Assembly: GCF_003002875.1 (NCBI RefSeq)
Contig: NZ_PVTH01000006.1
Location: 186,001 to 250,000, forward strand
Reading direction: 5' to 3'
Length of the DNA: 64,000 nt
From: Arcticibacter pallidicorallinus
GTDB lineage: Bacteria; Bacteroidota; Bacteroidia; Sphingobacteriales; Sphingobacteriaceae
Part shown: piece by piece, positions 1-64,000 of the stretch
How positions within the stretch are numbered: the first letter of the stretch is position 1
How the letters are laid out: the number at the start of each line of letters is the position of its first letter
Notes under the pieces: generated by a model
Told to the model about the DNA's origin: nothing
Database searches by the model: none
What the model saw: only the letters and a program-made list of their open reading frames with translations
Translations under genes and position numbers: made by a program

Positions 1-334
1 AGATCTTATCACAAGCGATTGATATCAAAGCTCCTGCAGACGCTGCATTGTTATCGATAAAGACAATCGTTTTCATACGCGAGTTGAGGATTGTAGACCT
101 AATGGAGTCAGCGTACTCCACCATACCGCCAAAAGTGTTCATCCGGATGATTACGGTCGAAGCACCTATCAGACGGGCCTGGTCAAATGCCTTTTTTGTT
201 TGTCTCCAGGACGGGGGGCCGATTTCATCATGCAGATCGAATACATAGACTTTTGATGACTGGCTCCAGAGACAAACCGGGAAAAATAATGTGAAAGTCA
301 ATAATATAATTCCAAGGACAGCAGATCGATTCAT
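1..334 (-). CDS. NfeD/ClpP-class membrane serine protease, N-terminal part (cut by window start)
   Basis: Only the first 111 codons are present; the gene runs off the left edge. The ATG is at 334-332, followed by a signal-peptide-like hydrophobic stretch (residues 5-22) and then a ClpP/crotonase-like fold. The motif NNAASAGALIS near residues 95-105 carries the Ser expected as nucleophile in NfeD1b-type membrane-bound serine proteases (ClpP class), and the upstream RMNTFGGMV matches their substrate-groove loop. Known family members are membrane anchored, with the ClpP-like domain outside the cytoplasm, and usually end in transmembrane helices plus an OB-fold NfeD domain; that part lies outside the window. 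The gene is divergent from the DUF4905 gene, with only 17 bp between the two start codons. Confidence 0.75.
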   Translation of the reverse strand, partial: MNRSAVLGIILLTFTLFFPVCLWSQSSKVYVFDLHDEIGPPSWRQTKKAFDQARLIGASTVIIRMNTFGGMVEYADSIRSTILNSRMKTIVFIDNNAASAGALISIACDKI

Positions 335-340
335 ATTCGG

Positions 341-348
341 TAATTTTG
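341..348 (+). promoter_or_regulatory. Bacteroidota -7 box (TAATTTTG) just before the DUF4905 start
   Basis: TAATTTTG fits the TANNTTTG consensus exactly, but it ends only 3 nt before the ATG at 352. If used, transcription would begin at or near the start codon, giving an almost leaderless mRNA. No clear TTG -33 element was seen. The box may be coincidental. Confidence 0.35.
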
Positions 349-351
349 TAA

Positions 352-1125
352 ATGTCTTCGACCACTAAATATACGCTAAAACCCTCCCTTGAGGCAAACT
401 TTGAAGGAATAATTTGGAAGGTTGAAACAGATCCCATCAATGGGATCATTGCCGTTGAAACGCGAAATCCTGAAGACCGTACAGCCGGCTTTTCCGCTTT
501 TAACTTCAAAACCGGAGTTACACTGTTTAGGGATGTAAGCGTTCAGGACAGCTGGCATTGGGGACTTGACAAGGTTTGCCACAATTTTGTCTATCTGCAC
601 AGCTATGTCAATGAAAAGACTCCTGAACACAAATCCATAATTGCGCTGAACACCGCCGGATCTATCGCCTGGCAGATTTTCAACCGCACGCTGGATACAG
701 CAACCGCTGAGGGCCTCGTGGTGTATAATCCGTCAGTGCAACAGAAACAATATGAGTTGCTCAATCCGGCCTCCGGGGTAACGGAGAGTTTCAGAATCAG
801 CAACTTTGTGCCACTTGAAAGAAATATTTACTTTCCGGAAATCATATCGCCAATGGACCTCCTACCCGCTATCGAGGAATTAAAAACATTAGTGGGACCT
901 GTGTCATATCTCGCTCACAACGGTAAAAAATGCATTTCATTTCATGCCGCGCCCGATTCTGTTCTTTCGCAATACTTACTTATAATAAGTGATGGCAATA
1001 TCATGCACAAAGAAATCCTCGAACATAACATACAAAAAATCAACCCCGAACCGTTCTATATCGAGCAAGGTCACTTATTCTGCGTCAGGAATAACAAAGC
1101 GGAAATTGTATCATATTTAGTATAA
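352..1125 (+). CDS. DUF4905 family protein
   Basis: A 257-residue protein with no signal peptide and no membrane segment. It is rich in beta-type segments with repeated aromatic and acidic positions, including a run around residues 60-75 with two Trp (QDSWHWGLDK). From memory it matches the DUF4905 family, found mainly in Sphingobacteriaceae; no function is established. A beta-propeller-like fold is plausible from alternating segments such as SIIALNTAG and LLIISDGN, but that is inference. It starts with ATG, 17 bp from the divergent NfeD-type gene, and is followed 36 bp later by the LysM gene on the same strand, so a shared transcript with the LysM and udk genes is possible. Confidence 0.6.
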   Translation: MSSTTKYTLKPSLEANFEGIIWKVETDPINGIIAVETRNPEDRTAGFSAFNFKTGVTLFRDVSVQDSWHWGLDKVCHNFVYLHSYVNEKTPEHKSIIALNTAGSIAWQIFNRTLDTATAEGLVVYNPSVQQKQYELLNPASGVTESFRISNFVPLERNIYFPEIISPMDLLPAIEELKTLVGPVSYLAHNGKKCISFHAAPDSVLSQYLLIISDGNIMHKEILEHNIQKINPEPFYIEQGHLFCVRNNKAEIVSYLV

Positions 1126-1161
1126 TTGTAACCTTTAATTTAAACATACAGTAGAAAATAA

Positions 1162-1992
1162 ATGCGTTTTATTTTAGCAAGTGTTTGCATATTTGTTTCA
1201 AGCGGGGTATTTGCAAGCAGCCGACTCGACTCAGTAGGCAGTGAAAACAACAATGGAAAGTTAGTTATTATCCATTCCGTAAAATCAAAAGAATCATATT
1301 ACTCTATAGGTCGCTTATACCAGGTAGCGGCGAAGGACATTCAATCTTTTAACAAGGCTCAGATTCTACAACCTGGCACCCTGTTAAAGGTTCCGACTCA
1401 GCGTCCGTTCGCAAGCACACGTCCGGTAGCGAACAAGGTAAATACCGCTCAACAGCAGGAAGATGGTCTCGTCGATTATAAGGTTGGCCCTAAAGAGACA
1501 CTGTTTGCGATAGCCAGGCGGTTTAACACACACGTGGAGTCTATCAAGCAACTGAATAATTTGAAAAACAATAGTCTGGCCGTTGGACAGGTAATAAAGG
1601 TAAGACCGGGAGCAGGAGCTCCTTTGCCGCCGGTTGAATCGGTGATTGAAACTGCAAAACCTGATTCTGACAGGGTTATTCCAAAAATGCCGACGAACCG
1701 ATACGGATTAACAGAAAAAACAGAGAAGGGTATTGCTACCTGGATTTCCGATGAAAATCTCGATTCTTCGAAGATGCTCGCGCTTCATAAAACTGCACCC
1801 GTAGGTACCGTCATCCGCATTACCAACCCCATGACGAGCAAGACGACATTTGCTAAGGTGGTAGGTAAGTATACGGAAAATGCGACAACCAAAGACGTGA
1901 TCATTGTCATCACACAGGCTACTGCCGATCTTCTGGGTGTACTTGACAAACGTTTCTTAGTGACTATAGATTACGGTGTTCCCAATGAATAA
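1162..1992 (+). CDS. Secreted LysM protein with C-terminal double-psi beta-barrel (RlpA-like) domain
   Basis: 276 residues. A signal peptide (about residues 1-19, ending VFASS) is followed by two LysM repeats, about residues 33-78 (from VIHSVKSKESYYSIG to LLKVPT) and 104-150 (VDYKVGPKETLFAIA to QVIKVRPG). After a Pro-rich linker, residues 180-272 resemble a double-psi beta-barrel as in RlpA (GIATWI, ALHKTAPVGT, ITNP). LysM binds peptidoglycan N-acetylglucosamine, so the protein probably sits on the wall in the periplasm. I cannot confirm the catalytic Asp/His pair of lytic DPBB enzymes, so it may be a binding protein. Its last 8 bases overlap the uridine kinase gene. Confidence 0.8.
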   Translation: MRFILASVCIFVSSGVFASSRLDSVGSENNNGKLVIIHSVKSKESYYSIGRLYQVAAKDIQSFNKAQILQPGTLLKVPTQRPFASTRPVANKVNTAQQQEDGLVDYKVGPKETLFAIARRFNTHVESIKQLNNLKNNSLAVGQVIKVRPGAGAPLPPVESVIETAKPDSDRVIPKMPTNRYGLTEKTEKGIATWISDENLDSSKMLALHKTAPVGTVIRITNPMTSKTTFAKVVGKYTENATTKDVIIVITQATADLLGVLDKRFLVTIDYGVPNE

Positions 1993-2623
1993 ACCTTTCG
2001 TAATTGGAATTGCCGGCGGCAGCGGATCGGGCAAAACATTTTTTCTTAATTGTTTTCTGCATCATTTCACAACCAATCAGGTTAGTTTAATATCTCAGGA
2101 TGACTATTACAAGACCATAGAAGTTCAACCGCGTGATGAGAACGGCTGGGTCAACTTTGATCTTCCTGAATGCATAGAAGATGATAAATTATTACGTGAT
2201 CTTTCCATCTTACTTAGCGGTCAGCCCATCCAGAAAAAAGAATATACATTCAACGTCGATAAGGAAAAAGCAAGGATGCTGACCATTAATCCGGCTCCTA
2301 TTATTATTGTGGAGGGGCTGTTTGTATTTCATTATGCCGAGCTTGCTTCCTTGTTCGACATGAAGATCTTTATGGATGCGGACGAGGAAATCACATTAAA
2401 CAGACGACTTAGACGTGACAAAAAAGAACGGGGGTACGATCACGACATGATTATGTATCAATGGATCAATCATGTGCTACCGGCCTATAACTCCTATTTG
2501 TTGCCATACAAAGGTAGTGCTGACAAAGTAATCACCAATAATTCTCACGTTGCAGACGATATTATTGAGGTAACAAAACAGCTCGCTGCTGAATTGAAAG
2601 GCTCGGTTCTGGTTGATTATTAG
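1985..2623 (+). CDS. udk: Uridine kinase
   Basis: 212 residues from the ATG at 1985. A GTG 9 bases earlier would add three residues, but the ATG places the conserved core directly at the N-terminus. The Walker A motif GGSGSGKT is at residues 11-18, followed by the ISQDDYYK substrate segment and IIIVEGLFVFHY, all typical of uridine/cytidine kinase and the related phosphoribulokinase fold. The enzyme phosphorylates uridine and cytidine in pyrimidine salvage in the cytoplasm. The length is normal. It overlaps the end of the LysM gene by 8 bp, which suggests coupled translation, although the two functions are unrelated. Confidence 0.9.
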   Translation: MNKPFVIGIAGGSGSGKTFFLNCFLHHFTTNQVSLISQDDYYKTIEVQPRDENGWVNFDLPECIEDDKLLRDLSILLSGQPIQKKEYTFNVDKEKARMLTINPAPIIIVEGLFVFHYAELASLFDMKIFMDADEEITLNRRLRRDKKERGYDHDMIMYQWINHVLPAYNSYLLPYKGSADKVITNNSHVADDIIEVTKQLAAELKGSVLVDY

Positions 2624-2648
2624 CATCTTTGCATAAATACATCTGCAC

Positions 2649-2804
2649 ATGGAGAATTTGATTAGTGAGAAAAGCGACATTCCAACAGATCCTGAATTGT
2701 TCAAAGGTATAGGAAGATGTCTCTCCTGCTGCATAGGCAAGAAATGCTGCAAGAAATATAAAAAAGGGAAAAGGTGTAAAGATTGTCCGGGCAAAAAAAA
2801 GTAG
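2649..2804 (+). CDS. Small Cys/Lys-rich protein (51 aa), function unknown
   Basis: ATG at 2649, TAG at 2802-2804. The N-terminal 20 residues are ordinary and acidic (SEKSDIPTDPELF). The C-terminal 30 carry six Cys, as CLSCC, KKCCKK and KDC, among many Lys and Arg, ending GKKK. The Cys spacing (C-x2-CC, then CC, then C-x2-C) suggests a small metal-binding or disulfide-rich domain; no named family is assigned. It lies 25 bp after udk and 91 bp before htpG on the same strand. The open frame on the opposite strand lacks any recognisable feature. The biased but ordered composition supports a real gene. Confidence 0.55.
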   Translation: MENLISEKSDIPTDPELFKGIGRCLSCCIGKKCCKKYKKGKRCKDCPGKKK

Positions 2805-2895
2805 CACTGGCTTTTTTATGTCAGATTGTCATTTATTTATAATTGGAACAGGCCTTGATCTAACGTCTTCGAAACATTAATATATTTCAAAGACT

Positions 2896-4779
2896 ATGCA
2901 AGAGAAAGGAACTATTTCTATCCACACCGAGAACATCTTCCCTATTATTAAGAAGTTCTTATATTCTGACAATGAAATTTTCTTACGCGAGCTTGTATCC
3001 AACGCCGTAGATGCGACCCAGAAGATCAAGCGCTTATCATCCCTCGGCCAGTTCACAGGCGAACTGGGCAATTTACAAGTCGAAGTTGCCTTCGACGCAG
3101 AAAAGAAAACCCTTACTATCTCTGACCCTGGTATCGGGATGACTGCCGAAGAGATCAAGAAATATATCAATCAGATTGCATTTTCCGGAGCCACAGAATT
3201 TGTGGAAAAATTTAAGGATGCAAAAGATGCAAATGAACTGATCGGAAAGTTCGGCTTAGGCTTCTATTCAGCCTTTATGGTAGCTGACAATGTTGAAATC
3301 CAAACGCTTTCTTATCAGGAAGGTGCGCAACCAGCACGATGGATATGCGATGGCAGCACCGAGTTTGAGATAACTGAAGGATCGCGCACTACCAGAGGAA
3401 CTGACATTATCCTCCATATTAACTCTGAATCAGAAGAGTTCCTGGATAAGGCAAAGCTTCAGCAGATCCTGGATAAATACTGCCGTTTCTTACCGGTACC
3501 TATCAAGTTCGGAACAACCACAGAGACTGAGCCTGATGGGGAAGACGAAGAAGGCAAACCAAAGTATACCACGGTAGAAGTTGATAATATCATCAACAAT
3601 CCTAACCCGATCTGGACAAAAGCTCCTGCTGATCTTAAGGATGAAGATTATCTGGCGTTCTATAAAGAACTTTACCCTTTCTCTGAAGATCCGCTTTTCT
3701 GGATCCATCTTAATGTAGATTATCCTTTCAACCTTACCGGAGTTTTATATTTCCCTAAGGTGAAGAACGACTTTGATATTCAGCGTAATAAGATCAAGCT
3801 ATTTTCCCGCCAGGTTTTCATTACTGACGAGGTAAAAGATATCGTGCCTGAGTTCCTGATGTTACTGCACGGAGTTATCGACTCCCCGGACATTCCGCTT
3901 AACGTTTCAAGAAGCTTCTTGCAGGCAGACAGCAACGTAAAGAAAATCAACAACTACATCACCCGTAAGGTAGCTGACAAATTGGGTGACCTTTACAAAA
4001 AAGACCGTAAAGCTTATGAAGAGAAATGGCAGGATATTGGCCTCTTTATCAAGTACGGAATGGTGAGTGAAGAAAAGTTTTATGAGAAGGCAAAAGATTT
4101 TGCTCTGCTTGTGAACACTAAGGATGAGTATTATACAATGGAAGAGTACAAAACTAAAGTTCAGACTCTTCAGACAGATAAGGACGGCAATCTGGTATAC
4201 CTCTATACAAATGATGCTTCCAAACAGGATTCGTATATCCAGTCTGCCAACAGAAAGGACTATGATGTCCTGGTGATGAACTCTCCTATCGACAACCACT
4301 TTATTAACCAGCTTGAGCAGAAACTGGAAAAAACTTCACTTAAGCGTGTTGACGCAGATGTTGCAGATAAACTGATCGCTAAAGACGATAGTCCGGCACA
4401 TATCCTAACTGAAGATCAAGTGAAGATCGTGAAAGACATCTTCGATAAAGCTATACAGAAGCCAACATACAAGGTGGAAGTAGAAAGCATCAGTCCGGAA
4501 GAGCTACCGGTCCACGTTTCAATGGATGAGTTTATGAGACGTATGAAGGACATGGCTCAGATGGGCGGAGGAATGGGCTTTTACGGTTCCTTCCCAGACA
4601 GCTATAAAGTTGCGGTAAATGGTAACCACCCTCTTATCGGACGTATAATTGCGAGTGAGAGTGAAGAAGAGAAAATAAATCTTGCTAAACAGGCTGTTGA
4701 TCTGGCTATGCTATCTCAAGGCTTGCTTACGGGAGCAGACCTTACCGAATTTGTTAAGAGAAGCGTTCGTTTAATATAA
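2896..4779 (+). CDS. htpG: Molecular chaperone HtpG (Hsp90)
   Basis: 627 residues, the usual bacterial Hsp90 length. The N-terminal GHKL ATPase domain shows FLRELVSNAVDA (N-box), SDPGIGM and IGKFGLGFYSAF (ATP lid), followed by the middle domain (about residues 230-500, including FPKVKNDFDIQRN and the PLNVSRS segment) and the dimerisation domain. The ATP-driven chaperone remodels client proteins in the cytosol with DnaK. ATG at 2896; an imperfect promoter box (TATATTTC, 7 of 8 to TANNTTTG) lies at 2881-2888. It is followed by a strong hairpin terminator, so it is probably monocistronic or the last gene of the udk run. Confidence 0.97.
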   Translation: MQEKGTISIHTENIFPIIKKFLYSDNEIFLRELVSNAVDATQKIKRLSSLGQFTGELGNLQVEVAFDAEKKTLTISDPGIGMTAEEIKKYINQIAFSGATEFVEKFKDAKDANELIGKFGLGFYSAFMVADNVEIQTLSYQEGAQPARWICDGSTEFEITEGSRTTRGTDIILHINSESEEFLDKAKLQQILDKYCRFLPVPIKFGTTTETEPDGEDEEGKPKYTTVEVDNIINNPNPIWTKAPADLKDEDYLAFYKELYPFSEDPLFWIHLNVDYPFNLTGVLYFPKVKNDFDIQRNKIKLFSRQVFITDEVKDIVPEFLMLLHGVIDSPDIPLNVSRSFLQADSNVKKINNYITRKVADKLGDLYKKDRKAYEEKWQDIGLFIKYGMVSEEKFYEKAKDFALLVNTKDEYYTMEEYKTKVQTLQTDKDGNLVYLYTNDASKQDSYIQSANRKDYDVLVMNSPIDNHFINQLEQKLEKTSLKRVDADVADKLIAKDDSPAHILTEDQVKIVKDIFDKAIQKPTYKVEVESISPEELPVHVSMDEFMRRMKDMAQMGGGMGFYGSFPDSYKVAVNGNHPLIGRIIASESEEEKINLAKQAVDLAMLSQGLLTGADLTEFVKRSVRLI

Positions 4780-4798
4780 AGCGACATACCGTTTAATA

Positions 4799-4831
4799 AG
4801 CCCCCGACCTTTTGGTTCAGGGGGCTTTTTT
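4799..4831 (+). terminator. Rho-independent terminator between htpG and the porin gene
   Basis: AGCCCCC (4799-4805) pairs with GGGGGCT (4820-4826), with a further ACC/GGT pairing inside, followed by TTTTTT. It ends htpG. On the opposite strand the stem is followed by a weaker T-rich tract (TTATT), so it may also serve the convergent porin gene ending at 4833. Confidence 0.9.
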
Positions 4832-4832
4832 A

Positions 4833-5957
4833 TTAGAAACGTACCTGCATCTGTGCTACAGCAATGTTGTATTTCTTTTTCGGAATGGAAGCCGTTTGGT
4901 GATTGAACATTTCCATCGTGTAACCCAGCTGGAGCCTCGCGAAATAATCGTCAGTAAATTCAAGGCTGAGCATGGGTGTAAGTGTTTGCCTTTGATTTCT
5001 GTTAATGTGGTAATCTTCGTCAAGAAATTCGTAACGTGATGAAATTTCGACTGAGCGGAGGCGGGGGTGCTTATATTCATATCTCAAATTTGGGAAGAAA
5101 TAAAAACCGCGGTTTTGATACTGGCCCAGGGGATTTCTTGCGGAGATATCGGCATTCTTGAATGCTGTTATATCAGCACCCTGTTTATACTCTGCAGATA
5201 GATCAAGTTTAAGACGATCTGCTACAGGAACCAGCACTGCGGCATCAACTCCCCAGGCAGAAGCACTTTCTCCCTCAAGCGCAGCTACAGCCCCATTTAC
5301 GCCCACAGTAAAGTGCCTGAAGCACTCTGCTTCCAACCTCGCGTAAAAATTCTTTCCGTTATCGTTGTCCATAGCCTGATTTCTGTTGTTACCATTGTAA
5401 ACGCCTACATAGTAACGAAGAGGAACTTTGGCTGGCTTAAGCTGGCCAAAAACTGTAATTCCCAATTGAAATCCCTGCCATCCGCTTGAACTGAACAAGT
5501 AATACTGATTGGAGTAATCAAGAGATTTGATGACGTCTACAGGATATATATCTTCGGCTCCGAAGAATGGACGAAACTGTCCCATCTGCACATTGAAGGC
5601 TGGACTGAAGCGGTAGCGGATAAATGCATTTTCCAGAACTTTGGCTTGAGGATTACCGGAGAAGTCTGCCAGATTGACCATGACGTTCGCATCTAAACGG
5701 TCATTAATATCCGTTCGAAGCATAACTCTCACGCGTTTAAGTGAGAAGCTGTTGCTTACTCCTTTATCTAAACAGGGATTCCCCCCCACATCGACGCTGT
5801 CTGTCATGGAATACGTGTATCTGAACTGCACCAGGCCCGAGAAGTTTGTGCTACGCCTGAAATTTGAGAAATTAATTGCTGATGAATCTTCCTGAGCTTT
5901 GCTTTGATAGGGAATCGCGGCGAGAATAAAAGAAAAGATCGTAAAGTAAATACGCAT
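4833..5957 (-). CDS. OprP/OprO-type porin (phosphate-selective porin family)
   Basis: 374 residues from the ATG at 5957; a TTG 24 bases upstream would disrupt the signal peptide. The signal sequence is about residues 1-22 (ending QSKAQ). The mature protein has alternating beta strands with aromatic girdles (FSGLVQFRY, SFSLKRVRVMLRTD, AFIRYRFSPAFNVQMGQF) and ends in VRF, a terminal aromatic that favours BAM insertion. The GQFRPFFGAEDIYP segment is typical of porin O/P. These outer-membrane channels pass anions such as phosphate, but the substrate here cannot be read from sequence. An imperfect promoter box (TAATATTG on this strand) lies upstream. The gene is convergent with htpG. Confidence 0.85.
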   Translation of the reverse strand: MRIYFTIFSFILAAIPYQSKAQEDSSAINFSNFRRSTNFSGLVQFRYTYSMTDSVDVGGNPCLDKGVSNSFSLKRVRVMLRTDINDRLDANVMVNLADFSGNPQAKVLENAFIRYRFSPAFNVQMGQFRPFFGAEDIYPVDVIKSLDYSNQYYLFSSSGWQGFQLGITVFGQLKPAKVPLRYYVGVYNGNNRNQAMDNDNGKNFYARLEAECFRHFTVGVNGAVAALEGESASAWGVDAAVLVPVADRLKLDLSAEYKQGADITAFKNADISARNPLGQYQNRGFYFFPNLRYEYKHPRLRSVEISSRYEFLDEDYHINRNQRQTLTPMLSLEFTDDYFARLQLGYTMEMFNHQTASIPKKKYNIAVAQMQVRF

Positions 5958-6056
5958 AGTTAACCGGTGTGAACTTTGCAATATTACTTCTTAAAGGGGA
6001 ATATAAATATGCGCCAAATCACTCCCGGAGGTGAGAACCACCAAGCGGCAACGATA

Positions 6057-6410
6057 TTAGCCTGTATAAACCACACCGGATGTGGGAGTTTCGCTAATCT
6101 CTATTTTGGAAAGTAAGGGCATTAGTGGCTTTATTTTGATCCAGAACCATTCGGCAAGACGCTCACTCGTTGGATTCTCAAGACCGGGAATTTCATTTAG
6201 CAAGCGGTGATCCAAACTTTTGACCAAAGGATCTACCGCTTCTTTCAAGTCGGTAAAGTCAACCAGCCAACCGGTAGCCGGGTCAACGTCGCCTTCCAGG
6301 AATACCGTCAAAGTGTACGTGTGTCCGTGCATTCTCCCGCATTTATGGTTTTCACTTACGAAGGGAAGGTAATGTGCGGAATCAAAAGAGAACTGTTTGT
6401 AAATAACCAT
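6057..6410 (-). CDS. queD: 6-carboxy-5,6,7,8-tetrahydropterin synthase / PTPS family (QueD)
   Basis: 117 residues. Zinc ligands His13 (FDSAH) and His28/His30 (MHGH) are present, Cys24 sits in the catalytic position, and LDHRLLN and PTSERLAEWF follow. The ETPTSGVVY ending is the pterin-binding glutamate segment. QueD converts dihydroneopterin triphosphate to carboxytetrahydropterin, the second step to queuosine and preQ1. The CxxxHGH arrangement favours QueD over eukaryotic-type PTPS. No other queuosine gene is nearby. The ATG at 6410 is preceded by a promoter box overlapping an inverted repeat. Confidence 0.88.
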   Translation of the reverse strand: MVIYKQFSFDSAHYLPFVSENHKCGRMHGHTYTLTVFLEGDVDPATGWLVDFTDLKEAVDPLVKSLDHRLLNEIPGLENPTSERLAEWFWIKIKPLMPLLSKIEISETPTSGVVYTG

Positions 6411-6423
6411 GTAGGGTAACGAA

Positions 6424-6461
6424 TAGGGTCAAAGATAAGACAAAACTTACATTTGACCCTA
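6424..6461 (-). promoter_or_regulatory. Promoter box of queD overlapped by a 10-bp inverted repeat
   Basis: On the minus strand TATCTTTG (6437-6430) is an exact TANNTTTG box, 19 nt before the queD ATG. A perfect inverted repeat, TAGGGTCAAA (6424-6433) and TTTGACCCTA (6452-6461), has an 18-bp spacer, and its downstream arm covers the TTTG of the box. This layout fits an operator, or a hairpin between ald and queD. There is no T-run after the stem, so it does not look like an intrinsic terminator. Confidence 0.6.
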
Positions 6462-6470
6462 ATATTCTTG

Positions 6471-7586
6471 CTAATGGAGCAGTCTGCGGGCGTCTTCGTA
6501 AGCTAACGCATGGGAGTCTGCTACCGCTTTATAGGTAACAAATCCGCCTAATGTATTAAGTCCCTTAAGCAGGGCTTCATTCTCCAGACAAGCTCTCTTA
6601 TATCCTTTATTAGCAATCTGTATTGCATACGGGACGGTGACATTTGTCAAGGCAAGCGTCGATGTATGAGGTACGGCGCCAGGCATATTTGCGACAGAAT
6701 AATGTACGATCCCATGTTTCAAGAATACCGGATTGTCATGAGTGGTAATTCGATCTGTTGTTTCGAAGCTTCCTCCCTGGTCCACTGCAATATCAACCAG
6801 CACAGAGCCGGCTTCCATCGACATGACCATTTCTTCGGATACGAGGGTTGGCGCCTTAGCACCCGGAATCAACACAGCGCCTATGACAAGGTCAGACTCT
6901 TTCACGGCTTCCGCGATGTTGTGGGGGTTTGACATAATCGTGTTGATATTACTGCCAAAGATATCATCCAGCTGACGCAGGCGATCGGGATTCAGGTCGA
7001 TGATAGTTACATCCGCACCCAGACCCACAGCAATTTTTGCTGCATTGGTTCCTGCCACTCCTCCTCCTATTATCGTTACCCTGGCACGTCTTACCCCCGG
7101 TACGCCGCCTAAAAGCACTCCTTTTCCACCTTCCGGTTTTTCGAGAAATCTTGCACCAACCTGGGCCGCCATTCTACCGGCCACTTCACTCATGGGGGTT
7201 AATAAAGGCAAAGATCCGTTGTCTAGCTGAACCGTTTCGTATGCTATGCCAACCACCTCGTTGTCAATCAGCGCTTTTGTAAGCTCGGGCTCCGCTGCAA
7301 GATGGAGATATGTAAATAAGATAAGACCGGGTCGGAAGTACCTGTACTCTGAAGGGATAGGTTCTTTAACCTTCATGATCATATCCATGGCCCAAATTTC
7401 CGATGGACTATCTAAGATCAAAGCCCCTGCATCCTGATATTGCTTATCAGAAAAACCTGAACCCAGTCCGGCACCTCTTTCGATGAAAACCTCATGACCA
7501 AAACGGACTAAATAAACAACTCCGGCCGGGGTCATAGCCACCCTGCTTTCATTATTTTTAATTTCTGCAGGAACTGCAATACGCAT
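6471..7586 (-). CDS. ald: Alanine dehydrogenase
   Basis: 371 residues, the typical family length. Arg15, Lys74 and His95 fall at the pyruvate-binding and catalytic positions known in Ald (NNESRV, MKVKEP, YLHLA). The nucleotide fold shows [13 protein letters not shown], followed by the acidic IIDLNPDRL that selects NAD. The motif [13 protein letters not shown] and the ending [11 protein letters not shown] also fit Ald; the lysine-specific transhydrogenase-like relatives differ here. It interconverts L-alanine and pyruvate with NAD(H). ATG start. It lies downstream of the signalling module but is separated from it by a terminator, so it is probably transcribed alone; queD follows. Confidence 0.95.
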
Positions 7587-7682
7587 AGATTAAAGTTTTA
7601 ATATTTTAAAACAAAGAAGCCTTATGTAAAGAATAAGACAGGAAAAGCATAACAAATATACGAAAATGACAAATTAGATAAT

Positions 7683-7712
7683 AAAAAACGACATTATTTT
7701 AAATATAATGTC
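7683..7712 (-). terminator. Rho-independent terminator of the partner-switching operon
   Basis: On the minus strand GACATTAT pairs with ATAATGTC (plus-strand arms 7690-7697 and 7705-7712), followed by GTTTTTTATT. The TGA stop of the GHKL gene lies inside the first arm, so the terminator directly abuts the reading frame. Confidence 0.8.
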
Positions 7713-8247
7713 ATGCGAGCGATACCGATATATCGAAATGGTTCGATCCGTCGACTTCCTTAAAAAGATAACGTACCGAATCTGATGATTTAAGTAAAAT
7801 CAATAAGCCATAATGCTCTTCCATATCCATAATCTGGTCAAGAGAGTGTATTGGATACTCGACGACCTCGAACGAAAGCGAATTAGTAGATTCTACAATA
7901 GCATAAATACAATACAGCTCATCTTTATGTATTTCGATCTGCTCGCCCACAAAAGAAGCATGTAAAGGAAAATTGCCGTATTCCTTCAAGTAAAAAGGTC
8001 TCCCGTTATCCGTTTTTCTTATATTAATTACCTTGTCTCCGATATCAATACTCAGTATGCTGTTTTCTACACCAGAATGTTTGACCGCATTCGTTAGCAG
8101 TTCCACCAGAACATGGCGGCAATTGTTCACCTTAACTGCGTACCGGTCCGGCGAGACGTTCTCCCTGATAAAGTTCAGGACTTCATGCATCAGGGGTTGA
8201 ATACTCTGTACTTTATTATCAAAAATAAACTGCTTGTTCAAAAACAT
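7711..8247 (-). CDS. GHKL (HATPase_c-type) ATPase of a partner-switching module
   Basis: 178 residues. The N-box VELLTNAVKHS (Asn53) identifies the GHKL fold shared by anti-sigma kinases RsbW/SpoIIAB and by histidine kinases. The G1 region reads TDNGRPF (Asp80-Gly82), lacking the second Gly of the usual DxGxG, and I see no clear G2 box, so ATP binding may be altered. No HisKA domain and no membrane segment. In Rsb-type systems such a protein phosphorylates a STAS partner and sequesters a target; the STAS gene is 11 bp upstream and the phosphatase precedes it, supporting that role. SiaB-like (DUF6272) proteins are the closest alternative. It is the last gene of its operon. Confidence 0.7.
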   Translation of the reverse strand: MFLNKQFIFDNKVQSIQPLMHEVLNFIRENVSPDRYAVKVNNCRHVLVELLTNAVKHSGVENSILSIDIGDKVINIRKTDNGRPFYLKEYGNFPLHASFVGEQIEIHKDELYCIYAIVESTNSLSFEVVEYPIHSLDQIMDMEEHYGLLILLKSSDSVRYLFKEVDGSNHFDISVSLA

Positions 8248-8258
8248 ATAGTCTTACG

Positions 8259-8603
8259 CTATCCGGCAATCCAACCGTCTTCATACGAAGCGGGTACCGT
8301 TTTAAACACCTTAAATACCTTATCCATTCTGATCATCTCAAACAAATTAAGGATGTTTTCATTAAGACCATAGACTGCCAGGTCACCTCCGATGGTCAAA
8401 GCATATTTAAGCGAAGCGACCAACGCACCAAGAAATGAACTATCTATATACTGAACATTTTCAAATGAAATAAGAATTTGCTTTTTCCCCGAATCCATCT
8501 CTGTAATAAGTTCGTGCTTGAAAACATCAGCCTGCTCCATATTGGCTTCAGCAATCATAATGGTTGCTATGTGATAATTACTAAATCCTGTTATCTCAAT
8601 CAT
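8259..8603 (-). CDS. STAS-domain protein (anti-sigma-factor antagonist type)
   Basis: 114 residues, a single STAS domain. The motif VQYIDSSFLGALVASLKYA (Asp54-Ser55-Ser56) aligns with the phosphorylation loop of SpoIIAA/RsbV, where the second Ser is phosphorylated by the partner kinase and dephosphorylated by a PP2C phosphatase. Both partners are encoded next to it: the phosphatase 15 bp upstream and the GHKL protein 11 bp downstream. It is inferred to switch partners depending on phosphorylation. No sigma factor lies in this operon, so the final target is unknown. Confidence 0.85.
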   Translation of the reverse strand: MIEITGFSNYHIATIMIAEANMEQADVFKHELITEMDSGKKQILISFENVQYIDSSFLGALVASLKYALTIGGDLAVYGLNENILNLFEMIRMDKVFKVFKTVPASYEDGWIAG

Positions 8604-8618
8604 AACTAATGTTATCTA

Positions 8619-9749
8619 TTATATTTTTTCAATTATAACTATACTTCTGTCGTCAACTACACTTTCGTCCTCAGTAGCGGAGAACATCTGATCTTTAATC
8701 TCCTTGTAAGTATCGCTTTGGCCGAGAATCCGCTCGAGCTTTCGCACAAATAACGTATAATCCGACGTCTTTCCGGTCTCAGTCATAAAATCAATCATTC
8801 CATCCGTTATTGCTATCAGCTGGTCGCCCGTATGCATTTCAAGAACATCTTCCTGATATAGTCCGTTTTCCATTATCCCTAGCAAAAGGCCCGCAGATTG
8901 TACACAGGCAATGTTTCCGTCTGCTTTGCTGAAGTGTATGACGGGCAAATCGCCGGCTCCGGCATAGTAGACCTTAGAGGCGGACTGATCAATCATCATG
9001 AGAGAAAGTGTGGAAAGCACGTCTCCCAGGACCGGATCCAGACAAACTATACGATTAATCTTATTGAGGATGCTGGCGGGCGAGGAAATTCCGTCGAAAA
9101 CACAGAGACGGATTGCTGATCGTATGTAACTGAGAAAATTGAAGGAAAAAAACCAAGCGCCCCACTTCTTCCCCATTACATCGCCAAGGATTACGAAGAC
9201 GGTATTCTCATCTGTCTTAATGAAGTCAATAAAGTCGCCACCGGGATAATGATTATAGGTCTGATAAAGGAATTGCAGTTTAAATCCCTCGATCGTCGGG
9301 GCCGCGAGCGGCACAGAACGTAAATTAAGTGCTTCTGCAGCAGCACCTATCTCGAACAGCGATTTCTCATGCTGTTTTCGTATCGTGTCTAGTATATTGT
9401 TCAGTTTTGAGACTACCAGGTGAACCGGTGTATTCTTGTCAATATAGTCTACAGCCTGCATTTCAAGTCCCTTTTGCATCGTGTCTTCATCAGCAAAAGA
9501 GGTGTAAAAGACAAAAGGGATATTTTTATACCGCTTGTCTCTCAACAGCACTTTTCTGAACTCAAAACCGTCTATCTCCGGCATCGAATAGTCAGATAAA
9601 ACGATGTCGGGAATCTCATCATACAAGAGACCAAGCGCTTCGTGAACCGACTTAGCGGTCCTGCAGCTGAACCCCTTAGCGCCCAAGGCACGACATATCA
9701 ACTGGAGTATAAAACGGTCGTCGTCTACCAACAATATTTTCTTAGCCAT
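8619..9749 (-). CDS. Response regulator with PP2C/SpoIIE phosphatase output (RsbU/RssB-like)
   Basis: 376 residues. A receiver domain (1-120) has acidic residues Asp9-Asp11, phospho-acceptor Asp53 (VLSDYSMPEIDG) and a conserved Thr (VFYTSF). After a short helical linker, residues 150-376 form a SpoIIE-type PP2C phosphatase with the metal-binding motifs GGDFIDF, LGDVMGK, AITDGMIDF and VDDRSIVII. Phosphorylation of the receiver probably turns the phosphatase on to dephosphorylate the STAS partner downstream. The histidine kinases at 12.6-17.8 kb are candidate phosphodonors, but that is inference. It overlaps the upstream gene by 8 bp. Confidence 0.9.
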   Translation of the reverse strand: MAKKILLVDDDRFILQLICRALGAKGFSCRTAKSVHEALGLLYDEIPDIVLSDYSMPEIDGFEFRKVLLRDKRYKNIPFVFYTSFADEDTMQKGLEMQAVDYIDKNTPVHLVVSKLNNILDTIRKQHEKSLFEIGAAAEALNLRSVPLAAPTIEGFKLQFLYQTYNHYPGGDFIDFIKTDENTVFVILGDVMGKKWGAWFFSFNFLSYIRSAIRLCVFDGISSPASILNKINRIVCLDPVLGDVLSTLSLMMIDQSASKVYYAGAGDLPVIHFSKADGNIACVQSAGLLLGIMENGLYQEDVLEMHTGDQLIAITDGMIDFMTETGKTSDYTLFVRKLERILGQSDTYKEIKDQMFSATEDESVVDDRSIVIIEKI

Positions 9750-10293
9750 TCTGACGGGTTCTTTTCAGGTTATTCAGTGAGTTAAAAAACAAATATACGC
9801 CAGTGAAAATAATTACCAACGCTATAAGATCCATCAACGTTACCCCATCATTCTGACTGAAGTAAAAAATGGTAAACATTTCGAAATAGGGCGGTGCGGG
9901 CATAATAACCATCGCGAACCCGAGCAAGATCAGCAGCACAGCGAGGATCATGAGCGATATTCCTGATCCTTTATCGGTGGCTATTATTTTGGTAGAATCG
10001 TTACTATCGAGCTTATACTTAGACAGCAGCTTCTCGAGATCGTCTGCTTTTTCGAGCCGCGACAAAGAATTATCATCCAGCTTTTTAAACTCATCAAGAT
10101 CCTTTAGAGACACAGATTTGCGTTCCATAGCCGCGTTAAACTTAATATGGAGCTTCTCAATACTGTCACTGTCGAGCATACTGTTATCAAGCAGGTGGAT
10201 CAGCTCATCGAGCTTTCTCTCGGCAGAAACCTGCGCCTCGTCAAGCTCCTGGAATTTCTTTATCTCTCTTTTTATACTCTTCTCGCTTCCCAA
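9742..10293 (-). CDS. Coiled-coil protein with two C-terminal transmembrane helices, function unknown
   Basis: 183 residues with a TTG start at 10293; an in-frame stop lies just upstream and the next ATG would remove 40 residues of coiled coil. Residues 1-95 are strongly charged and heptad-like (KKFQELDEAQVSAERKLDEL, then KLDDNSLSRLEKADDLEKLL). Transmembrane helices lie near 111-131 (LMILAVLLILLGFAMVIM) and 148-170 (LMDLIALVIIFTGVYLFF). It has no recognised family. As first gene of the operon it overlaps the PP2C regulator by 8 bp and could anchor the module at the membrane or act as its input; that is inference. Confidence 0.65.
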   Translation of the reverse strand: MGSEKSIKREIKKFQELDEAQVSAERKLDELIHLLDNSMLDSDSIEKLHIKFNAAMERKSVSLKDLDEFKKLDDNSLSRLEKADDLEKLLSKYKLDSNDSTKIIATDKGSGISLMILAVLLILLGFAMVIMPAPPYFEMFTIFYFSQNDGVTLMDLIALVIIFTGVYLFFNSLNNLKRTRQNG

Positions 10294-10370
10294 TGTTCCG
10301 ATATTATCCTATTTTTACCTTGATCCCTTGATGAACGGGAATACTTCCAATAGTAGAAATAATTGTCCGA

Positions 10371-11294
10371 ATGAAAAAAGTTTCCGTCATCACCGTCAAT
10401 TACAATCAGCCTCAAGTTACAGAAACACTTTTAAAATCCATAGCCGAGCATAACAAATATCAGGCGCTTCAAATCATCGTGGTGGATAATGGCAGTCGCG
10501 AAGATCCCATTCCTTACTGGCGCAAGAAGTATCCGGATCACACTTTTTTGCGTTCAGAAATAAATCTGGGATTTGCCGGCGGAAACAACTTAGGTGTCTC
10601 GCTAGCCGATGGCGACTACCTTTTCTTCGTCAACAACGACACAGAATTTACAGTAGGTCTTGTTGAGTCTCTCGTCGCCTTGATGGATCAGCATTCGCAA
10701 ATAGGAATGATTTCGCCCAAGATCAGATATTTCGACCAGCCGCAAGTTATTCAATACGTTGGGTTTACGCCGATGGACTATTATACAGCTAGGAACAAAT
10801 GCATCGGAGAATATGAAACCGACGAGGGTCAATATGATGAGACTACAGGAAAAACCGGATTCATTCATGGTGCTGCTATGATGGTCAGAAAAGAGGCAAT
10901 CGAAAGAGCCGGGCTGATGTTTGAAAGCTTCTTTCTATATTATGAGGAGATGGATTGGTGTGAACGGATCAGAAAATGCGGCTTCGAGATATGGGTAGAA
11001 CCGAGAGCCGTTATCTATCACAAAGAGTCGGTTTCTGTGGGAAAGAAAAGTGCTCTGAAGGAGTATTTCATGAACAGAAACAGAATTCTTTTTATACGCA
11101 GGAACGGGCCTCCCTCGAGCAAATATATCTTTTATGCGTATTTTGCGGCCGTGGTATTCCCCAGAAACATGCTTAGATACATTCTCGAAAAAAGATCCGA
11201 CCTGTGCAGGCAGCTTATTCTCGCAGTGAAATGGAACCTCACGCACAATCAGAACAGCACAGAACTTGGCTATCCAGTGCATAAAATCAAGTAA
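10371..11294 (+). CDS. Family 2 glycosyltransferase (rhamnosyltransferase-like)
   Basis: 307 residues, GT-A fold. The N-terminus SVITVNYNQ, the IIVVDNGS nucleotide-binding segment, NLGFAGGNN and the DXD-like FFVNNDTEF motif identify GT2. GAAMMVRKEA and EEMDWCERIRKCG are typical of the WcaE/RfbF-like subgroup that adds a sugar to surface polysaccharide. The C-terminal segment YAYFAAVVFPRNMLRYIL may be membrane-associated. The acceptor and sugar are unknown. ATG start; only 3 bp separate it from the second glycosyltransferase, so the two form an operon. It lies between two signalling gene sets. Confidence 0.88.
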   Translation: MKKVSVITVNYNQPQVTETLLKSIAEHNKYQALQIIVVDNGSREDPIPYWRKKYPDHTFLRSEINLGFAGGNNLGVSLADGDYLFFVNNDTEFTVGLVESLVALMDQHSQIGMISPKIRYFDQPQVIQYVGFTPMDYYTARNKCIGEYETDEGQYDETTGKTGFIHGAAMMVRKEAIERAGLMFESFFLYYEEMDWCERIRKCGFEIWVEPRAVIYHKESVSVGKKSALKEYFMNRNRILFIRRNGPPSSKYIFYAYFAAVVFPRNMLRYILEKRSDLCRQLILAVKWNLTHNQNSTELGYPVHKIK

Positions 11295-11297
11295 CAT

Positions 11298-12485
11298 ATG
11301 GAAATTGCATTCTGGGTCTCCGTTTTTATCGTATTGTATACTTTCATCGGATATGGAGTCCTCCTATATATTCTGGTCAGGTTGAAACGGCTGGTCGGAG
11401 GAAATAAACCGGAGAAGCCGCTGGATACTTCCTTACTCCCCAGTTGTACGCTAATCATCGCCGCTTACAATGAACAGGAATATATGCACGATAAAATCAG
11501 GAACACCCTTGATTTGAAATACCCCGACCATAAGCTGGAGATCATATTTGTAACCGATGGCTCTACAGACCAAACTCCCGACATCGTAGCGCAGTACCCT
11601 CAAATTACACACCTCTATTCGCCGTCCAGACATGGAAAGATTCATGCGGTTCATCGGGCAATTGAGCAGGTTAGCTCGGATGTAATTGTTTTCACAGATG
11701 CGAATACGTTCTTGAACGAAGATGCGCTTCAGATCATTTGCCGGCATTATGAAGATCAAAGTGTGGGCGCTGTTGCCGGTGAAAAACGTGTTTTTTCAGG
11801 AGAGGAAGCCGACGCCAGTTCCGCAGGTGAAGGTTTTTACTGGAAATACGAATCCGCGCTAAAAAAATGGGATTCTGAACTTCACTCTGTTGTTGGCGCG
11901 GCGGGGGAACTGTTCAGTATCAGGCGTAGTCTTTATGAACCGGTAGGTAGTGATATCATCCTCGATGATTTCATGATTTCTATGCTAATAGCCATGCGGA
12001 ACTACCGGATCGTGTATGAGCCGGATGCTTATGCAATCGAAAATGCCTCAGCCGATGTGAAAGAAGAGCTCAAAAGAAAGATTCGGATTGCAGCGGGAGG
12101 CATTCAGTCGATCATCAAATTGCTTCCCTTGCTGAATATTTTCAGATACGGGGTGCTAAGTTTTCAGTATATCAGCCATCGTGTGCTCCGGTGGACCATT
12201 ACCCCCTTCCTGCTTATATTGATCTTTGTACTAAACCTGCTTCTTGTTTCTTCGGATAATCAACCTCTGTATACGATCTTACTTATACTTCAGCTTGTTT
12301 TCTATGTTTCAGCTGTTGCTGGATTTTTACTCGAAAAAAAGCAAATAAAAGTTAAAGTACTTTTTGTTCCTTACTATTTTTGCGTGATGAATTACGCTGT
12401 CTTTCGGGGAATAATCAGATATTGCAGCAAAAAACAGAGCGCGAAGTGGGAAAAATCAAAACGAAAAGATAGTAAAACAAATTAA
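11298..12485 (+). CDS. Membrane family 2 glycosyltransferase
   Basis: 395 residues. One N-terminal helix (about 3-27) precedes a cytoplasmic GT-A domain (LIIAAYNEQ, FVTDGSTD, the DXD-like FTDANT, the catalytic Asp in IILDDFM, and KRKIRIAAGG in place of the QxxRW motif). Three hydrophobic helices follow at about 300-320, 325-345 and 350-370. This architecture resembles processive or polymer-type GT2 enzymes (IcaA/HasA-like) that make or extend exopolysaccharide at the inner membrane, though the degenerate QxxRW leaves room for a non-processive enzyme. The lysine-rich tail is probably cytosolic. Cotranscribed with the preceding gene. Confidence 0.85.
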   Translation: MEIAFWVSVFIVLYTFIGYGVLLYILVRLKRLVGGNKPEKPLDTSLLPSCTLIIAAYNEQEYMHDKIRNTLDLKYPDHKLEIIFVTDGSTDQTPDIVAQYPQITHLYSPSRHGKIHAVHRAIEQVSSDVIVFTDANTFLNEDALQIICRHYEDQSVGAVAGEKRVFSGEEADASSAGEGFYWKYESALKKWDSELHSVVGAAGELFSIRRSLYEPVGSDIILDDFMISMLIAMRNYRIVYEPDAYAIENASADVKEELKRKIRIAAGGIQSIIKLLPLLNIFRYGVLSFQYISHRVLRWTITPFLLILIFVLNLLLVSSDNQPLYTILLILQLVFYVSAVAGFLLEKKQIKVKVLFVPYYFCVMNYAVFRGIIRYCSKKQSAKWEKSKRKDSKTN

Positions 12486-12489
12486 AACA

Positions 12490-12555
12490 CTTAGTCGCCT
12501 TAAAGTGTTACCTATGGTTATCTGTAACCAAAGACAGAAGACGACTAAGCCTGAC
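12490..12555 (+). other. Structured intergenic segment: nested inverted repeats followed by a T-run
   Basis: An outer 8-bp pair CTTAGTCG (12490-12497) and CGACTAAG (12542-12549) encloses an inner hairpin GGTTA-TCTG-TAACC (12516-12529). Five T's occur shortly downstream. It may terminate the glycosyltransferase operon or be a leader structure of the kinase operon. The long interior makes a simple intrinsic terminator less certain. Confidence 0.45.
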
Positions 12556-12608
12556 TTTTTACATACCGGCATGCCGTCAAGCAAGCCTTTAACGTATTAT
12601 ACTCTATA

Positions 12609-14093
12609 ATGATTTTAATAGTTGATGACAAACCAGAAAATATATTCTCATTAAAAAAAATTTTAGAGATAAATAACTTTGAAGTGGATACGGCCCTTTC
12701 GGGCGAAGAAGCTTTAAAAAAAATACTAAAACACAGCTATGCACTGATCATCCTCGATGTTCAAATGCCTGGAATGGACGGTTTTGAAGTTGCCGAAAAT
12801 ATTTCAGGCTACAGTAAGTCCAAAGATATTCCAATCATATTTCTTTCTGCTGTTAACACAGATAAGCGTTTCATCACAAAAGGATATGCTTCTGGCGGCG
12901 TTGATTACATAACAAAGCCTGTAGATCCCGACATTCTAATTCTAAAGGTGAAGACGCTTTACCGTCTTTACGAGCAAACAAGGGATCTAAACGAAGCTCA
13001 TCTTGCATTAAGGGCCGAAATAGAATTCCGCAAACAGGCTCAGGCAGAACTGAGGGAACGTGTACAGGAGCTCCGTTCGACACTGGAGAGTATTCCACAG
13101 ATTGCATTCACTGCCAAAAGCAATGGAACTATTGAATTCGTAAATCAGCAGTGGTATAGTTACAGCAGCAGGCAAGAGGAGTTCCCTGAGACGCACCCCG
13201 ATGACCCTGAAATTAAGGAACAATGGGAAGCTTCAATCAGAGAAAACAGGCCGCTAGAAATGGAAGTCCGCATTAAAGCCCTGGCGGAAGGAAGCTATCA
13301 ATGTCATCTGTTAAGGACTACCCCGATCAAAGAAGGAGACAACATCATTAAGTGGGTTGGCACTTTTACCGATATAGAAGACCAAAAGCAGACCGAAAAG
13401 CGAAAAGACGAATTTTTAAGTATCGCCAGTCACGAACTTAAAACCCCACTGACTAGCATAAAAGCCTATATGCAGCTTTTGGAACGTGCTTTCTCAACAG
13501 AACTTGCGGCAGCTGCAGATAGTGGGAACTACCTTAAACGTGCGCAGTTTCAGGTAGACAAACTTCATAGTCTGATCGCGGACTTGCTGGATATATCAAA
13601 GATTGAAAGCGGCAGAATGAAGTTCAACAAGAAGGTATTTAGATTTGATGACCTCCTGACAAGCTCTATTGATATCATCACGCAGACCAATCATGACGTT
13701 CGCATAATACGTAAGGGCAAAGTCGAGGAACTTATTTATGGTGATGAAATACGCATTGAGCAGGTCATATTAAATTATCTTACCAACGCCATTAAATACT
13801 CGCCGGATACAAAAGATGTTGTGGTGGAAAATTCGATTACTCCGGAGGGACATATTCTGGTAAAAGTTGTCGACTTCGGTGTAGGAATTCCGGCGGACAA
13901 ACAGTCTCAGATATTCAACAAGTATTATAGGGTTGAGGAAACCTCTCACCGCTTCCAGGGCCTCGGTATAGGACTGTACATCTGCTCGGAAATAATCAAG
14001 CGACATAGCGGCACCTTCGGAGTAGAAAGCAATGCAAACAATGGTTCGTGTTTCTATTTCACCATTCCGAAGTATACAGGACAACCAATTTAA
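12609..14093 (+). CDS. Response regulator-PAS-histidine kinase (soluble)
   Basis: 494 residues. The receiver at 1-125 has Asp6/Asp7, phospho-acceptor Asp50 (IILDVQMPGMDG) and the conserved Lys in YITKPVD. A short coiled coil (about 125-155) leads to a PAS domain (about 155-260, with IPQIAFTAKSNGTIEFVNQQ). HisKA follows, with His275 in SIASHELKTPL, then HATPase_c with NYLTNAIKYS, VVDFGVGIP and GLGIGLYIC. No transmembrane helices, so it is cytoplasmic. The N-terminal receiver suggests it is itself a relay target, perhaps of the larger kinase downstream, 26 bp away on the same strand. Confidence 0.93.
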   Translation: MILIVDDKPENIFSLKKILEINNFEVDTALSGEEALKKILKHSYALIILDVQMPGMDGFEVAENISGYSKSKDIPIIFLSAVNTDKRFITKGYASGGVDYITKPVDPDILILKVKTLYRLYEQTRDLNEAHLALRAEIEFRKQAQAELRERVQELRSTLESIPQIAFTAKSNGTIEFVNQQWYSYSSRQEEFPETHPDDPEIKEQWEASIRENRPLEMEVRIKALAEGSYQCHLLRTTPIKEGDNIIKWVGTFTDIEDQKQTEKRKDEFLSIASHELKTPLTSIKAYMQLLERAFSTELAAAADSGNYLKRAQFQVDKLHSLIADLLDISKIESGRMKFNKKVFRFDDLLTSSIDIITQTNHDVRIIRKGKVEELIYGDEIRIEQVILNYLTNAIKYSPDTKDVVVENSITPEGHILVKVVDFGVGIPADKQSQIFNKYYRVEETSHRFQGLGIGLYICSEIIKRHSGTFGVESNANNGSCFYFTIPKYTGQPI

Positions 14094-14119
14094 TTCAAGC
14101 TACAAATAACTGAATATTA

Positions 14120-17100
14120 ATGAATAATAAGGTTACTACAAATTTAAGGATCGGATACGGATTTTCAGTTCTTTTACTACTGATCAGTTCTGCCGCCTCG
14201 TACTTTGCCATCCAGAACCTGGTAAGAAGCTCAGCTCTGGTAAACCATACAAATAATGTGATACTCGAACTGGAAAGTACCATTTCCATTTTGAAAGACG
14301 CCGAAACCGGTCAGAGAGGATATTTGCTGACGGGAATGCCCGAATTTTTGACTCCCTTTAATAACGCCCAGGAAAGGATCAAAGCTCATATCGAACAGGT
14401 TAGAGTACTCACGCAAGACAACCCTGTACAATTACGAAACAGTGAAAGGTTAAAAAAAGCACTCGACAGCAGGCTGGAACGACTATCGACTGTTATCGAG
14501 CTTCGAAAGAAAACCGGGATGATATCCCCGGAGGATATGTTATCCGGCCGCCGCTTCATGAATGAGGCCAGAGAGATCGTCGTGACTATGGAGCAAGTTG
14601 AACGCAGCCTCCTGGCGAAACGCACGGAAAGCCTCGACACCTACTCTACGTATACCCCTATCCTGATTGTTATCGCAGCCTTGCTTTCTCTCGTTATTGC
14701 ACTGGTATCTTATATGCGGGCGAAAAAAGACCTGGACAATAGGGCCGCTCTGTATGCTGAGCTTAAAGAGAAAGACGAACATATTGCACGCAGACTGGTC
14801 ATTATTGACGAAATTGCAAGAAGGATATCTGCAGGCGACTATTCAACTCGCGTAAAGGACGAAACGGATGCAGACAGTCTGGGCGGACTAGCGCTTTCCC
14901 TGAACAAAATGGCGGAATCCCTGGACTACTCATTCCAGTCACTGTCTGAGCGTGAATGGCTGCAGGCGGGCGTTGCTTCTTTGAATGATCGCATGATTGG
15001 AGAGACTGAAGTTCAACCACTCACCCAGGGTATCCTCGACCATGTTATCAAATACACAAACAGCACCATGGGAGCGTTTTATCTGATGCAGGATGAAGAA
15101 AATCTTGAATTGATAAGCAGTTATGCCCTTACAGCTGACTCCAGGCGTGAAGTCGTTAAAGTTGGCGAAGGTATTGTGGGCCAGTGCGCCGCCAACAAAA
15201 AGGCTATATCTCTAACAGACATTAGCGAGAATGACATGGTTATTGCTTTTACAAGTGGTAGCGTCCGCCCGAAAGCGATCATCGCCTTTCCGATCATTTT
15301 CGAAAATAAGATCAAAGGAATTATTGAGATAGCCTCGACTGAAAACTTTAGTAAAGTAACCGTTGAATATTTCCATTCGATATCACACAGTGCCGGAGTA
15401 GTGCTTAACACCGCGCAGAACCGGGTGAAGCTACAGGAATTACTGGAAGAAACGCAAGCGCAGTCAGAAGAACTGCAGGCGCAGCACAGCGAACTCGAAA
15501 ATCTCAACACAGAACTTGAGGCGCAGGCGCAGAAGCTTCAGGCCTCGGAAGAAGAACTTAAGGTTCAGCAAGAAGAACTATTACAGGCCAATCAGGAGCT
15601 GGAAGAGCGAAGCAAAATACTCGAAGAGAAAAATCAGCTTATTGTTGAGCGTAATCTGGACATCCAGAAAAAGGCAGAGGAGCTCGAACTCAGTACCAAG
15701 TATAAATCTGAATTTCTCGCGAACATGTCTCACGAGTTACGAACGCCGCTTAATTCCATATTGCTGCTGTCGAGGCTTTTGTCTGAAAATTCCGACAAAA
15801 ACCTCAATGAGGATCAGATAGAATATGGACGAGTGATCCACAGTTCCGGAAATGGCCTGCTGACGCTCATAGATGAGATTCTTGATTTATCCAAGATCGA
15901 GGCGGGCAAGATGGAACTCGAATATCAGGACACAGCGATAAAGGAGATCGTTACGGATATGCATTCGCTTTTTAATCCCCTTGCCAAAGAAAAATCCCTA
16001 TCATTTACCACCAATATTAATGAAGGCGTTCCTAAAAGGATAGCCGTTGACAAAATGAGGTTTGAACAGATTCTTAAGAACCTCTTGTCTAATGCCCTTA
16101 AGTTCACTAAAAAAGGCTTCGTTACGCTTGATATAGCTCCGTCTGATCAGGAAGGGTTTATCAACTTCTCGGTGAAGGATTCGGGTATCGGTATTCCTAG
16201 AGATAAGCAGGATCATATCTTTGAAGCATTTCAACAAGCAGACGGTTCTACCAGACGCAAATACGGCGGTACAGGGTTAGGATTGTCGATCAGCCGTGAA
16301 CTCGCAAAGCTTCAGGGTGGTGAACTTATTTTGGAGAGCGAGCCTGATAAAGGAAGCACCTTTACAATCAGTATCCCCGTCGATCCTCAGTTTATTCAAA
16401 AATTACCGGACGCCGAGAGACCGCTACCGGACCTTGAGATCCCTCCGGCTCCACCTAAAATTTCTATAAATCAAACGGAAGAAGGGCTTGAGCAGATAAA
16501 GAAACGTTATGTAACCAATGTCATTCCTCCTGAGCTTGCCGATGATCGGGATAACCTCATGCCAGAAGACAAGCTTTTACTTATCATCGAAGATGATACA
16601 AACTTCGCAAAGGCATTGCTGAGCTACACCCGCCAGAACGATTACAAGGGCATTGTGGCCGTTCGGGGAGACCAGGGCATAGAGATGGCTCGCCAATACA
16701 AACCGCTCGCCATCCTCCTGGATATTCAGTTGCCGGTGAAAGACGGTTGGGAAGTTATGGAAGAACTGAAAAGCAACCCGCAGACGCGGCATATCCCGGT
16801 TCACATCATGTCATCGATGGAGGTCAAAAAAGAAAGTCTTATCAAAGGTGCTGTTGACTTCATTAATAAACCTGTTGCGGTAGAACAGATGCAGCACATG
16901 TTTTCCAGTATTGAAAACGCTCTTAACAAAGAACCGAAAAAGGTGCTCATTATTGAGGAAAATCCTAAACACGCACGTGCGCTGGCCTATTTCCTTGACA
17001 CCTACAACGTCAACGCTGAGATTAAGGGATCTGTAGCTGACGGGGTTGATGCACTAAAGAAGAAGGAAATAGATTGCGTAATCCTGGATATGGGAATCCC

Positions 17101-17752
17101 GGACATGAACGCATACCTGACGCTGGAGACTGTGAAGAAGAGCCCGGGACTCGAGAACCTGCCTATTATTATTTTTACTGGCAAGAACTTGTCTAAAGCA
17201 GAAGAGAGTAGAATTAAACAGTACGCCGATAGCATCGTTATGAAAACGGCCCATTCCTATCAGCGTATCCTTGATGAAGTTGCGCTATTTCTGCACCTCG
17301 TTGAAGCTAAACATCCGGTCTCCGGAAATGCAGCGGCAATGCGTAACGCAGTCGCTCTTAACGAGGTATTGCAGAATAAGACGGTGCTGATAGCTGACGA
17401 CGACGTAAGGAATATATTCTCGCTGACTAAAGCACTCGAGCAGTTGAAAATGAAGGTAATATCGGCCACGGACGGCAAAGAGGCTTTGAGAATTCTTGAG
17501 GAAAACCCGCAAACTGATGTCGTGCTGATGGACATAATGATGCCTGAAATGGATGGCTATCAGTCGATCATGGAAATTCGCCAAAGGCCTAAACATAAGA
17601 ATCTGCCTATTCTCGCAGTAACAGCGAAAGCCATGGTTGGCGATAGGGAGAAGTGCATTGCAGCAGGTGCTTCCGATTATATATCCAAACCCGTGGATAT
17701 TGACCAGTTGATTTCCTTGCTGAGAGTATGGCTTTATGATAGATATTTATAA
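14120..17752 (+). CDS. Hybrid sensor histidine kinase CHASE3-HAMP-GAF-HisKA-HATPase-REC-REC-REC
   Basis: 1210 residues. TM1 (about 10-31) and TM2 (about 179-199) flank a periplasmic CHASE3-like domain (ILKDAETGQRGYLLTG). HAMP (200-270) and GAF (285-430) follow, then a Glu/Gln-rich coiled coil of about 100 residues (436-533). HisKA has His538 (NMSHELRTPL); HATPase_c has NLLSNALKFT, KDSGIGIP and GGTGLGLSI. Three receivers carry Asp868, Asp990 and Asp1138; the middle one has Glu-Glu at the acidic pocket and looks divergent. This domain order is common in large bacterial hybrid kinases. CheR and CheB genes follow in the same operon, after a lone receiver 1 bp away. Confidence 0.95.
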   Translation: MNNKVTTNLRIGYGFSVLLLLISSAASYFAIQNLVRSSALVNHTNNVILELESTISILKDAETGQRGYLLTGMPEFLTPFNNAQERIKAHIEQVRVLTQDNPVQLRNSERLKKALDSRLERLSTVIELRKKTGMISPEDMLSGRRFMNEAREIVVTMEQVERSLLAKRTESLDTYSTYTPILIVIAALLSLVIALVSYMRAKKDLDNRAALYAELKEKDEHIARRLVIIDEIARRISAGDYSTRVKDETDADSLGGLALSLNKMAESLDYSFQSLSEREWLQAGVASLNDRMIGETEVQPLTQGILDHVIKYTNSTMGAFYLMQDEENLELISSYALTADSRREVVKVGEGIVGQCAANKKAISLTDISENDMVIAFTSGSVRPKAIIAFPIIFENKIKGIIEIASTENFSKVTVEYFHSISHSAGVVLNTAQNRVKLQELLEETQAQSEELQAQHSELENLNTELEAQAQKLQASEEELKVQQEELLQANQELEERSKILEEKNQLIVERNLDIQKKAEELELSTKYKSEFLANMSHELRTPLNSILLLSRLLSENSDKNLNEDQIEYGRVIHSSGNGLLTLIDEILDLSKIEAGKMELEYQDTAIKEIVTDMHSLFNPLAKEKSLSFTTNINEGVPKRIAVDKMRFEQILKNLLSNALKFTKKGFVTLDIAPSDQEGFINFSVKDSGIGIPRDKQDHIFEAFQQADGSTRRKYGGTGLGLSISRELAKLQGGELILESEPDKGSTFTISIPVDPQFIQKLPDAERPLPDLEIPPAPPKISINQTEEGLEQIKKRYVTNVIPPELADDRDNLMPEDKLLLIIEDDTNFAKALLSYTRQNDYKGIVAVRGDQGIEMARQYKPLAILLDIQLPVKDGWEVMEELKSNPQTRHIPVHIMSSMEVKKESLIKGAVDFINKPVAVEQMQHMFSSIENALNKEPKKVLIIEENPKHARALAYFLDTYNVNAEIKGSVADGVDALKKKEIDCVILDMGIPDMNAYLTLETVKKSPGLENLPIIIFTGKNLSKAEESRIKQYADSIVMKTAHSYQRILDEVALFLHLVEAKHPVSGNAAAMRNAVALNEVLQNKTVLIADDDVRNIFSLTKALEQLKMKVISATDGKEALRILEENPQTDVVLMDIMMPEMDGYQSIMEIRQRPKHKNLPILAVTAKAMVGDREKCIAAGASDYISKPVDIDQLISLLRVWLYDRYL

Positions 17753-17753
17753 G

Positions 17754-18122
17754 ATGGATACGATACTGATCATTGATGACGACCCCAGGAATATTTTTGC
17801 GCTGGTTGCAGTATTAAAAACAAAGAAATTTGTTTGCCTGACGGCTTCTTCTGCAGAAGAAGGGATTAAAACACTCTTAAGGCAACCCGATATTGGCATC
17901 ATTCTTATGGATATGATGATGCCTGATATGGATGGCTATGAGGCAATAGCCGAGATCAGGAAGAATGAATTGGTCAATAAGGTTCCGATAATTGCAGTTA
18001 CGGCTCAGGCAATGGTCGGCGACCGTGAAAAGTGTATCGCCGCCGGTGCCAACGACTATATATCGAAACCTATTGACATCGATATTCTTGTTGAATTACT
18101 GGGTCAATATTTAAACACATAA
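17754..18122 (+). CDS. Single-domain response regulator
   Basis: 122 residues from the ATG at 17754; an ATG at 17736 would overlap the kinase and add six residues. Acidic pocket Asp8-Asp10, phospho-acceptor Asp53 (IILMDMMMPDMDG), Thr in AVTAQAMVG and Lys in YISKPIDID are all present, with no output domain. It is closely similar to the third receiver of the upstream kinase: both contain AMVGDREKCIAAGA and YISKP, so a duplication is likely. It may be a phosphate shuttle or sink, like CheY or Spo0F. It follows the kinase stop by 1 bp and abuts cheR with no gap. Confidence 0.92.
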   Translation: MDTILIIDDDPRNIFALVAVLKTKKFVCLTASSAEEGIKTLLRQPDIGIILMDMMMPDMDGYEAIAEIRKNELVNKVPIIAVTAQAMVGDREKCIAAGANDYISKPIDIDILVELLGQYLNT

Positions 18123-18947
18123 ATGTTAGATTTAAACGTTATCCAAGACGACGAAGTAGAAATAATATTGAATGATCTGCTTGAGATTTATGGTTACGAT
18201 TTTACGGAATACTCCAAAGCATCTATCAAGCGAAGGATAAACCGTTTGTTTACAATAGATCGGTTTATGAGCTTTGCGGAGTTCAGGTACAGAATAAAGA
18301 ACGATCCGGGGTATATTCCTCATTTTATCGAACAGATCACGGTAACCGTGACTGAGATGTTTCGGGATCCTATGTTTTACAAGGCACTTCGGGAGCAGGT
18401 CCTTCCCACCCTCGGCACCTATCCTTTTATCAGGATATGGCATGCCGGCTGCTCTACAGGTGAAGAGGTTTACTCCATGGCGATACTGCTGAAAGAAGCA
18501 AACTTGTTCCATAAATCCCTCCTGTATGCCACTGACCTGAACCCCCAGGTACTCGAGAAAGCTCGTAAAGGTATCTTCCCGCTCAGTCAGATGAAACAAT
18601 ATTCCGAAAATTACATTCAGTCTGGGGGAACTAACGAATTTTCCAAGTACTACACCGCTAACTATGATAAGGCGAAGTTCGATGAAGGCTTGCGGGAAAA
18701 GATGATATTTTCTACTCATAACCTTGTATCCGACCATTCGTTCAATGAGTTTCAGCTCATTCTTTGTCGCAATGTTCTTATCTATTTTGACAAAGATCTA
18801 CAGGCAAAAGTTTTCGACCTTTTCGAGCAGAGCCTTGATAATTTGGGCTACCTGGCTTTAGGATCAAAGGAAACACTTCGTTTTTCGTCAATAATTTCCA
18901 GATTCAAGAAAATTGATAGGGAGAAAATATGGAGAAAGATAGCTTAA
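18123..18947 (+). CDS. CheR-type glutamate O-methyltransferase
   Basis: 274 residues, normal CheR length. The N-terminal helical domain (about 1-75; EYSKASIKRRINRLF) and ITVTVTEMFRDP precede the SAM-binding WHAGCSTGEEVYSMA and FQLILCRNVLIYFD, all hallmark CheR motifs. CheR uses S-adenosylmethionine to methylate glutamates on chemoreceptor cytoplasmic helices. No chemoreceptor, CheA or CheW gene is in the window, so another substrate such as the neighbouring kinase is possible; that is inference. It starts directly after the receiver gene and overlaps cheB by 19 bp, which suggests translational coupling. Confidence 0.93.
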   Translation: MLDLNVIQDDEVEIILNDLLEIYGYDFTEYSKASIKRRINRLFTIDRFMSFAEFRYRIKNDPGYIPHFIEQITVTVTEMFRDPMFYKALREQVLPTLGTYPFIRIWHAGCSTGEEVYSMAILLKEANLFHKSLLYATDLNPQVLEKARKGIFPLSQMKQYSENYIQSGGTNEFSKYYTANYDKAKFDEGLREKMIFSTHNLVSDHSFNEFQLILCRNVLIYFDKDLQAKVFDLFEQSLDNLGYLALGSKETLRFSSIISRFKKIDREKIWRKIA

Positions 18948-19522
18948 ACCGTTCTGTTGAGATCTTGGTAATAGCCGGGTCTGCAGGGAGCCTAGATGTA
19001 ATACTGAAGATGCTTCCCCGCCTTGACGTTGAAGTGAACTTTCCAATCATCGTTGTGCTGCATAGAAAAGCTTCTTACGACTCATCGTTGGCAGATTTGC
19101 TGGCAACCAGAACGACGATACCTGTTGTCGAGGCAGAAGAAAAAGATCAACTGCGGAAAGGTGTAGTCTATCTGGCACCGGCAGACTACCATCTCCTTAT
19201 AGAATCGGATCGTTCTCTGTCGCTCGACTACTCTGAGAAAATTCAATATTCCAGACCATGTATTGATGTGACGCTCGAAAACGTAGCAGAAGTATACAAG
19301 GACAGGGCGGCAGCCATACTTCTCTCGGGAGCAAATTCAGACGGCGCAAAAGGATTAAAGAGGATCAAACAGGCGGGTGGCATCACAGCGGTACAGAACC
19401 CGGCAACGGCGGAAGTTTCCTTCATGCCTAACCAAGCCCTGCAAACCGCAAAAATAGATTATGTGTTAGAAGTTGATGAGATAGCTTATTTCATCAATAA
19501 GCTATCTGCTATGACTTTCTGA
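18929..19522 (+). CDS. CheB-type methylesterase domain protein without receiver
   Basis: 197 residues, only the catalytic domain. The catalytic triad fits Ser18 (AGSAGS), His45 (VVLHRKAS) and Asp138 (SGANSDGAKG), with the APADYH and FMPNQAL segments of CheB. Classical CheB has an N-terminal receiver that controls it; here it is missing, so control may come from the separate receiver encoded two genes upstream. CheB removes methyl groups added by CheR or deamidates Gln. Its last 14 bp overlap the convergent lysA gene. Confidence 0.92.
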   Translation: MEKDSLNRSVEILVIAGSAGSLDVILKMLPRLDVEVNFPIIVVLHRKASYDSSLADLLATRTTIPVVEAEEKDQLRKGVVYLAPADYHLLIESDRSLSLDYSEKIQYSRPCIDVTLENVAEVYKDRAAAILLSGANSDGAKGLKRIKQAGGITAVQNPATAEVSFMPNQALQTAKIDYVLEVDEIAYFINKLSAMTF

Positions 19523-20672
19523 GATAAAAAGGCTCTGACTGCTCTCTCAAATTGTAACGAGAGGACATAACATCACCGTAGGCGCCTGCCGTGCGTATAG
19601 CAATCAGATCGCCCCGGAACGATTCTCCAAGCTGAACTTCTTTTCCAAAGCAGTCTGTAGATTCACATATGGGCCCTACAATATCATACTTTTGATCATG
19701 CTCCTTAATGTCTCCTCGGGTTAGGTTTTCTATCTTATGGTAAGCCTGATATAGCGCCGGACGCATTAGCTCGGTCATCCCTGCATCAAGAACCAGAAAA
19801 TGCTTTTTGATACCGTTCTTGACATAGAGCACTCTACTGATGAGGCTTCCACAATGAGCAACCAGTGCCCTTCCCAGCTCGAAATGAACCTCCTGGCCCA
19901 GCTTCCTGTCAAGAAACTGGTTAAATATTTCAAAATATCCACTGAAGTTGGCAATGTTATTTTGATCAGGCTCCATGTAGTCAACACCCAAGCCTCCACC
20001 CACATTTAGCACCCGGAGATTAAAGCCTCGCTCTTCAAACCATGTCTTTATCTCATTCACCCGTATACACAAACTCTTGAAAACAGTCAGGTTGGTTATT
20101 TGAGAACCAATATGAAAGTGGATTCCCTCAAGCCAGAGATGTTCAGCCGTATTCAGGTATTCTGCACAGGCAGGTAGTTCCCATTGGTTAATTCCGAATT
20201 TATTCTCCTCAAGACCAGTGGTGATATTATGATGCGTATATGCATCTACATTGGGATTGATCCGCAGAGCGACCCTCGCCGTTTTCCCAACCTTGCCAGC
20301 CAGCTCGTTTATCACGCAGAGCTCTTGAACTGACTCTACATTGAAGCAGAAAATATCGAATTGCAACGCTGCAATAATCTCATCGTCCGATTTTCCAACT
20401 CCGGCAAACACCACTTTATCAGCAGGAAAACCGACTTCGATGGCTTTCTTAACTTCATTACCACTGACGCAATCTGCTCCAAATCCCTGGGCTTGGATAG
20501 CTTTGAGAACCTCATGATTGAAATTTGCTTTCATCGCATAATGCACATGAAAACCGTATTGATCAGCCGCCTTCTTGCACGCGGATAATGTGTCGTCCAG
20601 CAGTGCTAAATCATAAAAATAGAAAGGTGTTTTGCGCGCTCCAAATGCGGCTATCGTTTCTTTTGAAAACAT
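19509..20672 (-). CDS. lysA: Diaminopimelate decarboxylase
   Basis: 387 residues, a PLP alanine-racemase-fold enzyme. The PLP lysine is Lys48 (HYAMKANFN). HFHIGSQI, NVGGGLGVDY and the GPICESTDCFG motif, which supplies the active-site Cys from the other subunit, fit LysA; arginine and ornithine decarboxylases of this fold lack the full set. It decarboxylates meso-diaminopimelate to L-lysine, the last step of the pathway. lysC lies 42 bp upstream on the same strand, so the pair probably forms a lysine operon. ATG at 20672. The 3' end overlaps the convergent cheB gene by 14 bp. Confidence 0.95.
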   Translation of the reverse strand: MFSKETIAAFGARKTPFYFYDLALLDDTLSACKKAADQYGFHVHYAMKANFNHEVLKAIQAQGFGADCVSGNEVKKAIEVGFPADKVVFAGVGKSDDEIIAALQFDIFCFNVESVQELCVINELAGKVGKTARVALRINPNVDAYTHHNITTGLEENKFGINQWELPACAEYLNTAEHLWLEGIHFHIGSQITNLTVFKSLCIRVNEIKTWFEERGFNLRVLNVGGGLGVDYMEPDQNNIANFSGYFEIFNQFLDRKLGQEVHFELGRALVAHCGSLISRVLYVKNGIKKHFLVLDAGMTELMRPALYQAYHKIENLTRGDIKEHDQKYDIVGPICESTDCFGKEVQLGESFRGDLIAIRTAGAYGDVMSSRYNLREQSEPFYLRKS

Positions 20673-20714
20673 AATGTATATCTAAGCTTCAAATAAGATA
20701 TAGGAAGCAAATAA

Positions 20715-22025
20715 TTAAAACAGGCGATTATGAAGGCTACGCAGCGCTTCTGTCTTGTCTGAAGTATCAACGACAAGCGAAATATTGCAGTTACTGGCTC
20801 CGTATGATATCATGCGGATAGACAAGTGCTTCAATGCCTCAAAAACTCTCGATGAAAATCCATGCGACTGATAAGAAAAATCTCCTACAACGCAAATAAT
20901 GGATTGATCAGATATGGAATCTACTGTACCAAACACTTCCAGCTCCTTCAGTATTTCCGTCAGATAACGTCTATCATCGATTGTTACGGATACGGCCACC
21001 TCAGATGTTGTGATCATGTCGATTGGCGTTTTATACCGCTCAAACACTTCAAACACCTTCCGCAGAAAGCCATAGGCCAGAAGCATCCTGCTAGATTGTA
21101 TTTTTATTGAAGTTATTCCATCTTTAGCCGCTATAGACTTGATCTTGCCCCGCTCACTGGTATTCGAAATGAGAGTTCCCGGAGCAGACGGGTCCATTGT
21201 ATTCAGTAACCTGACGGGAATCTTATACTTTTGCGCCGGGAATACGCTCTGTGGATGCAAAATCTTCGCACCGAAATAAGCTAACTCGGCGGCCTCATCA
21301 AATGATAACTGGGCAATCGGGGTGGTTCCTTTCACGATCCTCGGATCATTGTTATGCATTCCGTCTATATCAGTCCAGATCTGAACCTCCTCAGCCTCTA
21401 CAGCGGCACCAATAAGAGAAGCCGTGTAATCGCTCCCGCCCCTTCGCAAATTGTCGGTTTCTCCGAAGAAATTACGGCATATATATCCTTGAGTAATAAA
21501 CAAGCTATGATCCGGCTTACCATCCAGCAGCGGCTTCAGATGCGTGGCAAGATATTCAACCATGGGCTCGTTATCATCGTCGATCTTCATAAAGTCGAGC
21601 GCCGGAAGCAAAACAGATCTCACCCCTTGTTCCGTAAGGTAAAAGTGATAAAGCGTGGTGGACAACAATTCTCCCTGTGCAAGAATAACCTTTTCTTCAA
21701 CGGGAGTAAACAGGTCAGTACTGAACGATCCAATGATGCTGAAATGGTAGTTGATTAAATCCGTACCATTCTTCCTGCCCTCTTCTGTAGAAAACAGTTC
21801 ATCAACAAAGCGTTGATAAGTTTCGAATAATGTATCGGTAAGCTGCTTAGCTAAACGCTTATCACCAGCAAGATACGCCTGAGATATCTCAACCAGGCTA
21901 TTTGTAGTACCGGCTACTGCAGATAAAACGACTATTTGTTTTTCCCCTGTCTGGATTATCCTGAGAAGGTTCTTCATCTTTTCGGGACTTCCGACTGATG
22001 TACCTCCGAATTTCTTAATTTTCAT
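20715..22025 (-). CDS. lysC: Aspartokinase
   Basis: 436 residues, monofunctional. The N-terminal MKIKKFGGTSVGS, LRRGGSDYTASLIGA and ELAYFGAKILHPQ motifs define the catalytic domain, followed by two C-terminal ACT domains (about 300-436; SIKIQSSRMLLAYGFLRK and CVVGDFSYQSHGFSSRVFEAL). ACT domains give lysine or threonine feedback in this family; which one applies is not visible. It phosphorylates aspartate at the head of the lysine, DAP, methionine and threonine pathways. Upstream of the ATG there is only an imperfect promoter box (TATTTTTA), and no lysine riboswitch was seen. lysA follows. Confidence 0.96.
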   Translation of the reverse strand: MKIKKFGGTSVGSPEKMKNLLRIIQTGEKQIVVLSAVAGTTNSLVEISQAYLAGDKRLAKQLTDTLFETYQRFVDELFSTEEGRKNGTDLINYHFSIIGSFSTDLFTPVEEKVILAQGELLSTTLYHFYLTEQGVRSVLLPALDFMKIDDDNEPMVEYLATHLKPLLDGKPDHSLFITQGYICRNFFGETDNLRRGGSDYTASLIGAAVEAEEVQIWTDIDGMHNNDPRIVKGTTPIAQLSFDEAAELAYFGAKILHPQSVFPAQKYKIPVRLLNTMDPSAPGTLISNTSERGKIKSIAAKDGITSIKIQSSRMLLAYGFLRKVFEVFERYKTPIDMITTSEVAVSVTIDDRRYLTEILKELEVFGTVDSISDQSIICVVGDFSYQSHGFSSRVFEALKHLSIRMISYGASNCNISLVVDTSDKTEALRSLHNRLF

Positions 22026-22106
22026 TATGTAGAGCTATTCCTAAGTTGTTCTTCAGGTGATAAAAATAATTAAAACCATGGGATTATTCGTGCTGAATGC
22101 ACTTTT

Positions 22107-22376
22107 ATGAGGTTTGAAAAAAATAAATATTTAAAACAAAATGATCGCCGGCCCATTTTATTAAAAACATCAGTTATGACCAGGGCAAATATCAGGTACA
22201 GCGAAAAAATGCTTATTAGTATACACATCGAAGAAGATCTCAACTACTGGGCTAATAAATGGGGCGTAAGCAGAGAAAGTATTAAGTCCGCGGTGAAAGC
22301 TTCCCGCTCAAACAGCATTTCATCCGTGCAAGAATATCTTCTGAAGAATAAGCAAATATCAGAGCTTGCCGACTAA
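22107..22376 (+). CDS. DUF3606 family small protein
   Basis: 89 residues. The C-terminal half, from ISIHIEEDLNYWANKWGVS to SSVQEYL, matches the DUF3606 pattern: a short strand, then a helix with YWxxKxGVS, then a second helix. Function is unknown; a winged or ribbon-helix DNA-binding role is sometimes suspected but not shown. The N-terminal 35 residues are basic and not conserved in the family as I know it, so an internal ATG (at residue 24 or 35) may be the true start. It is divergent from lysC and overlaps the 3' end of the convergent nicotinamidase gene by 4 bp. Confidence 0.7.
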   Translation: MRFEKNKYLKQNDRRPILLKTSVMTRANIRYSEKMLISIHIEEDLNYWANKWGVSRESIKSAVKASRSNSISSVQEYLLKNKQISELAD

Positions 22377-22987
22377 GTTCCGAGTAAGTCGGTACTGTCT
22401 ATCACGAAGCCACCTTGCTTGAGAACGTCTGCGACAACTGCAGGAAACTTCTCCGGATATACTGACCTGACGGCGTCTTCTATAATATAAGTTACAAAGC
22501 CTTCACTTATCGCATCCTTGGCAGAATAGTAAACACAAAAATCACCTGCAAGTCCGGCAATATATAAACGTTTTACACCCCGCCCTCTCAGAAAGTCTGC
22601 AAGACCTGTTGACTTCAACCGCTCATTATCATAAAACGCACTATAGCTATCAATCTCCGGATTAGTGCCTTTTCTAAATACAGCCTCGATTCTATGCTGA
22701 CTCAATTTTCCTGAAAGTGATGCACCGTCCGACGCCTGAACACAATGGTCAGGCCATAATATCTGACTCTTTCCCCTAACTTCAATAACATCGTAAACTG
22801 ATTTCCCCGGGTGGTTAGATACAAAACTTTTATGAGATATCGGATGCCAGTCCTGAGTAGCTATCACGAGCTGGAAATGTTCCTGGAGTTTGTTAATTAC
22901 GGGAATCACCTCATCTCCTCCCACTACGGCGAGAGATCCCCCCCCAAGAAAATCATTTTGAACATCTATTAACAATAGCGCTTCCAT
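22373..22987 (-). CDS. pncA: Nicotinamidase (pyrazinamidase)
   Basis: 204 residues of the isochorismatase-like hydrolase fold. The catalytic triad is visible as Asp8 (LLIDVQNDF), Lys in VFRKGTNPE and Cys in GLAGDFCVYY. The metal site TQDWHPISHKSF and the LWPDHCVQ segment are typical of PncA. It deamidates nicotinamide to nicotinate for NAD salvage. The gene lies 38 bp downstream of a membrane protein gene and is probably the last member of the symporter transcript. The 3' end overlaps the DUF3606 gene by 4 bp. Confidence 0.95.
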   Translation of the reverse strand: MEALLLIDVQNDFLGGGSLAVVGGDEVIPVINKLQEHFQLVIATQDWHPISHKSFVSNHPGKSVYDVIEVRGKSQILWPDHCVQASDGASLSGKLSQHRIEAVFRKGTNPEIDSYSAFYDNERLKSTGLADFLRGRGVKRLYIAGLAGDFCVYYSAKDAISEGFVTYIIEDAVRSVYPEKFPAVVADVLKQGGFVIDSTDLLGT

Positions 22988-23025
22988 ATTGAACGTAAAC
23001 TATACACTGCAAACGTCGGCCGATG

Positions 23026-23526
23026 TTATTTTGTTTCTGTCCGCTTTACAGCTTCGTCCATAGTTTTGTTGATCGTTTCAATCAGTAACCTCACGGCGTC
23101 CTTTAAGCGCGGATTTCCATTGTAATCGAGATCAAAATAGACCTCTTTAGTCTTACGCTGGTACTGGAATTTAATGTGATAACGTGGCGAACTGGGATTT
23201 CTTACCTCCGATGTCATATCCGACGGAAAGTCCCAATAACCATAATCTGCAGCCTTACGATGCAGATACAGCAAATCATCTTTCGTAAGCTTCAGCTTGC
23301 CCGTCACTACTGAACCGCTTTTATCCACATATTGAAAATGTTGCGACCTTGAATCAAATTGATTCAGCAGCGAATCGCCCGTTCCATAATTCAATGTCAG
23401 GCTTTCAAATTCAGAAAACTTATACGGCGCGTTCTTGATCATCATCCCGTAGTAATACCCACAATACAGCAGAAAGGGCAGCACTATACTTGCCGCCAAA
23501 AATATTTTTTTTCCCTTGTCCTTCAT
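23026..23526 (-). CDS. Membrane-anchored protein of unknown function
   Basis: 166 residues. One N-terminal transmembrane helix (about 7-27, KIFLAASIVLPFLLYCGYYY) is followed by an extracytoplasmic beta-rich domain with GKLKLTKDDLLYLHRKAA and DYGYWDFPSDM. The pattern (Tyr-rich strand, a helix with LTKDDLLYL, then WDFP) recalls DUF6438-type Bacteroidota lipoproteins, but there is no lipobox Cys and I do not assign it. It lies 7 bp after the symporter gene and before pncA, so it is cotranscribed. No function is proposed. Confidence 0.6.
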   Translation of the reverse strand: MKDKGKKIFLAASIVLPFLLYCGYYYGMMIKNAPYKFSEFESLTLNYGTGDSLLNQFDSRSQHFQYVDKSGSVVTGKLKLTKDDLLYLHRKAADYGYWDFPSDMTSEVRNPSSPRYHIKFQYQRKTKEVYFDLDYNGNPRLKDAVRLLIETINKTMDEAVKRTETK

Positions 23527-23533
23527 ATTCTTA

Positions 23534-24892
23534 CTAATCCTCTATCGGATTAAATTCATTTTCCCACTTCGCTATAACAATCGTAGCCAGGCAATTACCA
23601 ATTACATTCACAGAGGTTCGTGCCATATCCATCAACTCGTCGATGCCCAAGATAACAAAAATTGGCCATGCAGGCATGCCGAATGAAGAAGCGGTACCCA
23701 ATAAGATCACCAAAGATGCACGCGGAACACCTGCTACACCTTTACTGGTAAGCATCAATGTAAATACGATGACCAACTGATGACCAAGGCTCATCTCCAT
23801 GCCCGCTGCCTGAGCAACGAAAACTGAGGCCAAAGCCAGATAAAGCGTCGTTCCGTCGAGATTAAAACTATATCCGGTAGGCATTACAAATGCGACAATT
23901 TTCCTTGGCACACCCAACTTCTCGAGATTCTCCATAGCTCTGGGTAATGCCGCTTCAGAGCTCGTGGTGGCAAAAGCAATAGAGACCGGACCCGCGATTG
24001 CCTGCAAGAACTTTTTTATTGGTACGCGCACTATCAGCGCAATAGGAAGTAATACACCAAGCAGGAATACAATCAAAGCTACATAGAGCGTCGCCAGGAG
24101 CTGAAAGAGGTTTACCAAAATTCCTAATCCCATATGTCCCACAGTATAAGCGATTGCTGCGCCGACGCCGATCGGAGCAAAGTACATCACTATATTGGTA
24201 AACTTGAACATGACTTCAGAAAGGCTTTCCGTAAATTTCAGCATAGGCAGGCGCTTATCTTCGCGAACCATCGCCAGGGCAACACCAAACAGCACACTAA
24301 ATATCACGATCTGCAAAATCTGTCCTTCGGCAATTGATTTGGCTATATTTTCCGGAAAGATGTGTAGTATAATATCAGTGGTGGTTTGTGGAGGTATTGA
24401 AGGCAGCTCCTCATGAATACTTTCGGGTACGGCTATCCCAACCCCGGCTTTTGAGATATTAATTGCAGCCAGGCCTATAAATAACGCAATGGTGGTAACA
24501 ACTTCAAAGTATACAATTGACTTCCATCCCATTCTACCAACTTGCTTCAAGTCTGCGTGCCCTGCAATACCATAAACCAATGTAGCAAACAGAAGAGGTG
24601 CCACAATCGTCTTGATCATCTTCAGGAAAATCTTGCTCAGTACCTGCAAGTCCATAGCCAGTTGTGGATAGTCGTTCCCTATCTCCGCCCCTATTACCAT
24701 CGAGATGAGTATCCAAGATGTGAGTGATCGTTTCATTAATCCAAAGAATACAAGACCCGCGATCGCAAGCCATCTGGAGAAAAGTAACGCAACATGCGGA
24801 ATAGCGACTATGTTATAATGGTTCAGGAAAAGTAAAAGTGCGGCTATAAAAACCGTGATAATCGCAGTGAATCCCGCTTGTTTTAACTTCAT
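23534..24892 (-). CDS. Dicarboxylate/amino acid:cation symporter (DAACS family)
   Basis: 452 residues with about eight transmembrane helices and two re-entrant loops. The signature segments are AFATTSSEAALPRAM (hairpin 1), PTGYSFNLDGTTLY (TM7 cation site), TSKGVAGVPRAS (hairpin 2) and MDMARTSVNVIGNCLA (TM8, with Asp and Asn for substrate and cation). These are diagnostic of GltP/GltT/DctA transporters. Substrate, glutamate/aspartate or C4-dicarboxylate, cannot be fixed. Inner membrane. A promoter with both elements lies just upstream, so it probably starts the transcript that includes the next membrane protein and pncA. Confidence 0.95.
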   Translation of the reverse strand: MKLKQAGFTAIITVFIAALLLFLNHYNIVAIPHVALLFSRWLAIAGLVFFGLMKRSLTSWILISMVIGAEIGNDYPQLAMDLQVLSKIFLKMIKTIVAPLLFATLVYGIAGHADLKQVGRMGWKSIVYFEVVTTIALFIGLAAINISKAGVGIAVPESIHEELPSIPPQTTTDIILHIFPENIAKSIAEGQILQIVIFSVLFGVALAMVREDKRLPMLKFTESLSEVMFKFTNIVMYFAPIGVGAAIAYTVGHMGLGILVNLFQLLATLYVALIVFLLGVLLPIALIVRVPIKKFLQAIAGPVSIAFATTSSEAALPRAMENLEKLGVPRKIVAFVMPTGYSFNLDGTTLYLALASVFVAQAAGMEMSLGHQLVIVFTLMLTSKGVAGVPRASLVILLGTASSFGMPAWPIFVILGIDELMDMARTSVNVIGNCLATIVIAKWENEFNPIED

Positions 24893-24911
24893 ATGGACGT
24901 AATAAACGCAA

Positions 24912-24942
24912 CAAATGTAATTTTTTTAACTTTACCACACAA
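24912..24942 (-). promoter_or_regulatory. Promoter of the symporter gene (TTG-N20-TACATTTG)
   Basis: On the minus strand a TTG (24942-24940) is followed 20 nt later by TACATTTG (24919-24912), an exact match to the Bacteroidota TTG/TANNTTTG promoter. It lies 20 nt before the ATG at 24892. This is one of the two best promoters in the window. Confidence 0.75.
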
Positions 24943-24958
24943 TAAAAAGGGCGTGCTG

Positions 24959-25480
24959 ATGAAAACCAATGGAATTGCGGAGATTAAAAAAAGTATTAAA
25001 AACATCAGTCAGGCAGAACTTGCGGAAATATGTGTAAAACTTGCGCGTTTCAAGAAGGATAACAAAGAATACCTTCACTTTTTGCTTTTCGAATCCTCAG
25101 ATCCCCTTGCTTACGCCGAAGATGTAAAAGAATCATTACATAATTCGTTGACCAATCTTAACCGTCATCCCAGCTTGAAAGTAAAAGAGCTTCGCAAGCA
25201 TCTGAGACACCTGTCCCGCCATATTCGTTATACGTCTTCCGCCGAGGTCGAAATAACGCTGCTTATTTGGTTCGCGGATATGCTTGTTGCGCATGCAGGA
25301 GTACGCCATTCGAATAAAGCGCTTTATACACTTTTCGTTCGCCAGATCGAAAAAATAAGAAAAACATTTCCAAAGCTACATGAAGACTTGCAGTTTGACT
25401 ACAAACAACCCTACGATGACTTGCTCGATAGGTCTGCTGACGATATCAGCGGATTTAACAAAGACCAGTACAAACTGTAA
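24959..25480 (+). CDS. Conserved-looking helical protein of unknown function
   Basis: 173 residues from the ATG at 24959. An ATG at 24893 would add 22 poorly conserved-looking residues and overlap the divergent promoter, and a 7-of-8 promoter box (TAACTTTA, 24927-24934) lies just before 24959. The protein is basic and mainly helical (EIKKSIKNISQAELAEIC, VKELRKHLRHLSRHIRY), without signal peptide or membrane segment. I do not recognise a family. It lies 30 bp before the ECF sigma factor and may be cotranscribed with it. Confidence 0.6.
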   Translation: MKTNGIAEIKKSIKNISQAELAEICVKLARFKKDNKEYLHFLLFESSDPLAYAEDVKESLHNSLTNLNRHPSLKVKELRKHLRHLSRHIRYTSSAEVEITLLIWFADMLVAHAGVRHSNKALYTLFVRQIEKIRKTFPKLHEDLQFDYKQPYDDLLDRSADDISGFNKDQYKL

Positions 25481-25510
25481 CATATTGCAGTGGCGCAGCT
25501 CTAAATAAAA

Positions 25511-26008
25511 ATGGCGAAAAAGGAAGTTCTTTTTGGTGAAATTTTCAAGGCAAACTCGAAGAAAATCTATCACCTGTGCTACGGCTACACCGGAGATGAA
25601 GCTGCCGCCCACGACCTTATGCAGGAGACTTTCATGAAAGTGTGGCAAAATCTTGAGGGTTTCAGGAATCAGGCCATGATTTCTACCTGGGTGTACCGTA
25701 TAGCGGTCAACACCTGCCTGTCGTGGCTCCGTGTCGAGAAGAGGCAAGCCAAAGATCCCCTTACTGATTACATCATTGAAAACAGCCGCGAAGAGATATC
25801 AGAAAAGAATGATCAGGTTGAAAAACTGTATAAATGTATAGCTCAACTGGAAGAAAACGAACGCCTTATCATCACCATGGTTCTCGATGAAGTCCCCTAC
25901 CCTGAAATAGCCGAGATATCGAGCGTTTCTGAAGGAAACCTAAGGGTGAAAATACATCGTATAAAACACAAGCTGACTGAAATATATAACCGGTATGAAA
26001 GATTTTGA
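25511..26008 (+). CDS. ECF-type RNA polymerase sigma factor
   Basis: 165 residues. Region 2 (about 12-80) has DEAAAHDLMQETFMKVWQNL and STWVYRIAVNTCL; region 4 (about 105-160) has LEENERLIITMVLDE and VSEGNLRVKIHRIKHKL, the helix-turn-helix that reads the -35 element. There is no region 1 or 3, as expected for the extracytoplasmic-function class. It redirects RNA polymerase to a small regulon in response to an unknown signal. The following gene, overlapping by 14 bp, encodes a four-helix membrane protein in the position normally held by an anti-sigma factor. Confidence 0.93.
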   Translation: MAKKEVLFGEIFKANSKKIYHLCYGYTGDEAAAHDLMQETFMKVWQNLEGFRNQAMISTWVYRIAVNTCLSWLRVEKRQAKDPLTDYIIENSREEISEKNDQVEKLYKCIAQLEENERLIITMVLDEVPYPEIAEISSVSEGNLRVKIHRIKHKLTEIYNRYERF

Positions 26009-26585
26009 TGCATTGAAAGATTTGTGGAGCGGTCAAACGAATGATCCGAAAATGGATTATGAAGGAGTGCTGAAAGATGTGAGAAAATCCGGATCTGCTA
26101 TGGCAAACAGGTTGATGACCGAGTCTCTGGCTATGCTCGCTGGAGTTATGACGTTCGGGTGGATCTGGCTGGAGGGCTCATTCCTGCTGTGGACAACGCA
26201 TCTTTCCATCGCAATCCTGGTCGCATGCTGTATCTATTATTTAACGGTACAACTGACTGATTACCGGCGCCTTTCATCCGGTAAAGACGTACTCCAGAAA
26301 CCAGACTTATATATAAGCTATCTTCAAAAATACCAGCGTGAACGATACAACTTCAACACGCGTAACTACAAAATCTATAGCATCTTTATTGGCATTGCTC
26401 TCGCATTATTTGCGATTGAGCTCTATTATATATCCCCCGTATGGCAAAGCATTATCTGCCTGATTTTTTCAATCGGATGGTTCATTATGTGCTGGAGATT
26501 GATGATCAGCTATCGAATAAAGGAACAGGAGAGAATAAATGAAATGATCACAAAACTGGAGAGAATAAAAAAGCAATTCGATTAG
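25995..26585 (+). CDS. Four-helix membrane protein partner of the ECF sigma factor
   Basis: 196 residues. An N-terminal cytoplasmic part (about 1-40, starting MKDFDALKDLWSGQ) precedes two membrane helices near 43-63 and 65-87, a charged loop, and two helices near 126-147 and 148-170, then a basic coiled tail (EQERINEMITKLERIKKQ). No zinc anti-sigma motif (HxxxCxxC) is present, so it is not a classical ZAS protein. Its overlap with the sigma gene suggests it controls or senses for it. Function is otherwise unknown. It converges on the lipoprotein gene, overlapping it by 4 bp. Confidence 0.65.
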   Translation: MKDFDALKDLWSGQTNDPKMDYEGVLKDVRKSGSAMANRLMTESLAMLAGVMTFGWIWLEGSFLLWTTHLSIAILVACCIYYLTVQLTDYRRLSSGKDVLQKPDLYISYLQKYQRERYNFNTRNYKIYSIFIGIALALFAIELYYISPVWQSIICLIFSIGWFIMCWRLMISYRIKEQERINEMITKLERIKKQFD

Positions 26586-27217
26586 TCTTCTTTGTGCTCC
26601 TTGATAGAAAAACTATTGCCTCTCAGCAAATACTCCAGCTTCTTTTTTCCTACAGCCTTAGCCGCGGAGGTATCGCCGCTTTCAAATAAAGGAAACTCTC
26701 TAAACAAGGATCCCTCCTTTACATAAACTGAGTCTTTGCCCTTATACTGTTTTTTCGTTGCGGATGTGAGATCTGGAAATCGTATCTCCCGTGCAGAGCC
26801 GTTATCGCTGAATTCATAGACATACATCATAAGATTGTCGTTCGTACTTCCTGCCATAGCCTGAACAAATATCTCTGGATTTCCGTCTGAATCCAGATCC
26901 ATGTTCCAGGCATCGGTGATCTTTCCTTCAAGCTCAGCGGATACAGAACGGTATTCAATCGCCGAGGAGTCCGATCTCAGGATGAGGAAAGCACCGCTTT
27001 CCTGCGAGCCTCTCCCCCAGCTTAAAATATCAAAAGTGAGGCCGGGACGCACTTCCACCACCTTATGAGCACGAAAAGGCTCGGGAAGAACCACACGGGT
27101 TTCCGGCTTCAGCTCCTTTTTCTCATCGGCACTATTGCAGGAAGAGACCATCGCCAAGGGGAACAATGTGAATACCAGAAATTTGATTGATGCAAGCGAG
27201 GCGGCAGTTAATTTCAT
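26582..27217 (-). CDS. Lipoprotein resembling PliI-type lysozyme inhibitors
   Basis: 211 residues. The lipoprotein signal peptide ends in a lipobox with Cys27 (VSSC). The mature part contains FDILSWGRGSQ, DAWNMDLDSDGNPEIFV (an Asp-rich calcium-binding-like loop), and a C-terminal segment of the form LFREFPLFESGDTS, which I recall from the PliI family of periplasmic inhibitors of I-type lysozyme. I have not run a search, so this is tentative. If right, it would protect peptidoglycan from invertebrate-type lysozymes at the cell surface. It is convergent with the sigma-factor operon. Confidence 0.55.
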   Translation of the reverse strand: MKLTAASLASIKFLVFTLFPLAMVSSCNSADEKKELKPETRVVLPEPFRAHKVVEVRPGLTFDILSWGRGSQESGAFLILRSDSSAIEYRSVSAELEGKITDAWNMDLDSDGNPEIFVQAMAGSTNDNLMMYVYEFSDNGSAREIRFPDLTSATKKQYKGKDSVYVKEGSLFREFPLFESGDTSAAKAVGKKKLEYLLRGNSFSIKEHKED

Positions 27218-27259
27218 ATACGTTATAACTTGATTAGAAACTATAAGAAACTAAATTAC

Positions 27260-27841
27260 TTATTTGAACTTGATCCCTACCTTTTTGCCCGAAATATTTT
27301 CCAGGATCGGTTTAAAAATAACAAATGCATTCTCGCGTGTCTTTCCCAGAATATCCATTTCTTTGGCATTTTCAAGAATCCTTTGTTCGGCAACTTTATA
27401 AATATCCTCGACCATCGCCTTCGTATCAGTTGAAAACCAGGCACCGGTCACATCATACACCCTGGATCGTTTATGATCGAGCTTAAAATAGCATACTTCG
27501 GGTTCAGGAAGGTATACAGTAACAGAATCGGGACTTACGTTTTCAATATCCTGCTTCTTGATCTTGGTCAGATCGATGCATCCTGCTACTTCACCTGCCG
27601 CGACGAGAAGTATCTTTCTATCTGGCAGCAGAGTCCTCAACTCTTTTTTTTCAATCACATCCTTCATATTGTACTTCACAAGTTCCAGTCTACCAATATT
27701 GGTTATTTTTTCAATCATAACATCCTCCGTAATTTCCGTCTTTGTTTCAAACGTTTCTCTCTTGATGTAAAAGAAGAGGTATGCGAAAAAAGCAACGGTT
27801 GCAAAGGATATAATAATGGTGAATATGTTTCTTGATCTCAT
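27260..27841 (-). CDS. DUF4230 domain protein, membrane anchored
   Basis: 193 residues from the ATG at 27841; a TTG 66 bases upstream would extend into the trxB terminator region. One N-terminal helix (about 5-26, NIFTIIISFATVAFFAYLFF) is followed by a DUF4230 domain, including IGRLELVKYN, LVAAGEVAGCIDLTKI and VTVYLPEPEV. The family is widespread in Bacteroidota and Firmicutes, with no established function; the fold is a mixed alpha/beta domain outside the cytoplasm. It lies downstream of the trxB terminator and probably has its own promoter. Confidence 0.8.
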   Translation of the reverse strand: MRSRNIFTIIISFATVAFFAYLFFYIKRETFETKTEITEDVMIEKITNIGRLELVKYNMKDVIEKKELRTLLPDRKILLVAAGEVAGCIDLTKIKKQDIENVSPDSVTVYLPEPEVCYFKLDHKRSRVYDVTGAWFSTDTKAMVEDIYKVAEQRILENAKEMDILGKTRENAFVIFKPILENISGKKVGIKFK

Positions 27842-27870
27842 AAATATGGTAAATACAACATGTATATAAC

Positions 27871-27896
27871 GAAAAAAGTGCCTGATTATGGCACTT
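27871..27896 (-). terminator. Rho-independent terminator after trxB
   Basis: On the minus strand AAGTGCC (27896-27890) pairs with GGCACTT (27882-27876), with a 7-nt loop and a run of six T's after it. It lies 26 bp downstream of the trxB stop and before the DUF4230 gene. Confidence 0.85.
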
Positions 27897-27921
27897 CTAT
27901 ATCTCAAGCTATGGAAAATTT

Positions 27922-28878
27922 CTAAATCACAGTTTCATATTCTTTCGCTGCGAGATAACGTTCCGCTTCCAGTGCTGCCATACAGCCTGTTCCGGCAGCG
28001 GTAACTGCCTGTCGAAAAATCTTGTCTTGCGCATCACCGCAGGCAAATACTCCTTCAATGTTCGTTTGGGTGGAGTCGCTCTTCGTTATCAGATAGCCGG
28101 TTTCATCCATGTCAAGCCAGCCTTTGAAAATGTCCGTATTCGGCTTATGTCCAATTGCCACGAAGAAACCGCTCACATCAATGACCTTTTCTTCCTGAGT
28201 TTTGTTATTAACTACGCGGATTCCTGTTACATTGAGCCCATCTCCAACAATTTCCTGTGTTTCTGTATTATAATGAATCACAATATTGGCGGTGTTCAAT
28301 ACACGACGCTGCATGGCCTTGGAGGCTCTGAACTCGTCGCGTCTGACCAGCATATGAACCTTGCTGCATAACTTTGCCAGATAAGTCGCTTCTTCCGCTG
28401 CAGTATCACCTGCCCCAACAATCGCTACTTCCTGATTTTTAAAGAAGAAACCGTCGCACACGGCGCAGGCTGACACACCGAAACCGTTGTATTTCTGCTC
28501 ACTCGGAAGTCCCAGCCATTTTGCGGTCGCCCCGGTTGCAATAATAACCGTATCTGCTGTGATCGTTTTGATTTCATCAATAACAACCTTGTGAGGTGCT
28601 TGAGAAAAATCAACCGATGTCGCATAACCAAACCTGATCTGCGTTCCAAATCGCTCCGCTTGCTTGCGGAAATCCTCCATCATCGCCGGACCCATTATTC
28701 CCTCTGGATATCCGGGAAAGTTCTCTACGTCGGTAGTCTGCGTCAGCTGTCCGCCAGGCACAATTCCGGTATATAACACCGGCTTAAGATCTGCCCTGGC
28801 CGCGTAAATTGCTGCGGTATATCCTGCGGGTCCTGAACCTATGATTAGGCATTGAACGTGTTCTTTTTCCTGATACAT
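27922..28878 (-). CDS. trxB: Thioredoxin reductase
   Basis: 318 residues, the normal low-molecular-weight TrxB length. The N-terminal FAD motif is IIGSGPAGYTAAIYAARA; the redox motif is Cys138-Ala-Val-Cys141 followed by Asp; the NADPH fold is VAIVGAGDTAAEEATYL. The C-terminal FAD segment VFACGDAQD is present. It reduces thioredoxin with NADPH in the cytoplasm. An exact promoter box lies at 28895-28902 and a terminator follows, so it is probably a single-gene transcript. Confidence 0.97.
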   Translation of the reverse strand: MYQEKEHVQCLIIGSGPAGYTAAIYAARADLKPVLYTGIVPGGQLTQTTDVENFPGYPEGIMGPAMMEDFRKQAERFGTQIRFGYATSVDFSQAPHKVVIDEIKTITADTVIIATGATAKWLGLPSEQKYNGFGVSACAVCDGFFFKNQEVAIVGAGDTAAEEATYLAKLCSKVHMLVRRDEFRASKAMQRRVLNTANIVIHYNTETQEIVGDGLNVTGIRVVNNKTQEEKVIDVSGFFVAIGHKPNTDIFKGWLDMDETGYLITKSDSTQTNIEGVFACGDAQDKIFRQAVTAAGTGCMAALEAERYLAAKEYETVI

Positions 28879-28894
28879 AAAATATTTTCTAGTA

Positions 28895-28902
28895 CAAATC
28901 TA
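28895..28902 (-). promoter_or_regulatory. Promoter -7 box of trxB (TAGATTTG)
   Basis: Exact TANNTTTG match on the minus strand, 16 nt before the trxB ATG. A TTA in place of TTG sits at about the right spacing (19 nt) upstream. Confidence 0.6.
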
Positions 28903-28930
28903 TAACTTAAATAATCAATCCTAATCAGCC

Positions 28931-29515
28931 TTAAGTAAGATTACGATCTTTAAGCCAGATATCATCTGTCTGGACACTAAACTGTTCCATCTTGCTTAGT
29001 AGCAAGGCGGGATCACTCTCATCTAACACAAGCTCGCGGTTTTGCTGTTTTAAAAAACCTCTCTCAACCATCGCATCCAGCTGAGCAAACAAACTATCAT
29101 AATAACCGCCTACATTCAGTACACCGATGGGCTTGCTATGAAGTCCTAGCTGAAGCCAGGTGAGCACTTCAAAAAACTCCTCCAGAGTACCGAAGCCGCC
29201 CGGCAGAATGATGAACCCCTCTGAAATATCCGCCATGTTTTTCTTACGCTGGTGCATATTCTCCGTTACGATCAAATGAGTAACCTCACGATGAGCAACC
29301 TCAAGGTCTAATAAGAATTGCGGGATTACACCAGTCACCCGTCCGCCACGGTTCATAACAGCATCAGCAATCAGCCCCATCACACCGACACTTCCCCCCC
29401 CGTAAACCAAGTCAATGTTTTTTGCAGTTAATTCCGTAGCCAATTGCTCAACAGCATTTGCGAGTTCAGGATCACCATTAAAAGAAGCTCCGCAGTAGAC
29501 ACATACGCTCTTCAT
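28931..29515 (-). CDS. LOG family protein (TIGR00730-type Rossmann fold)
   Basis: 194 residues from the ATG at 29515. The first motif is VCVYCGAS, then VYGGGSVGVMG, and the diagnostic PGGFGTLEEFFEVLTW. LOG enzymes hydrolyse the ribose-phosphate bond of nucleoside 5'-monophosphates, as shown for cytokinin nucleotides in plants and for AMP in some bacteria; the natural bacterial substrate is usually uncertain. It follows guaB by 3 bp on the same strand, so it is cotranscribed with a purine enzyme, which fits a nucleotide role. Confidence 0.9.
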   Translation of the reverse strand: MKSVCVYCGASFNGDPELANAVEQLATELTAKNIDLVYGGGSVGVMGLIADAVMNRGGRVTGVIPQFLLDLEVAHREVTHLIVTENMHQRKKNMADISEGFIILPGGFGTLEEFFEVLTWLQLGLHSKPIGVLNVGGYYDSLFAQLDAMVERGFLKQQNRELVLDESDPALLLSKMEQFSVQTDDIWLKDRNLT

Positions 29516-29518
29516 CAA

Positions 29519-31344
<1,826 letters not shown>

Positions 31345-32403
31345 CTAACTAAAAGACTTCTTCTTCCTTTCCGCTCTCAGGAAGGACAACAGAACTTTCT
31401 CATCCTGATTAAGCGAGGTTTCCGTTCCAAGCGATGATTCCGTATCGACCTTCTTCAAATAAGATTCCAACGTACCATCCTCATATGCTGCTATAAGCGG
31501 TGGAAAGACGTAATATTTTTTACAGACAGTCCGTGTATTTCCCAGCTTACGGCACACCATATCGAGCACCTCATTAGTCACCCTCTTTCTTGCTGTTAGG
31601 CTATCCGGATAATCTATAGCGGCATAAGCTCTAAGTGCTTCCAGTGTGCCCGACCAGGTTCGAAAATCTTTAGCCGTAAAGTCGCAGCAAGTAATTTCCT
31701 TGATATACTTGTTGACCATCCCCGAATCTATAGAACACCGCTCCCCTTCTGCGGTATAGTATTGGAAAAGCTCTTGCCCTGGTATGTCTTTGCACTTCTG
31801 AACCAACCTCGCCAGCTTTACATCGGTAATGTCCATATCATGCATAACGCCTTTCTTTCCTTTGAAGCTCAACTTCATTTTGCTTCCCTTGATCTGAATA
31901 TGCCTGTCACGCAGGGTGCTCAGTCCGTAAGATCCATAGAGTTCTTTGTAAGACTCATTACCTATGCGGATATTGGTCTTTTGCATAAAATTAACCGCCA
32001 CCGCCAAGACTTTCCGCTCGTCAAGATTTTTTCTACGCAGGTCTTTTTGAAGATTGCGTCTGAACTCCGGCAACTTCTTCCCAAATTCAAGGAGCCTGTA
32101 AAATTTGCTTTCATTACGTAGCTCAGACCAGCTAGTATGATATCGGTATTGTTTCCGTCCCGCCTGGTCAATACCCGTAGCCTGTAGATGCGCATTTTTC
32201 TTTGGTGCTATCCAAACGTTTTCCCAGGCCGGTGGAATCGCTAGCTTTTTGATCCTTTCCAGCGTTTTCTCGTCGCTGATCTCTTTCCCGCTTTTGTCAT
32301 GATACACGAACCCATCCTTAACTTTGGCGCGGGTAATGCCACTGGTGTTGTCCGAAAGATAAAAAAGATCATTCTCCTCCAATAATTGCTCAACTTCTGT
32401 CAT
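31345..32403 (-). CDS. DNA topoisomerase IB (poxvirus/bacterial type)
   Basis: 352 residues from the ATG at 32403, preceded by GAAGG with 5-nt spacing; ATGs further upstream lack this and overlap the preceding gene more. The N-terminal domain has LAIPPAWENVWIAP. The catalytic domain carries NIRIGNESYKELYGSYGLS, TAKDFRTWSGTLEALRA and LGNTRTVCKKYYVFP; the last Tyr segment holds the nucleophile, and the Arg and Lys residues match the type IB pentad. It relaxes supercoils by a 3'-phosphotyrosine intermediate. It overlaps the upstream hydrolase gene by 14 bp. Confidence 0.9.
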   Translation of the reverse strand: MTEVEQLLEENDLFYLSDNTSGITRAKVKDGFVYHDKSGKEISDEKTLERIKKLAIPPAWENVWIAPKKNAHLQATGIDQAGRKQYRYHTSWSELRNESKFYRLLEFGKKLPEFRRNLQKDLRRKNLDERKVLAVAVNFMQKTNIRIGNESYKELYGSYGLSTLRDRHIQIKGSKMKLSFKGKKGVMHDMDITDVKLARLVQKCKDIPGQELFQYYTAEGERCSIDSGMVNKYIKEITCCDFTAKDFRTWSGTLEALRAYAAIDYPDSLTARKRVTNEVLDMVCRKLGNTRTVCKKYYVFPPLIAAYEDGTLESYLKKVDTESSLGTETSLNQDEKVLLSFLRAERKKKSFS

Positions 32404-33223
32404 CTGAACCTTCATTAATGGCTTGTAAGAAATTGATGATCGCTTCATTGAAGGCATCAGGATTCTCTGCGTTGGGAAGATGCCCGGCATGGGCTATTTC
32501 CAAAATCCCGTGAGAATTCAATTGAGTGTCCATCTGCTCCGCCTGCTCCATAGACATCAACTGATCTTCGGCCCCGCGAATAATCAGGCATGGAACAGAA
32601 ATAGCGGGCAGGAAAGAAACGGTCTCCGTCCTGGATGCCATCGCAAGTTGTGCGGCGCAGATAACGTCGTCATTGGTTTCCGAAATGATATGGGCAATCT
32701 GATCGATCAGCTGCCGATTTTCCTCGTTCGTCTTTTCACTGAAAAGCCCCTTCAGAAACTCTTCGATAAACTGCGCCTTGCCGCCACTCGTGATTTTATC
32801 TATAGATTCGAAGCGTTTAAGTTTGGCTTCATTGGAATCTGCTGAAGCATTTGTATCACACAAAATAAGTCCTGCCAGGTGATCAGAAGATCGCTGGACG
32901 GCTCGCAGAGCAATATAACCTCCCATAGATACGCCGCAAAGTACAATCCGCTGAACGGAAAGGTTCTTCAGAAATTTTATCAGATCCGAAGCAAAAAGGT
33001 CTATGCTGAAAAAATGATGTCCTCCTCTGCTCCTTCCAAAACCGCGGATATCGTAGGAAATACCCCGTACATTGTCCGGTAAGCCTTCCATTTGTCTATC
33101 CCATATGCTGCAATCAAATGGGAATCCATGTATAAAAACCACCGTTAAATCCGCATGGTCAGCTTCTTTGATCTTATAATGTACCTGCAGATCATCAATC
33201 TCCAGCTGCTTTTCCTTTATCAT
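32390..33223 (-). CDS. Alpha/beta hydrolase
   Basis: 277 residues. FIHGFPFDCSIWD supplies the oxyanion strand, LCGVSMGGYIALRA the nucleophile Ser, GAEDQL the Asp and AHAGHLPN the His. The pattern is common to haloalkane dehalogenase, 3-oxoadipate enol-lactonase and related esterases; the substrate cannot be named. No signal peptide, so cytoplasmic. It overlaps the topoisomerase gene and is divergent from the secreted esterase at 33313. Confidence 0.85.
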   Translation of the reverse strand: MIKEKQLEIDDLQVHYKIKEADHADLTVVFIHGFPFDCSIWDRQMEGLPDNVRGISYDIRGFGRSRGGHHFFSIDLFASDLIKFLKNLSVQRIVLCGVSMGGYIALRAVQRSSDHLAGLILCDTNASADSNEAKLKRFESIDKITSGGKAQFIEEFLKGLFSEKTNEENRQLIDQIAHIISETNDDVICAAQLAMASRTETVSFLPAISVPCLIIRGAEDQLMSMEQAEQMDTQLNSHGILEIAHAGHLPNAENPDAFNEAIINFLQAINEGSDDRS

Positions 33224-33271
33224 AGTATTCTTTAAAGCTTAACAAAAAACTTTCTACTTGGTTCATCCGGT

Positions 33272-33303
33272 GTTTTCTGCAGGATCACTATATTGCAGAA
33301 AAC
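33272..33303 (+). promoter_or_regulatory. 10-bp perfect inverted repeat upstream of the secreted esterase gene
   Basis: GTTTTCTGCA (33272-33281) and TGCAGAAAAC (33294-33303) are exact inverted repeats with a 12-bp spacer; the second arm ends 9 nt before the ATG at 33313. It may be an operator between the divergent hydrolases, or a hairpin covering the translation start region. Confidence 0.5.
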
Positions 33304-33312
33304 TTAGCCAAT

Positions 33313-34227
33313 ATGAGTAAATATTTAATGATTTTGTCCCTTATCTTCGCATCTATGCAGGGTTCCGGACAAACAGTTATTCCGTTGTATAACGGTAAAA
33401 TCCCTAATTCGATCAAAGCCGACTACCTTGAAGAAAAGGCAGTAAATGATCAGGGACAGATCCGTTACACCAAAGTCAGTACGCCAACACTCGAAATTTA
33501 TCTTCCTGCAGTTGATAAACGCACAGGCGCGGCAGTTGTTATCATTCCCGGTGGAGGATACGGAGCCATTGCATATACTCATGAGGGAACAGATATCGCC
33601 AAAGAATTCAACGCTTTCGGTGTGGCCGCATTCGTTTTGAAATACCGCCTTCCTTCCGACAAAATTATGCCCGACAAGACTATCGGTCCTTTACAAGACG
33701 CACAGCAGGCAATCAAAACGATACGTATGAGGGCGGCTGAATGGAAACTTGACCCTACAAAGGTGGGTATCCTGGGCTTTTCAGCTGGCGGACACCTCGC
33801 TTCAACGGCAGGCACCCATTTCGGCAAAGCCGTTATCGAAAACAAAGAAAACACCAATCTGAGACCCGATTTCATGGTCCTTGTCTATCCGGTCATCAGC
33901 CTCAGCGACAGCCTTATGCACAAAGGATCGAGAGACAACCTACTAGGCATCAACGCAAACGAAACTTTGATCAGGCAGTATTCCAACGACCTGCAAATCA
34001 CAGCACAAACACCGCCGACATTACTGATACATGCGGGCGATGACAAAGGCGTTAAGGTAGGGAACAGCATAAAATTCTATGAAGGACTGATAAAAAATGG
34101 CGTATCAGCAGAAATGCATTTGTACCCTACCGGAGGGCATGGTTTCGGACAGGTACCGGGTCGTACACCCGACCGCTGGACAGACCGGGTCCAGCATTGG
34201 TTAAAAGCAATAAAGAAAATTAATTAA
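33313..34227 (+). CDS. Secreted alpha/beta hydrolase, acetyl-xylan-esterase-like
   Basis: 304 residues with a signal peptide (about 1-19, ending SGQ). The oxyanion loop IPGGGYGAIAYTHEG, the nucleophile GFSAGGHLAS, an acidic residue in HAGDDKGV and the His in TGGHGFG form the fold of hormone-sensitive-lipase or BD-FAE-like esterases. Bacteroidota use similar enzymes to remove acetyl groups from plant polysaccharide; that assignment is inferred from similarity, not shown. The export signal points to periplasm or outside. The 7-bp gap to the next gene suggests cotranscription. Confidence 0.8.
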   Translation: MSKYLMILSLIFASMQGSGQTVIPLYNGKIPNSIKADYLEEKAVNDQGQIRYTKVSTPTLEIYLPAVDKRTGAAVVIIPGGGYGAIAYTHEGTDIAKEFNAFGVAAFVLKYRLPSDKIMPDKTIGPLQDAQQAIKTIRMRAAEWKLDPTKVGILGFSAGGHLASTAGTHFGKAVIENKENTNLRPDFMVLVYPVISLSDSLMHKGSRDNLLGINANETLIRQYSNDLQITAQTPPTLLIHAGDDKGVKVGNSIKFYEGLIKNGVSAEMHLYPTGGHGFGQVPGRTPDRWTDRVQHWLKAIKKIN

Positions 34228-34233
34228 TACTGT

Positions 34234-35205
34234 ATGAATACTATTAACTGGGGAATTATCGGTTGTGGAGACGTGACCGAAAAAAAAAGCGGACCAGCAT
34301 TTAACAAAGTCAATAATTCAAAACTGGTTGCCGTTATGCGTCGCGATCCTGTAAAAGCAGAAGATTACGCAAGGCGGCACGGCGTGTCCAAATGGTATTC
34401 TGATGCCACCCAACTTATCAACGATCCAGAGGTAAACGCTATATACATCGCTACCCCGCCCGACTCACATGAGCAATATACACTCGAGGCGCTGCGCGCG
34501 GGGAAGCCGGTATATGTCGAAAAGCCGATGACACTTTCACGCGAGTCTGCAGAAGTAATGGCCAGCGCAGCAGCAGAAACAAACGTTAAACTAACCGTAG
34601 CACATTACCGCCGTGGACTTCCCCTGTTCAATAAAATTAAAGAACTTATTGATGGCAGAGAAATAGGCGATATCCGCTACGCTGACCTTCATATGTTACA
34701 GAATGCTGAATCTGATCTGATAACCAAGACCGATGATCATTGGAGGCTTAACCCGGCTGTATCCGGCGGTGGCCTCTTTCACGACCTCGCACCCCACCAA
34801 CTTGATCTGATGCTCTACTTCTTTGGCAGCGTAAAGGATGCCGGCGGCTGTTCACTGAATCAGGCACAGCGTTACGCGGCAGACGATCTCGTTTCCGGAT
34901 CGCTTCTCTTTGATAACGGCGTAATGTTCAAAGGCCTGTGGTGTTTTAACGTTCCAAAAGAGGAGCGGCTGGACCAGTGTATCATTATGGGTTCAGAAGG
35001 AAAAATAAGCTTCTCCGTTTTTGGCAGCCACATCATCCTTTCAAAAAACGGCCATGAAGAAAGAATTGAATTCGAACATCCTGAGAATATTCAGGCGCCC
35101 TTTATCCAGGAAGTGGTAAACTACTTCCTGGATAAAGGGCCCAATCCTTGTTCGGCAGAGACTGGTGTAGAAGTTATGACGCTTTTGGATACATTTACGT
35201 CGTAA
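34234..35205 (+). CDS. Gfo/Idh/MocA family oxidoreductase
   Basis: 323 residues. N-terminal Rossmann motif IIGCGDVTE, then AIYIATPPDSHEQYT and the conserved EKP in PVYVEKPMTLS, characteristic of the family; the second domain supplies GGGLFHDLAPHQLDLMLY with the catalytic His. These enzymes oxidise or reduce sugars and inositols with NAD(P). No signal peptide is visible, so unlike many Bacteroidota relatives it is cytoplasmic. Substrate unknown; the adjacent esterase suggests carbohydrate use. It overlaps the convergent PfkB-family gene by 11 bp. Confidence 0.88.
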   Translation: MNTINWGIIGCGDVTEKKSGPAFNKVNNSKLVAVMRRDPVKAEDYARRHGVSKWYSDATQLINDPEVNAIYIATPPDSHEQYTLEALRAGKPVYVEKPMTLSRESAEVMASAAAETNVKLTVAHYRRGLPLFNKIKELIDGREIGDIRYADLHMLQNAESDLITKTDDHWRLNPAVSGGGLFHDLAPHQLDLMLYFFGSVKDAGGCSLNQAQRYAADDLVSGSLLFDNGVMFKGLWCFNVPKEERLDQCIIMGSEGKISFSVFGSHIILSKNGHEERIEFEHPENIQAPFIQEVVNYFLDKGPNPCSAETGVEVMTLLDTFTS

Positions 35206-36148
35206 CAGCATTTGCAGACCGTTTGTTTAACCACTTGAACAAGCGGTCCGCATCATGCTTCTTGAACAATCCCGTCCCGGGGTTCATAGTAGCTGCCGTA
35301 CCACAAGCCACACCCATTCTGGCCATTTCCGAACATTCACCTCCCCTGGCAAGCACCGAAATCATTCCTGCCACCATACTGTCTCCCGCACCAACCGTAG
35401 TCAATTTCTTCGCAGCAGGCGCCGGAACATATTCTTTGAGATCTTTTGTTACCACATAAGCACCCTGAGCCCCCATAGAAACGACCACTACTTCGGCCTT
35501 TCCTGCATCCACAAGTTCCTGGGCGGCTTCGTCTGCTGAATCGTTATCCAGAGAATCAATGCCCGTAAGGTTTCCCAGTTCGCCCAGATTGGGCTTCACC
35601 AGATAAACACCTTCTTCTAATACTTCCTTCAATGCGGCACCAGATGTATCCACGATAACTTTGGCCGACTTGTCCTTCGCCAACTTAACCAGCGTCCTGA
35701 GATAGGCCGGCGAAATACCCGGAGGAAGACTGCCGCTGATCACAACGAGGTCAGGAAAGGGCGTCATGGCGCTGATCGTATCCAGAATACCGCTTTGCTC
35801 CTCCTCGGTAATTTCATTTCCGGGCATCCCAAAGCGGTACTGTTGGTTTGTACTACCTTCCACTACTATAAAGTTCTCCCGCGTATTCCCCGAAACCGGG
35901 AACGGATTAACCCTCACATTTTCTTCTTCCACCAATTCCTCGAGCAACGCGCCGGTCCTACCGCCTGAAAGGAAGAATGACGTCGAATCTACACCCAGCC
36001 TGATCAATCCTCTCGAAACATTAATCCCGCCACCGCCAGGTTGAAATACAGGTGTTTCACATCGCAATTTCTTTTCAGGAGCAATACGGTCTACAGTACT
36101 GCTTTTATCAACTGCCGGGTTCAATGTTATAGTTAAGACATTTTTCAT
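35195..36148 (-). CDS. PfkB-family sugar kinase (1-phosphofructokinase / 6-phosphofructokinase II type)
   Basis: 317 residues from the ATG at 36148, chosen because it gives the conserved start MKNVLTITLNPAVD. The family signatures are GGGGINVSRGL, VVISGSLPPG, VKPNLGEL and VGAGDSMVAG, with the catalytic Asp in GAGDS. LNPA and GGGGINVS are typical of FruK/LacC/PfkB, which phosphorylate fructose-1-phosphate, tagatose-6-phosphate or fructose-6-phosphate. No PTS gene is near, so a PfkB-like (phosphofructokinase II) role is the more natural guess. Cytoplasmic. It overlaps the convergent oxidoreductase gene. Confidence 0.85.
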   Translation of the reverse strand: MKNVLTITLNPAVDKSSTVDRIAPEKKLRCETPVFQPGGGGINVSRGLIRLGVDSTSFFLSGGRTGALLEELVEEENVRVNPFPVSGNTRENFIVVEGSTNQQYRFGMPGNEITEEEQSGILDTISAMTPFPDLVVISGSLPPGISPAYLRTLVKLAKDKSAKVIVDTSGAALKEVLEEGVYLVKPNLGELGNLTGIDSLDNDSADEAAQELVDAGKAEVVVVSMGAQGAYVVTKDLKEYVPAPAAKKLTTVGAGDSMVAGMISVLARGGECSEMARMGVACGTAATMNPGTGLFKKHDADRLFKWLNKRSANAVTT

Positions 36149-36230
36149 ACTTGATCCTTTCATACATTTTAATACAAACCAAGCACAATGGTGTTTGTTA
36201 TTAACCAAATTCTACCCAAAATAAAAACAA

Positions 36231-36716
36231 ATGGTATCAAGATCAGTCATTGCCTGCTGTCACACCCTATTAGAAAAAAACCTGACCATCTCTTTCGCCG
36301 AAAGCGTTACTACGGGAAAACTGATATACGATTTTAGTTCAGTTCCCGATTGCGGAAAAATCCTGAAAGGCTCAATAGTATGCTACGACGCATCTGTAAA
36401 GCAGGAGCTATTTAAAATTAGCGAGGAAATCATCGAAAAATACACACCTGAATCTCAGGAAGTTACTCGTCTCCTGGCTGACGGTTTAAAAAGGCTGATG
36501 CCCGCCGACATAATCGTTGCGGTAACAGGGCTGGCTTCCCCTGGAGGCAGTGAGTCTCCCGAAAAGCCGGTCGGAACAATATTTGTGAATGGATACATCA
36601 AACAGAAAGCATGGATGACCAGGCTATACTTCGAGGGTAGCCCCGACGAAATCATCGCCCAAACTTCCGATGCGATTGCCAGCATTCTCCTCGACGAGCT
36701 GACTAAGCTTCACTGA
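36231..36716 (+). CDS. pncC: CinA-C/PncC nicotinamide-nucleotide amidohydrolase
   Basis: 161 residues, a stand-alone CinA C-terminal domain. SFAESVTTGKL, GSIVCYDASVK and AVTGLASPGGSESPEKPVGTI are the characteristic motifs; the Ser in AES and the GPGG-like loop are at the active site. The enzyme deamidates nicotinamide mononucleotide to nicotinate mononucleotide and feeds it back to NAD synthesis. pncA and nadK elsewhere in the window serve the same pathway. ATG start, divergent from the PfkB-family gene. Its 3' end overlaps the dCMP deaminase gene by 14 bp. Confidence 0.85.
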   Translation: MVSRSVIACCHTLLEKNLTISFAESVTTGKLIYDFSSVPDCGKILKGSIVCYDASVKQELFKISEEIIEKYTPESQEVTRLLADGLKRLMPADIIVAVTGLASPGGSESPEKPVGTIFVNGYIKQKAWMTRLYFEGSPDEIIAQTSDAIASILLDELTKLH

Positions 36717-37167
36717 TTTGTAAGGTCTCCACACCGAAACGGTTCAGAAAATCTACACCCTCATCATTGGCAAGGCCCTTGTATGCGGCATAAGAGTTCC
36801 TGTACAATACTTTTTTTATACCAGAAGAAAAGATCAATCGGGCGCAGGGCAGGCAGGGTGAAAGCGTTACATACAAGGTCGACCCCTCCAGGTCTGCACC
36901 ATTTTTTGAGGCATACAATATCGCGTTCTCTTCAGCATGCAGGGCCAGTGAACAGCTTCCCTTTGCATCCCGCGCACAGCCGGTCTCTGGGAATTCCTCA
37001 TCACAGTTATGGGTTCCGGCAGGAGGACCGTTATACCCTATAGAAATGATTCGTGTATCCTTGGTCAGCACGGCGCCGACCTGCGCCTTTACACAGTGAG
37101 ACCGCTGTGCAAGCTCAGTCGCCAGATTCATAAATATACTTTCGAAACTCGGTCTCTCTGTTTTCAT
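36703..37167 (-). CDS. Deoxycytidylate (dCMP) deaminase
   Basis: 154 residues. The zinc site is visible as LHAEENAILYA and LSPCLPCARLI, with the catalytic Glu in HAEEN. NGPPAGTHNCDEE with its extra Cys is the dCMP-deaminase-specific insertion that distinguishes it from cytidine and tRNA deaminases. It converts dCMP to dUMP for thymidylate synthesis. ComE-type relatives are similar, but no DNA-uptake gene is near. A possible promoter box lies at 37223-37230. Confidence 0.9.
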   Translation of the reverse strand: MKTERPSFESIFMNLATELAQRSHCVKAQVGAVLTKDTRIISIGYNGPPAGTHNCDEEFPETGCARDAKGSCSLALHAEENAILYASKNGADLEGSTLYVTLSPCLPCARLIFSSGIKKVLYRNSYAAYKGLANDEGVDFLNRFGVETLQISEA

Positions 37168-37222
37168 CTGAACAATAAATAAAACATTCCTGCGTATATG
37201 AGTAGTCTATTCTAACTCCTTT

Positions 37223-37230
37223 CAAAAATA
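37223..37230 (-). promoter_or_regulatory. Possible promoter -7 box of the dCMP deaminase gene (TATTTTTG)
   Basis: Exact TANNTTTG match on the minus strand, 55 nt before the ATG at 37167. The region is AT-rich and no TTG element is visible at the expected spacing, so it is weak. Confidence 0.35.
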
Positions 37231-37300
37231 ATTTAATTTATAATACTGCTGGGATATTATGAGGTTTTTTGGATATTCGCACACTTCCAACCACTAATAG

Positions 37301-37915
37301 ATGCTTGAAACAATTATTTCTGGTATAGGACTTGGCATAGTTCTTTCTTTTGCAACTGGACCGGTTTTTTTCGCTCTTTTAAAGACTAGCATTGAAAAAG
37401 GCTTTCATGCAGGCATTTCCCTTGCGGGAGGTGTACTTATGAGCGATGTAATTTACGTATCGCTAGCCCTTTATGGCTCTTCCTTCATCCAGTTTGAAAA
37501 CGAATACCGTTATGTGATCGGACTCACCGGCGCGGCGGTTATGATGGGCATAGGCTTCTTCTATCTTCTGAAAAAAGTCAAAATCAACTACGATAATATC
37601 ACTTCCACCAAAAGAAACACGGGCTACTTCTTCAAAGGTTTCCTGATGTGTATCTTCAATCCATCACTCTTAATCTACTGGATCACCGTAACCAGCAGCA
37701 TTATCTCCGTTACCGGCGAAATACAAGCCCAACAGATCTTTCCCTTCTTCGGTTCCATCCTCATCACACAGTTCAGCATGGATTCCGTCAAAGCCTATTA
37801 CGCAAACAAACTACGCTATAAAATAAAAGAGAGAACCATCGTACTCTTAAACAGAGTAGCGGGTTCTCTCATTATGATTTTTGCTTTGAAGCTTATATAT
37901 GATCTGCTGTCCTAA
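37301..37915 (+). CDS. LysE family amino-acid exporter
   Basis: 204 residues with about six transmembrane helices. The N-terminal IGLGIVLSFATGPVFFALLK has the conserved GP of the LysE/RhtB fold, and FNPSLLIYWI is the typical NP-containing helix 4 motif. These proteins export lysine, threonine, homoserine or other amino acids; specificity is not visible. Inner membrane. The lysine biosynthetic genes are 15 kb away, so no operon link. It stops 12 bp short of the convergent PurF-like gene, with no hairpin between. Confidence 0.85.
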   Translation: MLETIISGIGLGIVLSFATGPVFFALLKTSIEKGFHAGISLAGGVLMSDVIYVSLALYGSSFIQFENEYRYVIGLTGAAVMMGIGFFYLLKKVKINYDNITSTKRNTGYFFKGFLMCIFNPSLLIYWITVTSSIISVTGEIQAQQIFPFFGSILITQFSMDSVKAYYANKLRYKIKERTIVLLNRVAGSLIMIFALKLIYDLLS

Positions 37916-37927
37916 CGGAACGCGAAC

Positions 37928-39829
37928 TTAAACGTAAGCTCTCTGATTCTTCCCTTCCATCCAGTTCATGAAGGCCTTGTTCACCACCTTATTACCACCT
38001 GGAGTAGGATAATTACCTGAGAAATACCAGTCTCCCAAATGATCCGGACACGCTTTATGTAAATTATCCAGCGTCTGATAGATTACCTCAACTTTAGCAT
38101 TTATCTCTTTCGGAGATATGATCTGAGCTATCTTGGCCGATATCTCATCATCAGTAAATGGCGCATATATTGCCTTTATAAAGTTTTCCTGCTTCTCTTT
38201 TCCATCCAACACAGCCTGCTGACATTTTTCATAGGTTTCATATATAACATTCTCCCTGCCCGTCTCTTTCAGCAAAGCTATCGCGGCTTCAAACGCCACA
38301 AATTCGCCCATCCTCGACATATCTATACCGTAGCAGTCAGGATACCTGATCTGCGGAGCAGACGAAACCACAACGATTTGTTTAGGTTTAAGACGATCAA
38401 GGATTTTCAGAATACTCTGCTTCAGCGTCGTTCCTCTTACGATCGAATCGTCCAGCACCACCAGATTATCAGCATGGGCGTTTACAAGGCCATAAGTAGT
38501 ATCGTAAACATGGGACACCATATCCTGCCTGTCGGCATCCTGGGTAATAAACGTACGAAGCTTAACATCCTTAATCGCAATCTTTTCAACGCGGGGAGCA
38601 ATACTCAGCACTTCTTCAAGCTCAGCATCAGAAATTTTATCGCTTCTTTTCAGCAGCGTATCTTTCTGATAACGTTTGATGTATTTATGCAAACCCTCAA
38701 CCATCCCGTAAAAAGCTACTTCAGCAGTATTTGGAATGAAAGAGAATACCGTATTCTTTAAGTCATGATCAACAGCGTCAAGGATCTGCGGACAAAGTAG
38801 TCTTCCCAGCTGCTTACGCTCACGGTAAATAGATGCGTCACTTCCTCTTGAAAAATAGATTCTCTCGAAAGAACATGACTTCTGCACTTCAGGCTCGCGA
38901 AACATCTCCTCTGAAACCTGTCCGTTCTTCTTAACGATCAGCGCATGTCCGGGCTTTATCTCCTTCACAGCGTCTATCGGAATGTTAAATGCTGTCTGAA
39001 TCGCAGGACGCTCAGATGCCGCCACTACTATCTCGTCATCCTGATAATAATAGGCCGGACGAATTCCTGAAGGATCGCGCATCACAAATGCATCGCCATG
39101 CCCAAAGATCCCTTCTATCGTATAGCCTCCGTCCCAGGTCTTTGCAGAACGCTTAAGAATTTTCGCAACATCAATATTATCGGCAATCAGCCTGCTGATC
39201 TCTGCATTAGTATGTCCTTCATGCTTAAACTGATCAAAAAGCTGCTGATTTTCGTCATCCAGAAAATGACCGATCTTTTCGAGAACCGTCACGGTATCTG
39301 CACGCTCTTTCGGATGCTGCCCCAGCTCAAATAACTGATCCAGCAGCTCGTCAACATTGGTCATGTTGAAGTTACCGGCAATCACCAGGTTTCTGCTCAT
39401 CCAGTTGTTCTGACGCAGAAAAGGATGACAGTTTTCTACACTGTTCTTACCGTGGGTACCATAGCGCAGGTGCCCCATCAATACCTCGCCTGTAAAACTT
39501 ACGTTTTCTTTTAGCCACTCAGCATTCTGAAATAGTTCCGGAACACTTTGAATATCTGCGAACTTTTTCTGCACATATTCAAATACCTCAGACACCGCTG
39601 TAGAACCCATAGCCCGGTAGCGGCTGATGTATCGGTTTCCTGGCGTCACATCGAGCTTAATGGTCGCAATCCCGGCGCCGTCCTGGCCTCGGTTATGCTG
39701 TTTCTCCATCAATAGGTACAATTTATTCAAGCCGTATAAGGCCGTACCATATTTTTGCTGATAAAAAGAAAGGGGTTTTAATAGACGAATGAATGCTATT
39801 CCGCACTCATGTTTTATTGCTTCGCTCAT
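37928..39829 (-). CDS. Amidophosphoribosyltransferase-like class II glutamine amidotransferase (long form)
   Basis: 633 residues, about 130 longer than typical PurF (near 500). The N-terminal nucleophile is Cys9 after an 8-residue leader (IKHECGIAF), with NRGQDGAGIA and GHLRYGTHG of the glutaminase domain. The phosphoribosyltransferase domain has the PRPP loop VVLDDSIVRGTTLKQSI. Extra sequence lies between residues 350 and 450 and in the C-terminal 70 residues. It should convert PRPP and glutamine to phosphoribosylamine, the first step of purine synthesis, but Bacteroidota often carry a second, shorter PurF, so this may be a paralogue. A promoter box is just upstream. Confidence 0.8.
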   Translation of the reverse strand: MSEAIKHECGIAFIRLLKPLSFYQQKYGTALYGLNKLYLLMEKQHNRGQDGAGIATIKLDVTPGNRYISRYRAMGSTAVSEVFEYVQKKFADIQSVPELFQNAEWLKENVSFTGEVLMGHLRYGTHGKNSVENCHPFLRQNNWMSRNLVIAGNFNMTNVDELLDQLFELGQHPKERADTVTVLEKIGHFLDDENQQLFDQFKHEGHTNAEISRLIADNIDVAKILKRSAKTWDGGYTIEGIFGHGDAFVMRDPSGIRPAYYYQDDEIVVAASERPAIQTAFNIPIDAVKEIKPGHALIVKKNGQVSEEMFREPEVQKSCSFERIYFSRGSDASIYRERKQLGRLLCPQILDAVDHDLKNTVFSFIPNTAEVAFYGMVEGLHKYIKRYQKDTLLKRSDKISDAELEEVLSIAPRVEKIAIKDVKLRTFITQDADRQDMVSHVYDTTYGLVNAHADNLVVLDDSIVRGTTLKQSILKILDRLKPKQIVVVSSAPQIRYPDCYGIDMSRMGEFVAFEAAIALLKETGRENVIYETYEKCQQAVLDGKEKQENFIKAIYAPFTDDEISAKIAQIISPKEINAKVEVIYQTLDNLHKACPDHLGDWYFSGNYPTPGGNKVVNKAFMNWMEGKNQRAYV

Positions 39830-39847
39830 GGAATATCAATGAGCCCG

Positions 39848-39855
39848 CAAAATTA
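39848..39855 (-). promoter_or_regulatory. Promoter -7 box of the PurF-like gene (TAATTTTG)
   Basis: Exact TANNTTTG match on the minus strand, 18 nt before the ATG at 39829. No TTG element is obvious at -33. It lies in the 86-bp gap after nuoN, so the PurF-like gene is probably transcribed separately from the nuo operon. Confidence 0.5.
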
Positions 39856-39915
39856 GAACATTTAAGGTAATAATGAAGTTAAATATCAAAAGATGACACA
39901 ACTCTAAACATCTAA

Positions 39916-41412
39916 TTACACCAGCATCCCTGGCATGATGCCCCAAACCAATAACAGCATGGTCAGAACAACTGCGATATAAGTGAGAAAGTCACGCTTC
40001 GGCGTCATGTTCTCCATTTTCTCAGAACTTCGCAGAAAAGCATTTAACGGGATTTTGAAGTAGTAAAATAAAGAAACAACCGTTGTGATGGCAGCTACAA
40101 TCAATAGAAGCAGCAACCAAACCGAGCTCGTTGACGAATACTGCTCAATAGCTGCCGTAAAAATAAGAACCTTTCCGATAAAGCCGGCCAGCGGCGGCAG
40201 GCCCGTGAGCGACATGAGTATCACCACAAAGCAAACCATCTCGAGCGTAAATTTTCTGCCCAGTCCTTTGTAGTCTGAGATGTTGATGGCACCCGAGCCC
40301 TCTTCAATCTTAGCGGCAAAAATGAATGCGGCCATATTCATAATCGCGTACATCATCAGGTAAAAAATTAGAGCTTTTACTCCGTTTGCAGAGTGCACTA
40401 CCACAGCCATCATCAACAAACCAGTATGTCCAATTGACGAATAGGCAAGCATCCTTTTTACGTTGTCCTGCCAAATGGCTGCAAAATTCCCAACAATCAT
40501 CGAGCTGATACCTATAAGCGAAAGTACCGGCATAAAATCAAACACTGTTGCGTGGCCATTAGCTTGAAAAGCATAATACGGATCAAGGAAACGAAGTAGG
40601 ATCGCAAAACCGGCGAGCTTGGGTCCTGTAGAAAGGAACGCCGTTACCGGAAGAGGTGCCCCCTCGTACACGTCAGGACTCCAAAAGTGAAGCGGGACAA
40701 AAGACAACTTAAAGCCTATTCCGACCAACACCAGGATAACAGCGATGGCAACCGCAGCCTGCGGCATCTCCGATAATCCATTCATAAAGGCTGGGTTTGA
40801 CAATATCAGCGTACCCGTAAAAGCATACAGAAGAGATATTCCATATAGCATAATCGCTGAACAAACACCCCCGAACAAGGCATATTTCATAGCAGCTTCC
40901 GATTGCCTGGGACTATCAGATACATAACCCACCATCAGATAAGAAACGATGGAGATCATCTCTATGGAAAGATAGATCATCAGCAGACCAGACGACATCG
41001 CCATCAGATTTAGTCCCAGAAGCACCCCCGGCAACAGCAGATATAGATCGCCCGGACCTTTTACGTGGTCTTGCAAGCGTGTATTTCCCCGTATAAAAAG
41101 TGCATATACAAGCACTATTCCGCTAAATAATATTTTAAAGATGCCAGCTACCCTATCAATCGTGAGGGATCCATGAAAGAGACGTAAAGGTTCGCTTAGG
41201 GCTTGAAACTGCAATACACTAAAAAAAAGCGATACCGCTATTCCAGCTATTCCCACGCCGAGCGTATATACTGACTTTTTTCCCGGGAAGAAGAGGTCGG
41301 TAACAATCACACAAACGAAAGTCGCTATAAGCACGATCTCCGGAAGAAAGTAAGGAATTCCCTCCCGGATACTTTGCATGAGCGATGGTACCTGACTTGC
41401 AAACTCGTTCAT
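39916..41412 (-). CDS. nuoN: NADH-quinone oxidoreductase subunit N
   Basis: 498 residues with about 14 membrane helices of the antiporter-like fold. KLSFVPLHFWSPDVYEGAPLPV and NVKRMLAYSSIGHTGL contain the conserved proton-channel Lys and His of NuoN/L/M. As the innermost of the three antiporter-like subunits, it joins the NuoJ/K side of the membrane arm in complex I. Inner membrane. ATG start, 1 bp after the nuoM stop. It is the last nuo gene of this cluster. Confidence 0.95.
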   Translation of the reverse strand: MNEFASQVPSLMQSIREGIPYFLPEIVLIATFVCVIVTDLFFPGKKSVYTLGVGIAGIAVSLFFSVLQFQALSEPLRLFHGSLTIDRVAGIFKILFSGIVLVYALFIRGNTRLQDHVKGPGDLYLLLPGVLLGLNLMAMSSGLLMIYLSIEMISIVSYLMVGYVSDSPRQSEAAMKYALFGGVCSAIMLYGISLLYAFTGTLILSNPAFMNGLSEMPQAAVAIAVILVLVGIGFKLSFVPLHFWSPDVYEGAPLPVTAFLSTGPKLAGFAILLRFLDPYYAFQANGHATVFDFMPVLSLIGISSMIVGNFAAIWQDNVKRMLAYSSIGHTGLLMMAVVVHSANGVKALIFYLMMYAIMNMAAFIFAAKIEEGSGAINISDYKGLGRKFTLEMVCFVVILMSLTGLPPLAGFIGKVLIFTAAIEQYSSTSSVWLLLLLIVAAITTVVSLFYYFKIPLNAFLRSSEKMENMTPKRDFLTYIAVVLTMLLLVWGIMPGMLV

Positions 41413-41413
41413 A

Positions 41414-43015
41414 TTATTTCAGATTAACTAGACGAATCAGTTCAAGCACAGAAGCGTTCATTTTATCAAAAGCCAGAGACGGCATAATACCCAGCACCAG
41501 TGCGAAAGACGTCAAAATACACAGCACAGTCAACTCTCTCGGGTTGACATCAGTAAGAAGCGCCTTCCATTTATCGCCTCCCATTAGTCTCGTTTCTCCA
41601 AAGAACATCCTTTGCAACGTCCAGAGGAAGTAGCAGGCACTCAGGAATATTCCGATAGAGCCGCAAACAGCCATCCATCTCGGAAGGAGCCCGTTTATCG
41701 ACGATGAGTTAAACGCCCCAATTAAACTAAAAGCCTCCGCTATAAATGCCGAAAAGCCCGGCAACCCCAGCGAGGCAAAGAAAGCGATCATGATGAAAGC
41801 GGTGTACCGAGGCATGATCAGCGCAAGTCCTCTAAAATTAGGTATCGAGCGGTCATGCACCCTGGAGTAGATCACCCCCACCAGAAAAAACAACATCGAT
41901 GAGAGAAAACCGTGACTAATCATCTGCATCATCGCTCCGCTGATTCCTTCCGCAGTAACGGAAGCTATTCCCAGGAGCACGAAACCCATATGCGATACCG
42001 AAGAATAAGCGATCATCCTCTTGAGGTCTTTCTGAGCAAGGGCATTCAATGCACCATAGAGAATAGAAATCACACCAATAAGTCCCAACCACCACGCTGA
42101 CTGAACCGCCGCATCGGGAAATATACTCACACAAGCCCTCAAAATTCCATATCCCCCAATCTTCAACAGGATACCTGCAAGTATGATCGATACAGGTGTC
42201 GGAGCTTCCACGTGCGCATCCGGTAGCCAGGTATGCAACGGAACAATAGGAACCTTGATAGCAAAGGCTATAAAAAGCACAATAAATCCTATCAGTCGCG
42301 CGGAGATTCCAAAAAACTCAGCATTAGCCAATGCGGAAAAAATAGAACCATCAACGTAGTTCTTTGGATCCATCATACTCAGCATGTTGAATGTATGATT
42401 GCCCGTAACCGGATCTGTCACCGAAAAGTACAGCCCAATAATCACCAGCAGCATAAATACCGAGCCGAATAGGGTATACAGGAAAAACTTGATAGCAGCA
42501 TATTCCCGGCGTATTCCTCCCCACATCCCGATCAGGAAGTAAAGCGGTAATAACATCAACTCATAGAAAATATAAAACAGGAAGAAGTCTAAAGCCGAAA
42601 AGACACCCAAGACAGCCGTGTCCAGTAATAAGAACAGCGCAAAGTACCCTTTCAGGTTAACTTTAATCTCCCAGGACGCAATTAATGCTACCAGCATGAC
42701 GATGGATGTCAGCACCAGAAACGGCATTGATAAGCCATCTATCCCCAGGAAGTAATCAATCTGCAGCTTACCCATCGCACCGAGATTCAAGTTTATCCAG
42801 GGCACACGTTCCACCAATTGAAACTTCGCTTCTGTATCCACTCCTGAATAGACGTCTCCATTGAAGTTCAGATAAATATAAGCGCTTATCAATACCTGGA
42901 TACACACCGCAGCCAGCGCCACATATTTATAGCTGTTCCTTGCGGATGCAGGAATGATGAGAATCAGGAGCCCTGCCAGCAAAGGCAGGAAAATTAATAT
43001 CGAAAGCAAACTCAT
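41414..43015 (-). CDS. nuoM: NADH-quinone oxidoreductase subunit M
   Basis: 533 residues, about 14 helices. LLLDTAVLGVFSALDFFLFYIFYE has the conserved Glu, KVPIVPLHTWLPDAHVEAP and DLKRMIAYSSVSHMGFVLLG have the channel Lys and His. It is the middle antiporter-like proton-pumping subunit of the complex I membrane arm. ATG overlaps the nuoL TGA as ATGA, showing translational coupling. Confidence 0.96.
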   Translation of the reverse strand: MSLLSILIFLPLLAGLLILIIPASARNSYKYVALAAVCIQVLISAYIYLNFNGDVYSGVDTEAKFQLVERVPWINLNLGAMGKLQIDYFLGIDGLSMPFLVLTSIVMLVALIASWEIKVNLKGYFALFLLLDTAVLGVFSALDFFLFYIFYELMLLPLYFLIGMWGGIRREYAAIKFFLYTLFGSVFMLLVIIGLYFSVTDPVTGNHTFNMLSMMDPKNYVDGSIFSALANAEFFGISARLIGFIVLFIAFAIKVPIVPLHTWLPDAHVEAPTPVSIILAGILLKIGGYGILRACVSIFPDAAVQSAWWLGLIGVISILYGALNALAQKDLKRMIAYSSVSHMGFVLLGIASVTAEGISGAMMQMISHGFLSSMLFFLVGVIYSRVHDRSIPNFRGLALIMPRYTAFIMIAFFASLGLPGFSAFIAEAFSLIGAFNSSSINGLLPRWMAVCGSIGIFLSACYFLWTLQRMFFGETRLMGGDKWKALLTDVNPRELTVLCILTSFALVLGIMPSLAFDKMNASVLELIRLVNLK

Positions 43016-45063
43016 ATAGCTGCAGTGTAGTATTTAAAAATAAAAAGTGTCAATATAATGATCAGCATCGTAACAAGATAATGCTGCAGGCGTCCTGTTT
43101 GAAAATGGCGAACGAAGTTTCCCACAACGCCTGCCAGGTATCCCGAAAAGTTTACCAGTCCGTCAACCACATACCGGTCGATCCACCGTGAACCAGCCGC
43201 CAGCCGCCTTCCCAGCGCGCCTGCTGTGTTGACCAGCCCATCTACAATATGGCGATCAATCCAGTATAGCAATCCGGCGAAGCGAGTAGTTCCGCTTACC
43301 AGTACCGACGAATAAAACCGGTCGATATGCCATTGATCCTGTGAAAACTTAAACAATACGCTTCGGCTGTAATCGGGTGCTTTAGCTGTCGCCGCATACC
43401 ACCTGTAACACAGGCAGATCAACGCAATAGAAATCAGATTTACCGCTGCCGGCACAACAGTATGGAAGGCGTTAACACGCGTCATACTATCAATTTGTGG
43501 AAAACCCTGCAGTATCCAGGCGTCTTCAAACAGCAGGGGATGGAAAGAAAACACTGGAAACAAACAAAAAACACTGAGAATAACCAGCACATATCTCATC
43601 GCTGCGTGAGCCTCATGCACATGACCTCCTGTCAATGCCGAAAGCCTGAACTCGCCAAAGAAAACCTTGAAGATCAGTCGCGATATATAAAACGCCGTTA
43701 GCCAGGATGTGATCATCGCCGAAACGGGGATCAGCCTATGCCAGCCAGCGGAGCCTTCTGCCCATTCAAATGACTGGATCAGGATCGCGTCTTTCGAAAG
43801 ATATCCGGATGTGAGAGGCAGGGCCACGAGAGCCAGAGATCCTATTGCCATGGTGATGAAGGTGACGGGCATATGCTTTCTTAGCCCACCCATATTCCGA
43901 ATGTCCTGGGGATCAAAATCCTTGCCCGACTTCTCTTTCAGATGCGCCATCTCATGAATAATCGCACCGGCCGCCAGGAACAGCAGGCACTTGAAAAATG
44001 CATGCGTCACCAGGTGAAACAGCGCGGAACCTGAAGCACCCACTCCCATGGCAAGCATCATAAAACCGAGCTGTGAGATCGTAGAATAAGCCAGAATACG
44101 CTTAATGTCGTTCTGCGTCAAAGCAATAGTAGCGGCCATAAATGCGGTAAAAGCTCCTATCGAAGCAATAACAAGTAGTACCGTATCGTCAAAGAGGGGA
44201 TAAACGCGTGCAATTAAAAAAACTCCTGCTGCAACCATCGTCGCGGCGTGAATAAGAGAAGACACGGAAGTCGGCCCTTCCATCGCGTCCGGCAGCCAGG
44301 TATGAAGAGGAAACTGTGCAGACTTAGCCACCGCAGCCAGAAAAAAAACAATACCTGCTGTGGTCAGCCATTCCGCGGGCATACTGCCCGCACTACCGAT
44401 CCATGAGCCACCCGAAACAACCGCAGCCTTTACAAGGCCATCGGCCCCAAATAGCCGTGTAACATCAAGCGTTTGAAATTGTGAGAAAAGGATCATGATA
44501 CCGATCAGAAAACCAAGGTCTCCCAACCTATTCATAATAAAGGCCTTTTTATTCGCGCGAACAGCCGTACTGCGCGTAAACCAAAAACCGATCAGCAGGT
44601 AAGAAGAGAACCCAACCAGCTCCCAGAACATGTATATCAGCAAAAGATTATCAACGATCACCAATCCGAGCATAGAAAAACAGAACAGACCGAGATAAGC
44701 CCAGTAGCGGCGGATATAGGGGTCGCCCTGCATGTATTTCGTAGAATAAATATTGACCAGCAAGGCAATGCCCGACACTAGCAGCAGCATGAGAACTGAC
44801 AGATTGTTCAGTAATACCCCTACCTGCAGTTCCCAACTGCCGATGGTAAACCAACTGAACTGCTCATGTATAGCAGGTCCATTCCAAACCTGCATAAACA
44901 GAATAAACGACAGAATCAGACTCAGGCTTATGTTACATATGGCGAAAGCCCCACCACGGATTACATTCCCGCGGAAGATCAGGCTCCCGAAAAACGTCAG
45001 CAAAGGCATAACTGCTATAAGCAGGGAGATGAATACAATATTTTCAGATATAAGTGCCTCCAA
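43012..45063 (-). CDS. nuoL: NADH-quinone oxidoreductase subunit L
   Basis: 683 residues with a TTG start at 45063, 2 nt after the nuoK stop; the next in-frame ATG would cut into the first membrane helix. It has SAQFPLHTWLPDAMEGPTSVSSL and DIKRILAYSTISQLGFM, then the long C-terminal extension with the lateral helix typical of NuoL. It is the distal proton-pumping subunit of complex I. The C-terminal 100 residues contain two near-repeats of WIDR-x-VDGLVN (about residues 600 and 630), probably from local duplication. Confidence 0.95.
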   Translation of the reverse strand: MEALISENIVFISLLIAVMPLLTFFGSLIFRGNVIRGGAFAICNISLSLILSFILFMQVWNGPAIHEQFSWFTIGSWELQVGVLLNNLSVLMLLLVSGIALLVNIYSTKYMQGDPYIRRYWAYLGLFCFSMLGLVIVDNLLLIYMFWELVGFSSYLLIGFWFTRSTAVRANKKAFIMNRLGDLGFLIGIMILFSQFQTLDVTRLFGADGLVKAAVVSGGSWIGSAGSMPAEWLTTAGIVFFLAAVAKSAQFPLHTWLPDAMEGPTSVSSLIHAATMVAAGVFLIARVYPLFDDTVLLVIASIGAFTAFMAATIALTQNDIKRILAYSTISQLGFMMLAMGVGASGSALFHLVTHAFFKCLLFLAAGAIIHEMAHLKEKSGKDFDPQDIRNMGGLRKHMPVTFITMAIGSLALVALPLTSGYLSKDAILIQSFEWAEGSAGWHRLIPVSAMITSWLTAFYISRLIFKVFFGEFRLSALTGGHVHEAHAAMRYVLVILSVFCLFPVFSFHPLLFEDAWILQGFPQIDSMTRVNAFHTVVPAAVNLISIALICLCYRWYAATAKAPDYSRSVLFKFSQDQWHIDRFYSSVLVSGTTRFAGLLYWIDRHIVDGLVNTAGALGRRLAAGSRWIDRYVVDGLVNFSGYLAGVVGNFVRHFQTGRLQHYLVTMLIIILTLFIFKYYTAAI

Positions 45064-45065
45064 AA

Positions 45066-45371
45066 CTAGTCCCTCAGCTGATCAATGGTGGTCGGATCAA
45101 TATTTTTATGGTACGTATAAACATTCAGTATGATGGCCAGCGACACAGCAACCGTTGCAGCAGCCAGGACAATAGCAAATAAAGCAAACATTTGTCCGCC
45201 CATAACCTGCTTATCATACTTGCCAAAGGCTACCAGATTCAGTATTGCTGCGTTCAGCATAAACTCAATACCGATCAATATCATGATGGCGTTGCGCTTC
45301 GATAGCACAGCGTAAAGGCCTATACAAAAGAGAAGGCCGCTGATGAGCATAAAATGAGATAATGGTATCAT
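45066..45371 (-). CDS. nuoK: NADH-quinone oxidoreductase subunit K
   Basis: 101 residues and three membrane helices, as usual for NuoK. IGIEFMLNAAILNLVAFG holds the conserved Glu of helix 2, and FALFAIVLAAATVAVSLAI the Glu-poor third helix. With NuoJ it forms part of the proton path near the quinone site. ATG overlaps the nuoJ TGA (ATGA). Confidence 0.95.
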   Translation of the reverse strand: MIPLSHFMLISGLLFCIGLYAVLSKRNAIMILIGIEFMLNAAILNLVAFGKYDKQVMGGQMFALFAIVLAAATVAVSLAIILNVYTYHKNIDPTTIDQLRD

Positions 45372-45910
45372 TGCTTCTTTGTTCTTCTTGCCAGATGAGC
45401 TGCTCCGATTAAAGCCATCATCAATAGGACCGAAATAATCTCAAACGGAATGAGGTAGCGTGTCATCAAGTTTATTCCTATTGCATGAATCGTATTATCA
45501 CTGGCAACTAAAGTATTATTCCCCGCATTCCTGACCCAGCCGATCTCTTCAGGATTTGCCTGATGGATCGTGACAAAGAGTATCAGAAAGAACAACAGCG
45601 AGATCAGCATTCCCGGCAGATGATGCAGGCCGATCAAACTTGTCTTATGTGTGGCACTGGTGTTTAAAATCGTCTTACTGGACAACAAAAACGCAAATAT
45701 CATAAGAACGAGCATTCCTCCGACATATACGATCAGCTGAGTCACCGCGACGAAGTCTGCCAGCGCATAAATAAAAAGGCCCGACATAGCGAACAATGTC
45801 ACAAAGAACAAAAATATAGATCGCACCATATTTCTGTTAAACACTACCATAAAGGCAGAAGACAACACCGTGGCAGCCAGAATATAGAATACAACCTGCT
45901 CTATGTTCAT
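45368..45910 (-). CDS. nuoJ: NADH-quinone oxidoreductase subunit J
   Basis: 180 residues, five membrane helices. LFAMSGLFIYALADFVAVTQ and LIVYVGGMLVLMIFAFLL match the conserved NuoJ helix-3 region with the pi-bulge, whose movement couples quinone reduction to proton pumping. ATG overlaps the nuoI TGA (ATGA), and the gene itself overlaps nuoK. Confidence 0.95.
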   Translation of the reverse strand: MNIEQVVFYILAATVLSSAFMVVFNRNMVRSIFLFFVTLFAMSGLFIYALADFVAVTQLIVYVGGMLVLMIFAFLLSSKTILNTSATHKTSLIGLHHLPGMLISLLFFLILFVTIHQANPEEIGWVRNAGNNTLVASDNTIHAIGINLMTRYLIPFEIISVLLMMALIGAAHLARRTKKQ

Positions 45911-46506
45911 GTTTTGTTTCTATCGTGAAATGCCTTTAACGCCGCCGCGTCCTTCGCCGCCTGCTTTTCTGCCTGCTGCGCCGCAAGCTCTTGTCTTTTC
46001 TCTTCAGCCTCTTCAGGTGTCATTTCCGAAAACTTATATATCAGATCAGCCACATTCGTAACGCTCCTGTCATACGTATCGGTCATCGTGATACACTCCG
46101 TTGGGCAAACCACTGTACACAATCCACAGTACATACACTTAGCCATGTCGATATCGAACTTCGCCGCATGTAGCCTTTTGGTGGTCCCATCGGAGGTAAT
46201 ACCAATGGGGCCGGTTCCTTTTATACTTTCAATCTCAATGCAATCAACCGGACAAACCTTCGCACACAAATCACATACAATACAGTCATCGATCACAACA
46301 TCCAGCTGATACCTCCCTACTTCAGGGATCGGAAGCTTTTCTTTCGGATACTGAACCGTTACCACCCCCTCCTTTTGCTCGAAATAATTATCCGAACGTA
46401 TATCCACGCTCTTCCTTCGCTTATTAACAGCAAAAAGGTGCTTCAAAGTAAGGGCCATGCCTTTCCATGAAGTTTTAATAGCGTTTATGGTTTTTCTTAT
46501 AATCAC
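45907..46506 (-). CDS. nuoI: NADH-quinone oxidoreductase subunit I (2[4Fe-4S])
   Basis: 199 residues with a GTG start at 46506, supported by AGGAGG four bases upstream, one of the few strong Shine-Dalgarno sequences here. Two 4Fe-4S motifs, CIVCDLCAKVCPVDC and CMYCGLCTVVCPTEC, carry clusters N6a and N6b between NuoG and NuoB. The C-terminal tail is unusually charged and helical (EEAEEKRQELAAQQAEKQAA). It is the only hydrophilic-arm subunit encoded in this cluster. Confidence 0.96.
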   Translation of the reverse strand: MIIRKTINAIKTSWKGMALTLKHLFAVNKRRKSVDIRSDNYFEQKEGVVTVQYPKEKLPIPEVGRYQLDVVIDDCIVCDLCAKVCPVDCIEIESIKGTGPIGITSDGTTKRLHAAKFDIDMAKCMYCGLCTVVCPTECITMTDTYDRSVTNVADLIYKFSEMTPEEAEEKRQELAAQQAEKQAAKDAAALKAFHDRNKT

Positions 46507-46510
46507 GATA

Positions 46511-46516
46511 CCTCCT
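46511..46516 (-). promoter_or_regulatory. Strong ribosome binding site of nuoI (AGGAGG)
   Basis: AGGAGG on the minus strand with a 4-nt spacer decides the GTG start at 46506. Such sequences are rare in this window, where most leaders are A-rich. Confidence 0.75.
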
Positions 46517-46521
46517 CTTCT

Positions 46522-47592
46522 TTACATGACCAGGAGACGCCACACACCCGAAATGGCCATACATAAAAAAGCCAGGGGCGTTAGTATCTTCCAGCAAAAA
46601 CTCATCAAATGGTCTACCCTTACCCGTGGCAGCGTCCACCTGATCCACATCTGAACCAACACAACCAGCAAGACCTTCGAGAAAGTCCAGAAAATGCCCC
46701 ATCCCATCCCGGTTGTCCAGTCCGCTAACCTAAGCGATCCGATATTAGGCAAAGGAGTATTCCATCCTCCCAGAAACAGCACTACTCCTACCATGCCCAC
46801 CAGGAACATCATAGCATACTCCCCGAGGAAAATAAATCCAAAACGCATTCCCGTGTATTCCGTATGAAAACCTGCCACAAGCTCAGACTCTGCCTCCGGA
46901 ATATCGAAAGGTGCACGGTTACATTCGGCTAGTGAAGCGATAAAGTAAATGACATAAGCTACAATCAGATGAGGAGCCTGGAAAATATGCCAGGAAAAAA
47001 TCCCTCCGATATTCGTCACATCCCAGAACCCCATAAACCAGATGGTTTCCGGAGTTCCCACCCCCTGCCTCGAAGCGATCGCATGCATATCCAGAGACTG
47101 CGCGATCATTACAGCAGAAATGATGGCTATACCGGCAGGTATTTCATAAGATATTACCTGGGCAACCGACCTCAGTGCGCCCAATAAAGAATATTTATTG
47201 TTAGATCCCCAGCCGGCCATCAGGATTCCGATCGCTTCTATCGATATAATGGCAAAAATGTAAACAACGCCGATATTCAGCGCCGCAGGAATAACGCCCG
47301 GCGCCCAGGGAAGAGCCGCGAATCCCATATAAACCGAAATAAAGATGATAATGGGTGCCAACGCAAACAAGATCTTGTCAGCCGCAGTCGGTGTAATTTG
47401 CTCCTTCTGTAAAAGCTTCAAAGCATCGGCGAGCGTCTGCATGGTTCCCCACTTACCGTTCTCCATCGGGCCTAGGCGATCCTGGATGAAACCTGCCACT
47501 TTCCGCTCTGCGTACACACTAAACAACGCAAAGATTGCTGCGAAAGAGAAGAGCAGGACACTAATCAGAATATATGTTATATAGAAATTCAA
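46522..47592 (-). CDS. nuoH: NADH-quinone oxidoreductase subunit H
   Basis: 356 residues, about eight membrane helices. RKVAGFIQDRLGPMENGKW is the conserved first loop, AECNRAPFDIPEAESELVAGF the quinone-cavity segment with its Glu and Arg residues, and GMRFGFIFLGEYAMMFLV the third motif. It forms the quinone chamber of complex I. The start is TTG at 47592, since no ATG lies earlier in frame. It heads the cluster nuoHIJKLMN, with an exact promoter box 19 nt upstream. Confidence 0.95.
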   Translation of the reverse strand: MNFYITYILISVLLFSFAAIFALFSVYAERKVAGFIQDRLGPMENGKWGTMQTLADALKLLQKEQITPTAADKILFALAPIIIFISVYMGFAALPWAPGVIPAALNIGVVYIFAIISIEAIGILMAGWGSNNKYSLLGALRSVAQVISYEIPAGIAIISAVMIAQSLDMHAIASRQGVGTPETIWFMGFWDVTNIGGIFSWHIFQAPHLIVAYVIYFIASLAECNRAPFDIPEAESELVAGFHTEYTGMRFGFIFLGEYAMMFLVGMVGVVLFLGGWNTPLPNIGSLRLADWTTGMGWGIFWTFSKVLLVVLVQMWIRWTLPRVRVDHLMSFCWKILTPLAFLCMAISGVWRLLVM

Positions 47593-47611
47593 TTTTATCG
47601 CTTCGTACCTG

Positions 47612-47619
47612 CAAACTTA
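47612..47619 (-). promoter_or_regulatory. Promoter -7 box of nuoHIJKLMN (TAAGTTTG)
   Basis: Exact TANNTTTG match on the minus strand, 19 nt before the nuoH TTG start. A CTG in place of TTG lies 18 nt further upstream. Confidence 0.6.
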
Positions 47620-47733
47620 AAAAATACAGACGATAATCAGCGCATTTAATAAGATATGAATCTGAAGTGATAAAAGTGAATTTCTGACACCTTTAAGAAA
47701 ACCCGATGCACTTTATGTTCAACGTATTAATTA

Positions 47734-47741
47734 TATATTTG
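47734..47741 (+). promoter_or_regulatory. Promoter -7 box of the metal-efflux operon (TATATTTG)
   Basis: Exact TANNTTTG match ending 4 nt before the GTG at 47746. If used, the transcript begins at or near the start codon. No clear TTG element was found at -33. Confidence 0.5.
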
Positions 47742-47745
47742 CCCT

Positions 47746-48057
47746 GTGAAAGCTCTTTGCTACATATTATGTGTCATGGTTCTGGTTTTGGGTCTTATAC
47801 CCTGCGCCGATGTGCATGCGGAATCAGGCAAAGAGAAAGTCGAGGTAAGAAGTGCTGCAGATTCCTCAAATCATATTGAAGGAGATACCTGCTCTCCTTT
47901 TTGTCAGTGTACTTGCTGCACGAGTCCTACCCTAATCTACTTAACTACCTCCACGATTGCTATAACCGGGCGCCTGCATAAGTGTTACGGTGAGCATTTG
48001 TCCGGACAGAAAATGGAAACCCTGTTTTCCATATGGCAACCTCCCCGCTTAAGCTAA
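47746..48057 (+). CDS. DUF6660 family small Cys-rich secreted protein
   Basis: 103 residues from the GTG at 47746; the ATG at 47776 would leave a signal peptide too short. A signal peptide (about 1-25, with LGLIPCADVHA) is followed by a Cys-rich centre: DTCSPFCQCTCCTS. From memory this is the DUF6660 family, which sits in front of cation-efflux genes in Bacteroidota. The five Cys in 11 residues suggest a periplasmic metal-binding or sensing role; that is inference. The efflux pump gene follows 69 bp downstream. Confidence 0.7.
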   Translation: MKALCYILCVMVLVLGLIPCADVHAESGKEKVEVRSAADSSNHIEGDTCSPFCQCTCCTSPTLIYLTTSTIAITGRLHKCYGEHLSGQKMETLFSIWQPPRLS

Positions 48058-48126
48058 CTGCATGTTTAAGGTAGCCCTCTGCTGCCATAGCTCATACTAT
48101 CTCTTTTAATTCAATCGTAACATTCC

Positions 48127-51100
48127 ATGTTAGATAAAATAATTCTTTATTCCGTACGGAATAAGGTTGTTGTTGCCGTTGGCGTCATACTCCTGATAAT
48201 CTGGGGAGCTTATTCAGCATTCAACCTTCCCATAGACGCGGTTCCTGACATAACCAACAACCAGGTGCAGGTAATTACTCAGGCACCCGATCTGGGTGCC
48301 CAGGAAGTAGAGCAGTTCATCACGAACCCTGTAGAACTGGCCCTCAGCAATATTGCGGACGTAGAAGAACAGCGGTCTATATCCCGCTCGGGTATCTCCG
48401 TCATTACCATCGTATTCAATGATAAGACTGACATCTACTGGGCCAGACAACAGGTTTCCGAACGCCTGAAGGAAGCAGAATCCCAGATACCGGAGGGCAT
48501 GGGAAAGCCTTCGATGGGCCCGATCACTACGGGGCTCGGTGAAATTTATCATTACGTCGTTCATACGAAGCCCGGATACGAAAAAAAATATACGGCAACA
48601 GATCTCCGGACGATTCAGGACTGGATCATCAAACGGCAGTTGACCAGTACGAAGGGGCTCGCTGAGGTCAGCGCCTGGGGTGGCCATGTCAAACAATACG
48701 AGGTCGCTGTCGATAACGACAGGTTGAATGCCTTCGGGGTCACCGTCACAGATATCTACAACGCGCTGCAGAAAAATAATGCCAACACCGGCGGATCCTA
48801 TATCGAGCAACAGAATAACGCCTACTTCATTAGAGGTCTCGGTCAGGTTAAAACCCTTTCTGACATTGGGAAAATAGTAATCTCGAACACCAAAGGGATT
48901 CCCGTACTTGTTCGGGATGTAGCCGACGTACAATTTGGGAGTGCAACACGTTATGGGGCAGTGACCCGAAACGGTGAAGGCGAGGTTGTAGCCGGCATTA
49001 CGTTGATGTTGAAAGGGGAAAATTTCAACGAAGTGATCAGGAATGTCAGAGAGCGGATGGTGCAGATCCAAAAGTCCCTGCCTGAAGGGGTCGTGATTGA
49101 GCCCTTTATTGACCGGACAGAATTGGTTGGCCGCGCAATCGGAACAGTCGAAAAGAACTTGATCGAGGGTGGCCTCATTGTCGTGTTTATCCTGGTGCTT
49201 CTACTTGGGAACCTTCGTGCAGGACTCGTGGTCGCTTCCGTCATCCCCCTCTCACTACTGTTTGCTCTGGGAATGATGCGACTATTTGGCGTATCTGGCA
49301 ACCTCATGAGCCTTGGAGCTATTGACTTTGGATTGATTGTGGATGGTGCTGTCATCATAGTGGAAAGCATTGTTCACCGGATCAGTACCGCAACGTTCCA
49401 CATCAGCGGAATTCAGAAATTAAATCAAAATCAGATGGATGAGGAAGTATATACAGCCTCCTCCAGGATCAGAAACAGTGCTGCTTTCGGGGAGATCATC
49501 ATACTGATCGTGTACCTTCCTTTACTTTCTCTCGTTGGTATCGAGGGTAAAATGTTCAGACCTATGGCTGAAACGGTCTCTTTTGCCATTCTGGGTGCAT
49601 TTATTCTTTCGCTCACCTGGGTTCCAATGGCGAGCGCCTTATTCCTGAGCAAAAAGACCACTCATAAACGCAATTTTTCTGATCGTATAATGGACTCTCT
49701 TCATCGGATCTATCAGCCTGTGTTAAACCGCACCTTAAGAATAAAGCGTACAGTCGTAATGCTCTCTGTGGCCATCCTGGCCGTAAGCATCTGGTTATTC
49801 AGTCGGATGGGCGGGGAATTTATTCCTACGTTGGAAGAAGGCGACCTGGCTGTTGAAATCAGCATGATGCAAGGAACCTCACTTACCCAGGCAATTGAAA
49901 CTTTTGGTAAAGCGGAGAAGGTACTGAAAGCCGAGTTCCCCGAGATACTCCAGGCCGTAACCCGCATAGGCAGCGCTGAAATTCCGACAGATCCTATGCC
50001 GATAGAACGTGGCGATATGATGCTTTCTATGAAACCGAAAGAAGAATGGACCCGCGCCTCAAGCCGCGCTGAAATATCCGAATTGATTGAAGAAGCCCTT
50101 TCTGTTATACCGGGGATCAGAGTAGAGGTTACTCAACCCATGCAGATGCGGTTTAACGAGCTCATGACGGGAATCCGACAGGATGTGGCGATTAAAGTAT
50201 TCGGAGATGACATGGAGATTCTGTCTGAAAACGCGGATAAGATTGCACTGCTGATCAAAGATGTTGAGGGAGTAAGTGAACCAATGGTGGAACAGGTTAG
50301 CGGACTACCGCAAATCCTGGTAACCCCCAACAGGGATATGATCGCGCAGTATGGACTTTCTATTGAAGAAGTGAACAACATTCTGCAGACTGCTTTCGCC
50401 GGAAAGATAGCTGGAGTAGTGTTTGAAGGAGACCAGCGCTTCGATCTCGTGGTAAGGCTGCGGCGTGAATTGCGGGAAGACATCAAAAGCATCGAAAACC
50501 TTTACCTGCCTCTCCCCTCAGGCAACCAGATACCTTTAAGCCAGATCGCAAAGATTGAAATCAAGGATGCGCCGGCCCAAATCTCCCATGAGGATTCCCG
50601 CAGAAGGATCTATGTTGGATTTAATGTCAGAGGACGAGATGTGGAAAGCGTGGTTTATGAAATCGAACAGAAGCTTCAAAACAATCTGAAGCTTCCATCA
50701 GGCTATTATACCACGTATGGCGGACAGTTCGAGAACCTGAACAAAGCAAAAGAAAGACTGTCTGTGGCTGTTCCTGCCGCTCTCTTACTGATCCTTTCGC
50801 TGCTCTATTTTACCTTCCGGTCTCTTAAAGAAACACTTTTGATCTTTACCGCTGTACCATTGTCTGCCATAGGAGGAATACTGGCCTTAGCTTTACGGGA
50901 TATGCCGTTCAGTATTTCAGCAGGAATAGGCTTTATAGCCCTTTTCGGAGTAGCTGTCCTGAATGGAATCGTCTTGGTCGGGTATTTTAACCAGCTGAAA
51001 GCTGAAGGGATTACCGACATCTATGAAAGAGTAAGAAAAGGCACCTACGTGAGATTAAGACCCGTTATTTTAACCGCTTCTGTGGCATCTCTCGGATTTT

Positions 51101-52500
51101 TACCGATGGCCCTTTCCACTACGGCCGGAGCTGAGGTTCAGAAACCCCTCGCAACAGTTGTTATCGGCGGTCTGATTTCCGCTACCCTGCTAACGCTGCT
51201 CATTTTGCCGGCTCTGTATATTTTGGTATTCGAAAAACAAGAAAAGAAAATGCGATTAAATCCCTGGCCTGGCCTACCGGCCATTTTCCTGATGCTGGCC
51301 CTTTCAATGACGCCGGTCGAAAGGCTGTTCGCTCAGGACACAAAGTCCTTGCACCAGGTCATTGAGATGGCAAGAGAAAGTAACCCATCTTTGAAGGCAA
51401 GCTCTCTTGCCATCGATCAGGCAGCCGCACTTCAATCTACAGCCTTTGAGCTCGACAAAACTGTGCTTACTTTATCCCAGGACCCCACCGCCGGAGGAAG
51501 CAATGATAATAGCTTGAATTTAAGTCAGTCCTTTGCGTTTCCTTCTGTGTACGCTGCCCAAAGGGATGTTCTCAAAGGAGAGCGGAGCCTCGCGGAAACA
51601 GGATTCCATCTGGCGAAACTTAACCTGATAAGAGACGTAAGCTCTGCCTATCAGCAGCTGGCCTACTTCCAGAAGAAAGCCGCGCTACTTCAATCGCTCG
51701 ACAGCATTTACAGGAACTTCGATGACCGAGCATCGGTAAGGTACAGCTCAGGTGAAACCTCCTATCTGGAAAAACTGGCTGCTCAAAGCAGGCAAAAAGA
51801 GGTCGGCATGCAACAAAGGCAAACAGAGTCTGATTTGCTGATCATGCAGGCTGAACTAAAAAAACTGACCGGAAGCAGGGAAGTGATTGTCGCTGAGGAT
51901 CTGAAAGCGCTCGATGTTGATACAGGCCGCAATCAATCCTTTGATGCAAACCCTGTGATATTACAGCAGCAAAAGGTGATAGAGATCAGCGGCGACCGCA
52001 TTCGCCTCGAAAAACGCAAGCTACTTCCCGATATCACACTCGGCTATTCTCATCAATTGATTATTCATGACTTTAATCCGGCGAATATCAGCAGAGAATA
52101 CTTTCCCGGTACACGTATCGCCGGATTTCAGGTAGGTCTTGGTATTCCGCTGGCGATCGGAGCTCAACGGGCCAGGATCAGGGCCGCTGATATCGAACGC
52201 CGGATTGCACAAAGCAGTCTGACCAGCCTTCAAAATAATCTCGGCTCAAACTACACCAAACAGGCTGCGGAGGTGAATAAACAAGTCCAGGCCTTGGAAT
52301 ACTACCAGTCTTCGGCGCTAAATGAAGCCTCAGAGATGCTGAGAATATCTCAGTTTGCCTTCGAAAAAGGCGAAATCGGCTATGTCGAACACTTGCAAAA
52401 TTTAACACAAGCTATTAATATCCGTATAGGGTATCTGGAAGCCTTGCATCAATTCAATCAGGCAACAATTCAACTGAATTATTTAAAAGGAACACTGTAA
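48127..52500 (+). CDS. cusA: CusA/CzcA-type heavy-metal RND pump fused to a TolC-family outer-membrane factor
   Basis: 1457 residues without a break. Residues 1-1040 form the RND pump with 12 membrane helices; the helix-4 proton relay has Asp400 and Asp406 (AIDFGLIVDGAVIIVES), and HME-family motifs are clear in the porter domain. After the last helix, residues 1042-1069 look like a signal peptide (MRLNPWPGL...LFA|QD), followed by a TolC-like coiled domain to 1457. The N-terminal part exports Cu/Ag or Zn/Co/Ni from periplasm; the metal is not visible. Fusion of pump and outer-membrane channel is known in Bacteroidota. The stop overlaps the next start (TAATG). Confidence 0.93.
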   Translation: MLDKIILYSVRNKVVVAVGVILLIIWGAYSAFNLPIDAVPDITNNQVQVITQAPDLGAQEVEQFITNPVELALSNIADVEEQRSISRSGISVITIVFNDKTDIYWARQQVSERLKEAESQIPEGMGKPSMGPITTGLGEIYHYVVHTKPGYEKKYTATDLRTIQDWIIKRQLTSTKGLAEVSAWGGHVKQYEVAVDNDRLNAFGVTVTDIYNALQKNNANTGGSYIEQQNNAYFIRGLGQVKTLSDIGKIVISNTKGIPVLVRDVADVQFGSATRYGAVTRNGEGEVVAGITLMLKGENFNEVIRNVRERMVQIQKSLPEGVVIEPFIDRTELVGRAIGTVEKNLIEGGLIVVFILVLLLGNLRAGLVVASVIPLSLLFALGMMRLFGVSGNLMSLGAIDFGLIVDGAVIIVESIVHRISTATFHISGIQKLNQNQMDEEVYTASSRIRNSAAFGEIIILIVYLPLLSLVGIEGKMFRPMAETVSFAILGAFILSLTWVPMASALFLSKKTTHKRNFSDRIMDSLHRIYQPVLNRTLRIKRTVVMLSVAILAVSIWLFSRMGGEFIPTLEEGDLAVEISMMQGTSLTQAIETFGKAEKVLKAEFPEILQAVTRIGSAEIPTDPMPIERGDMMLSMKPKEEWTRASSRAEISELIEEALSVIPGIRVEVTQPMQMRFNELMTGIRQDVAIKVFGDDMEILSENADKIALLIKDVEGVSEPMVEQVSGLPQILVTPNRDMIAQYGLSIEEVNNILQTAFAGKIAGVVFEGDQRFDLVVRLRRELREDIKSIENLYLPLPSGNQIPLSQIAKIEIKDAPAQISHEDSRRRIYVGFNVRGRDVESVVYEIEQKLQNNLKLPSGYYTTYGGQFENLNKAKERLSVAVPAALLLILSLLYFTFRSLKETLLIFTAVPLSAIGGILALALRDMPFSISAGIGFIALFGVAVLNGIVLVGYFNQLKAEGITDIYERVRKGTYVRLRPVILTASVASLGFLPMALSTTAGAEVQKPLATVVIGGLISATLLTLLILPALYILVFEKQEKKMRLNPWPGLPAIFLMLALSMTPVERLFAQDTKSLHQVIEMARESNPSLKASSLAIDQAAALQSTAFELDKTVLTLSQDPTAGGSNDNSLNLSQSFAFPSVYAAQRDVLKGERSLAETGFHLAKLNLIRDVSSAYQQLAYFQKKAALLQSLDSIYRNFDDRASVRYSSGETSYLEKLAAQSRQKEVGMQQRQTESDLLIMQAELKKLTGSREVIVAEDLKALDVDTGRNQSFDANPVILQQQKVIEISGDRIRLEKRKLLPDITLGYSHQLIIHDFNPANISREYFPGTRIAGFQVGLGIPLAIGAQRARIRAADIERRIAQSSLTSLQNNLGSNYTKQAAEVNKQVQALEYYQSSALNEASEMLRISQFAFEKGEIGYVEHLQNLTQAINIRIGYLEALHQFNQATIQLNYLKGTL

Positions 52501-53753
52501 TGAAATCTGCAACTTTAAAAATACATACATCTGCATCCCGCCTTGCTTTGATGCTAGGTATGCTCCTACTCATCTCTTGCTCCGGAAATAACAATCAGAC
52601 CGAGACAGAACACGAAGAAGAGGAACATTCCGATGCGCTTTCACTCACGGAAAAGCAGATGCAAGCGGTCGGAATAACCATTGGCAAAATGGAATTCAAA
52701 AATCTTAAGAGCGTCGTGAAAGCTAACGGACTCCTCGAAGTACCACCCCAAAGTAAGGCAGAGGTACATCCTCTTATAGGGGGATTGATACGAAGGATAC
52801 ATGTGCTGGAAGGAAGCTACGTTCGCAAAGGACAAACATTGGTTACACTGGAGAACCCAGAGTTCATTCAGGTGCAGCAGGATTATCTTGCGTCTAAAAG
52901 CGCACTCTCTTTTGCTGAAAAAGAATATGCACGTCAGAAAGAACTGATGGCTGCGAAAGCGGGGACCGGAAAAGTCTATCAGCAGGCCGAAGCAAACTAT
53001 TTTTCCGAACAGGCTCGCTTCCGGACGCTGCAAAGTCAGCTCAAACAGATGGGAATTAGCGTTAGTCGCCTCGATAGAGGCGATGTAATTACTCAGCTGG
53101 CCGTTTCAGCACCGATCAGCGGCGTAGTGGGCCATATCATGGCAACCACCGGAAGCTTCGCTGAAATAAGTAATCCGCTTATGAACATTACCGATAACAG
53201 CAGCATCCACTGCGACTTGCTGGTGTATGAAAAAGACTTGTTCAACGTAAAAACCGGTCAGCAAGTAGACTTTGTTTTAACCAATCAGGGCAATCAAAAG
53301 ATTACCGGAAAGATCTACGGGATCAATAAATCTTTTGAGAATGACAGTAAAGCAGTGATCGCACACGCTCGAATTGACAACAGCGCGAATAAGAACCTGA
53401 TCCCGGGTATGTATGTTTCTGCATTAATCAATGTCGGAAATCAAGCCACCAGAGCTGTACCACTCGATGCCGTGGTAAGTGCTCAAGGGAAGAGTTTCAT
53501 CTTTGTAGTAGATAACGTGCAAAATAAGGAAGTACGTGAAGAGCATACTGAAGATCCGAAAGAAGAACGTGCTCATGAGCACGAAAACAAAGTCCATTTC
53601 AGACCGCTTGAGGTTGTCACCGGGGTATCTGATTTAGGCTACATGGAAATCAAGCTGCTAAATGCAATTGCTGAAGAGACAGCCATCGTCACCAAAGGTG
53701 CATTTTACCTCCAGTCAAAAGCCGCAGGCGGAGGGGGTGAGCACCAGCATTAA
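52500..53753 (+). CDS. cusB: Periplasmic adaptor subunit of the metal efflux pump (CusB/CzcB type), lipoprotein
   Basis: 417 residues. Lipobox LLISC with Cys27 anchors it to the membrane. A His/Glu-rich stretch (about 35-45, TETEHEEEEHSD) and a second one (EEHTEDPKEERAHEHE) could bind metal. A barrel-sandwich hybrid (SKAEVHPLIGGLIRRIHVLE and APISGVVGHIM), an alpha-hairpin and a beta-barrel follow, as in HlyD/CusB adaptors. It links RND pump and channel. The start overlaps the pump stop by one base. Confidence 0.9.
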   Translation: MKSATLKIHTSASRLALMLGMLLLISCSGNNNQTETEHEEEEHSDALSLTEKQMQAVGITIGKMEFKNLKSVVKANGLLEVPPQSKAEVHPLIGGLIRRIHVLEGSYVRKGQTLVTLENPEFIQVQQDYLASKSALSFAEKEYARQKELMAAKAGTGKVYQQAEANYFSEQARFRTLQSQLKQMGISVSRLDRGDVITQLAVSAPISGVVGHIMATTGSFAEISNPLMNITDNSSIHCDLLVYEKDLFNVKTGQQVDFVLTNQGNQKITGKIYGINKSFENDSKAVIAHARIDNSANKNLIPGMYVSALINVGNQATRAVPLDAVVSAQGKSFIFVVDNVQNKEVREEHTEDPKEERAHEHENKVHFRPLEVVTGVSDLGYMEIKLLNAIAEETAIVTKGAFYLQSKAAGGGGEHQH

Positions 53754-53771
53754 TTGGCCTTCATCTGAAAC

Positions 53772-53805
53772 AAAAAAGGCGAAGCCCCCTATGAGAGCTT
53801 CGCCT
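53772..53805 (-). terminator. Rho-independent terminator after the OmpH genes
   Basis: On the minus strand AGGCGAAGC (53805-53797) pairs with GCTTCGCCT (53785-53777), followed by a run of six T's. It ends the uppS-bamA-ompH transcript; it also lies 18 bp beyond the convergent cusB stop, where the T-run is missing on the plus strand. Confidence 0.9.
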
Positions 53806-53826
53806 GAATAAAGTGTATGACACTTA

Positions 53827-54387
53827 TTATTTCTTAGGAGCAGCAGCAGTTGTCGCTGTGATACCCAATTTCGTTTTAACAACATTTAAGATATCATCAC
53901 CACCGTCAAAGTAAACTACTCCCGGCTGAGAGATATCAAACACATAAGCATATCCTTTTTCCTTAGCAACCGCCTTGATAGCCGTCTCTGCTTTCTGATA
54001 GATCGGCTGATATAATTCAGACTGCTTAGCACCTAGCTCCTGCTGAGCCTTCTGCTGTGTTTCCTGCATGCGTTTTTCGAAATCCTGAATTTCAGCACCC
54101 ATAGTCTCCAGTTCTTTTCCAACTGTAGCCTTGTTAGCCTCGCTTACAGTTTTCGCTTTTTCCTGATATGCTACAATTTTCTTCTCGCGCTCTGTATTCA
54201 TCAACTCCAAAGCAGTTTGTTTCTGCTTCTGGAAAGTCTGAAATGTGGCATCTGCTGTCTTAACTTCTGGCATTAATTGTAAAAGTTCCGCTGAGTTGAT
54301 ATGTGCGAACTTTTGCTGTGCATTAACCGTAGTTCCCGTTAAAAATAATCCTACCGCTACTACTGCTACTTTAACTACATTTTTCAT
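53827..54387 (-). CDS. OmpH/Skp family periplasmic chaperone (second copy)
   Basis: 186 residues. Signal peptide about 1-23 (ending VNAQ), then a beta core and long coiled-coil hairpin (QKQTALELMNTEREKKIV to QQKAQQELGAKQ). Skp-type chaperones hold outer-membrane proteins in the periplasm before BamA inserts them. The last residues are Ala- and Lys-rich (TTAAAPKK). It lies 38 bp downstream of the first ompH copy and is the last gene of the bamA operon, before a strong terminator. Confidence 0.88.
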   Translation of the reverse strand: MKNVVKVAVVAVGLFLTGTTVNAQQKFAHINSAELLQLMPEVKTADATFQTFQKQKQTALELMNTEREKKIVAYQEKAKTVSEANKATVGKELETMGAEIQDFEKRMQETQQKAQQELGAKQSELYQPIYQKAETAIKAVAKEKGYAYVFDISQPGVVYFDGGDDILNVVKTKLGITATTAAAPKK

Positions 54388-54425
54388 TCTGCTATTTTAA
54401 AAATTTACTTGGTTACTTTCAAATA

Positions 54426-54956
54426 TTACTTAACTAACGAACCGGGCTTATAACCCAAACGGGTAATCACCTCGTTACTCTTATCTAAACGCGGACTCGC
54501 GTACAACAGTATAACCTCACTGTTTTTATCCAGGATCATATCAAGTTGGTTACTCTCAGCAACGGCTTCGATCGCCCTTGCAACGCGCTCCTGAACAGGC
54601 TGAATAAGTTTGATGCGCTGTTGATACAAATCACCTTCAAATCCAAACTTTTCACGCTGAAACTCCTTCGCCGCTTTTTCCTTCTGAACGATGGCGTTCT
54701 CGCGCTCCCTGCGAACCTGTGGAGTAAGCAAAGCCAGATCCGCCTGATAAGACTTATACATATTCTCCACCTCCTTCAAACGCGTGTCTACCTGAGTTTG
54801 CCATTGTTTAGACAAAGCGTCCAGTTGCTTCTGAGCCGACACATACTCTGGAATATGCTCCAAAACATATTCGCTATCTACATAAGCAAAGCGTTGCGCG
54901 AAAGCCGAAGCTCCTGAAAGGCACACAAACGCTACAATAAACAACAATCTTTTCAT
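54426..54956 (-). CDS. OmpH/Skp family periplasmic chaperone (first copy)
   Basis: 176 residues from the ATG at 54956, which gives a clean signal peptide (ending ASAFAQ); a TTG six bases earlier is unlikely. The first strand RFAYVDSEYVLEHIPEYV is typical of OmpH, with a long charged coiled coil to about residue 130 and a C-terminal LDKSNEVITRLGY. It lies 12 bp after bamA. The two copies share only the general pattern, so they diverged long ago. Confidence 0.88.
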   Translation of the reverse strand: MKRLLFIVAFVCLSGASAFAQRFAYVDSEYVLEHIPEYVSAQKQLDALSKQWQTQVDTRLKEVENMYKSYQADLALLTPQVRRERENAIVQKEKAAKEFQREKFGFEGDLYQQRIKLIQPVQERVARAIEAVAESNQLDMILDKNSEVILLYASPRLDKSNEVITRLGYKPGSLVK

Positions 54957-54968
54957 ACACAAAGTTAA

Positions 54969-57536
54969 TTAAAATCCACCACTAAGTTGTTGAGCTATAC
55001 TAAAATGGAACTGTCCGCCAGACTTTCTGAGCCTGTTGCTTGTCTGAGGATCATAGACTTTATCAAAGCCATATCCATAGTCAATCCCCAAGAGTCCGAA
55101 GATAGGAAGGAAGATCCTGGCTCCCACACCCGCTGAACGACGTACGTTGAACGGATTGTAATCTTTAAAGCTGTTCCAAGTATTACCAGCCTCAGCAAAT
55201 CCCAATATGAAGACCGTAGCTTGCTGACTGTTCATCAGCGGATAACGCATTTCAAATATATATTTGCTAAAGATAGGGCTTCCCGAATAGCGGGCAATTT
55301 GAGGGTCGTAGCCAATTGGCGTCACGTTGTTATTCTCGTAACCGCGCATCGCGATTATCTCAGATCCCTGAAGAAAATCAAATCCCTGCATACCGTCGCC
55401 ACCTAATTTGAAGCGTTCGAAAGCAGACTGACCTGTCGACTGATTATACTGTCCAAGGAAACCAAACTGTCCCTGAGTCTTCACTACCAGCTTACCAACA
55501 ATCCGTTGATACCATTGTGCCTCAAACTTCCATTTGTGGTATTCGGTAAATCTGTATTTCTCTTTGTCAGTAGCCGTTTGATAGTTCGTGTTGTTGAATA
55601 GTGAATACGGAGGAGTTAATTGAACAGTCAGACGGATATGCGATCCTGATGTAGGATAAATCGGCGCATCCACTGAATTTCGGCTCAGCTCTTCTGTAAG
55701 GTTGAAGTTGTAAGATGTACCTGATGAGAATAAGAATCCGGGGTAATTAGTCAACTTATACTGTTGCAGGTTAACCGAGTGATTCAAATTGAAATAATCA
55801 TCAGGCCATTTCAAACGTTTACCTAAGCTGAATGTCACACCGTTCAAACGGATTCTATACCGTTGATCATCCCTATACCCGTAATACCTTGCGATATCAT
55901 CATTCGAGCTCAACGAGGTAAATGCGCTGATTCCAAAATAAATCGGCTTCTTACCGCCTAACCATGGCTCAGAGAATGAGAAGCTGTATGACTGGTATGA
56001 CTTACCATTCGTTTGTCCACGTATGCTCAGCTTCTGTCCGTCTCCCTTCGGAAGTGGCTTCCACTCCTTCAGATTGAACAAATTACGTGCTGAGAAGTTA
56101 TTGAATGTCAGACCCAGCGTACCGATAATACGGCCACCACCGAAACCACCTGATAGTTCGATCTGGTCAGAAGGCTTTTCAGCTACTGTGTACTCGATGT
56201 CCACAGTACCGTCAGCAGGATTAGGGATTGGTCTTACGTCAGTCTTCTGCTCATCGAAGTTACCCAATTGAGCAATTTCACGGGTAGTACGCACAACCAG
56301 TTCCTTAGAAAACTTCTGTCCCGGTTTCGTACGGATCTCACGCATAACTACCTTATCGTTGGTAATATCGTTTCCTTTCAATGAAACCTTGTTGATCGTG
56401 TACTGCGGTCCTTCATAAATGCGCAGCTCCACGTCGATAGTATCTCCGTAAACTCTGGTCTGAACAGGGTCAACATTGAACGTCAGGTATCCGTTATTCA
56501 GGTAAAGAGAAGATATATCCTCGCCATTAGGGTTACCATTCAAACGTTTCTGCAATTTCTCCTCGCTGAACACATCACCCGGCTTAATCGCAAGCATGTC
56601 ATTAAGCGCTTCGGTTTTATAAATCGCATTCCCGGCCCATGTCAGATTACCAAAATAATACTTAGGTCCTTCGTACAGCTTCATGTGAATATCTACACGC
56701 TCGTTTGGCTTCTTTATAACCGTGTCGCTCAGAATCTCCGCATCGCGGTAACCACGATCGTGCATCTTGGCAACCAATGCCAGCTTATCTTCCTCGTATT
56801 TATCCAGCAAAAACTTGCCTGATCGGAATATATTGATAGAAGAACGTTCTTTTGTCTTCTTTAAAAACTTCTTCAGCTGCTTCTCTTTAAAATCTTTATT
56901 CCCTTCAAAGGTGATATTCTCTACTTTTGTCTTTGTCTTTGTGTCAACATCTACAATAAGCACAACGTTATTCGCTTCGGTAGTATCCTTTTTCTGACGG
57001 TACTTAACTTCCGTGAACAAGAAACCTTTCTCATTAAAGTATTTTTTGATCACCGCGGTAGTCATGCTCATTAAACTCTCGTTAACGATCTTTCCGGTCT
57101 TGTCTGCCAGCTTTTCTTTGATGTCCGTTACCTGGCCCTTTTTCATGCCCGTAAACTCCATCCTTGTTAAACGCGGACGCTCTACAACCTCAATATTGAA
57201 AAAGATAGAGTCTCCCCTGACGTTTCCTTTTAACTGCACATCATCAAACAAGCCCTGTGCCCATAAGAACTTTAGCGCATTCGCTGTAGCATCTCCAGGA
57301 ACGGTAATCCTGTCGCCCTTTACCAGCTTGGATATCTGTATAAGTATTTCCGCATCAAGAAACTTAACTCCCGACACGGTAGTTCCACCAATGACATATT
57401 CCGCAGGGTTGAGATAGTTCAACTCGGTTCCCGACTGGGAACGTAGCTGCATACCACCCGGCTGCGGGCGTCCCAACTGAGCACTTGCAGCGCCTGCTGC
57501 ACAAGTAAAAAGTATTATTATGAAAAATCTCTTCAT
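54969..57536 (-). CDS. bamA: Outer-membrane protein assembly factor BamA
   Basis: 855 residues. Signal peptide 1-19 (ASAQ), then five POTRA domains (about 40-440), each with a beta-alpha-alpha-beta-beta pattern (GDRITVPGDATANALKFLWAQ, KITFEG-like VENITFEGNKDF). From about 460 it is a 16-strand barrel with AGVGARIFLPIFGLLGIDYGYGF and a final Phe (QLSGGF) for its own insertion. It catalyses folding of outer-membrane proteins. The operon order uppS, bamA, ompH, ompH is conserved in Bacteroidota. Confidence 0.95.
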   Translation of the reverse strand: MKRFFIIILFTCAAGAASAQLGRPQPGGMQLRSQSGTELNYLNPAEYVIGGTTVSGVKFLDAEILIQISKLVKGDRITVPGDATANALKFLWAQGLFDDVQLKGNVRGDSIFFNIEVVERPRLTRMEFTGMKKGQVTDIKEKLADKTGKIVNESLMSMTTAVIKKYFNEKGFLFTEVKYRQKKDTTEANNVVLIVDVDTKTKTKVENITFEGNKDFKEKQLKKFLKKTKERSSINIFRSGKFLLDKYEEDKLALVAKMHDRGYRDAEILSDTVIKKPNERVDIHMKLYEGPKYYFGNLTWAGNAIYKTEALNDMLAIKPGDVFSEEKLQKRLNGNPNGEDISSLYLNNGYLTFNVDPVQTRVYGDTIDVELRIYEGPQYTINKVSLKGNDITNDKVVMREIRTKPGQKFSKELVVRTTREIAQLGNFDEQKTDVRPIPNPADGTVDIEYTVAEKPSDQIELSGGFGGGRIIGTLGLTFNNFSARNLFNLKEWKPLPKGDGQKLSIRGQTNGKSYQSYSFSFSEPWLGGKKPIYFGISAFTSLSSNDDIARYYGYRDDQRYRIRLNGVTFSLGKRLKWPDDYFNLNHSVNLQQYKLTNYPGFLFSSGTSYNFNLTEELSRNSVDAPIYPTSGSHIRLTVQLTPPYSLFNNTNYQTATDKEKYRFTEYHKWKFEAQWYQRIVGKLVVKTQGQFGFLGQYNQSTGQSAFERFKLGGDGMQGFDFLQGSEIIAMRGYENNNVTPIGYDPQIARYSGSPIFSKYIFEMRYPLMNSQQATVFILGFAEAGNTWNSFKDYNPFNVRRSAGVGARIFLPIFGLLGIDYGYGFDKVYDPQTSNRLRKSGGQFHFSIAQQLSGGF

Positions 57537-57598
57537 TGAATTGTTTAACGTTGCTAAAATAACGCTATTGGTTGTTAAATTTTGTTAAAAGGATTTTT

Positions 57599-58336
57599 TT
57601 AAACCTGCTCACTGGTCATTCCAAAGCGACGTTCTCTTTTTTGGTAGTCTAAAATGGCCTCGAAAAGGTCTTCTCGCCTGAAATCCGGCCAAAGTTTGTC
57701 AGTAAAATAGAATTCTGCGTAAGCCAACTGCCACAATAGATAGTTGCTGATCCGGAACTCGCCGCTCGTGCGGATCATCAGCTCAGGGTCAGGAATTCCC
57801 GCTGTCGTCAGGTTGGCAGAAAACATTTCCTCATTGATATCCTCAGGTTTGATAAGGCCCTGCTGAACCTGTGTTGCCAGCTTGCGCGCAGCTTCTGTTA
57901 TCTCCCAGCGGGAGCTGTAGCTCAATGCCAGCGTTACCGTGCTCTTGGTATTTCCGGCAGTCATTTCAATGGACTTATTCAGGTGCTTCAGGCACTTTCC
58001 AGGGAGTTTGTCCAGGTCGCCGATAGCATTCAAACGAACATTGTTATCCATCAGCGTCTTCGTCTCTTTACTGATGGTGGATACCAGCAACTCCATTAAT
58101 GCGGTAATTTCCAGCCAGGGGCGGTTCCAATTCTCCGTAGAGAATGTGTATAAAGTGATATAAGGTATGCCAACTTCAACTGCTGCTTCTACGATATCTT
58201 TGACAGATACTACGCCGCTGTGATGACCGAATACACGAAGCTTGCCTTTTTCCTTAGCCCATCGCCCATTACCATCCATAATAATTGCTATATGCTGAGG
58301 CAATTTGCTCTTGTCGATCTGATCCAGTAAACTCAT
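57599..58336 (-). CDS. uppS: Isoprenyl transferase (undecaprenyl diphosphate synthase type)
   Basis: 245 residues. IAIIMDGNGRWAKEKGK holds the catalytic Asp of cis-prenyltransferases, followed by GHHSGV, FSTENWNRPW and RTSGEFRISNYLLWQLAYAEF. It condenses isopentenyl diphosphate to make the lipid carrier for peptidoglycan and polysaccharide. The promoter box and two short palindromes lie directly upstream. bamA follows 62 bp downstream on the same strand. Confidence 0.95.
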   Translation of the reverse strand: MSLLDQIDKSKLPQHIAIIMDGNGRWAKEKGKLRVFGHHSGVVSVKDIVEAAVEVGIPYITLYTFSTENWNRPWLEITALMELLVSTISKETKTLMDNNVRLNAIGDLDKLPGKCLKHLNKSIEMTAGNTKSTVTLALSYSSRWEITEAARKLATQVQQGLIKPEDINEEMFSANLTTAGIPDPELMIRTSGEFRISNYLLWQLAYAEFYFTDKLWPDFRREDLFEAILDYQKRERRFGMTSEQV

Positions 58337-58347
58337 CTTCTAATTAA

Positions 58348-58378
58348 GCCTAACTTAGGCATTTGAGGCTCAAAGGTA
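58348..58378 (-). promoter_or_regulatory. Promoter -7 box and two palindromes upstream of uppS
   Basis: On the minus strand TACCTTTG (58378-58371) is an exact -7 box. The palindrome TTTGAGGCTCAAA (58362-58374, 6+1+6) overlaps its end, and a second, GCCTAACTTAGGC (58348-58360, 6+1+6), follows in the leader. The pair may be operator sites or a short leader hairpin for the envelope operon. Confidence 0.6.
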
Positions 58379-58394
58379 AAAAAAAATAGCATGA

Positions 58395-59192
58395 CTAAAA
58401 TACCGGCGGACAATTACAGTTCATAAAGGTGTAGGTAAGCGTAATTCCGGTGAAGAAATATCTGTCGCGAACCTTTGAATCGCCGCGCTGTTGTCCGGAA
58501 CTAAATAACTTCCCCCTGCCCAGTTCTTCAGACCGGTCTGTAAGATTCACGGGCTTGAACCCATCCCGCCCGTAGTAAACATCCTCCCGGGCAGGATACC
58601 TTCCACTCACATCATCCATATAATCCGAGAAGGATGTGCGATATCCTAACTCTGCGCCCAGCGTCCACATACCGCTAATATTATACTTGATGCCCGCACC
58701 GTAAGGAATAGAGATCGTGTACTTCCGATAATCCTTGTACTCGGTCCGCAGCGGATTCAATTCCACGAGCTCGCCGTTAACCTGCGTTTTTGGATTAAAC
58801 ATACTTAGCGCTGCGCCTGCAAAAAGGTACGGGCTGAAACGCCTTTTACCCGCTGATGGCAAATAATCGAAGAAGTTAAACTCACCCTGAAAACTGATTT
58901 CTGTTAGCGGTGTAACGAAGCTAAGGTTGCGCTGCTGTTGATGAGGGTTTGACGAGAGACTATCTGCTCCCTTCATCTTGCCATGCATAACACTCAGCTT
59001 GACGGCCCATCTGGGATCTATATTCCTTTTCACCAGAAAGCCATAGGCCGGATCGCTTAACTTAAAAACATTATCCGGATTCAGATCGCCCATATATCCG
59101 ATGCCTCCACCAAATGCACCCAGCTCCCAGCTTTGCGCCCTGATCTGTGAACAAAACAAAAGGAGGATGAATGTAACAGCCAGTCTTCTCAT
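58395..59192 (-). CDS. DUF6089 family outer-membrane beta-barrel protein
   Basis: 265 residues from the ATG at 59192, which overlaps the nadK stop (TAATG) and yields a signal peptide ending IRAQ. The mature protein is beta-rich with alternating aromatic strands (SWELGAFGGGIGYMGDL, RFSPYLFAGAALSMF, MWTLGAELGYRTSFSDYMDDVSG) and ends in Cys-Pro (NCNCPPVF). From memory it matches DUF6089, always found next to nadK in Bacteroidota; function unknown. It is probably a small outer-membrane barrel, and an envelope role is likely from its neighbours. Confidence 0.75.
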   Translation of the reverse strand: MRRLAVTFILLLFCSQIRAQSWELGAFGGGIGYMGDLNPDNVFKLSDPAYGFLVKRNIDPRWAVKLSVMHGKMKGADSLSSNPHQQQRNLSFVTPLTEISFQGEFNFFDYLPSAGKRRFSPYLFAGAALSMFNPKTQVNGELVELNPLRTEYKDYRKYTISIPYGAGIKYNISGMWTLGAELGYRTSFSDYMDDVSGRYPAREDVYYGRDGFKPVNLTDRSEELGRGKLFSSGQQRGDSKVRDRYFFTGITLTYTFMNCNCPPVF

Positions 59193-60073
59193 TAATAGTT
59201 TCGTGTGTCGATGCCCCAAAGCATCTTATTCCTCAATGTCGAAAGATAGCTTTCATTTTTAAGACGCACTAAGTTAATCTGAAAATCTGCCTTCGACACG
59301 CTGAACCGCATAGAACAATCAATCACCTCCGTACGCGAGTCACAGGAAAGCAAATATTTAGAACTTCTGCCTTCGAGCTCAAACGTGAGGGTATAACTAT
59401 CCGATATTACAACCGGACGTACGTTCAGGTTATGTGGAGATATCGGTGTAACGACAAAGTTTCCCGATTTAGGAAAAACAATGGGCCCGCCGCAACTCAG
59501 TGAATACGCAGTTGAGCCCGTTGGCGTCGCCACGATCAAACCATCTGCCCAATAAGAATTCAGAAATTCCCCGTTCAGATACGCGTGAATGATCATCATC
59601 GCCGAATTGTCTCTTCTATGAATAGTCAGGTCATTAAGCGCAAAGTTCTCATCGCCAAACACGGGTGTATCCGTTTCCACTTTGAGCAAATCCCTGCTGT
59701 CTATGGTATAGTCTCCGCTGACCAGACTTTGGATAGCCGTCGAAATATCATCTTTGCTGATGCTCGCCAGGAAACCCAGACGACCAAGATTAATACCGAT
59801 AACCGGGATATTGGAGTCGCGGATCAGCGTTACAGTATCCAGCATCGTGCCGTCGCCTCCCAAACTGAGCATCACGTCAACTGCGCCCTTAATTTCTCCG
59901 TAACGACTGAAAGTCCCCCGCATCTGCAGCGCACTAACCTTATCCGATATAAAATGGGAAAACTTTTCGTAGACCAGAAGTTCAGCTCCCTGTTTATTTA
60001 GTTCATCAAAAATTTGTTGAACGTATGGTAAAGTCGCTGCGCTAAACTCTCTACCGTAAATAGCTATTTTCAT
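59192..60073 (-). CDS. nadK: NAD kinase
   Basis: 293 residues. SLGGDGTMLDTV (catalytic Asp), INLGRLGFLA, NDLTIHR and GSTAYSLSCGGPIV are the NadK/diacylglycerol-kinase-fold signatures. It phosphorylates NAD to NADP with ATP. Both ends overlap neighbours as TAATG (CBS gene upstream, DUF6089 downstream), so translation is coupled. Confidence 0.95.
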   Translation of the reverse strand: MKIAIYGREFSAATLPYVQQIFDELNKQGAELLVYEKFSHFISDKVSALQMRGTFSRYGEIKGAVDVMLSLGGDGTMLDTVTLIRDSNIPVIGINLGRLGFLASISKDDISTAIQSLVSGDYTIDSRDLLKVETDTPVFGDENFALNDLTIHRRDNSAMMIIHAYLNGEFLNSYWADGLIVATPTGSTAYSLSCGGPIVFPKSGNFVVTPISPHNLNVRPVVISDSYTLTFELEGRSSKYLLSCDSRTEVIDCSMRFSVSKADFQINLVRLKNESYLSTLRNKMLWGIDTRNY

Positions 60074-60735
60074 TAAATACTTAAATAGTTCATCAGCTGA
60101 TCATACCTGTCTCCGGTGCCCGACTGCTCCTTATTGTCATTAAACGTTGCTAGGATATGATAATCATAACGACCAAGCGAGGCGAGTATTCCTGAGATTT
60201 CCGTACGGTTAACCTTGATCGTCACTTCCGTACGGGTAGAATCAATATGTGAAGTAATATATGAACTTAAAATCTGTGCGCTCTCCGACTCAATGATCTG
60301 TGCAATATGTGCAAGCGAATTGTTCCGGTTGTCCATCTCGAGAACAATGATCCCTCCCGGCTCCTTGATAGAAGCAATTGATGCCCAACGGTCTACAACA
60401 GTATTCGTATTGATCACACCCAGATAGTTTCTGCCTTCATCAAGCACCGGCAATACAGTCAGATGACTCTCACTGAAAACCTTCACCACATCATAGATAT
60501 GCTGGTTAGATTGTAGGCTTACCCTGCTGTAGTTTATGTTAACAGATTTTAGTGAGGCCTCGAAATCGATCTCCTCAAAGAGGTCATCGTCGGATATTAA
60601 GCCAAGCAGAACACCATCTACCATAACGGGAAGATGGCTGACGCGGAACTCATCCATCCTATCCAGTGCTCTTTGAATACTGTCTGATTCTTTTAGTGGT
60701 GGAATCGCTTCGGAAATGAGTTCATTTGCCAACAT
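60073..60735 (-). CDS. CBS-domain protein with C-terminal ACT-like region
   Basis: 220 residues. Two CBS motifs (about 1-60, ALDRMDEFRVSHLPVMVDGV, and 70-130, VFSESHLTVLPVLDEG) are followed by a beta-alpha segment (about 135-210, GGIIVLEMDNRNNSLAHIAQ and TEVTIKVNRTEISGILASL) that resembles an ACT domain. CBS pairs bind adenosyl nucleotides. Function unknown. It overlaps nadK by one base and lies 6 bp after the hydrolase gene; an NAD/ATP-sensing role is inferred only. Confidence 0.75.
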   Translation of the reverse strand: MLANELISEAIPPLKESDSIQRALDRMDEFRVSHLPVMVDGVLLGLISDDDLFEEIDFEASLKSVNINYSRVSLQSNQHIYDVVKVFSESHLTVLPVLDEGRNYLGVINTNTVVDRWASIASIKEPGGIIVLEMDNRNNSLAHIAQIIESESAQILSSYITSHIDSTRTEVTIKVNRTEISGILASLGRYDYHILATFNDNKEQSGTGDRYDQLMNYLSI

Positions 60736-60741
60736 AGTGTT

Positions 60742-61503
60742 TTACTTTAAAAGTACACGGTCCAGGAACCGCCGCAGGAACTTAATAAATTCATCCGGCA
60801 CCTCCATCATAGGAGCATGTCCACAATTATCAATCCAGTTTAGCTCTGAGTTAGGCAGGAGATTATGAAACTCCGTTGCCACGTCAGGCGGAGTAACCGT
60901 ATCATTCATACCCCAGATCAGGCATACCGGGATGGTGATCTTATAAAGCTCTTTAGCCAGGTTATGCCTGATAGCCGATTTCGCCATAGAAAGGATCCGG
61001 ATCACTTTATTCCGGTCGTTTACTGTTTCGTAGACCTCGTCAACCAGCTCCTTCGTCGCCATCGCAGGGTCGAAAAACGTATAGGCAACCTTTTCCTTTA
61101 TAAACTCATAGTTTTCTCTCTTCGGAAAAGTACCGCCGAATGAATTCTCATACAGGCCCGAGCTTCCGGTAAGCACCAGGGCTTTTACATACTCCGGATT
61201 ATTCAGCGTGAAGATCAAGGCCACATGGCCTCCCAGGGAATTACCCAAAAGGTTGATGTTCTTGAGTTTCTTATGCTTAACAAACTTAAGAAGATGCTTG
61301 GCCAGCGTGGTTACACCCGTAGTTAACAGAGGTAGATCGTATATCGGTAGAAGTGGAATGACCACCCTGTATTGAGACTTAAAAGCCTCCGTAATATCGT
61401 CAAAATTACTTAAAGCCCCAAAGAGACCGTGAAGAAGCAATAATGTATCTCCTTCTCCTTCTTCAATATATTTAAATCCGTTTTCTTCTTTTATAATACT
61501 CAT
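60742..61503 (-). CDS. Alpha/beta hydrolase
   Basis: 253 residues from the ATG at 61503, giving MSIIKEENGFKYIEEGEGD. LLLLHGLFGALSNFDD is the oxyanion strand, LLGNSLGGHVALIF the nucleophile Ser, WGMNDTVTPP the Asp and NCGHAPMMEVP the His. The pattern is of the general alpha/beta hydrolase 1 family; substrate unknown. It heads the run hydrolase-CBS-nadK-DUF6089. A leader hairpin lies directly before the ATG. No signal peptide. Confidence 0.85.
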   Translation of the reverse strand: MSIIKEENGFKYIEEGEGDTLLLLHGLFGALSNFDDITEAFKSQYRVVIPLLPIYDLPLLTTGVTTLAKHLLKFVKHKKLKNINLLGNSLGGHVALIFTLNNPEYVKALVLTGSSGLYENSFGGTFPKRENYEFIKEKVAYTFFDPAMATKELVDEVYETVNDRNKVIRILSMAKSAIRHNLAKELYKITIPVCLIWGMNDTVTPPDVATEFHNLLPNSELNWIDNCGHAPMMEVPDEFIKFLRRFLDRVLLK

Positions 61504-61507
61504 AATT

Positions 61508-61524
61508 CTAAACAAGATGTTTAG
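61508..61524 (-). promoter_or_regulatory. Short leader hairpin before the alpha/beta hydrolase start
   Basis: CTAAAC (61508-61513) and GTTTAG (61519-61524) form a 6-bp hairpin with a 5-nt loop, 4 nt before the ATG. A 7-of-8 promoter box (TAACTTTA on the minus strand) lies at 61542-61535. It may influence translation; weak evidence. Confidence 0.3.
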
Positions 61525-61621
61525 TGGGCTTTGCTAAAGTTAATAATTCAGGTTATAGTTGAATAAATGTACAATTTATCCGCTTACCTGCAATCTATTT
61601 ATTATGCTATTGTATAACCTA

Positions 61622-62068
61622 TCAGGACAAAAGCTCTTTAACAACTTCTGAAATGGTCTTACCGTCGGCTTTACCCGATAGCTCCTTATTGGCAGCGCCC
61701 ATCACCTTTCCCATATCTTTCACGCTTGTTGCGCCGGTACGGGATATCACATCTTGCACTACCGCGATAACATCCTCACGGCTGAGCTGCTTCGGAAGAA
61801 ATCCTTCAATAACTTCCAGCTCTTCAGCCTCAATCTGATAAAGATCCTCGCGATTTTGCGTTTTATAGATCTCGGCAGACTCCTTCCGCTGTTTGGCCAG
61901 TCTCTGCAAAACTTTGATCTCGGCATCTTCCGTCAGCGTGTCACTTCCGCCCTTCTCGGTTTTCGCCAACAAAATAGCAGCTTTAATCGCACGCAGGCCT
62001 CTTAAACGGACGTTATCCTTTGCCAGCATTGCTGTTTTTATCTCTTTATCAATATTTTCCTGTAACAT
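61622..62068 (-). CDS. GatB/YqeY domain protein
   Basis: 148 residues, the YqeY length. The helical C-terminal domain shared with GatB is clear: LRGLRAIKAAILLAKTEKG, EIKVLQRLAKQRKESAEIY, and KDMGKVMGAANKELSGKADGK. The GatB part helps tRNA-dependent amidation, but free YqeY proteins have no proven role. No GatA or GatC is near. It is separated from the upstream dehydrogenase by a perfect hairpin. Confidence 0.9.
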   Translation of the reverse strand: MLQENIDKEIKTAMLAKDNVRLRGLRAIKAAILLAKTEKGGSDTLTEDAEIKVLQRLAKQRKESAEIYKTQNREDLYQIEAEELEVIEGFLPKQLSREDVIAVVQDVISRTGATSVKDMGKVMGAANKELSGKADGKTISEVVKELLS

Positions 62069-62084
62069 ATATTTATATTAAATC

Positions 62085-62108
62085 CAGGCCTGCTCAATAG
62101 CAGGCCTG
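62085..62108 (-). terminator. Hairpin between the short-chain dehydrogenase and YqeY genes
   Basis: CAGGCCTGCT (62085-62094) and AGCAGGCCTG (62099-62108) are a perfect 10-bp stem with a CAAT loop, just after the dehydrogenase stop and 16 bp before the yqeY ATG. The following minus-strand sequence (GGATTTAATAT) is only modestly T-rich, so termination may be partial. Confidence 0.55.
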
Positions 62109-62109
62109 C

Positions 62110-62871
62110 TTATTTTTCTTTATTCCAATAAACCGAATTAGCCTGGGCCACCGGCATGATAAGTACATCGTTGATATTTACGTGTTTAGGTCTGGATACC
62201 ATAAACCAAATGGTTTCTGCAATATCCTGGCCGGTCAATGGCGTATATCCCTCATAAACTTTTTTGGCACGATCAGTATCCCCTTTAAAACGCACATCTG
62301 AAAATTCTGTTTCAACCGCCCCCGGATGAATGGCAGAAACGCGTATGCCATGAGGGAGAAGATCGATACGCATGGCCTTATTCAGCGCGTCTACCGCATG
62401 CTTGGTGGCGCAGTAAACATTCCCGTTCTGATAGACTTCTTTACCCGCAATAGAACCCAAGTTAACAATATGTCCGTCTTTCCGGGCAATCATCCAGTTG
62501 GATACTACTCTGGTTACATAAAGAAGCCCCTTTATGTTGGTGTCGATCATTGTATCCCAGTCGTCCGTATTTCCATCCTGTATAGGATCCAGACCCTGGC
62601 TGAGTCCCGCATTATTGATCAGCACGTCCACAGCCTTCCACTGCTCATCCAGACCGTTCAATTGACTCTGCACCTCTGCCTTTTCCCTTACATCCATCGT
62701 GAGAATTTGCACCTTCACCCCATTTTCACGCACTAACTCGCTGGCTAAACGCTGAAGTCTGTCCGTTCTTCTTCCCGTTATTACTAAATTATATTGATAG
62801 GATGCAAAAAGTCTGGCGCAAGCTTCACCAATTCCGGAAGTTGCGCCTGTTATCAGGGCAATTTTGGGCAT
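62110..62871 (-). CDS. Short-chain dehydrogenase/reductase (YdfG-like)
   Basis: 253 residues, classical SDR. TGATSGIGEACARLF binds the dinucleotide, and the following TGRRTDRL with Arg residues favours NADP. NNAG, a Ser in NLGSIAGKEV, and YCATKHA with Tyr and Lys complete the catalytic set; the C-terminal VETEFSDVRFKGD is like YdfG (3-hydroxy acid dehydrogenase/serine dehydrogenase). The substrate is not certain. A promoter box lies at 62891-62898. Confidence 0.9.
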   Translation of the reverse strand: MPKIALITGATSGIGEACARLFASYQYNLVITGRRTDRLQRLASELVRENGVKVQILTMDVREKAEVQSQLNGLDEQWKAVDVLINNAGLSQGLDPIQDGNTDDWDTMIDTNIKGLLYVTRVVSNWMIARKDGHIVNLGSIAGKEVYQNGNVYCATKHAVDALNKAMRIDLLPHGIRVSAIHPGAVETEFSDVRFKGDTDRAKKVYEGYTPLTGQDIAETIWFMVSRPKHVNINDVLIMPVAQANSVYWNKEK

Positions 62872-62890
62872 AAATGCGTTGATTAAGGGT

Positions 62891-62898
62891 CAAAATTA
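62891..62898 (-). promoter_or_regulatory. Promoter -7 box of the short-chain dehydrogenase gene (TAATTTTG)
   Basis: Exact TANNTTTG match on the minus strand, 19 nt before the ATG at 62871, followed by ACCCT as in the queD promoter. A CTG element is about 17 nt upstream. Confidence 0.55.
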
Positions 62899-62924
62899 TG
62901 AATAAAAAGCGTTTTCAGAACTCA

Positions 62925-62951
62925 TTTGTTTATTAAATCGAAATAAACAAA
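62925..62951. repeat. Perfect 10-bp inverted repeat between porT and the dehydrogenase gene
   Basis: TTTGTTTATT (62925-62934) and AATAAACAAA (62942-62951), with a 7-bp loop, lie 33 bp beyond the porT stop. AT-rich with no T-run after it, so either a weak porT terminator or an operator near the dehydrogenase promoter. Confidence 0.5.
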
Positions 62952-62984
62952 CCAATTAAAGCGAGGCAGTGTGAGCGTATTTGC

Positions 62985-63704
62985 CTATTCGAAAAACAAA
63001 CTTATCTGTATCCCTTTATGATACAGCTTATCAAGAGAGCGATCAAAGTGATTATCGCGCCTGTCGAGCACGCTGTTGAAAGATTGAGAAAACTTTATCT
63101 CAGGCGACATCTTAAAATACTCAAAGTAAAGATCCAGGCCCAAGCCTGCTTCATAAGAGAAGAAACCGCGTTTACTGGCGATAAATTTTTCAGCATCCAC
63201 AAGCTCAGTGTCATCCAGCTTTTTCTTCGAGACGATGTTCCTGGAGTATTTACCTCCAGCGATCATGTAAGCCCTGAAATTTCCCCGCCTGTCTGATTTC
63301 AATTTTACACCCAGAGGCAGGTCTATAAAGGTCGACTGCACCATTTTGGTATATAGCCCTTCATTGGCGAAAGCAAATTGCAGTTCTTTATCCGCAAACG
63401 TCATAGAAGGTGTAAAACGCAGGTCAGTGTGATCGGTCATCTTCAGATTGGAAACCAAACCGATACCGAAGCCGGGCTTAGATCTAGCTCCTATGGCGCG
63501 AAGCGTGCTGGCTTCTCCCCCCACAGGACCTGGTAGCCTCTGCCAGTTTTCAACCTTTAGTACTTTGAACTCCGAACTTATATAGTTGAACTGGAAGCCG
63601 AAGTTCAGACGTTCGTCATCAACCCCTCCTCCCCAGTTTTCCTGAGCTCCCGCATTAGCACCCATCACGAGGCAAAAGAAAGCTAAGAAAAAACCTTTTC
63701 CCAT
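62985..63704 (-). CDS. porT: PorT family outer-membrane protein (type IX secretion)
   Basis: 239 residues. Signal peptide about 1-20 (ending AGAQ), then a beta-barrel of about eight strands (LNFGFQFNYISSEFKVLK, TDLRFTPSMTFADKELQF, FIDLPLGVKLKSDRRG, FRAYMIAGGKYSRNI) and a C-terminal Phe-Phe-Glu. From memory, PorT is required for the Bacteroidota-specific type IX secretion system and often lies next to ubiE, as here (21 bp from the ubiE stop). The size and pattern match; general porin-family barrels are the alternative. Confidence 0.8.
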   Translation of the reverse strand: MGKGFFLAFFCLVMGANAGAQENWGGGVDDERLNFGFQFNYISSEFKVLKVENWQRLPGPVGGEASTLRAIGARSKPGFGIGLVSNLKMTDHTDLRFTPSMTFADKELQFAFANEGLYTKMVQSTFIDLPLGVKLKSDRRGNFRAYMIAGGKYSRNIVSKKKLDDTELVDAEKFIASKRGFFSYEAGLGLDLYFEYFKMSPEIKFSQSFNSVLDRRDNHFDRSLDKLYHKGIQISLFFE

Positions 63705-63725
63705 TAAACTGCCTTTGCTGAAGCG

Positions 63726-64000
63726 TTACGCTCCTGATTTAATTCCTGTATAAATAGAGCTGATACCAAATGTGAGCGGTTGAAACTTTGCATCCCCAAA
63801 ACCCACTTTGTGCATAAGCTCAAGGAAACTTTTTCCATCCGGAAATGCCGCAACCGATTCTGGCAGGTATTTATAAGCATCGTTATTTTTTGAAAACAAC
63901 TTCCCTATTGCCGGAGTCACCGAATTGAAGTAGAAGTTGTATAACTGCTTCACCGGAAATTGCTGAGGCTTGGAGAACTCCAGGATCACGATCTTACCCC
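63726..64000 (-). CDS. ubiE: Ubiquinone/menaquinone methyltransferase UbiE/MenG, C-terminal part (cut by window end)
   Basis: 91 codons are present; the gene enters from the right edge. The frame reads GKIVILEFSKPQQFP, the conserved motif of UbiE just after the SAM fold, then LYNFYFNSVTPAIGKLFS, DAYKYLPESVAAFPDG and LTFGISSIYTGIK, all typical. It methylates demethylmenaquinone, which fits a menaquinone-using complex I in this phylum. porT follows 21 bp after it on the same strand. Confidence 0.9.
   Translation of the reverse strand, partial: GKIVILEFSKPQQFPVKQLYNFYFNSVTPAIGKLFSKNNDAYKYLPESVAAFPDGKSFLELMHKVGFGDAKFQPLTFGISSIYTGIKSGA

Follow-up and report, generated by a model that had tools for sequence, protein, structure and literature searches.

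Metal efflux systems and the pump-channel fusion

The heavy-metal RND efflux systems CusCBA, CzcCBA and ZneCAB are built from the same pump, adaptor and channel families as the locus described here, in which the adaptor gene lies directly downstream. The locus differs from these systems in that pump and channel share one open frame, with the signal peptide of the channel inside it. Fused CusA/CzcA-channel proteins of about 1440-1530 aa are found in Bacteroidota and include the present protein, and this type of fusion is itself common in sequence data. A likeness is also offered by the Bradyrhizobium fbcH gene, which encodes a cytochrome b/cytochrome c1 polyprotein from which the second protein is freed by cutting of an internal signal peptide. 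In both cases a polytopic inner-membrane protein precedes an internal signal peptide whose cutting frees, or is here predicted to free, a second protein; however, the fbcH product stays at the inner membrane/periplasm, whereas the channel has the outer membrane as its destination, and the pump-channel arrangement also comes in a lipoprotein version.

Under the Bacteroidetes Q-rule, signal peptidase I cuts just before a Q that is to become pyroglutamate by cyclisation (PMC5837995, PMC10653852), and the mean frequency of Q at +1 among Bacteroidetes signal peptidase I substrates is 71% (PMC5837995). The same Q follows the predicted site in the fusion, the rule itself being described for N-terminal signals (PMC5837995, PMC10653852). 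The portions of these two papers considered here contain zero mentions of 'internal signal', 'RND' or 'TolC', and no RND-channel fusion with an internal processed signal is described in the titles and abstract beginnings searched in the open-licence literature.

The window is a stretch of 64,000 nucleotides from Arcticibacter pallidicorallinus, in which positions 48127-52500 of the forward strand encode 1457 aa in one open frame that starts with ATG. As the first-pass annotation had proposed, this frame joins an RND pump to an outer-membrane channel. The pump half (residues 1-1035, 48127-51231) is of the CusA/CzcA type: Pfam ACR_tran spans residues 6-1034, TIGR00914 spans residues 1-1042 with 1196.7 bits against a cut-off of 701.45, and a PDB sequence search returned ZneA as the top match and CusA next. 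The channel half is of the TolC/CusC type, with a Pfam OEP match in two stretches (105.5 bits) ending at residue 1455 and profile matches to SilC, OprM, CusC and TolC. An AlphaFold2 model of residues 1019-1457 (pLDDT 85.5) matched TolC (1ek9, E 3.4e-17) and CusC (E 5.9e-16) in Foldseek, as well as SilC. A stretch resembling a signal peptide joins the two halves, and the fusion is predicted to supply the pump and channel of a metal exporter. The periplasmic adaptor (RND_mfp, 52500-53753, forward strand), which begins as a lipoprotein (LISC), has an ATG that shares one base with the stop codon of the fusion. Directly upstream, 47746-48057 on the same strand encodes a small Cys-rich predicted secreted protein with the Pfam domain DUF6660, a homologue of which is present at 24 of 39 named loci.

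A predicted signal peptide at the seam

The last pump helix, TM12, occupies residues 1020-1039 (51184-51243; helix 2-21 of the AlphaFold2 model) with a mean hydropathy of 2.35 over 19 residues. A positively charged tail follows (residues 1036-1049, 51232-51273, net charge +2) that may serve as the n-region of a signal peptide, and then a hydrophobic core (residues 1050-1061, 51274-51309) in which the model places a low-confidence helix at 1051-1060. The c-region (51310-51333) ends in LFA, so that the seam reads EKQEKKMRLNPWPGLPAIFLMLALSMTPVERLFA before QD, with a charged n-region, 11 uncharged residues in succession and a predicted signal peptidase I cut between A1069 and Q1070 (51333/51334). 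The predicted mature channel comprises Q1070-1457 (51334-52497). Taken alone, this seam is only a moderate signal peptide, owing to the length of its c-region and the E and R within it; positions -3 and -1 are L and A, and the c-region is weaker than in most relatives. The earlier observation of a signal peptide ending in LFA before QD after the last pump helix is confirmed, and at the family level the signal exceeds chance. The features of a signal peptidase I substrate, namely a positive n-region, a hydrophobic core and small residues at -3 and -1, are found across the family, and 97% of 151 junctions have a tail with positive net charge.

The comparison set consists of 151 stop-free CusA-type fusions from many genomes; L002 was removed from an initial 152 because the CusA-type anchor is absent from it, and L083 was left out as a duplicate of the gene in the window. 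Listed open-frame lengths are an unreliable sign of fusion, since the pump frame ended before the channel in 10 of 13 fetched regions (the six such unfused regions that were read have a same-frame stop between pump and channel), and fusion counts were therefore taken from stop-free DNA frames. The sample was gathered with a fused profile and thus tells nothing of how common fusion is. Cut sites were placed with a home-made finder, not SignalP, in a version blind to Q and a version rewarding it.

With the Q-blind finder, the +1 residue is Q in 117 of the 151 junctions (77%), as compared to a mean of 6.7% and a maximum of 11.3% in 20 shuffles. Among junctions whose pumps share less than 80% identity, the count is 67 of 90, and 200 shuffles gave a mean of 6.05 and a maximum of 13 of 90. 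The Q-rewarding finder places Q at +1 in 145 of 151, leaving 6 junctions without it. Two alignments, one of 27 fusions and one of 38, show Q1070 to be nearly invariant (at least 90%) while the linkers diverge. Such retention of Q exactly at +1 is expected only if a cut exposes it. Of 20 split relatives, 14 have the channel gene after the pump, with an ordinary N-terminal signal, and 12 of these 14 channels were judged by eye to have Q at +1. The genome of A. pallidicorallinus itself encodes a glutaminyl cyclase (PF05096, G000:C2:106221, E 8.3e-88), as the Q-rule would lead one to expect, together with signal peptidase I, LspA and Lgt.

That the signal and its Q persist across highly divergent fusions, about as often as published for signal peptidase I substrates, lends comparative support to the earlier suggestion of a polyprotein cleaved at A1069. 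The channel would be the C-terminal part of that polyprotein, released by signal peptidase I and then matured normally, a reading to which we assign a probability of roughly 0.85. In the proposed sequence of events, one polypeptide would be made and the pump inserted with its C-terminus cytoplasmic after TM12. The positive tail and the short hydrophobic stretch would next serve as an internal signal peptide that restarts Sec export of the downstream chain. Signal peptidase I would cut after A1069, glutaminyl cyclase would cyclise the new N-terminal Q1070 to pyroglutamate, and the freed channel would proceed to the outer membrane. The pump would retain a C-terminal stub of 34 residues, possibly as a 13th membrane segment. 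By this route the fusion could supply pump and channel at 1:1, as trimer-trimer assembly needs.

The internal start codon and other readings

M1042 lies within the tail and is encoded by an in-frame ATG (51250-51252), which could act as a secondary start. The first-pass annotation had noted an A-rich stretch before this codon, and the 18 nt preceding it are indeed 78% A compared to 28% in the gene. It had further suggested that the channel might be made as a separate product from this ATG. As a general mechanism this suggestion finds no support because the in-frame start is not conserved. An in-frame ATG is found in 69 of the 151 junctions, a frequency at the level of chance (about 40% expected from Met frequency), and 44 of the 151 lack any of ATG, GTG and TTG. 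Pumps that are 85-95% identical differ in the junction ATG in 25 of 69 pairs, and the tree shows 42 changes of the Met state as compared to 50 for shuffled labels, with 6 of 300 shuffles as low. With the export-and-cut signal kept at the seam and the start codon often lost, the channel is most likely made within the pump and then cut.

For this particular member, a dual mode of production, in which cleavage is supplemented by ribosomes starting at ATG 51250 to make extra channel with an ordinary N-terminal signal peptide, both routes leading to the same Q1070 N-terminus, may be considered possible but rather doubtful. The A excess at this ATG is the highest of the 69 junction ATGs and is equalled by none of 4609 other in-frame ATGs within these pumps; in the same-genus relative L285 an A-rich run, a similar context, precedes ATG ATG, and several split relatives start at the position of ATG 51250. 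Junctions with ATG also have a higher mean A excess than those without starts (0.189 vs 0.119; p 0.013, with relatedness ignored) and use AAA for lysine more often, and in 24 of the 69 the Met is followed by Lys. On the other hand, the closest named relative, L039 (81% identical), has CTT where the window has ATG, and Met is not conserved across the CusA-type fusions. Part of the A excess is due to the Lys, Glu and Gln codons of the positively charged tail, and an A-rich tail would also result from the Lys and Glu codons of an n-region. A remnant left from an ancestor with separate genes would have the same appearance. The rooting of the tree of fused and split forms is uncertain because long branches meet at the outgroup.

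It is very unlikely that free channel comes mainly or solely from internal initiation while the full-length product is left uncut. The start-like ATG of this member would suit such a route; however, the signals are kept in the 44 of 151 junctions without ATG, GTG or TTG and in the 22 of 46 lipoprotein-type fusions that likewise have none, and as a sole route it was rejected on account of the non-conserved start codon. Equally improbable is a protein that stays whole, with the hydrophobic stretch as a 13th transmembrane helix tethering the channel to the pump. In its favour, a single open frame of this form is ancient and common throughout the clade, but the stretch is shorter and less hydrophobic than TM12 (medians over 19 residues of 1.62 vs 2.34), and neither the conservation of AxA before Q nor the lipobox version would have meaning unless the chain is cut. 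The distance from the cut to the channel domain, a median of 8 residues, is also too short to bridge the periplasm if the pump sits in the inner membrane and the channel in the outer one; the N-terminal helix of TolC runs between the equatorial and outer-membrane parts (PMC13082787). An uncleaved 13-helix protein was rejected on these grounds. An assembly or annotation artefact, to which the existence of split relatives might point, is refuted by 151 stop-free frames in many independent genomes, some of them complete single contigs.

The lipoprotein-type fusion and wider meaning

A multidrug-type (HAE1-type) pump-channel fusion is also present in this genome, and L002 and its relatives belong to the same type. 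Of the 51 loci examined, 46 are fused, and in the other 5 a TAA separates pump and channel. A lipobox, with Cys after the hydrophobic core, lies at the seam in all 46 fusions, as compared to a mean of 0.28 and a maximum of 2 in shuffles; only 10 of the 46 are less than 80% identical over the last 450 pump residues. This lipobox seam belongs to the HAE1-type fusion and not to the protein of the window. A start codon is absent from the seam in 22 of the 46, and the best reading of the sequences is that signal peptidase II would release this channel, which would then be matured normally.

It is probable that Bacteroidota make some tripartite pumps as membrane polyproteins, either with an internal signal peptidase I signal that follows the Q-rule or, in an independently arisen multidrug-type fusion, with a channel that Lgt lipidates and signal peptidase II releases. 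If true, the multidrug type would carry a lipoprotein signal in the interior of a 12-helix protein, and this signal would lack its own start codon. These comparisons provide an answer as to how a channel fused to an inner-membrane pump nevertheless gets to the outer membrane. They predict that the channel begins with pyroglutamate-1070, and its counterpart in the sister fusion with a lipidated cysteine. A single annotated 'transporter' of 1450 residues would hide two mature proteins, and signal peptide predictors limited to N-termini would miss such outer-membrane proteins.

An Rfam search of 46000-54500 gave zero matches, and promoter-like sites are fewer than the shuffle expectation, with none of use at the seam. 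One terminator-like hairpin lies at 51270-51283, inside the signal region.

Pump, channel and the seam between them

The pump-channel fusion is encoded by one open frame 1457 residues long (window 48127-52500, forward strand). The CusA/CzcA heavy-metal RND model covers residues 1-1042 with a score well over its cut-off, and Pfam ACR_tran also matches this pump part, for which ZneA and CusA are the best matches of solved structure. The C-terminal portion hits the Pfam OEP channel family, and its solved relatives by sequence profile are SilC, OprM, CusC and TolC. In none of the 60 solved chains listed for the pump does the best-matching stretch extend past residue 1046 of the fusion. When residues 1019-1457 are modelled with AlphaFold2 (mean pLDDT 85.5), the last pump helix (1020-1039) is followed by a short low-confidence helix (1051-1060), disorder up to about residue 1069, and standard channel topology thereafter; Foldseek groups the modelled region with TolC, SilC and CusC. 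The stop codon of the fusion shares its last base with the start of the adaptor gene. Directly upstream of the fusion (window 47746-48057) lies DUF6660, a small protein rich in Cys and predicted to be secreted, with a homologue in 24 of 39 named loci, near the pump start where the offset was checked; by analogy with CusF it is possibly a periplasmic metal chaperone.

The seam reads EKQEKKMRLNPWPGLPAIFLMLALSMTPVERLFA followed by QD. The first-pass annotation had placed an internal signal peptide here, and its coordinates are exact (M1042 at 51250, A1069 at 51331-51333). The hydrophobic stretch of the seam is both shorter and less hydrophobic than the membrane helix before it, with a mean hydropathy over 19 residues of 1.47 versus 2.35 (family medians 1.62 versus 2.34). 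A terminator-like hairpin pattern falls within the signal-peptide coding region (window 51270-51283); the scanned region holds 16 such patterns versus 6.4 in shuffles.

A probable processed signal peptide inside the fusion

With a probability of roughly 0.85, the fusion is made as a polyprotein with an internal signal peptide, which signal peptidase I would cleave after A1069; the freed channel N-terminus would be converted to pyroglutamate and the channel would then assemble in the normal way. The residue following the cut was compared across fusions, defined by pump and channel profiles both matching one stop-free frame. Named genome contigs and 296 Bacteroidota genomes yielded 152 fusions, from which one with another pump type (L002) was set aside, leaving 151: two from the host's own genome, the window included, 38 from named loci and 111 from other genomes. 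A site finder that scores the hydrophobic core and small residues at -3/-1, and ignores the residue after the cut, placed Q at +1 in 117 of 151 junctions; in shuffled junctions the mean was 6.7% and the maximum 11.3% (20 rounds). Among the 90 sequences below 80% pump identity the count was 67, whereas shuffling gave 6.05 on average and never more than 13. A finder that rewards Q raised these counts to 145 of 151 and 84 of 90, and six of the 151 junctions lack Q at +1 even then. PMC5837995 reports that most signal peptidase I substrates of Bacteroidetes carry Q at +1 (mean over species 71%), which is converted to pyroglutamate, and PMC10653852 that this conversion stabilises exported proteins. 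Together, this pattern and the rate in the fusions suggest that the internal seam behaves like a genuine, cut signal peptide. Genes for signal peptidase I and glutaminyl cyclase are both present in the host's genome.

The geometry of the channel points the same way. The distance from cut to channel domain has a median of 8 residues (5th-95th percentile 7-15). As described in PMC13082787, the N-terminal helix of TolC spans the equatorial to outer-membrane parts, and the N-terminus of lipidated TolC homologues lies in the inner leaflet of the outer membrane. An uncut chain would probably be unable to span the distance from the inner membrane to that position.

The fusion set aside, L002 (G000:C5 in the host's genome, 1522 aa), joins a multidrug-type pump to a channel and is a second case, independent of the CusA-type fusion; its seam carries the lipoprotein box LFISGC. 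A search of 251 genomes of the family gave a strong match in 80, and 51 loci were read, of which 46 are fused (L002 with its relatives L249, L255-L283, L300-L314) and five are split by TAA. In all 46 fusions, which are closely related (only 10 below 80% identity), a hydrophobic core precedes a lipobox; after shuffling, a mean of 0.28 of 46 seams passed the same test (maximum 2). Without cleavage of the chain ahead of the Cys, a lipobox would serve no purpose; LspA and Lgt genes are present in the host's genome. Between 12 and 40 codons ahead of the Cys, ATG is absent from 35 of the 46 seams, and ATG, GTG and TTG are all absent from 22. In the split loci (L296-L299, L315) one in-frame TAA together with a new start codon parts pump from channel; these are fission caught at the same seam.

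Pump-channel fusion as such is already common in sequence data; no description of an internal processed signal of either version in such a fusion was found in the literature searched. A precedent for an internal processed signal is the cytochrome b/c1 polyprotein, fbcH.

The internal start codon

The first-pass annotation also proposed a separate channel product from the ATG at 51250. Such an additional product in this member is possible but unlikely. Starts were sought 14-40 residues before the cut, not past the start of the hydrophobic core: ATG occurs in 69 of 151 seams, ATG, GTG or TTG in 107, and none of these in 44, and composition alone predicts Met in about 40% of seams. Among 69 pump pairs 85-95% identical, Met is present in both members of 32, in one only of 25 and in neither of 12. 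On the tree its state requires 42 changes, where shuffled labels need 50 on average (6 of 300 shuffles equally low). The 81% identical fusion of Pedobacter quisquiliarum (L039) has CTT in place of the window's ATG. On the other side, the A excess before the window's ATG is the largest among the 69 seam ATGs and exceeds that of all 4609 other ATGs within the pumps, and a relative from the same genus (L285) has ATG ATG preceded by an A-rich run. Mean A excess is 0.189 in ATG-bearing seams versus 0.119 in seams without starts (p 0.013, sequences treated as unrelated). The AAA share of lysine codons, tail versus gene, is 0.83 versus 0.77 in ATG-bearing seams and 0.69 versus 0.73 in seams without a start, and Lys directly follows Met in 24 of the 69. 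Such start-like traits could mean that some members have an extra start, or that a formerly separate gene has left its remains here.

Fusion, fission and a probable two-gene permease

A tree of the 151 fused and 20 split pumps requires 12 state changes, at least nine on well-supported branches. Because split pumps are placed both at the base of and within the fused clade, the topology suggests a single old fusion followed by repeated fission, on a tree whose root is uncertain. Of the 20 split cases, 14 have the channel gene after the pump, and its ATG overlaps the pump stop in three (L048, L183, L193). Q stands at +1 in the channel signals of 12 of these 14 (judged by eye); thus the signal at the seam and that at the N-terminus are one element in two settings.

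Elsewhere in the host's genome, an RND permease is encoded as two adjacent frames of about 435 and 655 aa (L009 and L010, G000:C2:185666-188834), an arrangement also seen in L079 and L080. This looks like a real two-gene permease, since 26 of 61 genomes of the family contain a match to its second half, mostly as an open frame some 640-680 aa long.
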